Positions 1 through 34,620 of a stretch of 34,620 nucleotides of DNA are shown one piece after another. A model generated the notes under the pieces. It was not told the DNA's origin, did no database searches, and was given only the letters and a program-made list of their open reading frames with translations. The position numbers and the translations under genes were made by a program. The first letter of the stretch is position 1. Each line of letters starts with the position of its first letter. The stretch is from an uncultured Bacteroidota bacterium (GTDB lineage Bacteria > Bacteroidota > Bacteroidia > JABEUT01). The DNA is taken from positions 1 through 34,620 of the forward strand of contig CAIWVW010000021.1 of the NCBI GenBank assembly GCA_903916255.1. The letters are read 5' to 3'.

Positions 1-31
1 ATGAACTTTACAAACTTTATAAACTAATAGC

Positions 32-964
32 ATGAAATCAGCGTTAAGTGTCAAGCATCTGGTAGGAATTAAAGACTTAACGCTTAGCGATATTGAACTT
101 ATTTTCGCTACCGCCGACAACTTCAAATCTGTTATTAACCGACCTATTAAAAAGGTGCCATCGCTGCGCGATGTAACCATAGCCAACATATTTTTCGAAA
201 ACTCTACCCGCACCCGCATTTCCTTCGAGCTGGCTGAACGCCGCCTCTCGGCCGATGTGCTGAACTTTTCCGCTTCGGCATCGTCGGTAAAAAAGGGCGA
301 AACGCTTATAGATACGGTGAAGAACATCCTCGCCATGAAAGTGGATATGGTGGTGATGCGCCACTCCAGCGCCGGAGCCTGCAAATTCCTTGCCGATAAC
401 ATTGATGCGGTAGTGGTAAACGCCGGTGACGGTACCCATGAACATCCTACGCAAGCTCTGCTCGATGCCTTCTCCATCCGTGAAAACTTAGGGAATGTGA
501 AAGGTAAAAAGGTGGCAATAGTGGGAGATATTATGCATTCAAGAGTAGCGCTATCGAATATACTTTGTCTGCAAAAATTAGGTGCCGAAGTGATGGTGAG
601 CGGCCCGCCGACATTGATACCAAAGTATATTTCGGCCCTCGGTGTAAAAGTGGAATACGACCTTATGAAAGCCCTTCAATGGTGCGATGTGGCAAATATG
701 CTGCGCATACAGTTGGAGAGGCAGGATATAAAATACTTTCCCTCTACCCGGGAATACTCGATGCAATACGGCTTAAACAAGCAACGCCTCGACTCGCTGA
801 AAAAGAAAATCCTTATTATGCACCCGGGCCCTATCAACCGCGGAGTGGAAATAACCAGCGATGTAGCCGACTCCGACCAATCTATCATCCTCGACCAGGT
901 GGAAAATGGGGTTGCAATAAGGATGGCAGTGCTTTATCTGCTGGCTGCTAAGACGCAGGAGTAA
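32..964 (+). CDS. pyrB: Aspartate carbamoyltransferase catalytic subunit
   Basis: This cytosolic enzyme joins carbamoyl phosphate and L-aspartate in the first committed step of pyrimidine synthesis. The 310-residue length is normal for the catalytic chain. The carbamoyl-phosphate loop S58-T-R-T-R62 is present, followed by the 80s loop around S84-S-V-K-K-G, HPTQ at 138-141, a second-domain VGDIMHSR segment, and HPGPINRG near 265. The ATG at 32 follows the stop pair TAATAG at 25-30, so an upstream gene may end just outside the window. No pyrI-like regulatory subunit is visible. The gene ends at 964 and abuts the stop of the convergent minus-strand gene at 965 with no spacer. The identification rests on family motifs seen directly. 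Confidence 0.97.
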   Translation: MKSALSVKHLVGIKDLTLSDIELIFATADNFKSVINRPIKKVPSLRDVTIANIFFENSTRTRISFELAERRLSADVLNFSASASSVKKGETLIDTVKNILAMKVDMVVMRHSSAGACKFLADNIDAVVVNAGDGTHEHPTQALLDAFSIRENLGNVKGKKVAIVGDIMHSRVALSNILCLQKLGAEVMVSGPPTLIPKYISALGVKVEYDLMKALQWCDVANMLRIQLERQDIKYFPSTREYSMQYGLNKQRLDSLKKKILIMHPGPINRGVEITSDVADSDQSIILDQVENGVAIRMAVLYLLAAKTQE

Positions 965-1396
965 TTACTTATAAATCTTACCTGATATAGTATATGATTG
1001 GGTTTCCGTTCCCTTTTCTAACAAAATATTTATTTCTGTTTCTCTGTCAGAAATGGATTGATATTTATCTACTCTCAAGGATTGAAATCCAATTTTTCTG
1101 ATAAGAAAATTGAAAACACCATATCCGGATTCAAATTCCCAATTTCCAAGAGAGTCAGTATGTATGGCCGTATCCATTTTTGATTTTTGATCAAATACAG
1201 AAATTTCAACGCTATCTAATGCGACAGTGTCCTTTCCATTAAAATAGCGAACTTTACCATAAAGATAAGCACCAGATTCACCATTCCCAACGAATTTGAC
1301 GTATAAAACTTTACTTTTTTTGCTATTATCTGGTTTGTTTGCAACGATAAAAATAAATAGGGAGGTAATTGATAATATAGAAAGAATTCTTTGCAT
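965..1396 (-). CDS. Small secreted protein with carboxypeptidase-regulatory-like beta domain
   Basis: This 143-residue protein begins with a hydrophobic signal-like segment (MQRILSILSITSLFIFIV). A beta-rich region follows, with a GNWEFESGYGVFNFLIRKIGF stretch typical of carboxypeptidase-regulatory/CNA-B-like folds, which are common in exported Bacteroidota proteins. A longer reading frame opens at 1465, but I prefer the ATG at 1396 because it lies one base after the TAG stop (1400-1398) of the upstream gene and immediately precedes the signal peptide. That TAGAATG junction implies translational coupling. No enzymatic motif is visible, and the function is unknown. The domain assignment is by pattern only. 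Confidence 0.6.
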   Translation of the reverse strand: MQRILSILSITSLFIFIVANKPDNSKKSKVLYVKFVGNGESGAYLYGKVRYFNGKDTVALDSVEISVFDQKSKMDTAIHTDSLGNWEFESGYGVFNFLIRKIGFQSLRVDKYQSISDRETEINILLEKGTETQSYTISGKIYK

Positions 1397-1397
1397 T

Positions 1398-1619
1398 CTA
1401 TGCATTAAGTACATTTGAATAATCAGGCTCATCATCGCTATATGCTTTAGCAAGACCAGATGCACTCAAACTAGTTAAATCCTGTTTTTCCAAGTTTAAT
1501 GAGTCTTTTGTATCTCCCTTTTTTTGGGAAACAAAAGAGTAAATTTCTTGCAAGGTACTATTGTCGTTAATAGTATTAATAATCCTTAATAGGTTGGACT
1601 TTAATTCGGCTGTACTCAT
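1398..1619 (-). CDS. Small antitoxin-like protein
   Basis: This 73-residue soluble protein opens with MSTAELKSNLLRIINTIND and ends with an acidic tail containing LAKAYSDDEPDYS. Both stretches resemble small antitoxins of Bacteroidota type II toxin-antitoxin modules, usually encoded next to a RelE- or MazF/PemK-like toxin. Here the next gene on the strand, one base away, encodes a secreted beta-domain protein and not a recognisable toxin. It may be an orphan antitoxin or an unrelated small protein. A -7-like TAAATTTG (1648-1641) lies 21 bases upstream of the start. The resemblance comes from memory of family patterns and has not been confirmed by a search. Confidence 0.5.
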   Translation of the reverse strand: MSTAELKSNLLRIINTINDNSTLQEIYSFVSQKKGDTKDSLNLEKQDLTSLSASGLAKAYSDDEPDYSNVLNA

Positions 1620-1640
1620 GTTTCAACTGGTTTCTTAGCA

Positions 1641-1648
1641 CAAATTTA
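1641..1648 (-). promoter_or_regulatory. Bacteroidota -7 element for the antitoxin-like gene
   Basis: TAAATTTG on the minus strand fits the TANNTTTG consensus. A TTG at 1671-1669 lies 20 bases upstream, roughly at the -33 position. It faces away from the ffh promoter, with a heptamer array between the two. Confidence 0.45.
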
Positions 1649-1671
1649 ATCATTTTTCCTATTATCCTCAA

Positions 1672-1699
1672 CTTATAACCCATAACTCATAATTCATAA
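1672..1699 (+). repeat. Four 7-bp repeats upstream of ffh
   Basis: Four consecutive 7-mers (CTTATAA, CCCATAA, CTCATAA, TTCATAA) end two bases before the ffh -7 element and fill the position where a -33 TTTG would normally lie. Confidence 0.75.
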
Positions 1700-1700
1700 C

Positions 1701-1708
1701 TATATTTG
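1701..1708 (+). promoter_or_regulatory. -7 promoter element of ffh
   Basis: TATATTTG matches the Bacteroidota TANNTTTG element and lies 20 bases before the ffh start codon. No TTTG is found 19-21 bases upstream, because the heptamer array occupies that place. Confidence 0.6.
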
Positions 1709-1728
1709 TACCTCAAATTTTAAGCGTA

Positions 1729-3069
1729 ATGTTCGATAGTCTGTCAGAAAAGTTAGAAAGAGCATTTAAGATGCTCAAGGGTCAGGGAAAGATTACCGAA
1801 ATCAACGTATCGGAAACCCTGAAAGAAATACGCCGCGCCTTAATTGATGCGGACGTTAACTATAAAATTGCCAAGGAATTTACCGAAAGGGTAAAGGAAA
1901 AAGCGTTAGGCAGAAGTGTCCTAACGGCTGTTTCTCCGGGCCAGTTAATGGTAAAGATTTGCCACGAGGAACTTGCCGACCTTATGGGTAACCAGGAAAG
2001 CACCGTTTCGCTAACCGCTAATCCAACTATTATATTGATGTCAGGATTGCAGGGTTCGGGCAAAACGACATTCTCCGCTAAACTTGCCAATTATTTTAAA
2101 AATAAGAAAGGTAAAAAACCATTGCTTGTTGCATGTGACGTTTACCGCCCTGCGGCTATTCAGCAGTTGAAAACCTTGGGTGGACAGTTGGATGTTGAAG
2201 TATATTCTGATGAGAACGAAAAGAATCCCGTAAAGATTGCGCAGGCTGCCATTAAGCAAGCACGTTTGAATGATAACACTGTTGTAATTATCGATACAGC
2301 AGGCCGCTTGGCTGTTGACGAGCAGATGATGAATGAAATCGCCGAACTGAAAAAGGTGATCAATCCGCAGGAAATACTTTTTGTAGTGGATAGCATGACT
2401 GGTCAGGATGCCGTGAATACTGCTAAAGCATTTAATGATAGATTAGACTTCAACGGAGTTATACTTACCAAATTAGATGGTGATACCCGTGGTGGTGCGG
2501 CTTTGTCTATTAAATCGGTTGTAAATAAACCCATTAAGTTTGTTGGTACAGGCGAAAAGCCCGATGCAATGGATGTATTCTATCCGGCACGTATGGCGGA
2601 CAGGATTCTTGGCATGGGTGATATCGTTTCTTTTGTTGAGAAGGCGCAGGAGCAGTTTGATGTGGAAGAAGCCAAAAAACTGCAGAAGAAAATCGCCAAA
2701 AACCAATTTGATTTTAACGATTTCCTTGCACAGTTACAACAGATAAAAAAGATGGGCGGAGTGAAAGATATAGCCTCTATGCTTCCGGGAATGGGTAATT
2801 CGATTAAGGAAGGAGATATTGATGAGAAATCATTCAAGCAAACTGAAGCTATCATACAATCTATGACTCCCGAGGAACGCGCAAAGCCTGAAACTATTAA
2901 CGGCAGCCGCAGAAAGAGGCTGGCATCCGGTAGTGGAACAAACATTCAAGATGTGAATAGACTGATTAAGCAGTTTGAGGATATGCAGAAGATGATGAAG
3001 ATGTTCAGCAATAAATCGGCCATGGCCGGGCTAATGCAGCGGATGGGAAAAATGCCCTATGGCAGATAA
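1729..3069 (+). CDS. ffh: Signal recognition particle protein Ffh (SRP54)
   Basis: This SRP GTPase binds 4.5S RNA and the signal sequences of nascent membrane and secreted proteins, and docks with FtsY. The 446 residues carry the helical N domain (1-90), the G domain with P-loop G106-L-Q-G-S-G-K-T-T114, DTAGRL, TKLDGDTRGG and GTGEKPDAMDVF, and the methionine-rich M domain with the GSRRKRLASGSG RNA-binding turn and a Met-rich tail. The ATG at 1729 follows a good -7 element. In this phylum ffh is often followed closely by folD. Here a 505-bp insert lies between them, starting 6 bases after the ffh stop. Confidence 0.98.
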   Translation: MFDSLSEKLERAFKMLKGQGKITEINVSETLKEIRRALIDADVNYKIAKEFTERVKEKALGRSVLTAVSPGQLMVKICHEELADLMGNQESTVSLTANPTIILMSGLQGSGKTTFSAKLANYFKNKKGKKPLLVACDVYRPAAIQQLKTLGGQLDVEVYSDENEKNPVKIAQAAIKQARLNDNTVVIIDTAGRLAVDEQMMNEIAELKKVINPQEILFVVDSMTGQDAVNTAKAFNDRLDFNGVILTKLDGDTRGGAALSIKSVVNKPIKFVGTGEKPDAMDVFYPARMADRILGMGDIVSFVEKAQEQFDVEEAKKLQKKIAKNQFDFNDFLAQLQQIKKMGGVKDIASMLPGMGNSIKEGDIDEKSFKQTEAIIQSMTPEERAKPETINGSRRKRLASGSGTNIQDVNRLIKQFEDMQKMMKMFSNKSAMAGLMQRMGKMPYGR

Positions 3070-3074
3070 AACAG

Positions 3075-3116
3075 GATTTAAGAATAATGAATATCGAATG
3101 TAGAATATCGAAGTGA
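3075..3116 (+). repeat. Left inverted end: six 7-bp units
   Basis: Six heptamers run from GATTTAA through GAATAAT and GAATATC variants to GAAGTGA. The array is the inverted partner of 3538-3579. Confidence 0.75.
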
Positions 3117-3123
3117 AAGGCAG

Positions 3124-3510
3124 ATGGATGAAAAAATGAATAAATATGACCTTGAAGAACGATTAATAAGTTTTGCTGTTTTAATAGTTGAAATTGTTGG
3201 TGAGATGCCGGATTCAAGAGTTTCAAATCATTTAGCGGGACAACTATTACGTTCAGGAACTTCACCTGCATTAAATTATGGCGAAGCACAAGCAAGTGAG
3301 TCAAGGAAAGACTTTATTCATAAAATGAAAATAGCCCTTAAAGAATTAAGAGAAACAAACGTGTGTTTGAAAATTATATATCGCACAAAGAACTATAAGT
3401 CCAAAGGAAAAATAGAATCTGCTTTAGCTGAAACCAATGAATTACTTTCAATCTTTGTTAAAAGCGTTAAAACTGCATTGAAAAACATAGTTAAAGAATC
3501 ATCAAATTAA
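3124..3510 (+). CDS. Four-helix-bundle protein of the S23 / 23S rRNA intervening-sequence family
   Basis: The 128-residue basic helical protein has the family core QLLRSGTSPALNYGEAQ followed by SRKDFIHKMKIALKELRET. That core identifies the S23/IVP family (the TIGR02436-type four helix bundle), first known from ORFs inside 23S rRNA intervening sequences and structurally related to the Avd protein of diversity-generating retroelements. No rRNA, reverse transcriptase or variable repeat lies nearby. The ATG at 3124 is inside the conserved CAGATGG of the element end. M5 at 3136 is an alternative start that begins closer to the usual family N-terminus. The biochemical role of the family is unsettled; RNA or nucleic-acid binding is the usual suggestion. 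Confidence 0.85.
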   Translation: MDEKMNKYDLEERLISFAVLIVEIVGEMPDSRVSNHLAGQLLRSGTSPALNYGEAQASESRKDFIHKMKIALKELRETNVCLKIIYRTKNYKSKGKIESALAETNELLSIFVKSVKTALKNIVKESSN

Positions 3511-3537
3511 TTTTAAATGCCATCTGTTATTGGCTGT

Positions 3538-3579
3538 TCACTTCTTAAATCGATATTCATTATTCAATATTCTTAAATC
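3538..3579 (-). repeat. Right inverted end: six 7-bp units
   Basis: Read on the minus strand, six heptamers run from GATTTAA to GAAGTGA and mirror the left end in length, phase and terminal units. The array ends 5 bases before the folD start codon. Confidence 0.75.
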
Positions 3580-3584
3580 ACAGT

Positions 3585-4478
3585 ATGATTTTACTTGACG
3601 GCAAAAAAATATCGGAGCAACTTTTAGAGGAGATTAAAGTTGATGTAGAAAAACTGAAATCGGAAGGTAAAAAGGTGCCCCATCTTGCCGTTATTTTAGT
3701 CGGTAATGACCCTGCCAGTGAGACATACGTGGGTAGTAAAGTAAAAACCTGCGAAAGGGTTGGATTCAAATCTACACTTATTCGATTTCCTTCTACAATT
3801 GAAGAATCAGAGTTGTTGAAAAGAATAGAGGAATTAAATAACGACCCTGATTTGGATGGATTTATTGTGCAATCTCCATTACCAAAACATATTTCTGACG
3901 ATAAAGTAATCAATGCTATTTCACCTGCAAAAGATGTTGATGGATTCCATCCCGAAAATCTGGGAAGGGTAGCACTCAATATGCCAGCATTTCTTCCTGC
4001 AACTCCATTTGGAGTTATAACATTGCTCGACAGATACAACATTCCTACTCTCGGAAAACATTGTGTGGTAGTAGGCAGAAGTCACATCGTCGGGTTGCCT
4101 GTGAGCCTTTTAATGGTTCGTAATTCCAAACCGGGAAATTGTACCGTTACTATTTGCCATAGTAAAACAGTTGAATTAAAAAGTTTTACTCTGCAAGCAG
4201 ATATATTAATTGTAGCTACAGGACAAACCGAAAGTGTTACGGCCGATATGGTAAAAGAAGGAGCCGTAGTGGTTGATGTGGGTATCTCCCGTGTGCCGGA
4301 TGCGACCAAGAAAAGCGGCTTCCGCCTTGCAGGAGATGTGAAGTTTGATGAAGTAGCACCAAAATGCAGTTACATTACTCCAGTGCCCGGTGGAGTTGGG
4401 CCGATGACAATCGCTTCGCTGCTTAAGAATACGTTGGAAGGCGTTAAGCGTAGGTTTGGGGCAGGAAGTGGTAAGTGA
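3585..4478 (+). CDS. folD: Bifunctional methylenetetrahydrofolate dehydrogenase / methenyltetrahydrofolate cyclohydrolase
   Basis: FolD interconverts 5,10-methylene-, 5,10-methenyl- and 10-formyl-tetrahydrofolate in the cytosol, supplying one-carbon units for purines and formyl-methionine. The 297 residues include the signature [19 protein letters not shown] with the catalytic Y-x-x-x-K, then [12 protein letters not shown], the [15 protein letters not shown] loop, the Rossmann [13 protein letters not shown], and the C-terminal [16 protein letters not shown]. The start codon lies 5 bases after the right end of the S23 element, so the gene probably relies on transcription from ffh through the element, or on a promoter inside it. 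The stop lies 4 bases from the stop of the convergent hydrolase gene. Confidence 0.97.
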
Positions 4479-4482
4479 AAAA

Positions 4483-5691
4483 TTACTTTTTCTTCTTTTT
4501 CCGTTTCAATTCATAATTATAGATGGCATGCCCCATATCAGTCATGAAGGGTAACCCTATTGAATCATATTGGTAATCGTCGGTATTGAGAACATCTTTT
4601 TCATTCACGTAAATCAAAATGGATAGGAAAAACTCCACACCGGTTTTTGAATCTTTTATATAAGAACAGTCTGCTAAAAAACCATATGCCCTGCCTACAA
4701 TATTATAGGAACGGATACTCGTATCCTGAATGTTTCCGGCAGTTCCGAAGTAAATATATTTCTTATAATTATCGGGATACTCTTTAACGTTGTATGTTGG
4801 ATGAGCGCTTTCCCGCGGCAGCATACCCATATATTTTTTCAGGAAAGAATAATCATCCTCTGTTAAATTAAAACGCTTGATGGACTTTACAGCATGCGGA
4901 TAAATCAGGGAAAGCAAAATTGAATTTTCATCTTCAAATGAAATATAATTATTTCGCCTGAAATCTTTTGGTGGTAATTGTTTGTTTCCATCCATATAGG
5001 CTTTTCCAATAATGGTATGCGTTGCGCGATTTTTTATGCTGCCGGAATTATAGGCAGGAGGCTGCGTGTATATGTTTTTTGAAGTATTATCAAGGAAGGT
5101 AAATCCGTTTGTATAACGGTTATTTGTGCTGTCACATGCACCATTCAAGCGTTGGTTGATAGTGGTATTTACATACCCCATTTCATGCAATCGCTTATTT
5201 ATATAGGCCGAGGAAAGGAATTCATATATCCTTGAATATGCATTGTTGTCGCTTACAAGCAACATTCGCTTTATATACTGAGCAATGCTCGGATACCCTG
5301 AAACGGAAGTTGTGTCATAATTTTCTTTGGTTTCACAGGCGTGAGAACTATCTATACGCAGCCGCGCATTTTTTGAAAGATTATCTATTTTAAGGTTATT
5401 TACTTTTTCCAGTGCCAGCGCTGCAAGAGGTAATTTCACAAGGCTTGCAGGGTAATAGTATCTTTTAGTCGGGGGCTCGAGCGCATACCTCTGTAATGTT
5501 ACATGCTTATTTTTATCGCGGTGGACCTGCGTGTAAATTACCTGCAAATGATATTTCTCGGGCTGCGCGAAAACCTCATGATATTTGGAGTACAGGGAAT
5601 CTTTGTGAATAATATTTGCAAGTAAATTCTGAGCCGAAGATGAAAAGTGTATACAAGCAAGCAAAACGAATAGTATCCACTTTGCCTTCAT
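4483..5691 (-). CDS. Secreted class A beta-lactamase-like serine hydrolase
   Basis: The 402-residue protein has a signal peptide (MKAKWILFVLLACIHFSSSAQ) and the class A-type serine active-site elements: S83-L-V-K86 after YYYPA, and S147-D-N149 in LLVSDNNAYSRIYEF. No clear KTG/KSG triad is seen near the C-terminus; YFGTAG near 315 is the nearest candidate. It is much longer than true class A lactamases (about 290 residues). It therefore fits the broad beta-lactamase2/serine hydrolase family and may act on peptidoglycan-like or ester substrates. Lactamase activity cannot be assumed. It is the last gene of a minus-strand operon, 5 bases after the lipoprotein gene. The C-terminus is a lysine run. 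Confidence 0.8.
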   Translation of the reverse strand: MKAKWILFVLLACIHFSSSAQNLLANIIHKDSLYSKYHEVFAQPEKYHLQVIYTQVHRDKNKHVTLQRYALEPPTKRYYYPASLVKLPLAALALEKVNNLKIDNLSKNARLRIDSSHACETKENYDTTSVSGYPSIAQYIKRMLLVSDNNAYSRIYEFLSSAYINKRLHEMGYVNTTINQRLNGACDSTNNRYTNGFTFLDNTSKNIYTQPPAYNSGSIKNRATHTIIGKAYMDGNKQLPPKDFRRNNYISFEDENSILLSLIYPHAVKSIKRFNLTEDDYSFLKKYMGMLPRESAHPTYNVKEYPDNYKKYIYFGTAGNIQDTSIRSYNIVGRAYGFLADCSYIKDSKTGVEFFLSILIYVNEKDVLNTDDYQYDSIGLPFMTDMGHAIYNYELKRKKKKK

Positions 5692-5696
5692 TTTAA

Positions 5697-6941
5697 CTAG
5701 CTCCTGAGTTGAGCTTTAATCAGGTTCTGTTTGTTGGAACCCCAGTGATAGCCTAATGAAAATGGAAGCTTTTTGGGCTTGCGTAAAATGGTATCCTTGT
5801 ATGCATCCAGCAGGTCGGTTTGGAATACACCGGAAAAATCACTAACGGGGTTTACATACACACCATAAAGCGAAACGTACCATTTATCGCCGGGAAAATA
5901 TTTGTACGGAATGCCTGTATCATCTTCCAATATGGTTTTGCTTTTGGATAGGATAAGGTCCCTGAACTGGGAAAAGAATCCATAGTGAAGCAGGTAAGAT
6001 GCCGATTTAAGATAGGTGATACAGGGTTTCATTTTGGTGAACATGGTTTTTAATGCATTATTTTTTGTATATGCTCCATCCGACAAATCACATTTCATGT
6101 AACTCACCATCTGTATGGAATTATTCTTGCTGTTTTTGAAATAAACTTTTACAAGGTCATTATGGTGCGTGCCTAAACTGTCTTTAGGAAGTTCTGTTTC
6201 TGTGCCATCATCATTCAGGTGAAAATATTTGAGATTGATAATTTCATGCCCGGTTCTTACCAGGAAAACGCAGATAAGCGGAAGTGTGCCATTTACATTA
6301 CTCGCGTTCAGCTCGGTTGACATTTTGTGTGTAATGAAGTAGCTGCGTTTAAAAATATCTGCCAGTGAAGAATAAACCGCATTCAGGTAATTTTCGGTTG
6401 TCTTTAAATTCATGTTATTCAAATCAGGCAAGGCTCCGTTGATTTCGAGGGCATACAGGCGGTAGTTTTTTGCATCCGGGAAAAAATAGTTGGCGTGCAA
6501 AATATCGGGGCCACTGAGCGGATAAAAAATATCGAGTTTGCTTTTACGTTCGGTTGCTAATTCAGTATTTCCCCATTCCGTCATAGGTTCCAGCCGGGTT
6601 GTCGCAATCTGGTTCCAGGAATAATCGAAGTTGCGGTGAAACTTTGACCATACCGAATCATTCTCCAGTTTGGCATAAGGGCTTCCGGGCCAAGCCTTCA
6701 TGCCGGCAATGTAGCGGGCTATGTCATTGTATTTCCGGTTGAATGTAATTTTGCCGAAATCCTCGTCTTGCCATGCTTTTATAGTGTCGGCAGAAGCTTT
6801 TACAAGGGCTGTGTCTTTCGGAGGGGGCGCAGTTGCAACTGTATCTCCGGCCGGTTTATTAACACAGGAATCGAATGCGAAAGGTAAAAAAAATATAAGC
6901 GAAAAGAAACTAATTATTTTCAGGGACGATTGATTTTTCAT
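5697..6941 (-). CDS. Putative lipoprotein of unknown function
   Basis: From the ATG at 6941 the product has about 414 residues. It has a strong hydrophobic leader ending in AFDSC26, a plausible but imperfect lipobox, followed by a Pro/Thr/Ala-rich linker (DTVATAPPPKD). I chose this start over the upstream one at 6989 because it places the signal peptide at the N-terminus. It still overlaps the end of the upstream permease gene by 32 bases, suggesting coupled translation. The mature part is mixed alpha/beta, with many aromatic residues and no motif that I recognise. The operon order is permease, this protein, serine hydrolase. An envelope location is inferred from the leader only. Confidence 0.65.
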   Translation of the reverse strand: MKNQSSLKIISFFSLIFFLPFAFDSCVNKPAGDTVATAPPPKDTALVKASADTIKAWQDEDFGKITFNRKYNDIARYIAGMKAWPGSPYAKLENDSVWSKFHRNFDYSWNQIATTRLEPMTEWGNTELATERKSKLDIFYPLSGPDILHANYFFPDAKNYRLYALEINGALPDLNNMNLKTTENYLNAVYSSLADIFKRSYFITHKMSTELNASNVNGTLPLICVFLVRTGHEIINLKYFHLNDDGTETELPKDSLGTHHNDLVKVYFKNSKNNSIQMVSYMKCDLSDGAYTKNNALKTMFTKMKPCITYLKSASYLLHYGFFSQFRDLILSKSKTILEDDTGIPYKYFPGDKWYVSLYGVYVNPVSDFSGVFQTDLLDAYKDTILRKPKKLPFSLGYHWGSNKQNLIKAQLRS

Positions 6942-8250
6942 GAATGGAAGTTGCCGGTTTTTTAATGAAATATACTGCGCTGCCCGCAAGAATAGTGCCT
7001 AATCCGAGCAGCGATTCCTTAGGATGTTCTTTCATGGTGAAAAACAACATCCACGCGCTTAATGCAAGAAATACAATGGGTGTTACGGGATAGCCGAAAG
7101 TTTTATAGCCATCTGTTTTCCCTTTCATCCGGGCCCGGAGAATAAATAATCCCAGAACGGTAAAGAAGGTTGATAGACTTAGCGTAAACCCAATATACAA
7201 TAATACTTTCCCGAAGGATGCAGTTAGAATTAATAAAAGTGAAATGAATCCCTGTATAATTTTTGCAACGTAAGGAACTCCATGTTTATTGGTAATAGAT
7301 AGGAATGAAAGTTGGGGAAGGTCTTCACCCATAACCTGGGCTACCCTTGGCCCTGCCAGTACAAAAGAACTGATGGATGCTATAAGCAGGAGGGCAATCA
7401 TCATGCCCATCATATTGCCGATTTTTAAGCCGAAAATATGTACGGCAGAAATCAACCCTACTTCCACCTGACCCTGCATTTCCTTTGCGGGTGCGGAATA
7501 AAGAAAAATATAATTCAGCAAAATATATAATACCATTACGATAACTGTTCCGTAAAATAAAGCTTTGGGTACATTTTTACGGGGATTTTCAATATCGCTT
7601 GCCATATAGGTAGCGGTGTTCCAGCCGGAATAGGCGTATGAAACATAGATAAGCGATACGGCAAATGATGATGAAAAAATGGAGTGCCAGCCTTCATTAA
7701 GCGCTGTACTTTGCTGTGGCAGCAGGGAGAAGGTTTGAGGCGTTTCTAAAATGAAACCGGCAACAATGAAAAACAATATGAGCACAATTTCGAGCATGGT
7801 AAATATATTTTGAAAGCGTGCACTCTGGCGGAGATTGAAGGAATGTATAAACGTAACAATAACGATTACTGCCGCTCCAAGTATTACCGGGTTGGTAGAT
7901 GGGAAAACCTTGTTAACATAGGTCCCGAGGGCCATAGCTGCCAATGCAGTAGGTGCTGCAAAAGCCACTGTGGATGAAACCCAGCCCGATAAAAAGCCTG
8001 CAAACGGGTGAAATATTTCTGACAGGTAATGGTATTCTCCGCCTGAACGGGGCATGGCAGAAGCCAGTTCTCCATAGCAGAGCGCCCCGCATAAAGCAAT
8101 AACACCGCCTACCAGCCATAGCATTAGTATTCCGAAGCCGCTATGCACGCCCATTAACTGGAACCCCAAACTGGTAAATACGCCAGTACCTATCATACTG
8201 GCAATTACAATCAGGGTGGCAGTAAAAACTTTCATTTTCCTGTGCGGCAT
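6910..8250 (-). CDS. APC-family amino acid permease
   Basis: This 446-residue inner-membrane protein has about twelve hydrophobic segments. The first helix carries the APC-superfamily GTGVFTSLG turn, which contacts the substrate backbone. The loop around YGELASAMPRSGGEYHYLSE is the conserved TM2-TM3 signature of amino acid/polyamine permeases. SYAYSGWNTATYMASDIENPRKNVPKAL matches the TM6-TM7 region of these carriers. Substrate specificity cannot be read from the sequence; the basic amino acid/polyamine antiporter branch is the closest impression. It heads a three-gene minus-strand operon. Two adjacent perfect dyads lie about 80-130 bases upstream of its start. Confidence 0.9.
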   Translation of the reverse strand: MPHRKMKVFTATLIVIASMIGTGVFTSLGFQLMGVHSGFGILMLWLVGGVIALCGALCYGELASAMPRSGGEYHYLSEIFHPFAGFLSGWVSSTVAFAAPTALAAMALGTYVNKVFPSTNPVILGAAVIVIVTFIHSFNLRQSARFQNIFTMLEIVLILFFIVAGFILETPQTFSLLPQQSTALNEGWHSIFSSSFAVSLIYVSYAYSGWNTATYMASDIENPRKNVPKALFYGTVIVMVLYILLNYIFLYSAPAKEMQGQVEVGLISAVHIFGLKIGNMMGMMIALLLIASISSFVLAGPRVAQVMGEDLPQLSFLSITNKHGVPYVAKIIQGFISLLLILTASFGKVLLYIGFTLSLSTFFTVLGLFILRARMKGKTDGYKTFGYPVTPIVFLALSAWMLFFTMKEHPKESLLGLGTILAGSAVYFIKKPATSIHEKSIVPENN

Positions 8251-8331
8251 AAAATCGTATTAAAAATAATTTACAAGTATAGTCGTTTAACGAGTGGCTA
8301 TTTTCTGTGTTTTGGGCAAGTAATTCACAGA

Positions 8332-8379
8332 CATATTAACCAAAATGCGATTTTGGTTAATATGGAATCGAATTCCATA
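8332..8379. promoter_or_regulatory. Two abutting perfect dyads upstream of the permease
   Basis: A perfect 15-bp inverted repeat (8332-8346 with 8350-8364, 3-base centre GCG) shares its last four bases with a second perfect 8-bp dyad (8361-8368 with 8372-8379). The region lies 3' of the phosphoesterase gene and 5' of the permease gene, both on the minus strand. No clear T-run follows, so an operator or RNA switch-like hairpin is as likely as a terminator. The rest of 8251-8419 shows no gene. Confidence 0.55.
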
Positions 8380-8419
8380 AGTTCCTCATAATATTAATAA
8401 AATCAACCGTTACAAGGTG

Positions 8420-10834
8420 TTAATCATCATCTTTTTCACCTGATTTTGTAGGCAGCACAAATCCACAGTGCCTTGGAGCCGGCATTTGCACCGACCCTTT
8501 TATGGCTTTCCAAAGTACTTCATTGAATGCTTCTTCGGGAATGCCATCTGCTTTTCGGAAATTGAATTTATTCGATTTTCTCATCAACTCATTGTAGGCC
8601 GTATTTTTTGCATTTATATCAATATTGGAATTTCTTGCCACATAAGGCAATGTATTGTATGTATTCATAAAACTTTGCCACATCGGTGTTGCAGCGGCAT
8701 CATATTGGCTCATAGGTTGCAGGCCAAGTATTAGTTCAATCGTATGCAGCATAGAGGAAGTAGAATACATGGTGTGGTCAGTGTAATGCCTTTTCACAAA
8801 CGGGCCCGCTACAAGGGCAATGCTGCGATGGGCATCCACATGGTCGGCTCCGTTTTGCGCGTCATCTTCGGTTACAAAAACCACACATTCTTTCCAAATG
8901 GGGCTCTGCGATAAATGTTCCATAAACCTGCCAAGCGCTAAATCATTATCTGCAACCAATGCGTATGGGGTGTAAGCGCCCTTTGCAAGGCCGCTGGTGT
9001 GGTCGTTTGGCAGGTAAACAATATTTAAACTTGGTACCGAATTCGCGGCTAATAATGAATCGAAATCTTTTTCCCAAACTTTTTCCCGGTCCACATCATG
9101 GTAAGATAAGTTCCAGCCGGTGTAGGCGCTACAGGTATGGCTTGCCAAATCTTTCAGCGTAATTTTTCCATCATCATCATCCCGGAATTCTCCATAATTG
9201 CGATAGCTCACATTATTTTTTTTGCAATCGTCCCAAATAAAACCCGCTTTTGGCAATGCTATTTTCCGGTTGCCACTGTAGTCGTAGGTTCCACCTCGGC
9301 CGCCATAACTGGTGGGCCATGTTTTTTCAACGTAGTCATTTGCGTATGCAGCCATGCTCCAGTTGTGGCCATCGGCGCTTACCTCCGCATCTACATAAAA
9401 ATTATCGAGCAATACAAATTCATTGGCAATAGCATGTTCATTCGGAGTGATTTTTTCAGGAAACAAACATAAAGAGGTATCTCCGTTTCCATTGGGCATA
9501 TCGCCTAAAACCTGGTCGTACGTGCGGTTTTCCTTTAAAACATAAAATACATACTTAATGGGCAGCGAAGAACTAAAAGATAGGAGCGAAGAGTCGTTTT
9601 TCCTGCCTTTGTATGGTGTGTTATGATATACTGCCTTTGAGTAATCCGCCAATGTTTTTGCATCCGGTTCCGGAATTATGCTCATAGTTCCGGTAAATAA
9701 ACCCCCTATGTATTGCACCTTGTGTGGTTTGTTTTGGTCACCCTGTTTGTAATTGGTTTGCTGCTTTGGTTTCAGTGGATTCGGCCCCAAGGGATTTGCC
9801 ATGGATGAAAACCCTTTGCCATTGCTAACCCATATTTTATGGTTAACCACACGAACGCATGTGGGGTACCAGCCGGTTGGAATGAAACCTTTGGAAAAAC
9901 TATGCCCCGGTTTACTTATATCAAAAACGGCGAGGCAGTTATTATCTGCATTGGCAATATAAAGTGTTTTATCATCTGCGCTAAGCGCAACGCTATTGGT
10001 GGTGCTGCCCTCTAAAGAGTTTGGGTAAATTGCTGCATCTAATGTTTCCAAAACCCTATTATCGGCTGTTAAAATAACTGAAACGCTGTTATCATTAGCA
10101 TTGGATACAAACAAATATTTTCCGCTATGGCTAAAAACTAAATCATTCGGATTACTGCCAACATGAATAGATGAAAGTATAGTGTCTTTGCGCGTACCAT
10201 AAATCAATACATTTTCGTCGCCCCAAATACTGATGTACAAATTATTATTGGCCGGAGAAAGGGAACAGGTATATGCTTCGCCGGGCAGTTTCACTTGTTT
10301 TATAGTTTTCTTTTTCTCTAAATTTATAATATAAAGAGAATTATTTTCTTTGGTAACCACATATAATTTTTTGTGGGCATCATCTATGCACAAACCGGTT
10401 GGACTAATCTTCTCGGGCCATGGTTTGCCTAATACGATGCTATCGGAAAGCACAAGTTTGCCATTGGTATGTGAATAGCAAAGAACCTGATTTTTGTTTC
10501 CTGCCGAAGCATAAAGCGTTTTATCGTCTTTGCTGAAGCAAAGTCCGAGCCATCCTACAGCTATTTTTATACTGTCAGTTCTTTTCTCTGTTCGTGTATC
10601 TATTACCATTATGGATTGGTCGCTTTGTCCGTTATTGGTTACCGCAACATAATTTCCGTCATTGCTTAGGGCTATATTTAACGGTAAATCGCCCAACGGC
10701 AATTTATCGCCTGCGGGGGTGAGGCTCCAACCGTTTGGGAGTAAAATTCTTGTTGCTTCCAATTCTTTTAAAGATTGGGCCTTTATTCCGGATGAAAGGA
10801 ATAAGATTATGCCAAAATAGAGTAGTTTTTTCAC
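8420..10834 (-). CDS. Secreted YVTN beta-propeller / phosphoesterase fusion protein
   Basis: The 804-residue exported protein has a signal peptide (MKKLLYFGIILFLSSGIKAQ), a YVTN-type beta-propeller over roughly residues 35-350 (repeats such as TLYIANADNNCLAVFD), and a C-terminal phosphoesterase domain of the alkaline-phosphatase/phospholipase C superfamily (about 425-790). Metal-site motifs are E435-N-R-T-Y-D-Q441, N610-D-H-T, E656-D-D and the DHVDAH segment after it. The start is GTG at 10834, the only option that gives a complete signal peptide. The substrate is unknown; phosphate monoesters or phospholipids are usual for the superfamily. The segment joining the two domains contains heptamer-derived DNA encoding SLLSFSSSL. 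Confidence 0.85.
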   Translation of the reverse strand: MKKLLYFGIILFLSSGIKAQSLKELEATRILLPNGWSLTPAGDKLPLGDLPLNIALSNDGNYVAVTNNGQSDQSIMVIDTRTEKRTDSIKIAVGWLGLCFSKDDKTLYASAGNKNQVLCYSHTNGKLVLSDSIVLGKPWPEKISPTGLCIDDAHKKLYVVTKENNSLYIINLEKKKTIKQVKLPGEAYTCSLSPANNNLYISIWGDENVLIYGTRKDTILSSIHVGSNPNDLVFSHSGKYLFVSNANDNSVSVILTADNRVLETLDAAIYPNSLEGSTTNSVALSADDKTLYIANADNNCLAVFDISKPGHSFSKGFIPTGWYPTCVRVVNHKIWVSNGKGFSSMANPLGPNPLKPKQQTNYKQGDQNKPHKVQYIGGLFTGTMSIIPEPDAKTLADYSKAVYHNTPYKGRKNDSSLLSFSSSLPIKYVFYVLKENRTYDQVLGDMPNGNGDTSLCLFPEKITPNEHAIANEFVLLDNFYVDAEVSADGHNWSMAAYANDYVEKTWPTSYGGRGGTYDYSGNRKIALPKAGFIWDDCKKNNVSYRNYGEFRDDDDGKITLKDLASHTCSAYTGWNLSYHDVDREKVWEKDFDSLLAANSVPSLNIVYLPNDHTSGLAKGAYTPYALVADNDLALGRFMEHLSQSPIWKECVVFVTEDDAQNGADHVDAHRSIALVAGPFVKRHYTDHTMYSTSSMLHTIELILGLQPMSQYDAAATPMWQSFMNTYNTLPYVARNSNIDINAKNTAYNELMRKSNKFNFRKADGIPEEAFNEVLWKAIKGSVQMPAPRHCGFVLPTKSGEKDDD
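9564..9589 (-). repeat. Heptamer-type repeat inside the phosphoesterase gene
   Basis: This 26-bp stretch matches 17188-17213 in an unrelated gene at 22 of 26 positions. The surrounding 9565-9592 reads as four 7-mers with GCGAAGA first and last. It encodes SLLSFSSSL at residues 416-424, just before the phosphoesterase domain. Confidence 0.6.
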
Positions 10835-11105
10835 GGAAATGTAGTCTAATGGTAGTAGAGCAAATATCGGACAAAAAGCCGAAAATATACGTGAGGTTGG
10901 GTTATGAATATGTTAAAACGATACACATATCAGCCGTAATAGTGACAAAAATTACATTTCAAAACATCTGAAAATTAGATGCTTAATGTAAACCAGGGCA
11001 AATATGCCGCATTTTTACCCCATTTGGCAGGAAAACCGTTTGGTACACTTTTTGAGTATATAATTAATGAATAAAGTAAGTAGGCTGATTAAAGCAAAAT
11101 AAATT

Positions 11106-11702
11106 ATGGAGCGTCTTCACACTAAAAACAAGGGAATGGTAGCAATAGGAGTCTCACAACCACGGAAGGTTGATATTATACAGACCGTACAGGATTATGG
11201 TAACCGTCTTTTTTCGTTCATCCGAAACAGGGTGAAAAGCGATGAAGATGCCCAGGATATTTTGCAGGATGTATGGTTCAGATTAAGCAATGTAAACGAA
11301 GCGGAACCGATTGAACAGGTTGGCTCCTGGTTATTTACCGTTGCACGTAACAGAATAACCGATATGTATCGCAAACAAAAACCTGCATCGCTGGATGATT
11401 TTGTTTACGAAGACGAAGACGGTGAAATCAATTATAAGGACATACTTCTTTCCGATTTTAAAAGCCCCGAAGATGAAGAATTGAAAAAACTATTTTGGGC
11501 CGAGTTTGCAAAAGCGCTGGATGAATTGCCAATCGAACAAAAAGATGCATTTATTCAGAATGAAATGGAAGATAAAACGTTTCGTGAAATGGCTGAAAAG
11601 AGCGGCGAAAGCATAAAGACATTGATATCGCGCAAGCGTTATGCCGTGCTGCATTTACGTAAGAAACTGGATTCCCTGTATACAGAATTAATAACACGTT
11701 AA
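11106..11702 (+). CDS. ECF-type RNA polymerase sigma factor
   Basis: The 198-residue sigma-70 family protein has region 2 at about residues 28-95, with the core-binding DAQDILQDVWFRLS and a VARNRITDMYRKQK segment, and region 4 at about 135-190, with a helix-turn-helix around FREMAEKSGESIKTLISRKRYAVLHLRKKL. Regions 1 and 3 are absent, as in ECF factors. A short acidic linker (YEDEDGEINYKD) joins the two domains. The next gene, 11 bases downstream, encodes a small membrane protein and not a FecR-type anti-sigma factor, so it is the obvious candidate partner. The 271-base gap upstream contains no recognisable gene. Confidence 0.93.
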   Translation: MERLHTKNKGMVAIGVSQPRKVDIIQTVQDYGNRLFSFIRNRVKSDEDAQDILQDVWFRLSNVNEAEPIEQVGSWLFTVARNRITDMYRKQKPASLDDFVYEDEDGEINYKDILLSDFKSPEDEELKKLFWAEFAKALDELPIEQKDAFIQNEMEDKTFREMAEKSGESIKTLISRKRYAVLHLRKKLDSLYTELITR

Positions 11703-11713
11703 CTATAAAAGTC

Positions 11714-12079
11714 ATGAACGAAGAAAAAGAAACAATGAACGATAAATACTGTGGACGCAGAAGCCGTAAATGGTGGATATTAATACCGCTGTTTGTAATT
11801 GCCGGAGTATTCATATTTGGTGCATTGGTAATGTATTTATGGAATGCTGTGATGCCATCGGTATTTCATTTGGGAACAATAACATATTGCCAAGCTATTC
11901 TATTATTTATTCTATCCAAGATTTTGTTTGGAGGATTTAAAGGGCGCGGCGGACGTGGTTGCGGATGCGGAAGAGGCGGACGTTTTGGCCGTGGCCGCGA
12001 ATGGAAAGAAAAATGGATGAGCATGAGCGAAGAAGAACGCGCCAAGTTTAAAGAAGAATGGAAAAACAGATGCTGCTAA
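11714..12079 (+). CDS. Small membrane protein with Gly/Arg/Cys-rich tail, cotranscribed with ECF sigma
   Basis: The 121-residue protein has two predicted membrane helices (about 20-44 and 54-73). A glycine/arginine/cysteine tract (KGRGGRGCGCGRGGRFGRGRE, about 75-95) follows, then a charged helix SEEERAKFKEEWKN ending in Cys-Cys. The SEEERAKFKEEW pattern is like the repeats of Spy/CpxP-type or other stress-related small proteins, but true homology is unproven. Its position 11 bases after the sigma gene and before a strong terminator makes a two-gene operon. A membrane anti-sigma or signal-sensing role is inference. M8 is an alternative start. Confidence 0.7.
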   Translation: MNEEKETMNDKYCGRRSRKWWILIPLFVIAGVFIFGALVMYLWNAVMPSVFHLGTITYCQAILLFILSKILFGGFKGRGGRGCGCGRGGRFGRGREWKEKWMSMSEEERAKFKEEWKNRCC

Positions 12080-12100
12080 ACTAAACCAACCTGATACAAT

Positions 12101-12136
12101 AAAAAAGGGAAAGTCTTAATTGGCTTTCCCTTTTTT
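12101..12136 (+). terminator. Intrinsic terminator after the ECF sigma operon
   Basis: The 15-base arms 12101-12115 and 12122-12136 pair around the 6-base loop TTAATT, with AAAAAAGGGAAAG opposite CTTTCCC and a run of six T. It ends the sigma/membrane-protein unit. Confidence 0.9.
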
Positions 12137-12163
12137 GTTGGGTATTCGGTAATATAAATACCT

Positions 12164-12171
12164 TATTTTTG
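12164..12171 (+). promoter_or_regulatory. -7 element of the DUF4240 lipoprotein gene
   Basis: TATTTTTG fits TANNTTTG and lies 25 bases before the start codon, just after the preceding terminator. No well-spaced -33 TTTG was found. Confidence 0.45.
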
Positions 12172-12196
12172 AAAAGCGAAATCAAATTTAAGTAGT

Positions 12197-12787
12197 ATGA
12201 ATAAATATTTATTTGCAATAATTTTACTATTTACTGTCCTTGGTAGCTGCAACACCCCAAGCACTCCAAACATTACTATGGATGAAAATAAATTTTGGAG
12301 ATTGATTGACATGTCAAGAAATCAATCGGAAAATAAATATGAGGTTCAATGTGAAAAATTGGAGCTTCTATTAGAATCTGAAAAACCGGATGATATAGTA
12401 AAATTTGATAGCCTATTTAAGACTCTGCAAGATAGAGCATACACATGGGAGCTATGGGCTGCGGCATATATTATAAATGGAGGTTGTGCTGATGATTGTT
12501 TTACTGATTTCAGAAGTTGGCTAATTGGACAAGGACAAAAAGTATACAAGGATGCTATCAATAATCCTGACACATTAACTCAAATAAACATTGAGCCTGA
12601 TAATTGGGAAGGTTTACAGTATTGCGCTTTGAAAGCATATCAGCACAATTTCCATAAGAAAATGCCCATAATAAAAATTGATACATTAATAGATGAACCC
12701 GCAGGAAAAAAATGGGAAGATGACGAAGAATCCTTAAAAAGGCTACTTCCTAAACTATATGCCAAATGGGGGGAACAAAAAGAATAA
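12197..12787 (+). CDS. DUF4240-family lipoprotein
   Basis: The 196-residue protein has a lipoprotein signal peptide with lipobox LGSC (acylated cysteine C18). It has the layout of the DUF4240 family: a starting FWRLIDMSR helix, then WELWAAAYIINGGCADDCFTDFRSWLIGQGQKVYKDAINNPDTL. The biochemical role of DUF4240 is unknown; many members lie near immunity or toxin genes, but nothing nearby supports that here. It stands alone between a terminator and a convergent amidohydrolase gene. The lipobox implies an outer-membrane or periplasmic location, whereas typical family members are cytosolic. Confidence 0.75.
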   Translation: MNKYLFAIILLFTVLGSCNTPSTPNITMDENKFWRLIDMSRNQSENKYEVQCEKLELLLESEKPDDIVKFDSLFKTLQDRAYTWELWAAAYIINGGCADDCFTDFRSWLIGQGQKVYKDAINNPDTLTQINIEPDNWEGLQYCALKAYQHNFHKKMPIIKIDTLIDEPAGKKWEDDEESLKRLLPKLYAKWGEQKE

Positions 12788-12827
12788 CTTATCAACTGTC
12801 ATTGGGCTTTCCTTATTAAGCAATAAT

Positions 12828-14237
12828 TTATTTCAATCCGTATTTCTGCATATACTCATGGTAAAGTGCAGTCTGCACGCTTGTGAGTTGAATTTTCTTT
12901 CCCTTTATAAATGCCAGGCTTATGATGTTGGTCCGCATATCCAATGCATCTCCGTCCGATACAAAAAGCGTTGCGTCTTTACCTACTTCAATAGAACCAA
13001 GGGAATTATTAATTCCTAAAATTTTAGCTGTGTTGGAAGTAATTGCATCCAACCCTTGTTCAGGTGTTAATCCGAAAGTAATTGCAGTTCCGGCCATAAA
13101 TGGCAGATTGCGCGAGGCATTTTCTTCCTGGTCTCCATCGTTTTCAAGGCAGAAAAGTATGCCCGCGTTTTGCAGGATAGCCGGAGTTTTGTAGGGCTGG
13201 TCAATATCATCATCGGTCATAGCGGGCTGGCTGTGCACGCGGGTAAGAATAACGGGGATGTTATTTTGTTTTAAAAAGTCGGTCACCATCCATGAATCAA
13301 GGCCGCCGACCAATACAATTTTCGGAATGGAGAAGTTCTTTGCAAACGTAACGGATGCCAATATTTCTTTCGCAAAACTGGCATATATATATAATGGCTT
13401 GCTGCCATCAAATACACCTTTCATAGCTTCAAACTTCACATTGGTTTCAGCATGGGTTTTCTGTTTAGCGTATGCCTGTGCATCGGAAAAGAATTTTTGA
13501 AGAAGCTGAATTTGCTTGTCATAGTTTTTATTCGGGGCAAATCCTCCAATCTGGTCAGGATTTAATTGAACCCGGGAATAAAGAACAGGCCAATTCATGT
13601 GTACGCCGTCATCAGCTTTGTAGCAGGCATCTTCCCAATTCCAGCCATCCAAGCTCATAATGGAAGATGTGCCTGAAATAAGCCCCCCTTGCGGGGCAAT
13701 TTGTGCTGTAAGAATACCGTTAATTCTTACCACCGGAGTAATTTTAGAGTCCGTATTATAAGTAGTCAATGTACGGAGTTCGGGATTTAAAGCGCCTATG
13801 TCTGCAACATCCGTAGTGGCGCGCACGGCACCCGATTCAACTAATCCCAACGAACAATCAGGGTCAATAAATCCTGGGTAAATTTGCTTGCCAGTGCAAT
13901 CAATTACAGTGTCATACTCTTTGCTTGAATAGATTTTTTTATGTTCCGATTTCTCCGTTTTTGTCAAACCAGAGTTTGTCGTTGAAACCTGGGTAGTCTG
14001 TGAATTTGAATACGTTGTCGTTAATGAAGTGTGTGATGTGTCTTGATCAGATACCAAAATTATTTTACCATCTCTTATTCCAATCTCGCCATTTTCAATT
14101 ACCTTGCCTGTGGCTGTATGAACCGTTCCTCCATAAAGTAATATACTTTTCTTTTTAGGCGAGGCCGGAATAGGCTGCTGGGCAATTGCCGCAAGTGTGG
14201 CGAGTATTGAAGTGGCTATTATTAAATGCTTTTTCAT
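12828..14237 (-). CDS. Secreted amidohydrolase-family protein lacking the metal HxH motif
   Basis: The 469-residue protein has a signal peptide (MKKHLIIATSILATLAAIAQ) and an imidazolonepropionase-like amidohydrolase fold: a GGTVHTATG N-terminal strand, IYPGFID before the barrel, and a C-terminal LGSIEVGKDATLFVSDGDALD. Where active enzymes have IDxHxH, this has I124-D-P-D-C-S129, so both metal-ligand histidines are replaced (D127, S129). A Ser/Thr-rich insert at about 68-106 interrupts the N-terminal beta region. The gene lies 21 bases downstream of a larger amidohydrolase gene. It is probably a non-catalytic partner or has a diverged chemistry; this is inference from missing residues. Confidence 0.8.
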   Translation of the reverse strand: MKKHLIIATSILATLAAIAQQPIPASPKKKSILLYGGTVHTATGKVIENGEIGIRDGKIILVSDQDTSHTSLTTTYSNSQTTQVSTTNSGLTKTEKSEHKKIYSSKEYDTVIDCTGKQIYPGFIDPDCSLGLVESGAVRATTDVADIGALNPELRTLTTYNTDSKITPVVRINGILTAQIAPQGGLISGTSSIMSLDGWNWEDACYKADDGVHMNWPVLYSRVQLNPDQIGGFAPNKNYDKQIQLLQKFFSDAQAYAKQKTHAETNVKFEAMKGVFDGSKPLYIYASFAKEILASVTFAKNFSIPKIVLVGGLDSWMVTDFLKQNNIPVILTRVHSQPAMTDDDIDQPYKTPAILQNAGILFCLENDGDQEENASRNLPFMAGTAITFGLTPEQGLDAITSNTAKILGINNSLGSIEVGKDATLFVSDGDALDMRTNIISLAFIKGKKIQLTSVQTALYHEYMQKYGLK

Positions 14238-14258
14238 ATTATATAAAATTACAAAATA

Positions 14259-17228
14259 TTATTTTTTTACTTGTTTGGCTTTCGGCTTCACTTCGGAAAC
14301 TAATTGATTAATGATACTCGCCTTTACGGATGCAATGTCGGTTCGCATGGCGGCATCATTTTGAATATCGTAAAGGCAAACACCATCGACAAATGTTTTT
14401 TCAGCTTTGGAATAAACAGAAAGCGGATTGCCCGACCATAGCACTACATCGGCATCTTTACCAACCTTTATACTTCCAGTGTGTTCATCTAAATGCAATA
14501 ATTTTGCAGGATTGATGGTTACCATGCGCCAGCATTGCTGTTCGCCTAATCCTCCATATTTAACCGACTTTGCGGCTTCCTGATTTAACCTCCGTTGCAT
14601 TTCATCATCATCGGAATTAATGGCGGTAACAATTCCCATTTTGGTGCAGATGGTTGCATTGTAAGGAATGGCTTCCATTACTTCCATTTTATAAGCCCAC
14701 CAGTCCGAGAAGCAGGATACGCCTATATTCCGAGCCGCAATTTTATCGGCTACTTTATAGGCTTCCAGCCCGTGGGTGAACGTATTGAAATGAAAATGGA
14801 ATGAATCGGCAACATGCATCAGCATATTTATTTCCGATTGAACGTAAGAGTGACAAGTGATAAATCTTTTTCCATCCAATATTTGCGCCAGTGTCTCCAG
14901 TTGCAAATCCCTGCGCGGTGCATCAGGCGAGTCTTTTGACTTGGCAAGTTTTGCATACGCATTCCAGGTGGCTTCATATTCTTTCGCTCGGGTAAATTCA
15001 TCGTAATAAAATTGTTCAACGCCCATGCGGGTTTGCGGGTAACGCACCGTAAACACATCGCCCCAATTGGCTTGTTTTACATTTTCGCCTAAGGCGAATT
15101 TTATAAACGGAACTGCATATTGAATTTTTAATTGCTCCGGTGTCATTCCCCAGCGCAATTTGATAATGCCGCTTTGCCCGCCAATTGGGTTCGCCGAGCC
15201 ATGCAATACCTGGCAAGCCACCACGCCGCCTGCAAGGCTCCGATAAATACAAATATCTTCGGAGTTAAGTGCGTCACCAATACGTACTTCGGCGCTACAG
15301 GCTTCAGCACCTTCGTTTACACCGTCGGTAACGGCTATGTGCGAGTGTTCGTCGATAATTCCGGCTGTAAGATATTTCCCTGTGCCGTCTATAACAGTCG
15401 CATCTTTTGCCACCGAAAGATTTTTACCTACGGCAGATATAACTCCATCTTTCAAATAGACATCAGTATTTAATAGGACACTGTCTTTTTCACCGGTCCA
15501 AACAGTAGCATTGCGAATCACTACTTCTTTGGATGCCTTTTGAATCGAATCTAATTCACTTTTTGTCCGGCCATAAGCAGAGAAAGGATAACGAACTTCA
15601 TTCAGAGAAGGAATATGCAAGGGCGTTTCAGGTGTGGTGTCGGTATATGCGGTTGTGAGATTTGCTTTCCATTGTATTTGTTTTAACCCGTTGGTGCCTG
15701 TACCATTTATTGTTTTGTTATCCGCCGAAATCAACCCATTTAACCGGATAGGGTGGAGGGTATCGCCAAATGGGCGGAACGAAATTGTAAGCATTGGATT
15801 TGCAAGGTGAAAAAATCCGGGGATGTTATGTTTCTTATCGTCTACAACGGTTGCTGTTTGCGTATTTACATCACCGCCAATAAGTAAGGTGTAGGCTATA
15901 TTATCCACCGTAAGTGCATAAGTTCCCCGCATATCGCTGTTGGTTGTATCGTTCACCTGGTAGGGGCAACCTTTAATCCAGTTGGAATAAATGCAAGTGC
16001 CTTGCTTAAAAATATCTCCGGAGGTAATAATAAAGTCGGCCAGCATCCCTTTTTTCAGCGAGCCTATTTCACCCTGCATTCCCATCATAGCGGCGGGATT
16101 GTATGTCAACGCTTTTAATGCGCCTGAAGTGGAAAGTCCATATTTTACAGCTTTTCTAAGATTAGCTAAAAATGCGGATTTGTCTTTTAACCCATCCGCT
16201 GTAAGGGCAAAATTAACACCTGCTTTTTCAAGTGCGCCGGGATTCAGCGGAGCCAGTTCCCAATTCAGCAAGGAAGATAAATCGACCATGCCTGCATCGT
16301 AAGGGTCCTGCACATCGGGCTTATCGGGGAAGTTGAGCGGAATAATAAAATCGCGGCCTGTGTTTTTGATTTCATCCAGTAACTGGTACTCATCGCCGCC
16401 GCCTTTAATAATATATTTTACTTTAAACTCACGGGCAATTTTATCGGCGCGCAAGGCAGATAATTTATCGTTCACAATAAATAATTGCGGCAGGCTTTGC
16501 AATTGGTTAAATGCCTCAAGGGATAAGTTAACCTCCGTTTTATGTTTTGCATTTTTATACCATTCAGCATCCAAATAAGTTTGCCTTATCAATCCGATGG
16601 AGCCCATCAACGAACTTGGGTAATCTTGCGTAGATATGCCCTTGCTGAATGAATAGCCTGCTGCCGCTTTTCCTGCCAAAATAGCTTCATTATCTACCGT
16701 GTCGGCAAAGGTTACCAAAGTATATGCACCCTGAACAATACCATCGTGCTGTGAAGAAAGGGCAGCGCCAAAACCAATTGCTCTGTAAGAGGGTGCATCA
16801 GCCGGGCTGCAATGGAAAAGCTGTTCGGCATCTGTCTGCGATTTTACTGCCTGGTTCCATCCGAAAGCGCCTGCTGTGGCGGATTTCATTTGTGGCGCAC
16901 CGGTTCTTGGCTGCGGCTTTAAAGGTTGCATTCCATACGAACTGAAGAGGTCGATAAACGAAGGATAAATAGTTTTTCCATGGCAATCATATATCACGGC
17001 ATCGCTTGGTATGGCTACGCCAACTCCTATATCAATTACCTGTCCGTCTTTAACCAATAGGGTAGCATTGGTTAAAGCGGTGTTATAATCTTCAAAAATA
17101 TTGGCGTGCGTAAATGCATAACAACTATGCCTTATATCATGCGTGCCATTTACCGGCAAGGTTTGCTGTGCCTCACATATGGTTAAGAGCGAAGAACTGA
17201 ACGTTAAGAGCGAAAGGATTTTTTTCAT
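14259..17228 (-). CDS. Secreted double-domain amidohydrolase
   Basis: The 989-residue exported protein contains two amidohydrolase-like modules. The N-terminal one (about 30-435) has IYPSFIDLFSSYG, where both metal-binding histidines of IDxHxH are lost (F95, S97). The C-terminal one (about 575-980) keeps H628-S-H630 within GIIDEHSH, further histidines in ITCHSYVQSE and FNTFTHGLEAY, and the late acidic motif NSDDDEM. Only the second half should be catalytic. Family substrates include cyclic amides and dipeptides such as Xaa-Pro; the actual one is unknown. It is first in a two-gene operon. Its signal peptide is encoded by a heptamer repeat that gives SLLTFSSSLLT. Confidence 0.85.
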   Translation of the reverse strand: MKKILSLLTFSSSLLTICEAQQTLPVNGTHDIRHSCYAFTHANIFEDYNTALTNATLLVKDGQVIDIGVGVAIPSDAVIYDCHGKTIYPSFIDLFSSYGMQPLKPQPRTGAPQMKSATAGAFGWNQAVKSQTDAEQLFHCSPADAPSYRAIGFGAALSSQHDGIVQGAYTLVTFADTVDNEAILAGKAAAGYSFSKGISTQDYPSSLMGSIGLIRQTYLDAEWYKNAKHKTEVNLSLEAFNQLQSLPQLFIVNDKLSALRADKIAREFKVKYIIKGGGDEYQLLDEIKNTGRDFIIPLNFPDKPDVQDPYDAGMVDLSSLLNWELAPLNPGALEKAGVNFALTADGLKDKSAFLANLRKAVKYGLSTSGALKALTYNPAAMMGMQGEIGSLKKGMLADFIITSGDIFKQGTCIYSNWIKGCPYQVNDTTNSDMRGTYALTVDNIAYTLLIGGDVNTQTATVVDDKKHNIPGFFHLANPMLTISFRPFGDTLHPIRLNGLISADNKTINGTGTNGLKQIQWKANLTTAYTDTTPETPLHIPSLNEVRYPFSAYGRTKSELDSIQKASKEVVIRNATVWTGEKDSVLLNTDVYLKDGVISAVGKNLSVAKDATVIDGTGKYLTAGIIDEHSHIAVTDGVNEGAEACSAEVRIGDALNSEDICIYRSLAGGVVACQVLHGSANPIGGQSGIIKLRWGMTPEQLKIQYAVPFIKFALGENVKQANWGDVFTVRYPQTRMGVEQFYYDEFTRAKEYEATWNAYAKLAKSKDSPDAPRRDLQLETLAQILDGKRFITCHSYVQSEINMLMHVADSFHFHFNTFTHGLEAYKVADKIAARNIGVSCFSDWWAYKMEVMEAIPYNATICTKMGIVTAINSDDDEMQRRLNQEAAKSVKYGGLGEQQCWRMVTINPAKLLHLDEHTGSIKVGKDADVVLWSGNPLSVYSKAEKTFVDGVCLYDIQNDAAMRTDIASVKASIINQLVSEVKPKAKQVKK
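17182..17216 (-). repeat. Heptamer repeat forming the signal-peptide codons
   Basis: On the plus strand five 7-mers read GTTAAGA, GCGAAGA, ACTGAAC, GTTAAGA, GCGAAAG, so a 21-bp unit partly repeats. They encode residues 5-16 of the double amidohydrolase. The stretch 17188-17213 matches 9564-9589 at 22 of 26 positions. Confidence 0.65.
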
Positions 17229-17250
17229 AAATAGATAGGCTTTACTGCTG

Positions 17251-17281
17251 CAAAGTAACTAAGGTTCGGGAAATATTCAAA
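17251..17281 (-). promoter_or_regulatory. Promoter of the amidohydrolase operon
   Basis: On the minus strand a -33 TTTG (17281-17278) and a -7 TTACTTTG (17258-17251, one mismatch to TANNTTTG) are separated by 19 bases, the normal Bacteroidota spacing. The start codon is 22 bases downstream. Confidence 0.5.
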
Positions 17282-17419
17282 TCAAATCTTATTTTGAAAT
17301 TGAGAAAAAGAAAACCTATTCTTTTTCTCTTGTAAATCAGTATATTTTGAAAAGGTGACCCATGTCAATAGGAAATGTGGAGTATTATCATATTATTGTA
17401 CTTAAATCTGTTATTATTG

Positions 17420-17432
17420 TAGAATGATTCTA
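17420..17432. promoter_or_regulatory. Candidate operator upstream of the Rrf2 gene
   Basis: TAGAATGATTCTA is a perfect 6+1+6 dyad, 31 bases before the Rrf2 start codon. Rrf2 regulators often bind dyads in their own promoters, so autoregulation is plausible. Confidence 0.35.
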
Positions 17433-17463
17433 TACTTAAAATTATTAATTAACCCCCTGTATT

Positions 17464-17901
17464 ATGATTTTATCGAAATCCTGCCAGTATGGTGTTCGCG
17501 CCTTGCTGTACATCGGAATGAAGACCGAGAAAAGCGGAAAGACTGAACTGAACGAAATAGCTGAAGACTTAAATATTCCTAAGCCATATCTTGCAAAAAT
17601 TATGCAGCAGCTTGTAAAACGCGGGTTGGCAAGGTCAACTAAAGGCCCTAATGGCGGATTTTATATGACTCCCAAAGAAAAATCGAAAACCCTCCTTAAC
17701 GTAATCGAAGCGGTGGATGGGCTGGAATATTTTGCAAGTTGCGGATTAGGTATGGAATACTGCGACTCAAAGAAGCCGTGTCCTTTACATGGTGAAATGA
17801 CCAAGATAAGGGAAAATATCATGAAGACCTTTGGTAAATATTCTATCGAGAAAATTGGCGTTAAAGTAAAAAAAGGCGAATTCTCGATTACCCGCAATTA
17901 G
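17464..17901 (+). CDS. Rrf2-family transcriptional regulator with three cysteines
   Basis: The 145-residue cytosolic DNA-binding protein starts with the family hallmark MILSKSCQYGVRALLYI. Its winged helix (about 25-65) includes EIAEDLNIPKPYLAKIMQQLVKRGLARSTKGPNGGF. After the dimerisation helix come C93, C100 and C106 (C-x6-C-x5-C, in CGLGMEYC and KKPCPLH), the arrangement that binds an Fe-S cluster in IscR/NsrR/RsrR-type members. Cluster binding is therefore plausible but inferred, and the target genes are unknown. No isc, suf or nitric-oxide genes lie nearby. A dyad at 17420-17432 may be its own operator. The gene converges on the next minus-strand gene with 13 bases between them. Confidence 0.92.
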   Translation: MILSKSCQYGVRALLYIGMKTEKSGKTELNEIAEDLNIPKPYLAKIMQQLVKRGLARSTKGPNGGFYMTPKEKSKTLLNVIEAVDGLEYFASCGLGMEYCDSKKPCPLHGEMTKIRENIMKTFGKYSIEKIGVKVKKGEFSITRN

Positions 17902-17914
17902 TTTGTATTAGGGC

Positions 17915-20656
17915 TTATTGCAAGCTATAGACATATACTTTGTTATCTGCCCCGGTAACAAGGTATAGCGAACCATCGTTTTTCATATCTGCTATGCTGA
18001 AGCTGCCTGAACCATATATAGGGAAGCCGGGACATAGGGTTCCTGAGTTGTTCCATAAATAAATCCGGTTGTTTTTTTGGTCAACTGCACCGATGCGCAG
18101 GGTGCGGTCGGGGTAAACAAAAAGTGACAAGTTGTTTTCCAACTCATCTTTCGCGCTGATGTGGAACTGTTCCGTTTTGTCTTTATTATAGGCCCATAAG
18201 TCTGTACCGCTAAGAAAAATCATTTCCTGTTTGCCGCTGCTGTCCACCGGGCCGGGGACAAAATCAGGGCTTGTATAACTGCCTTTTAAATATTGAACAG
18301 TGGAGAGTTCGCCGCTCATGTTTAGCTTAAATACTGTCCCTGTAGAATCTGCCGCCATAATATAGGTATCGGATAATGTTTTGCCCTCTTGCTTATAGAA
18401 ATTACGGATATGAGGAGGCATACGGTTATCAAGGTTTAGCTTTTCATTTCCTTTTCGGTCGAGCACATATACTTTTCCGCCGTCGTCGATAAAGACGATA
18501 TAATCTTTACCATCCATTTGCAAATAATGCGCCGCGCATTTTACGGGATACTTTGTTTCCGGCATGGCCCAGCCCTCTACCGGTTTTCCGTTGATGTCAT
18601 ATTCATGAATTTTGGAATCATCGCCGGGCAGCAGCAGGCGATAGTTACGGTTATTGTCATAGTCGAACACATTTATCGGGCCCGTAGCTGAATACTTTAA
18701 TTTTACCGGGTATCCGTCAAATTCATTTCCTTTTCTGTCAAGCAAAACAATGTTCTCAGCAGTATTAAAAAGGTATTGGATTTTATTATTCTTCAAGGCA
18801 TCTACCTGGTAAACGGGGCTCATAATATCTCCCTCTATTTGTTTTTTCCATTCGGTATGTCCGTTATTGCTTATCAGGTAAACCGTTTCATTCTTGTCTT
18901 CCACCAGCACATATTGCCCATGTGTAATGTGTTCCGTAACCCAGCATGGGGGAGTTTGCAAAGGGGTATCGAGCGCCACCTGCCATAAAGGAACAATCTC
19001 TTTACGGAACATCGGGTTCCTTTTCAAATACAGGTTAGTATAAAACATTCCCTGAAGGTAACTGAACTGGAGGGAAGCCGCATGAAATTTGCTGAATACA
19101 TTTATATGTTTTTTCATATCTGCGGTCAGCGATTTATCCAAATAATTGGAATATACCAGCGGAGATAATGCCATATTATTGTACACATATATCCCCGATT
19201 CGCTTTCCACATGCTGCTTTACATAGTCTTTGTAGTAATTATCCTTATCCAGCGTATTGCTTCCTTCATATCCATAAATAAGCGTTTTCAAGGCATTCAT
19301 GCTGTTAGCGAAAACAATATAATTTCCAACAGATGTAAACCATGACTTGGTAACCCCATCGAATGCGCTGCCTAAAATATATCCGGTAACATTATCTAAA
19401 TTCAAGGTATGAATTTCGTGGTGCATATAGGTAGAGTCGGCTGTTTTCAACTTTTTCCGGGCAGAAAGCGTATCGGCCAGCGTGGTAAGTTTAGTCATAG
19501 CCTCTTTTATATCGTTTGCTTCTATCAATACGTATGTATCATTCTGCAAACTGCTGTCCGATGGTTCTGTGATTATTTCCGCCACTTCTGTATTAATCCA
19601 TGGATAAAAATATTTTTCAATGTTCAGATTATAGTTTTGTAATAACCTGTTCAGCCATTCCGTGCGGTTGCGGCTTCGGTTATGCCTGCCAAGATATTGC
19701 ATGTAGTCTTTATGAAAGGTCGAATAGTCGCTGAATTCCTGGCACACCATATATGAGGTGTTGGCAGGCGCTATGCTTGCCGCTTTAATTTCGCGGGATG
19801 ATTGTTTTTGAAAGAGGTTTAAAAACTGGTTTCCCGTGCTGTCGCAATCGGTGAAGCCGGTCATAATAAGTTCATCGGGATTAACCGTAATATCCAATTC
19901 CATCCATTGCCCGAAATCCTGAACAGATGATAATATGGGTAGAAAGTTCCTGTTGGCAAGATGGGAAGCTACATTGGTAAAGGTTTGGAAATTTATAAAA
20001 AGATTGGCTACCGGTTGCCCGCCCGAAGAGTTGAGGACTTTGGTAAAGTATGCATTATCTAAAAGAGATATGCCCGATTCAAGCTGCCTTAATGATTCTT
20101 TTATAAGCGCCGAAGCGTAAGAAGCAATGAAAATACCATTGCTGTTGGTGTAGTACAACGAATTGGTTTCATCTATTTTCACGCAGTGGATAGTGGTTTC
20201 TTCGTAATGCAAATCACCGGCGGGACTGTTGCCCTTCAAAGAATCTAAATAACTGTTAAGGGTGGTTTGGGTTGCACCCGCAGGCAGGGCGCAAACGAAT
20301 AAGTAATTAAAACGGTTCATTCCATTTATATGGGCGGATATATATAACGATTCGCTTTCAAGGACAGTCCCGATTTCCGGGTTCTCTCTTACAATGGAAT
20401 CGAGCGATTTTAACTGTCCGTTCAGTTCCGAGAAATAAGGTATTTCCATCAGGTCACTCCATATATTGCTTGTACCCGAAATATTTTTCCAGAGGGGCAA
20501 CGTTTTCCGGCTTTCGAAAATAAAAGAGGCATCTATAGGGATTGCCTTAATGGCACTGTTCACCGGGGCCTCACTTTTTTTAAGGTGAAAGTAAAAATAG
20601 GTGCCGCCGCCCAGCACGAAAATCGATATTATTATGGCTATTATCCGTTTTAACAT
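17915..20656 (-). CDS. Membrane-anchored DUF3352-like protein with C-terminal beta-propeller
   Basis: The 913-residue protein has an N-terminal membrane anchor (residues 4-25), a long alpha/beta region of the kind often labelled DUF3352 (about 35-545), and a C-terminal propeller region (about 560-913) with PQQ-like strands such as HGQYVLVEDKNETVYLIS, KIHEYDINGKPVEGW and KVYVLDRKGN. The bulk is predicted to lie outside the inner membrane. No catalytic motif was recognised. The start lies 4 bases after the RNase HII stop, making it the last gene of a five-gene minus-strand cluster. The domain labels are approximate, and an envelope assembly or quality-control role is only a guess. Confidence 0.7.
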   Translation of the reverse strand: MLKRIIAIIISIFVLGGGTYFYFHLKKSEAPVNSAIKAIPIDASFIFESRKTLPLWKNISGTSNIWSDLMEIPYFSELNGQLKSLDSIVRENPEIGTVLESESLYISAHINGMNRFNYLFVCALPAGATQTTLNSYLDSLKGNSPAGDLHYEETTIHCVKIDETNSLYYTNSNGIFIASYASALIKESLRQLESGISLLDNAYFTKVLNSSGGQPVANLFINFQTFTNVASHLANRNFLPILSSVQDFGQWMELDITVNPDELIMTGFTDCDSTGNQFLNLFQKQSSREIKAASIAPANTSYMVCQEFSDYSTFHKDYMQYLGRHNRSRNRTEWLNRLLQNYNLNIEKYFYPWINTEVAEIITEPSDSSLQNDTYVLIEANDIKEAMTKLTTLADTLSARKKLKTADSTYMHHEIHTLNLDNVTGYILGSAFDGVTKSWFTSVGNYIVFANSMNALKTLIYGYEGSNTLDKDNYYKDYVKQHVESESGIYVYNNMALSPLVYSNYLDKSLTADMKKHINVFSKFHAASLQFSYLQGMFYTNLYLKRNPMFRKEIVPLWQVALDTPLQTPPCWVTEHITHGQYVLVEDKNETVYLISNNGHTEWKKQIEGDIMSPVYQVDALKNNKIQYLFNTAENIVLLDRKGNEFDGYPVKLKYSATGPINVFDYDNNRNYRLLLPGDDSKIHEYDINGKPVEGWAMPETKYPVKCAAHYLQMDGKDYIVFIDDGGKVYVLDRKGNEKLNLDNRMPPHIRNFYKQEGKTLSDTYIMAADSTGTVFKLNMSGELSTVQYLKGSYTSPDFVPGPVDSSGKQEMIFLSGTDLWAYNKDKTEQFHISAKDELENNLSLFVYPDRTLRIGAVDQKNNRIYLWNNSGTLCPGFPIYGSGSFSIADMKNDGSLYLVTGADNKVYVYSLQ

Positions 20657-20660
20657 TGGC

Positions 20661-21263
20661 TTATTGCTGATGAAATAAATCCCATTCCACTAATTTGAAA
20701 CTGCGGCGATGATAAATCGAAATTCCATGTTTCCCGATAGCTGCGCGGTGCGATGGTGTTCCATAACCTTTGTTTTGGTTCCAGCCATAGTAGGGGTAAT
20801 CTATATGCAGTTTGTTCATATAATCGTCGCGATAGGTTTTGGCAAGCACCGAAGCTGCCGCTATGGATGCAAATTTAGCATCTCCTTTTATAATGCATTT
20901 ATGAGGTATGTCATGGTAGGATGTAAACCTGTTTCCATCGATAAGTAAAAATTCCGGTTTTATTTTTAAACTCTTGATTGCTTTATGCATAGCCAGAAAC
21001 GAAGCTTTCAGGATATTAATTTCATCTATTTCTTCATTGCTTACATCAGCCACTGCCCAGGCAATGGCTTCTTTTTCAATTACCGTTCTTAATTGATAAC
21101 GCACGTTTTCTGAAATCTGTTTGGAATCATTCAGCAACGGATGGTGAAAATCTTTCGGAAGTATTACTGCTGCCGCAAACACAGGGCCGGAAAGGCATCC
21201 TCGGCCGGCTTCATCACAACCGGCTTCTATATACGTACTATTCAAAAAGGATTTCAGTGACAT
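20661..21263 (-). CDS. rnhB: Ribonuclease HII
   Basis: RNase HII cuts the RNA strand at ribonucleotides in DNA and RNA-DNA hybrids. I chose the ATG at 21263 because it overlaps the stop of the upstream glycosyltransferase gene as TGATG and gives a 200-residue protein, the normal length; a frame extension to 21293 exists. The catalytic acids appear in C-D17-E18-A-G-R-G, in LLIDGNRF and in [26 protein letters not shown], which matches the RNase HII rather than the RNase HI family. The C-terminal [24 protein letters not shown] segment is also characteristic. It sits in a translationally coupled cluster with glycan genes, a position without obvious functional logic. Confidence 0.96.
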
Positions 21264-22387
21264 CAGCGTGCAGCTTTTTCTAACGATTTCCATGTTAACT
21301 CAGCCGTATTGTTCCATGAAAAGGCTTTGCAGCGTTCCCTTCCTTTTCCGATAAGTTCCGTTCGCAAGGCTTCATTTTTTAAAAGCTCCAGCATGCCTTC
21401 AGCAATAGAATCGACCGAAAAAGGGTCTACCATGCGGGCTGCATCTCTCGTAACTTCAGGTATGGAAGTTACATCGGAAGCTACGATTGGCACATCACAT
21501 TGCATGGCTTCTACCAATGGTATTCCAAAGCCTTCGAAATATGAAACATACACCAGTGCAAATGCTGCACCCATTACTTTGCTTAACTCCTCTACGTTCA
21601 ATCTTCCGGTAAAAACCACATCATCTTTAAATTGCATTTTCTGGTAGGTTTTTTCCATCTCGCTGTTTTTAAAATAGTGCGGGCCTACCAGTACTAATTT
21701 TATAGGCGAACCGGAACTTGCTTTCACCTTGTCGAATGCTTCCAGCAGACGTTTTACGTTTTTCCGCGGATGTAATGCGCTTACATATAAAAAGTATTCG
21801 GCTCCGTGGGAATATTTATTCAGCATTTCTTTTTTTTCGGGCGCCTCCATTACCTTGTAGTTCCGGTGGGCTGCATTATACACCACATCTATTTTGTCGG
21901 CATGTATGTGGTAGTTCTGCACAATATCCTGTTTCGAAAATTCCGATACGGTTATTATCCTTCTTGCTTTTGCGGCAAACTTAGGGAAGAAATGCCTGTA
22001 GTGCCAGCTGGCCCATTGGGGTAAATCTTTCGGGTAATGTTCGTAATTCAAATCGTGAATTACGGGAACGGAGCGAACTTCAGTATTTAAACTCAGGAAG
22101 CCGTCAGGGGAATAAAAAATATCGGGCCTCACTTGGTTTAGCGCGCGCGCAACCGAATACTCAAACCACCAATAATACAACAACGGGTGCCTGGCCTGCG
22201 GGTAAAGAACCACTGGGGTTACATTCGATGAAAAAATAAATTTCTCATCATATTTGCGGTCAAATAAAAACAGGAACTGGTGTTCGGGATGATTGATGGT
22301 AACGCGTTTTAGCACATTATACGCATGAACGCCAATACCCTCCATTTTGTTTTTGAGCAACAACCGTGTATTTACAGCTATCTTCAT
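21263..22387 (-). CDS. GT4-family (GT-B fold) glycosyltransferase
   Basis: The 374-residue cytosolic or membrane-associated enzyme transfers a sugar from a nucleotide donor. The N-terminal Rossmann half begins with a [10 protein letters not shown] turn typical of GT4 (residues 17-26). The C-terminal half has [13 protein letters not shown] (206-218) with the donor-phosphate R/K pair, and the E-x7-E motif E285-GFGIPLV-E293 followed by [18 protein letters not shown]. Mannosyl or related sugar transfer is the commonest activity, but the substrate is not readable. Its start overlaps the upstream phosphatase stop as ATGA, and its stop overlaps the rnhB start. Together with the GmhB-like gene this suggests surface glycan or lipopolysaccharide synthesis. 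Confidence 0.92.
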
Positions 22388-22872
22388 TTTGCAAGGCAGG
22401 GTTGAATGGCTTCCACCAACGATGTGTTCGATTCTATCAAAATTCCTTTTACGCCCATTTTTTCTCCGGCTATCGTGTCGCGCTCTTTATCTCCAATGAA
22501 AAATGATTTTTTCGGGTCGATATTAAAACGCGCCAGCGCTTTTTCCACATTCAGCGAATCAGGCTTGCGGCAAAGGCAACTGCCTGTTTCGGGATGATGA
22601 ACACAATAGTATATTTCCTCTATATGAATATGATGCTTCTTTAATTCGTCCAGCAAATAGCCGTGCATTTTTTCAGTATCTTCTATCTTAAACAGGCCCC
22701 TTCCTATGCCGCTCTGGTTGGAAATTATGACTAAAAGGTATCCTGCCTTTTGCAGCATTTGCAAGGCTTCAAACACATCCGGAAGGATTTCGAAATCCTC
22801 GATACGGAATGTGTAATCGCCTCTTTCGCGGTTTATAACTCCATCACGGTCCAGTAAAACGGCTTTATTCAT
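22384..22872 (-). CDS. gmhB: HAD-IIIA phosphatase, D-glycero-D-manno-heptose-1,7-bisphosphate 7-phosphatase-like
   Basis: The 162-residue cytosolic HAD enzyme has D8-R-D10-G (nucleophile and acid/base), IISNQSGIGRG, CRKP with the motif III lysine, and FIGDKERD near 126-132. The zinc-binding loop C90-V-H92...C99-L-C101 is the GmhB/HisB-type C-x-H...C-x-C site, with a shorter loop than in the Escherichia coli enzyme. GmhB removes the 7-phosphate during ADP-heptose synthesis for lipopolysaccharide. Related HisB-N enzymes share these motifs, so the exact substrate is less certain than the family. It overlaps both neighbours by ATGA junctions. Confidence 0.85.
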   Translation of the reverse strand: MNKAVLLDRDGVINRERGDYTFRIEDFEILPDVFEALQMLQKAGYLLVIISNQSGIGRGLFKIEDTEKMHGYLLDELKKHHIHIEEIYYCVHHPETGSCLCRKPDSLNVEKALARFNIDPKKSFFIGDKERDTIAGEKMGVKGILIESNTSLVEAIQPCLAK

Positions 22873-23495
22873 GACTTAAATAATGCTACAATTTGATAAT
22901 AAAAATTAGGTGCAAACTGATAGTGAAGTATGATGGTAAACACAATTCCAAAAATACCACCCCACAGATGCGCATCATGCCCAATATTGGTTCTGCCTCT
23001 CTTTGACATGTACCATTCATAAATCAAATAGAGGATTCCCAATACAAAAGCGGGAATAGGAACGGGTATAAACATAAGTTGAAGCATGGCTGTCGGGTTA
23101 ATAAGTATATATGAAAATAATACCGCATACACAGCCCCCGAAGCTCCTATAGCATTATAACCCGGATTATGCTTGTGTTTTTCGTAGGCCGGAACGGATG
23201 AAACTACAATACCGCCAAAATAAAGAAGTAAATAAAAATAGCGGGCATGTTCGGGGAAAAAGAAAGGGAAAATATCCTGTTCCAGCGAAAGGCCAAATGC
23301 GTATAGCGTGAACATATTAAAGAAGAGATGCGCAAAATCTAAATGAAGGAAAGCGTGCGTGAAAACGGTGTACCACTCTTTCTTATTAGTGTAAATCCTG
23401 TTCGGGTTGAACATGTATTTCGCGAAGAATGCCCTGTCCCGGAATCCAATCAGGGAGAAAATTACTGTGAACCCGATGATATAATAGGTTATCAT
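22869..23495 (-). CDS. Rhomboid-family intramembrane serine protease
   Basis: The 208-residue protein has about six membrane helices and the rhomboid catalytic set: HAFLHLDFAHLFFN with the oxyanion N60, the nucleophile S119 in G-A-S-G, and H176 in HDAHLWGG. Rhomboids cleave substrates within or near transmembrane segments; the substrate here is unknown. It is first in a tightly overlapped cluster, with its TGA overlapping the next ATG. A -7 element TAATTTTG lies about 35 bases upstream of the start, back to back with the divergent RimB-like gene promoter. Confidence 0.93.
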   Translation of the reverse strand: MITYYIIGFTVIFSLIGFRDRAFFAKYMFNPNRIYTNKKEWYTVFTHAFLHLDFAHLFFNMFTLYAFGLSLEQDIFPFFFPEHARYFYLLLYFGGIVVSSVPAYEKHKHNPGYNAIGASGAVYAVLFSYILINPTAMLQLMFIPVPIPAFVLGILYLIYEWYMSKRGRTNIGHDAHLWGGIFGIVFTIILHYQFAPNFYYQIVALFKS

Positions 23496-23529
23496 TTTAC
23501 AGGTGGTTGTGTTTTCTTAAATGCTACTC

Positions 23530-23537
23530 CAAAATTA
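23530..23537 (-). promoter_or_regulatory. -7 element of the rhomboid-gmhB-GT4-rnhB cluster
   Basis: TAATTTTG on the minus strand matches TANNTTTG. An identical element faces the other way at 23577-23584. No well-spaced -33 TTTG was found. Confidence 0.5.
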
Positions 23538-23576
23538 CTTTTTTTAGGCTTATGTCGCCGTATTCATTTATACTAT

Positions 23577-23584
23577 TAATTTTG
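23577..23584 (+). promoter_or_regulatory. -7 element of the RimB-like gene
   Basis: TAATTTTG matches TANNTTTG and lies 19 bases before the ATG at 23604. Confidence 0.5.
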
Positions 23585-23603
23585 AGTTGCTTAGTTTTCA
23601 TGT

Positions 23604-24044
23604 ATGAAAGAAGAAAAGAAAAAAGAAGTTATAGGTCGTACCGTATTGGTTGACCTTCCCCGCTTGGGTTTTGCAGGCATTCCCGCAAAGACTGATACCG
23701 GCGCCTATTACTGTTCGCTGCATTGCCATTTTATAAATGTGAAAGTGGAGGACGGCAAGAAAATACTTTGTTTTAACCTGCTCGACCCATCGCATCCCGA
23801 ATATCAGGAACGAACCATATCCTATAAAAGGAAATTCATTGAAAAGCAAATTAAAAACTCTTTTGGCGATAGCGAAATGCGCTATTTAATACGTACAAGC
23901 GTGCGCATACATAGCCGCCGGATACGGGCATGGATAAGCCTCACCGACCGAGGTAATATGAAATATCCTATGCTGCTCGGCAGCCGTTTGCTGCGAAATA
24001 AATTTGTGGTGGACGTTTCGCTGAAAGAGGAAAAACCTACATAA
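23604..24044 (+). CDS. RimB/RimK-associated retropepsin-like protease domain protein
   Basis: The 146-residue protein belongs to the family annotated as putative ATP-dependent zinc protease or RimK/LysX-associated (PF05618). The retropepsin-like active-site segment is PAKTD31-T-G-A, followed by SLHCH, and the second conserved block is YPMLLGSRLLRNKFVVDVS. In other bacteria the RimB relative trims poly-glutamate added by RimK to ribosomal protein S6. No rimK-type ATP-grasp gene is visible in this window, so the partner is elsewhere or absent. Its last 8 bases overlap the end of the convergent MORN lipoprotein gene. Confidence 0.8.
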   Translation: MKEEKKKEVIGRTVLVDLPRLGFAGIPAKTDTGAYYCSLHCHFINVKVEDGKKILCFNLLDPSHPEYQERTISYKRKFIEKQIKNSFGDSEMRYLIRTSVRIHSRRIRAWISLTDRGNMKYPMLLGSRLLRNKFVVDVSLKEEKPT

Positions 24045-24495
24045 CCGGTTTGTTTTCCTTTTTACCGTAGTTCACGGAATGCGATAGTTTTCCGTCCACA
24101 TTATAAAAGTTCCAAACACCGTTTGGTTTTCCTTTTACATAATTGCCTTCATATCTTTTTTGACCGTTTTCGTAATACGATACAGTAGGCCCATCAAGTA
24201 CGCCTGCCGTAAAATAATCATCGCTCCATAGTTTGCCCGTTTCGTAAAAACTCTGGCATTCGCCTTGTCTTCTCCCGGCTAAATAATTGCTTTTCTCTTT
24301 CATAACGCCGCTGGCGTAACGCTTAATCAGTTGTCCGTCTTTCACCGCAGTGTCGGGCGCTTGCTGAGGGGCCGCATGTATTTTAGCAGTATCTACTGTT
24401 ACGGGCGGAGTATTTGCAGAATCTGTTTTTGGAGCGGGATGGCAAGCGCTTAGAATGACGGTTGCGGCAAAAAGTATATAAGCAGTTTTTTTCAT
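24037..24495 (-). CDS. MORN-repeat lipoprotein
   Basis: The 152-residue protein has a lipoprotein signal (lipobox LSAC, C18), a Pro/Thr-rich linker, and three to four MORN_2-type repeats of about 23 residues: LIKRYASGVMKEKSNYLAGRRQG, SFYETGKLWSDDYFTAGVLDG, YYENGQKRYEGNYVKGKPNG and YNVDGKLSHSVNYG. Such proteins are often annotated as YwqK-like antitoxins, but the repeat itself only indicates a beta-hairpin sheet, and no toxin is nearby. The coding ends of this gene and the RimB-like gene overlap by 8 bases tail to tail. Confidence 0.8.
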   Translation of the reverse strand: MKKTAYILFAATVILSACHPAPKTDSANTPPVTVDTAKIHAAPQQAPDTAVKDGQLIKRYASGVMKEKSNYLAGRRQGECQSFYETGKLWSDDYFTAGVLDGPTVSYYENGQKRYEGNYVKGKPNGVWNFYNVDGKLSHSVNYGKKENKPVM

Positions 24496-24541
24496 AGGAA
24501 TATTTTACCTGCACAAATTTATAAGAAAATCTGTTACCCAC

Positions 24542-25522
24542 CTACTTATCTCGTTCAGTTACAAACTCAATAAGCTGCTCGAAGGCTTTTTTATAGGGAG
24601 AAGCGGGTAATTCGTTCAGCATCGCTTTCGATTTTTCCCGGTATTCATACATTTTACTTTTAGCATACTCAAGTCCTTTCTTTTCCTTTACAAATGCCAG
24701 CATTTTCTGAACGGTTTCCTTTTCACTGCTCTTGTTTTTCACACTGCTCAAAATGCTTTTCCGTTCCGCGTAAGATGATTGTTCCAATGCATAAATAAGC
24801 GGAAGGCTTAGTTTCTTTTCTTTAATATCTATGCCTGTTGGTTTTCCAATGTCGAGGTCAGTTTCAAAATCAAGGAGGTCGTCTTTAATCTGGAAAGCAA
24901 TACCAAGCATTTCGCCCATTTTCAGCGTATGCTGAATGGACTCCTCGCTAGCGCCTGCGGAGGCTGCACCGGCAGCACAACAGGCAGCAACAAGCGATGC
25001 CGTTTTATTAGATATAATTTCAAAATATTCCGGCTCGGTGATATTGAGTTTGCGGGTTTTTTCAATTTGCAGCAATTCGCCTTCGCTCATCTTTTGCACG
25101 GCCGTAGAAACCAGTTCCAGCAAACGGAATTCCTTATCGTGAACAGCAATCAGCAGGCCGCGCGACAGCATAAAATCACCTACCAAAACAGCCACTTTGT
25201 TTTTCCAAAGGGCATTGATAGTAAATGCGCCACGTCGGCGGTAGGAATCATCTACCACATCATCATGCACTAAAGTTGCGTTATGCAGCAACTCGATTAA
25301 TGCAGCGGCACGGTAAGTAGAATCATTTATTTTTCCATAGGTGCCTGCCGAGAAAAACACCAGCATGGGGCGCAATTGCTTGCCACGTCTTTTAATAAGG
25401 TAATAGGTAATCTTGTCAAGCAAAGGGACCGTGCTTTTCATAGACTCCTTAAACCGGACTTCAAACTCATCCAGCTCTTTGCCTATTACAGGACGTATAG
25501 TATCAAGGCTCTTTATTGGCAT
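24542..25522 (-). CDS. Polyprenyl diphosphate synthase (trans-isoprenyl type)
   Basis: The 326-residue enzyme extends allylic diphosphates with isopentenyl diphosphate, giving the side chain of respiratory quinones. The first Asp-rich motif is D87-D-V-V-D91 in LLHNATLVHDDVVDD, and the second is D214-D-L-L-D218 in GIAFQIKDDLLDFETD. GKQLRPMLVFFSAG near 47-60 is the substrate-phosphate region. The length and the small residues around the first motif fit long-chain (C35-C40) synthases, but chain length cannot be fixed by eye. The start codon lies only about 10 bases from a good -7 element, so the transcript may be nearly leaderless. Confidence 0.93.
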   Translation of the reverse strand: MPIKSLDTIRPVIGKELDEFEVRFKESMKSTVPLLDKITYYLIKRRGKQLRPMLVFFSAGTYGKINDSTYRAAALIELLHNATLVHDDVVDDSYRRRGAFTINALWKNKVAVLVGDFMLSRGLLIAVHDKEFRLLELVSTAVQKMSEGELLQIEKTRKLNITEPEYFEIISNKTASLVAACCAAGAASAGASEESIQHTLKMGEMLGIAFQIKDDLLDFETDLDIGKPTGIDIKEKKLSLPLIYALEQSSYAERKSILSSVKNKSSEKETVQKMLAFVKEKKGLEYAKSKMYEYREKSKAMLNELPASPYKKAFEQLIEFVTERDK

Positions 25523-25532
25523 AATGCGGGGA

Positions 25533-25540
25533 CAAAAGTA
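25533..25540 (-). promoter_or_regulatory. -7 element of the polyprenyl synthase gene
   Basis: TACTTTTG on the minus strand matches TANNTTTG. Its last base is 11 positions before the start codon's first base, implying a leader of only a few bases. Confidence 0.45.
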
Positions 25541-25569
25541 AACTATAAACTTAAAATAGAGGGAAGGTA

Positions 25570-26265
25570 TTATAAATTCAACTTGTTTAACATTACTTCA
25601 ATAGAAAGAGCTTTATATTCAGCGTCTCTTGAAATTAAAATAGAAGTATTGAAATATGCAGTAACTATTATGTCAATTATTTCATTTGCAAACCCAATAA
25701 GCTCCTCATATATAGACCATGTAAAATCAGTGTTGCCATCAAACATATCATTATGAGCAATAATTTTATCTCTAAATTTTTTTAAGCTTTGGTTCTTACT
25801 ATCAAGAGATTTCTCGGTATAGAGAGTTTTATAATAATAAGCTATTTCTTTAGGAAACTTTGATGCATCAGGGTCCTTTACCGATAAATAATATTGTTCC
25901 GGCACATTATAGTTTTTCAATAAATTAATTGTCATGTTTTGTGCCTCAATACTAGGAAGCATGCTAGATAAATCATCGAGTCTTTTTAGTAAATATGGAA
26001 TACATCTTGTCTTAGTGTTTTTGGATGTATCGTACATCCTGGCAATAGAAAGAATAGCTGCATCTTGTGCCAATTTATAGTAAATTGAAAAGAAATCAAT
26101 AATATTTTTATTCTGAGTTTTGTTTATATTTTCAGAATGGCCTCCTATAATCTTGTATATTGTATAATAGCATTCGGCATTATAAAAATCATAAGTAAGT
26201 CCATTAAGTAATATGCCTCTTAATTCCTCTAGGCTTGCATTTTCATGGATATCTCCTATTGACAT
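25570..26265 (-). CDS. HEPN-domain protein resembling AbiU2
   Basis: The 231-residue, mostly helical protein has the HEPN catalytic signature R165-D-K-I-I-A-H171 (R-x5-H) followed by NDMF. Earlier it has DAAILSIARMYDTSK, where AbiU2-type proteins carry a similar helix (A-x-x-L-x-x-x-R-L-Y-D). AbiU2/HEPN proteins are ribonuclease-like factors linked to phage abortive infection. The gene is clearly more A+T-rich than its neighbours and sits between two housekeeping genes. It lies 18 bases after the MurF-Alr stop and probably shares that transcript. No nucleotidyltransferase or other partner is adjacent. The family call is by motif and pattern. Confidence 0.7.
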   Translation of the reverse strand: MSIGDIHENASLEELRGILLNGLTYDFYNAECYYTIYKIIGGHSENINKTQNKNIIDFFSIYYKLAQDAAILSIARMYDTSKNTKTRCIPYLLKRLDDLSSMLPSIEAQNMTINLLKNYNVPEQYYLSVKDPDASKFPKEIAYYYKTLYTEKSLDSKNQSLKKFRDKIIAHNDMFDGNTDFTWSIYEELIGFANEIIDIIVTAYFNTSILISRDAEYKALSIEVMLNKLNL

Positions 26266-26283
26266 CTTTTAATTGATTATTCC

Positions 26284-28773
26284 TTACTCATGTATATACA
26301 CCCTCTTCACCCGTCCCGAAAGGCTTGTAAGGGTTTCGTAGGGTATGGTGTTCATGTCTTTGGCAACCTGTTGGAGAGAGGCTGCATCATCGAAAATCAA
26401 TACTTCATCGCCTTCTTTGGCGGCAATGCCTGTAATGTCGAGCATGCACATATCCATACAAACATCGCCAACTATCGGTGCGAGTTTGCCATGCACTTTC
26501 ATTTTTCCTTTTCCGTTGCCAAACTCCCGGCTGATGCCGTCGGCGTAACCTATTGCAACCGTTGCAATGGTGCTGTCCTTTTCCAAAACGCCACGTTGGT
26601 TATAACCTACGGTCTCCCCTTTTTTCAAATGCATAACTTGAGATATCACGCTTTTTAAGATTCCTGCATTTTCCAGTTTGCGTTGTTCGGCGGCATCATT
26701 ACCCACGCCATAGAGGCCGATTCCCAGCCTCACCATGTCAAACTGCGCTTGCGGGTAACGCGCTATTCCGGCGGAGTTTAATATGTGCCGCATAACGGGG
26801 TAAGGAAGCGCAGCCATTATTTTATCGCTCCACTTTGTAAACTTTTCTATTTGCTGAAGTGTGAAATCTTTATGCTTATCAGAGCCGCTGGCAGCCAAAT
26901 GCGAGAAGATGGACTTTACCGTCAATTGCGGTGTTTGCGCAAGCAGTGCAATTAACTCCTCCAGATTCTCTTCTGCAAAACCAAGGCGGTGCATACCTGT
27001 ATCTAGCTTAATATGTATGGGCAAGGGCACAAAATTTTGTGCCCCTACAGTGTGCTTAACCGCTTCAGTAGCCATTTTCAGTGTCCGGAAACTGTAGACT
27101 TCCGGCTCCATGCGGTATTTCAGGAAGAGGTCATAGCTGCCCGGTTCGGGATTCATCACCATAATGGGCAAAGAAATACCTGCATTGCGCAACTCCACAC
27201 CTTCATCGGGATAGGCCACAGCCAAATAATCTGCATGATGGAACTGCAGCATATTGGCAATTTCAAAACTCCCGCTGCCGTAAGAAAAGGCTTTTACCAT
27301 CGCCATTATTTTAGTGGATGGCTTTATTAAAGAGCGGTAATAAGCCAGGTTATGCGCAATAGCCGCAAGGTTTATCAGCATCACGGTCTCGTGGGCTTTT
27401 TCCTGCAACACATGGCTTATTTTTTCAAACTCGAAACTACGCGCGCCTTTCAATAAAATAGCTTCATCTTTGAAATTAAATTCATGGATATGCTTTAGAA
27501 AATCGGCAGTGCTTGCAAAAAAATGCTTTTCCAAGTCAAACAATCCCGCATTACGTGATATAGCTTCCCCAATGCCAATAAGCCTTGTCGGAGGCTTAGC
27601 TTTTAATGTTGCGGCAATTCTACCATATAATTCAATTTCGTCATTTCCGCTTTGGGTAATATCGGAAAGTATAATGGTCTTGTGTGAATGCTGTTCCTGC
27701 CGATGCAAAAAATTAAGCGCGACGGAAAGAGAATTTATATCAGAATTGTATGAATCATTAATGATTGTGCAGTTGTTCATTCCCTTTAGCATCTCCATGC
27801 GCATAGCCACGGGCTGCAATCCGTTCATTCGCTCGGCAATCACAGTATTTTCATAGCCTGAAAAAAGCATATAGGCCCAGCAATGCATGGCGTTTTCTAT
27901 GGAAGCATCATCGGTAAAAGGAATGGTAATGCTTATTTTGTTTCCGTTGAATTGCGCATCAATAGTAGTGTTTCCAACACCTTGGGCAATATTTGTAACA
28001 CGCAAATCAGCATCCATTTTGGCCGACCAGGTGAAAAACCGCAACCCCGCATACGCGGAATTATATTTCATGGCATGGTCAATATTTCTATAATCACGGC
28101 AGTAAATAAGCGTATCAACATGGCGGAAGAGTTCCATCTTTTCTTCTACTTTTTCCTGTGTATTTTCAAAATTAGCGCCGTGTGCTTCGCCAATATTGGT
28201 GAAGATTCCGATGGTTGGGGATATTATTTTTTCCAACTTTTCCATTTCGCCCGGCTGTGAAATACCTGCTTCAAAAATCCCCAACTCGTGTGTCCTATCC
28301 ATTTGCCAAACGGAGAGCGGCACACCCACTTGGGAATTATAACTCAAGGGGCTTTTTACCACATTTTTATCAGGAGACAATAATTGGTGCAACCATTCCT
28401 TTACAATTGTTTTTCCATTGCTTCCCGTTATGGCAATTACAGGAATATCAAATTGCTCCCTGTGAAAAGTTGTTAATTGTTGCAACGCTGAAAGGGTATC
28501 CTTTACTTTTATAAAAGAGGCATCTTTAAAATCATTCGCCTTGGCATAATCTGCATTCACCAAAAATATCCGTACCCCTTTTCCGTAAAGTTCTTTTATA
28601 AAACGGTGGCCGTCATTATTAGGGGTTTTTAATGCAACGAACATCACCCCTTCCGGTTCGGCGAGGGTGCGGCTGTCAATTAATAACTGTTTAACAAGCG
28701 AATCCTTCGCCGAAAGATTACCAGTTAATTCAGCGTTTAAAATAATTGCTATTTGTGAAACGGGATATGCCAT
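26284..28773 (-). CDS. murF-alr: Bifunctional MurF ligase-alanine racemase
   Basis: This fusion makes D-alanine and adds D-Ala-D-Ala to the UDP-MurNAc-tripeptide in cell-wall synthesis. From the ATG at 28773 it has 829 residues. The MurF half has G117-S-N-G-K-T122 for ATP and SPLSYNSQVGVPLSVW. The racemase half (about 465-829) has the PLP lysine K494 in MVKAFSYGSG, IHIKLDTGMHRLGF, and VGDVCMDM near the C-terminus. A longer frame starts at 28857 but runs through a heptamer array, and a -7 element lies at 28782-28789, so 28773 is preferred. A perfect 20-bp palindrome encodes part of residues 577-583 in the racemase half. This fusion is typical of Bacteroidota. Confidence 0.95.
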   Translation of the reverse strand: MAYPVSQIAIILNAELTGNLSAKDSLVKQLLIDSRTLAEPEGVMFVALKTPNNDGHRFIKELYGKGVRIFLVNADYAKANDFKDASFIKVKDTLSALQQLTTFHREQFDIPVIAITGSNGKTIVKEWLHQLLSPDKNVVKSPLSYNSQVGVPLSVWQMDRTHELGIFEAGISQPGEMEKLEKIISPTIGIFTNIGEAHGANFENTQEKVEEKMELFRHVDTLIYCRDYRNIDHAMKYNSAYAGLRFFTWSAKMDADLRVTNIAQGVGNTTIDAQFNGNKISITIPFTDDASIENAMHCWAYMLFSGYENTVIAERMNGLQPVAMRMEMLKGMNNCTIINDSYNSDINSLSVALNFLHRQEQHSHKTIILSDITQSGNDEIELYGRIAATLKAKPPTRLIGIGEAISRNAGLFDLEKHFFASTADFLKHIHEFNFKDEAILLKGARSFEFEKISHVLQEKAHETVMLINLAAIAHNLAYYRSLIKPSTKIMAMVKAFSYGSGSFEIANMLQFHHADYLAVAYPDEGVELRNAGISLPIMVMNPEPGSYDLFLKYRMEPEVYSFRTLKMATEAVKHTVGAQNFVPLPIHIKLDTGMHRLGFAEENLEELIALLAQTPQLTVKSIFSHLAASGSDKHKDFTLQQIEKFTKWSDKIMAALPYPVMRHILNSAGIARYPQAQFDMVRLGIGLYGVGNDAAEQRKLENAGILKSVISQVMHLKKGETVGYNQRGVLEKDSTIATVAIGYADGISREFGNGKGKMKVHGKLAPIVGDVCMDMCMLDITGIAAKEGDEVLIFDDAASLQQVAKDMNTIPYETLTSLSGRVKRVYIHE
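27025..27044. repeat. Perfect 20-bp palindrome within the racemase-coding part
   Basis: GGGCACAAAATTTTGTGCCC is its own complement and is read in frame as GAQNFVP, just before the conserved PIHIKLDTGMHRLGF. It resembles dispersed palindromic repeat cores that occur in intergenic DNA. Confidence 0.85.
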
Positions 28774-28781
28774 ACAAAGTT

Positions 28782-28789
28782 CAAAGTTA
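28782..28789 (-). promoter_or_regulatory. -7 element of murF-alr
   Basis: TAACTTTG on the minus strand matches TANNTTTG and ends 9 bases before the chosen start codon. The heptamer array begins 4 bases upstream, where a -33 element would normally lie. Confidence 0.55.
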
Positions 28790-28792
28790 CAT

Positions 28793-28869
28793 ATTAGTCG
28801 TAAGTCATAAGTCGTTAGCTGTAAGTTAATACGAATAAGCAACAGTTCATCGTTCATAGTTCATCGTTC
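28793..28869 (+). repeat. Eleven 7-bp degenerate repeats between divergent promoters
   Basis: Eleven consecutive 7-mers fill 77 bases. The first part follows GTAAGTC/ATAAGTC, and the last four units are ACAGTTC, ATCGTTC, ATAGTTC, ATCGTTC. The array fills the space between the opposing -7 elements of murF-alr and the radical SAM gene. Confidence 0.8.
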
Positions 28870-28876
28870 CTTTGCC

Positions 28877-28884
28877 TATCTTTG
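28877..28884 (+). promoter_or_regulatory. -7 element of the radical SAM gene
   Basis: TATCTTTG matches TANNTTTG and lies 47 bases before the ATG at 28932. The preceding heptamer array occupies the -33 position. Confidence 0.5.
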
Positions 28885-28931
28885 CCTTAATTTACCCCGC
28901 TTTGTCAGGAAAACTTACAGATAGTTTAAAT

Positions 28932-29924
28932 ATGGCCTCCAAACTCACCCCATATAAAATATGGAACGGCTGGAAGGTGCTGTACAGTTACCAGTTATCG
29001 CGGCTGACGGGTAAGCCTGCGCACATGGGGCTGCCAATAAGTATTTCGTTTGAACCCACTACTTCCTGCAATTTACGTTGCCCCCAATGCCCAAGCGGGT
29101 TGCGGGAATTCACCCGTAATACGGGTATGCTGAAAGACGATTTTTTCAAAGAAGTGATTGATGAATTTGCACCGCATTTGGCCTACCTTACATTTTACTT
29201 TCAGGGAGAACCGTATCTGAACCCGAAGTTTTTAGAAATGGTGAAGTATGCTTCATCCAAACGGATTTATACTGCAACCTCCACCAATGCGCATTACCTT
29301 ACACCGGAAGTCGCTAAAAGAACGGTAGAATCAGGCTTAGACAGATTGATTATTTCTATAGACGGAACCACGCAGGAAACATATTCTTCTTATAGAATTG
29401 GAGGCAAACTCGATAAGGTTTTAGAAGGTGCAAAAAATGTGGCGGAAGCAAAACAGAAACTGAAATCGCAAACACCGCATTTGATATTCCAGTTTTTGGT
29501 GGTAAAAGCGAATGAACACCAGATTCCGGAAATAAAAAAACTTGCGAAAGAAATAGGTATTGATGAAGTCCGCCTGAAAACAGTGCAGATTTATGATTAT
29601 GAAAATGGCAATGAATTAATACCGGAACAGCAGGAGTATTCCCGTTATAAGAAAGGCGCTGATGGTAAATATGCAATAAAAAATAAACTGCTAAACCATT
29701 GCTGGCGCATGTGGAACTCCTGCGTAATTACATGGGATGGAAACGTGGTGCCATGCTGTTTCGATAAGGATGCATCGCATCCAATGGGGTCTTTAAAAGA
29801 GCATTCTTTTAAAGAACTTTGGAACAATGAAAAGTACCGTAGTTTCCGCCACTCCTTATTACAATCGCGCAAGGAAATAGATATTTGCAAAAACTGTACA
29901 GAAGGCACCAAGGTGTGGGGCTAG
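28932..29924 (+). CDS. Radical SAM protein with SPASM domain
   Basis: From the ATG at 28932 the product has 330 residues; an upstream TTG at 28872 overlaps the promoter and is unlikely. The SAM-cleaving [4Fe-4S] cluster motif is C46-N-L-R-C50-P-Q-C53, following SFEPTTS. The barrel continues with YFQGEPYLNP and STNAHYL, and a SPASM-type C-terminal region has C-WRMWNSC, VVPCCFDKD and DICKNC for auxiliary clusters. This class modifies peptides, matures enzymes or acts on small molecules; no precursor peptide gene was found nearby, so the substrate is unknown. The gene ends before a bidirectional terminator. Confidence 0.92.
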   Translation: MASKLTPYKIWNGWKVLYSYQLSRLTGKPAHMGLPISISFEPTTSCNLRCPQCPSGLREFTRNTGMLKDDFFKEVIDEFAPHLAYLTFYFQGEPYLNPKFLEMVKYASSKRIYTATSTNAHYLTPEVAKRTVESGLDRLIISIDGTTQETYSSYRIGGKLDKVLEGAKNVAEAKQKLKSQTPHLIFQFLVVKANEHQIPEIKKLAKEIGIDEVRLKTVQIYDYENGNELIPEQQEYSRYKKGADGKYAIKNKLLNHCWRMWNSCVITWDGNVVPCCFDKDASHPMGSLKEHSFKELWNNEKYRSFRHSLLQSRKEIDICKNCTEGTKVWG

Positions 29925-29929
29925 ATGAA

Positions 29930-29964
29930 GTGAAAAGTAAAGAACAGATAGTGAAGAGTTAAAA
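29930..29964 (+). repeat. Five 7-bp degenerate repeats after the radical SAM gene
   Basis: The 7-mers GTGAAAA, GTAAAGA, ACAGATA, GTGAAGA and GTTAAAA follow the stop codon. The stretch 29927-29951 matches the inner right end of the S23 element (complement of 3520-3544) at 20 of 25 positions. Confidence 0.55.
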
Positions 29965-29966
29965 CT

Positions 29967-30002
29967 AAAAACCCTGTTTAGAATATTCTATACAGGGTTT
30001 TT
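29967..30002. terminator. Bidirectional intrinsic terminator
   Basis: AAAAACCCTGT (29967-29977) pairs with ACAGGGTTTTT (29992-30002), and the interior TAGAATATTCTA is itself a dyad. A- and T-tracts on both sides suit termination from both converging genes. Confidence 0.9.
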
Positions 30003-30020
30003 AAGTTTACTTATATTCTA

Positions 30021-33000
30021 TTATCTAATTAATTGTACAAAGCCTTCTTTTTTGTAGGTGACACTTTGGCAAGTACCTGTTACTATATAATAGTATACCC
30101 CGTCCGCAGCATTTGCTCCGCCTTTGGTTGTACCATCCCAAAATTCATTTGGATTAGTGGAGTTGTACATTTCCTTACCCCAACGGTCGAAAATAACAAG
30201 CGACCATCCGGTAATGTTTTCTGTTTTAATGTAGAAGACATTATCCAGGCCTAAAGAGCCCTTATTGTCCGGAGTAAACACATTCGGAATATTCAGGCTG
30301 AAACAAGGTATTTCAATTGTAATGGTTACCAATCTTTCCACCTGGCAGCCTAAACTGTCGGTTCCTGTTACGGTATAGGTTGTAGTAACAGTAGGTGTTA
30401 CCTGAACGGTGTCGCAACTTGGAGTTAAACAAATCAAACCGGTATCAGGAGCCCAGGAGTAGCTTCGCATTTTTGGTCCGCCGGCAACAATAGTTGTATC
30501 TTCTCCAATCAGAATGGTCTTATTACAGCAGGCGCTTAATGCTGGATTATCCGGTGTAACAACAGTTGTTTTGGTAGAATTACAGCCGTTGCTTACAGTA
30601 ACAGTATAGGTGGTTTTGGTAGACGGGTTAACTGTTATAGTATCGGTAGTAGCACCTCCGGGTTCCCATGTATATGTAAATGGGCCTTGTCCGGAACCTG
30701 TTGCTGTAAGCACCACATCATTCCCGGCGCAAGCCAGAGCAGGCGGGGTAATGTCGATACCCGGCGCAGTTCTTAAATCTACCGTATAGGTTGAACTGTC
30801 TTTACAACCAAGCGTGTTTGTGGCATATACGGTATAAGTAGTATTTGCAGTAATACCGGTTGTAGTAATAGTTGTCTTGGTGCTGCCATTGCTCCATAAG
30901 TAAGTAGTTGGGTTGCTGGAACTGCTGACAGTTAAAGTTGCAGGTTCACCTTTACATTCCCATTGAGGTCCGGTAATAACTGGTGCGGGTAATGGGTCTA
31001 TTTTAACTGTTATCAATTGTTTAACGCTATCGCATTTACCGTAAACTGTTGCGGTATAGGTAGTGTTTGCAGTAGGGTTAACTGTAATAGTGGATGTAGT
31101 GGCTCCTGTACTCCATTTGTAGCCGGTTACAACACCTCCTGCTCCCGTTACGGTTAGAACATCATTATCTCCGGGGCAAATAGAATCAAATTGCTGGTTA
31201 TAGGTAGCAGTAACTGCTTTTATCAGTTTAATAGTTACACTGACAGAGTCCTTGCAGGTTCCACCATGTTCATATAATTTAAACGTTGTATCGCTCACAA
31301 TTGTAATATTATGCACCGTAGAGTCCGTCGAAATTACTGACGTGGTAGAACCTTTGGTCCATAAATAATTGGTGCCGCCATGTCCAAACAGTGTTATTGT
31401 ATCGCCTTTACAAACACTGTCTTTTGATGCTAATGCTGTTGCATTTGGTGCAGGAACTACAACAATAGTAAAAGTAGTATCCTTAAAACATGTACCATTA
31501 TATGCTGCCAGTGTATAGGTTTTGGTTACTGTAGGTGCTGCCGGCAGGGAAGAAGTTGTATATGTATTATTCCATATATAAGTAGTTCCTCCGGATGCAA
31601 ATAAAGTATCAGGCGTACCGGGGCATATAGTATCCTTACCTCTTATTACAGGTGTTGGTACGGCATATATTGTGATTACCTGCGAGGCAACAGCACCACA
31701 ACCACCTCTGTTGTTTGCTGTTAAGGTAACTGTATAATTTCCGGGAGCCGTAAATACGTGTCCGGGGGCAATTAGTTTAGAACTGTCTTTTGTTCCCGAG
31801 GCGGGGTCGCCAAAGTTCCAGTCATACGTGGTTGCTCCGGCTGCACTGGGTGTGAAAAAAGTAGTATCACCAAAGCAAGTAGGGCTGGCAGTGAATGAAG
31901 GGTTGGTTACGTTTGTATCTACTATTATGGTATCATATACCGATGCGCCACAGCCATTCTTTAATATTTCATTTAACTTGGTTACATATATACCGGGATT
32001 TAAAAAAGTCCAGTAGACGGTGTCCTTGTTTGTATCGGATATATTATAGTTTCCTATATTATAAAAATCCCAGGAGAACCCATAGGCTGAATCAGAGGTG
32101 TTTACAAACATGGTACGCTGGCCGGCACAAACAGTATCAGCTTTGAATTTCGGATGCGGAGGGGGACCCGGAATTTTACCCACATGAATTGAAATGGTAT
32201 CTGCACAGGTAGCTCCGGTAACAGGAGTTGTAATAACGGTATACGTACCTGAATCTTTCACCCAAACAGTTTGCTGGTTTGTATCTGACAATATTGTATC
32301 GCCAACACCATGTATCCAGGCATAATAGGTAGCTCCCGGGGGAGCTGTAAGTGAAACGGAATCTTGTCCGCAAAAATTAGGGGAAGAAGTAATAAGCTGC
32401 AGAGGGGAGCAGGAGGCTGTTACATAGGCATATCCAAAGTGGCCGCCCAATGAACAATCTTGCACCTGAAAAAGAATAGTAATACACTGACCTACATAAG
32501 CTTTAAGAGGTACGTTTACAATAGTCCATGGTTTCCAATATACTGAATCGCTTTCTACAGGATACCATATACCTTTAAAGTGGAACTTTTCTCCGCTATC
32601 TGCACTTACAGCATACTGGCCGCAAATTGGAATTGTATCGCCGTTTTGGTCAAGAACCACAACGCTGAAGAATGGCTGCGCATAATAGGCATGGCCTGAT
32701 GGGTTTTCTAAAAATACGGAATACTGGTAGGTTAAACTGGATGTGGTAGGGGTAACATAAAAAGATTGGCTCAAGATAGCTGTTCCTTGCCCATTGCGGT
32801 TACTGTCACCCATCATAACTGAATAGGGAGCTGTAGCCCATGGAGAAACCTGCGACATGGAATAAGTGGAATAATTGCTCAGGAACCAATCGGTAGCGGA
32901 ACCGGCGGTAATGCGAAGCTGATAGTCATTGCCGGTATTAGGGTCGGGGCCGGCTGCTTTAACCTGCGGGCCTATGTATCCGCCCGTAACACCGGTAATG

Positions 33001-33533
33001 TTAAATGGTCCAATGTTATTATCCGGTGAACTGTTAACGCCATAATAACCATACCATCCATCAAAAGTACCATCGCCAAAGTTTGTATTATAGCAAGAGG
33101 AGAAACAACTGTCTGTTGTGGGCCTAAGCTTGGGCTCCACCTTATATTCCGATACTGAACTGGGGTATTCTTGTTCTATCTGCCTGAAATTATTGAAAAG
33201 TTGCGTTAAATAAGGCTTCTTGCTTTGCATGAATGCTTTCACATTATCAACTCCAATAGTGTTGGCATCGATTCTATTCAGGAAATCGATATGAATAGAA
33301 TCAATAGTGTGTTTGCAAAATCTGGTAAACACACCATATTCTTGTTTGGTGGCTCCAACATCCACCCGAACCTGTTCCATGGTGGATGACCAGAAGGATA
33401 ATATTTTCTCCAGTTGCTCCCCGGGGCCTGATTGGCCGGCAGGCCTAATGATTTGGGCCTGACCGGTACTACAAAATAAGGTGCTTGATGCCAGAATAAA
33501 ACTTGTGCAAACAGAGAGGATAGTTCTTTTCAT
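30021..33533 (-). CDS. Giant Ig/PKD-repeat surface protein with type B T9SS sorting domain
   Basis: The 1170-residue exported protein has a signal peptide ending near GQAQ (residue 27). A jelly-roll-like region (about 165-375, with GTAILSQSFYVTPTTSSLTYQYSVF) precedes PKD-like domains (around 470-625, including YDWNFGDPASG and HVFTAPGNYTVTLT). Several Ig-like repeats of about 80 residues follow, with the recurring pattern YxWSxGxTTxTITVxPxxNTTYTVTV. The end has the gliding-motility C-terminal domain: NVFTPDNKGSLGLDNVFYI, WSLVIFDRWGKEMYNS, WDGTTKGG and a basic final VQLIR. That end is the type B signal for secretion and surface attachment by the type IX system. A role in adhesion or surface structure is inference. 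Confidence 0.93.
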   Translation of the reverse strand: MKRTILSVCTSFILASSTLFCSTGQAQIIRPAGQSGPGEQLEKILSFWSSTMEQVRVDVGATKQEYGVFTRFCKHTIDSIHIDFLNRIDANTIGVDNVKAFMQSKKPYLTQLFNNFRQIEQEYPSSVSEYKVEPKLRPTTDSCFSSCYNTNFGDGTFDGWYGYYGVNSSPDNNIGPFNITGVTGGYIGPQVKAAGPDPNTGNDYQLRITAGSATDWFLSNYSTYSMSQVSPWATAPYSVMMGDSNRNGQGTAILSQSFYVTPTTSSLTYQYSVFLENPSGHAYYAQPFFSVVVLDQNGDTIPICGQYAVSADSGEKFHFKGIWYPVESDSVYWKPWTIVNVPLKAYVGQCITILFQVQDCSLGGHFGYAYVTASCSPLQLITSSPNFCGQDSVSLTAPPGATYYAWIHGVGDTILSDTNQQTVWVKDSGTYTVITTPVTGATCADTISIHVGKIPGPPPHPKFKADTVCAGQRTMFVNTSDSAYGFSWDFYNIGNYNISDTNKDTVYWTFLNPGIYVTKLNEILKNGCGASVYDTIIVDTNVTNPSFTASPTCFGDTTFFTPSAAGATTYDWNFGDPASGTKDSSKLIAPGHVFTAPGNYTVTLTANNRGGCGAVASQVITIYAVPTPVIRGKDTICPGTPDTLFASGGTTYIWNNTYTTSSLPAAPTVTKTYTLAAYNGTCFKDTTFTIVVVPAPNATALASKDSVCKGDTITLFGHGGTNYLWTKGSTTSVISTDSTVHNITIVSDTTFKLYEHGGTCKDSVSVTIKLIKAVTATYNQQFDSICPGDNDVLTVTGAGGVVTGYKWSTGATTSTITVNPTANTTYTATVYGKCDSVKQLITVKIDPLPAPVITGPQWECKGEPATLTVSSSSNPTTYLWSNGSTKTTITTTGITANTTYTVYATNTLGCKDSSTYTVDLRTAPGIDITPPALACAGNDVVLTATGSGQGPFTYTWEPGGATTDTITVNPSTKTTYTVTVSNGCNSTKTTVVTPDNPALSACCNKTILIGEDTTIVAGGPKMRSYSWAPDTGLICLTPSCDTVQVTPTVTTTYTVTGTDSLGCQVERLVTITIEIPCFSLNIPNVFTPDNKGSLGLDNVFYIKTENITGWSLVIFDRWGKEMYNSTNPNEFWDGTTKGGANAADGVYYYIVTGTCQSVTYKKEGFVQLIR

Positions 33534-33552
33534 TTTTTTGAAATTGAGGTTA

Positions 33553-33560
33553 CAAATGTA
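33553..33560 (-). promoter_or_regulatory. -7 element of the giant surface protein gene
   Basis: TACATTTG on the minus strand matches TANNTTTG, 20 bases before the start codon. Confidence 0.5.
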
Positions 33561-33726
33561 TTCTTTTGAGGTTATCCTAATATAAATAAAGGGCGTTTTT
33601 TTTAAATTAATTAAAAAAATACGGCTTTGTATATGCTAAAAGTCAGTTTTCTGCCTTTAATACTAATACGGAAGGTTTTCGCTACAGGTTGGGTAGCATG
33701 TAAAATAAATGCATAATTAACCAACA

Positions 33727-33749
33727 AATTACAGTAACTTACTGTAATT
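33727..33749. promoter_or_regulatory. Perfect 11-bp dyad between the dipeptidase and surface protein genes
   Basis: AATTACAGTAA (33727-33737) and TTACTGTAATT (33739-33749) are exact complements around one C. It could be a protein-binding dyad upstream of the surface gene or a weak hairpin 3' of the dipeptidase; no clear T-run follows. The rest of the 247-base gap shows nothing else. Confidence 0.45.
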
Positions 33750-33780
33750 CATTTGCTTATTGTAAATACCCGCTTGACCC

Positions 33781-34620
33781 TTATTTGGATTTAGCTGCAA
33801 AATAGTGGTGGAACAAGGCAATGGTCTCGATGCCTTTCAGGTAATTGAATATTCCGTAATGTTCGTTCGGTGAATGGATATTATCGGAATTCAGACCAAA
33901 CCCAAGTAAAACGGAATCATTACCCAGTTCTTTTTTGAACAGGGCCACAATTGGGATACTGCCTCCGCTTCGGGTAGGAATCGGTTTTTTACCGAATGAT
34001 TCCTGCATGGCTTTGCTCGCTGCCTGATATCCGGCGGATGAAGTTTCAAGTAATACAGGGTCGCCGCCATGGCCAAGGGTAACCTTTACGCTTACCGATT
34101 TAGGCGCTATTTTTTCAAAATGTTTTTTGAACAGTTCCAGTATTTTATCGGGGCTTTGGTTAGGAACCAATCGCATGGTGATTTTTGCAAATGCTTTGGA
34201 TGCAATAACCGTTTTGGAGCCTTCTCCCTGATAGCCGCCCCAAATTCCGTTCAGCTCTACTGTAGGGCGTATGGAGGTACGCTCCAGTGTGGTATATCCT
34301 TTTTCGCCGGTCACATCTTTAATGCCTAAATCTTTTTTATAGTTATTCAGGTTGAAGGGTGCGCTGTTTAAATCCTTCCTGTCTTTAGCTGAAAGCACTT
34401 TAACATCTTTATAAAATCCGGGAATAGTAATGTGCCCGTCTTTATCTTTCAGTGAAGCAATCATTTCGCATAAAACGGTAATAGGGTTTGCTACTGCTCC
34501 GCCATATACGCCCGAATGCAAATCGCGGTTAGGGCCTGTAACTTCAATTTCCACTCCTGCAATTCCACGCAAGCCCACATTGATAGATGGAACTTTATTA
34601 TCTATAATATCTGTATCGGA
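33781..34620 (-). CDS. M20-family dipeptidase, 5' part outside the window
   Basis: The visible 280 codons form the C-terminal part of an M20 metallopeptidase; the open frame continues past 34620. Recognisable segments are SDTDIIDNKVPSINVGLRGIAG, DLHSGVYGGAVANP with the dimer-domain histidine, the dimerisation domain (IWGGYQGEGSKTVIASKAFAKITMRLVPNQ), RSGGSIPIVALF, and FGLNSDNIHSPNEHYG, which carries a zinc ligand histidine. The first metal-binding half lies outside the window. These enzymes hydrolyse dipeptides with two metal ions. No signal peptide can be judged. The methionine-like start at 34578 is internal, since an uninterrupted frame precedes it. Confidence 0.93.
   Translation of the reverse strand, partial: SDTDIIDNKVPSINVGLRGIAGVEIEVTGPNRDLHSGVYGGAVANPITVLCEMIASLKDKDGHITIPGFYKDVKVLSAKDRKDLNSAPFNLNNYKKDLGIKDVTGEKGYTTLERTSIRPTVELNGIWGGYQGEGSKTVIASKAFAKITMRLVPNQSPDKILELFKKHFEKIAPKSVSVKVTLGHGGDPVLLETSSAGYQAASKAMQESFGKKPIPTRSGGSIPIVALFKKELGNDSVLLGFGLNSDNIHSPNEHYGIFNYLKGIETIALFHHYFAAKSK

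Follow-up and report, generated by a model that had tools for sequence, protein, structure and literature searches.

The insert between ffh and folD

The window analysed here, the whole stretch of 34,620 nucleotides from an uncultured Bacteroidota bacterium, carries a 505-bp insert (3075-3579) that separates the genes ffh and folD, both on the + strand. The upstream host gene ffh (1729..3069, + strand; list of open reading frames, Pfam SRP54, E 7e-75) has its stop codon 5 bp upstream of the left arm of the insert, and the start codon of the downstream host gene folD (3585..4478, + strand; list of open reading frames, Pfam THF_DHG_CYH) lies 5 bp downstream of the right arm. The left arm (3075..3116, + strand) is made of the six heptamers GATTTAA, GAATAAT, GAATATC, GAATGTA, GAATATC and GAAGTGA, and the right arm (3538..3579, - strand), read inward, of GATTTAA, GAATATT, GAATAAT, GAATATC, GATTTAA and GAAGTGA. 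These 42-bp inverted ends with six in-phase 7-bp units each, described in a first-pass annotation of the sequence, are borne out by the arm alignment, in which 33 of the 42 positions and, as that annotation had also noted, 17 of the outer 18 are identical, as are units 1 and 6. The inverted-repeat score of the arms (23.2) exceeds the maximum of 500 dinucleotide shuffles (16), their period-7 scores are significant on the left (p < 0.0005) and on the right (p = 0.003), and a separate repeat search recovers the same pair (43 nt, 79% complementary). The tetramer ACAG adjoins both the left arm (3071..3074, + strand) and the right arm (3580..3583, + strand).

The sole substantial gene within the insert, and the only one that had been proposed for it, encodes a 128-aa S23 (23S_rRNA_IVP) four-helix-bundle protein (3124..3510, + strand, with an alternative in-frame start at 3136), which matches PF05635 (E 3.7e-14, 53.3 bits against a curated cut-off of 33.8) and TIGR02436 (E 3.6e-23, 81.9 bits against a cut-off of 24). 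The list of open reading frames holds no transposase gene inside the element. A Shine-Dalgarno-like GAAAGG, read from the sequence, sits at the inner edge of the left arm (3115..3120, + strand), and the motif (G)AAAGGCA is seen again at the loci L002, L004 and L053 and in an S23-less hairpin of the relative G002 (L numbers denote loci, G numbers the genomes of relatives, and G000 the 3.74-Mb genome of the window). The S23 family profile matches the solved chains 2RLD and 2GSC, with five chains each. To our knowledge, S23 proteins, usually annotated as 'four helix bundle protein', are common, have no known function and are tied to rRNA by name, and we know of no catalytic motif in them. Profile searches gave no match of the window protein to any Avd model and none of S23 to the Y1 families, while the S23 protein of L001 matches DivGenRetAVD (E 9e-7) and bAvd (E 2e-4), in both cases under the curated cut-offs. 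Ratios of dN/dS of ~0.03-0.1 indicate that S23 is under strong purifying selection. As a separate observation, the L003-orthologous S23 gene of G002 (L179, contig C81) looks frameshifted, with its arms still present.

A dispersed family of S23 elements

The genome of the window contains 11 PF05635 matches, and ten of these S23 loci lie between matched inverted short-repeat arms whose unit varies by locus (AATTAGT, AGTAGAA, AATTAGA, AGCTATA, AGTTATA/G, AAATGAA and others), the exception (L011) being a longer protein under the family cut-off. Neither refuting condition named in the first-pass annotation holds: the other S23 genes of the genome do have similar ends, and empty sites exist in relatives (see below). 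S23 genes occur in 34 of 40 related genomes, with up to 12 copies, and most of the fetched loci show the same design. On a wider scale, a scan that took in 84,980 species, each represented by a single genome and many of these in draft form, returned at least 586 S23 stretches, of which the best 80, ranked by likeness to one S23 subfamily, were kept. An unbiased scan extended over 423 kb. The best 80 of the at least 586 span Bacteroidota, Proteobacteria, Cyanobacteria, Clostridia, Chloroflexi, Planctomycetes, Acidobacteria, candidate phyla and Methanophagales archaea; S23 was flanked by an inverted repeat scoring 15 or more at 60 of these 80 loci, against one of 80 shuffles, and the best period was 7 in 52 of the 60 that passed. 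When these 80 were joined with the loci of the relatives into a set of 119, scored with a slightly milder mismatch penalty, 96 of the 119 loci among the matches listed had matched inverted short-repeat arms. The window insert is thus one member of a dispersed family, in which an S23 gene lies between inverted arrays of ~4-6 units, usually of 7 bp, with a unit particular to each element lineage, and this design is very widespread in bacteria and archaea, far outside rRNA genes. Across loci, the units correlate weakly with the similarity of the S23 proteins (Mantel r 0.18, p 0.0005). As a side remark, a figure legend in PMC10910872 lists a 23S rRNA IVP among CRISPR-linked genes, and our guess is that heptamer arrays may have been mistaken for CRISPR-like repeats.

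Genomic setting

At the 71 loci among the matches listed that have a gene on each side, as called by a simple ORF rule, S23 is co-directed with both neighbours in 59 cases and opposed to both in one, the rest being convergent or divergent, and the edges of the arms mostly lie at most ~15 bases from the upstream stop and the downstream start. Another antisense case is a Nostoc plasmid element between ribonucleotide reductase genes. This arrangement is most simply read as that of a gene that has to be expressed and would lack a promoter of its own. None of the 119 S23 loci among the matches listed lies inside a 23S rRNA gene (the criterion being more than one 23S motif nearby), so protein operons would be the usual home of these elements and rRNA looks like the special case. 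The idea of an IVS-like, mobile-looking element within a protein operon gains support from the arms at other S23 genes and from the empty sites given below, while on the same count of 119 its outward spread from rRNA does not. S23 is rare on plasmids, with 34 of 72,556, mostly cyanobacterial, and was found in none of 50,697 phage records; on these counts, spread by phages or plasmids was rejected.

Gain and loss

Empty ffh-folD junctions, for which a comparison with close relatives had been suggested, were found in three congeners, G002 (13 bp), G008 (17 bp) and G005 (8 bp), so S23 does not stand at this place in all of them. The same junction holds S23-less inserts in G009 (108 bp), G001 (118 bp) and G006 (214 bp), and a second S23 element in G010. 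At other S23 sites of G000, congeners likewise have an empty site, a shared element, or a remnant that consists of a hairpin or of one arm. At the L001 site, G002 has an S23-less hairpin that retains the GGAAAGGCATGA ribosome-binding site and start of the S23-bearing copies, as would be expected of an internal deletion. Among cyanobacterial plasmids with 98% identity, an S23 element of ~420 bp is present on one and missing from the others, with presence and absence seen likewise at two more plasmid sites. Array length changes by whole units: the Scytonema plasmid copy L200 is exactly 14 bp, that is, two left-arm heptamers, shorter than Trichormus L195. Certain of the presence/absence patterns could be losses or recombinational replacement.

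Two other sets of loci deserve mention in their own right. The same S23 element is found on two plasmids of Calothrix brevissima NIES-22 (L193, L194), where the sequence around it is nearly identical and a phage-type integrase gene lies upstream. Small S23-less inserts with inverted CGCAAAGACGC / CTCTGCGTTCTCTGCG-type repeats in G001 (L044), G009 (L045) and G008 (L183) occupy operon junctions that hold S23 elements in congeners, and look like hairpin families of another unit.

Hairpins without S23

Besides the elements with a gene, the genomes contain many arrays of the same units. The pattern AGTTATR gave 66 array matches in G000, 122 in G002 and one in G006, an S23-free assembly that is 99% complete, with none for a reversed control pattern in these three genomes; G000 and G002 share one S23 element with AGTTATA/G arms. 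Arrays of the AATTAGT type (AATTASK) number 107 in G000, 105 in G002 and one in G006, and the GAATA unit of the window element is present at about nine places in G000, with S23 at only one. Among 20 AGTTATR arrays retrieved from G002, the majority are hairpins that lack S23, their arms being ~4 units and their loops ~20-40 bp long. Between orthologous hairpins of G000 and G002 the loops diverge and the arms are kept, and two of these sites are empty in G008. The incomplete congeners G007 and G009 have AGTTATR arrays, with no matching S23 found in them. In a comparison limited to few S23-free genomes, inverted repeats with short-tandem-repeat arms numbered none in 344 kb of S23-free sequence and 12 in 788 kb of S23-bearing sequence, a number that includes some S23 elements.

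The best explanation for S23-less hairpins with shared units is that they are deleted, non-autonomous families of the S23 elements. A quite improbable alternative would invert this relation, with heptamer hairpins as primary repeats that spread by themselves, through slippage and driven by their palindromes, and S23 as a cargo or a later user. The numbers would suit such a history, since S23 copies are outnumbered by S23-less hairpins and many bacteria have an excess of heptameric repeats (PMC4692102). One junction can also hold different hairpin families, as at ffh-folD or at an intergenic junction with an AGTTATG hairpin in G002 (L256), an AGTAAAA-type hairpin in G000 (L268) and an empty site in G008, where either repeated insertion or unit replacement took place. 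It would not be expected, however, that nearly all S23 genes among the matches listed have arms, that S23 is kept under purifying selection, that hairpins are nearly absent from the complete S23-free congener G006, or that at least one S23-less hairpin looks like a deletion product, with the ribosome-binding site and start of S23 still in place.

Target sites and transposases

The window element shows terminal inverted repeats and presence/absence between relatives, as do insertion sequences and MITEs, and it could be an ordinary transposon or MITE that relies on a resident transposase (for instance of the Y1/RAYT type) or on a reverse transcriptase acting in trans, although we regard this as very unlikely. 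A known system for comparison is REPIN/RAYT (TnpA-REP), in which few protein-bearing copies are accompanied by many short, intergenic, non-autonomous hairpins with no obvious target-site duplication. The S23 elements resemble it in their few S23-bearing copies with many intergenic S23-less hairpins of the same family, in their terminal inverted repeats and in the lack of a clear duplication; they differ in that S23 has no Y1 HUH motif, that its gene lies inside the hairpin and that the arms are 7-bp arrays varying by locus. Y1 transposases are indeed found in 34 of 40 relatives, but Y1 was not matched in G019, a genome with 12 copies of S23, and no match to a reverse transcriptase (RVT_1) was obtained in G000 or in G002. 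Since their presence does not track that of S23, both enzymes were rejected as a required partner. In addition, arms that vary so freely from locus to locus would not be expected if one transposase, acting in trans, had to recognise them all.

In the case of target-site duplication, the longest word shared by the two flanks had a mean of 3.21 over the 96 loci listed with arms, against 3.25 for re-paired flanks, and such a duplication was rejected as an insertion signature, no constant duplication or boundary rule being found across these loci. The ACAG noted in the first-pass annotation is truly present on both sides of the window element; as a target-site duplication it is poor evidence, because flank repeats occur at chance level in the family and ACAG(G) also adjoins two other left-end copies in G000. 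One plasmid insertion has GTAAT on both sides (5 bp), which would suit a transposon and is probably not evidence of duplication either. We also rejected the notion that the heptamer is copied from the target site, since a unit is shared by several sites within one genome and is missing from the empty sites.

Matching of the arms

The two arms of an element are matched to each other: over the 96 loci listed, the median score of a left arm was 22 with its own right arm and 7 with the right flanks of other loci. The inward-reading strand of the arms is strongly skewed, with 32% G and 9% C. A second explanation, which we consider rather unlikely, places this matching at the RNA level, so that selection would act on the arms as a stem that RNase III cuts in the polycistronic transcript, the element being an mRNA insert that removes itself without harm and S23 an RNA-binding or an incidental protein. 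The fold predicted for 3060-3600, a region in which the first-pass annotation had envisaged a long RNA stem, does pair the arms and exceeds shuffles in stability (z -3.1), and S23 lies in sense at 59 of the 60 tandem loci among the matches listed, a bias for which the need to express S23 accounts equally. S23-encoding IVSs occur in the 23S rRNA genes of Leptospira and Coxiella. RNase III cuts the stems of ribosomal IVSs, and in the Coxiella IVS the S23 start is preceded by tandem GACAGAT heptamers, whose number varies by strain (PMC4990558). Against an RNA stem as the selected feature, the mismatches between arms, read on the S23-sense strand of the 96 loci listed, comprise 108 G.T and 133 A.C; RNA would tolerate G-U pairs, yet G.T is no commoner than A.C, which leaves the match between the arms unexplained by RNA pairing. 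Moreover, S23-less hairpins also occur outside operon contexts, as in the case of an AGTTATR hairpin of G002 (L252, C45:31000-31480) that lies between two tRNA-gene-like sequences. RNase III may nonetheless cut such stems in the transcript. The mismatch pattern points rather to arms that would be matched at the DNA level, either via hairpin-templated copying or via selection for a paired DNA form.

At ffh-folD, the units are GAATNNN in G000 and GATTNNN in G010, with the phase kept and both arms altered, and the G010 assembly (84% complete) has a GATTA array at no other place, so that the change from GAATNNN to GATTNNN arose within one element; genome-wide homogenisation was rejected as its cause on the same ground. 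At the shared sites L007 (G000/G002) and L034/L037 (G008/G004), the arms are nearly identical and the synonymous sites of S23 are saturated (pS 0.70 and 0.78). In multi-copy families, arm conservation could result from gene conversion between copies and not from recognition.

Discussion

The observations fit a model, to which we give an even chance, of a predicted promoterless S23 element that rides on operons, is accompanied by non-autonomous hairpins and has its arms matched at the DNA level, and in which a ring of S23 would recognise its own heptamers. The elements occupy the few bases between operon genes, in sense, and S23 would be made from host transcripts, as suggested by its orientation with the operon and the apparent lack of its own promoter. 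The S23 ring, a homopentamer, would bind its own heptamer array in cis and in trans, and would lend specificity to the maintenance and copying of the hairpins, while catalysis would be left to enzymes of host replication or repair that work on the hairpin. The arms would be kept matched either by one arm templating the other in the hairpin or by selection for the paired DNA form. We infer the recognition step because it would explain the conservation of the unit within a lineage, the hairpins that accompany S23 and the joint drift of unit and protein. Finally, the ribosomal S23 IVSs would be elements of the same kind, caught in rRNA.

The likeness to rRNA IVSs lies in their size (~430 bp), in an S23 ORF within terminal inverted repeats that is part of a host transcript, and in complementary ends, which in the window element can form a long stem around the S23 ORF. 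Unlike them, window-type elements reside in protein operons, their arms are inverted arrays of locus-specific heptamers, they come with S23-less hairpin families, and their S23 gene is under strong purifying selection, in contrast to the ORF of Coxiella, for which decay has been reported. On this evidence ribosomal IVSs look like a special case of S23 elements, and the origin and function of the S23-bearing IVS were called unclear in the Coxiella paper (PMC4990558). The Avd proteins of diversity-generating retroelements belong to a related four-helix-bundle family, but these retroelements differ in their reverse transcriptase, for which G000 and G002 have no match.

Heptameric repeats have been described in other settings, such as GGGAATC in Xanthomonas and GGGGAYT in Nostoc, with 70-75 inverted pairs per Xanthomonas genome, where, according to that report, they are in general not linked to mobile elements (PMC4692102), TAACTGA in Beggiatoaceae, Cyanobacteria and Bacteroidetes, often beside start codons (PMC4679880), and the heptanucleotide elements with many copies in Geobacter (PMC2700814). 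They share with the arms described here the 7-bp unit, the intergenic location and, in part, the inverted pairs, and differ in that window-type arms enclose an S23 gene; the main texts of these three papers make no mention of S23. Nor was any description of S23 genes inside inverted heptamer arrays outside rRNA found in the open-access literature of PMC, subscription papers lying outside this search.

More tentatively, as a proposal that is possible rather than probable, S23 elements may constitute a distinct, un-named class of mobile hairpins of bacteria and archaea, in which a non-enzymatic ring would read its own heptamer code and drive copying by host enzymes, with the code drifting to a private unit in every lineage; this class would then also take in ribosomal IVSs and a large share of those heptameric repeats of bacterial genomes that lack an explanation. 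With the heptamers that flank its own gene, the S23 protein gains a candidate partner, and two puzzles that had been described separately, the S23-bearing IVSs and the abundant heptameric repeats of bacteria, are joined. The whole suggests a system of elements that would spread without a recognisable transposase, and whose ends would stay matched to each other while their sequence drifts.
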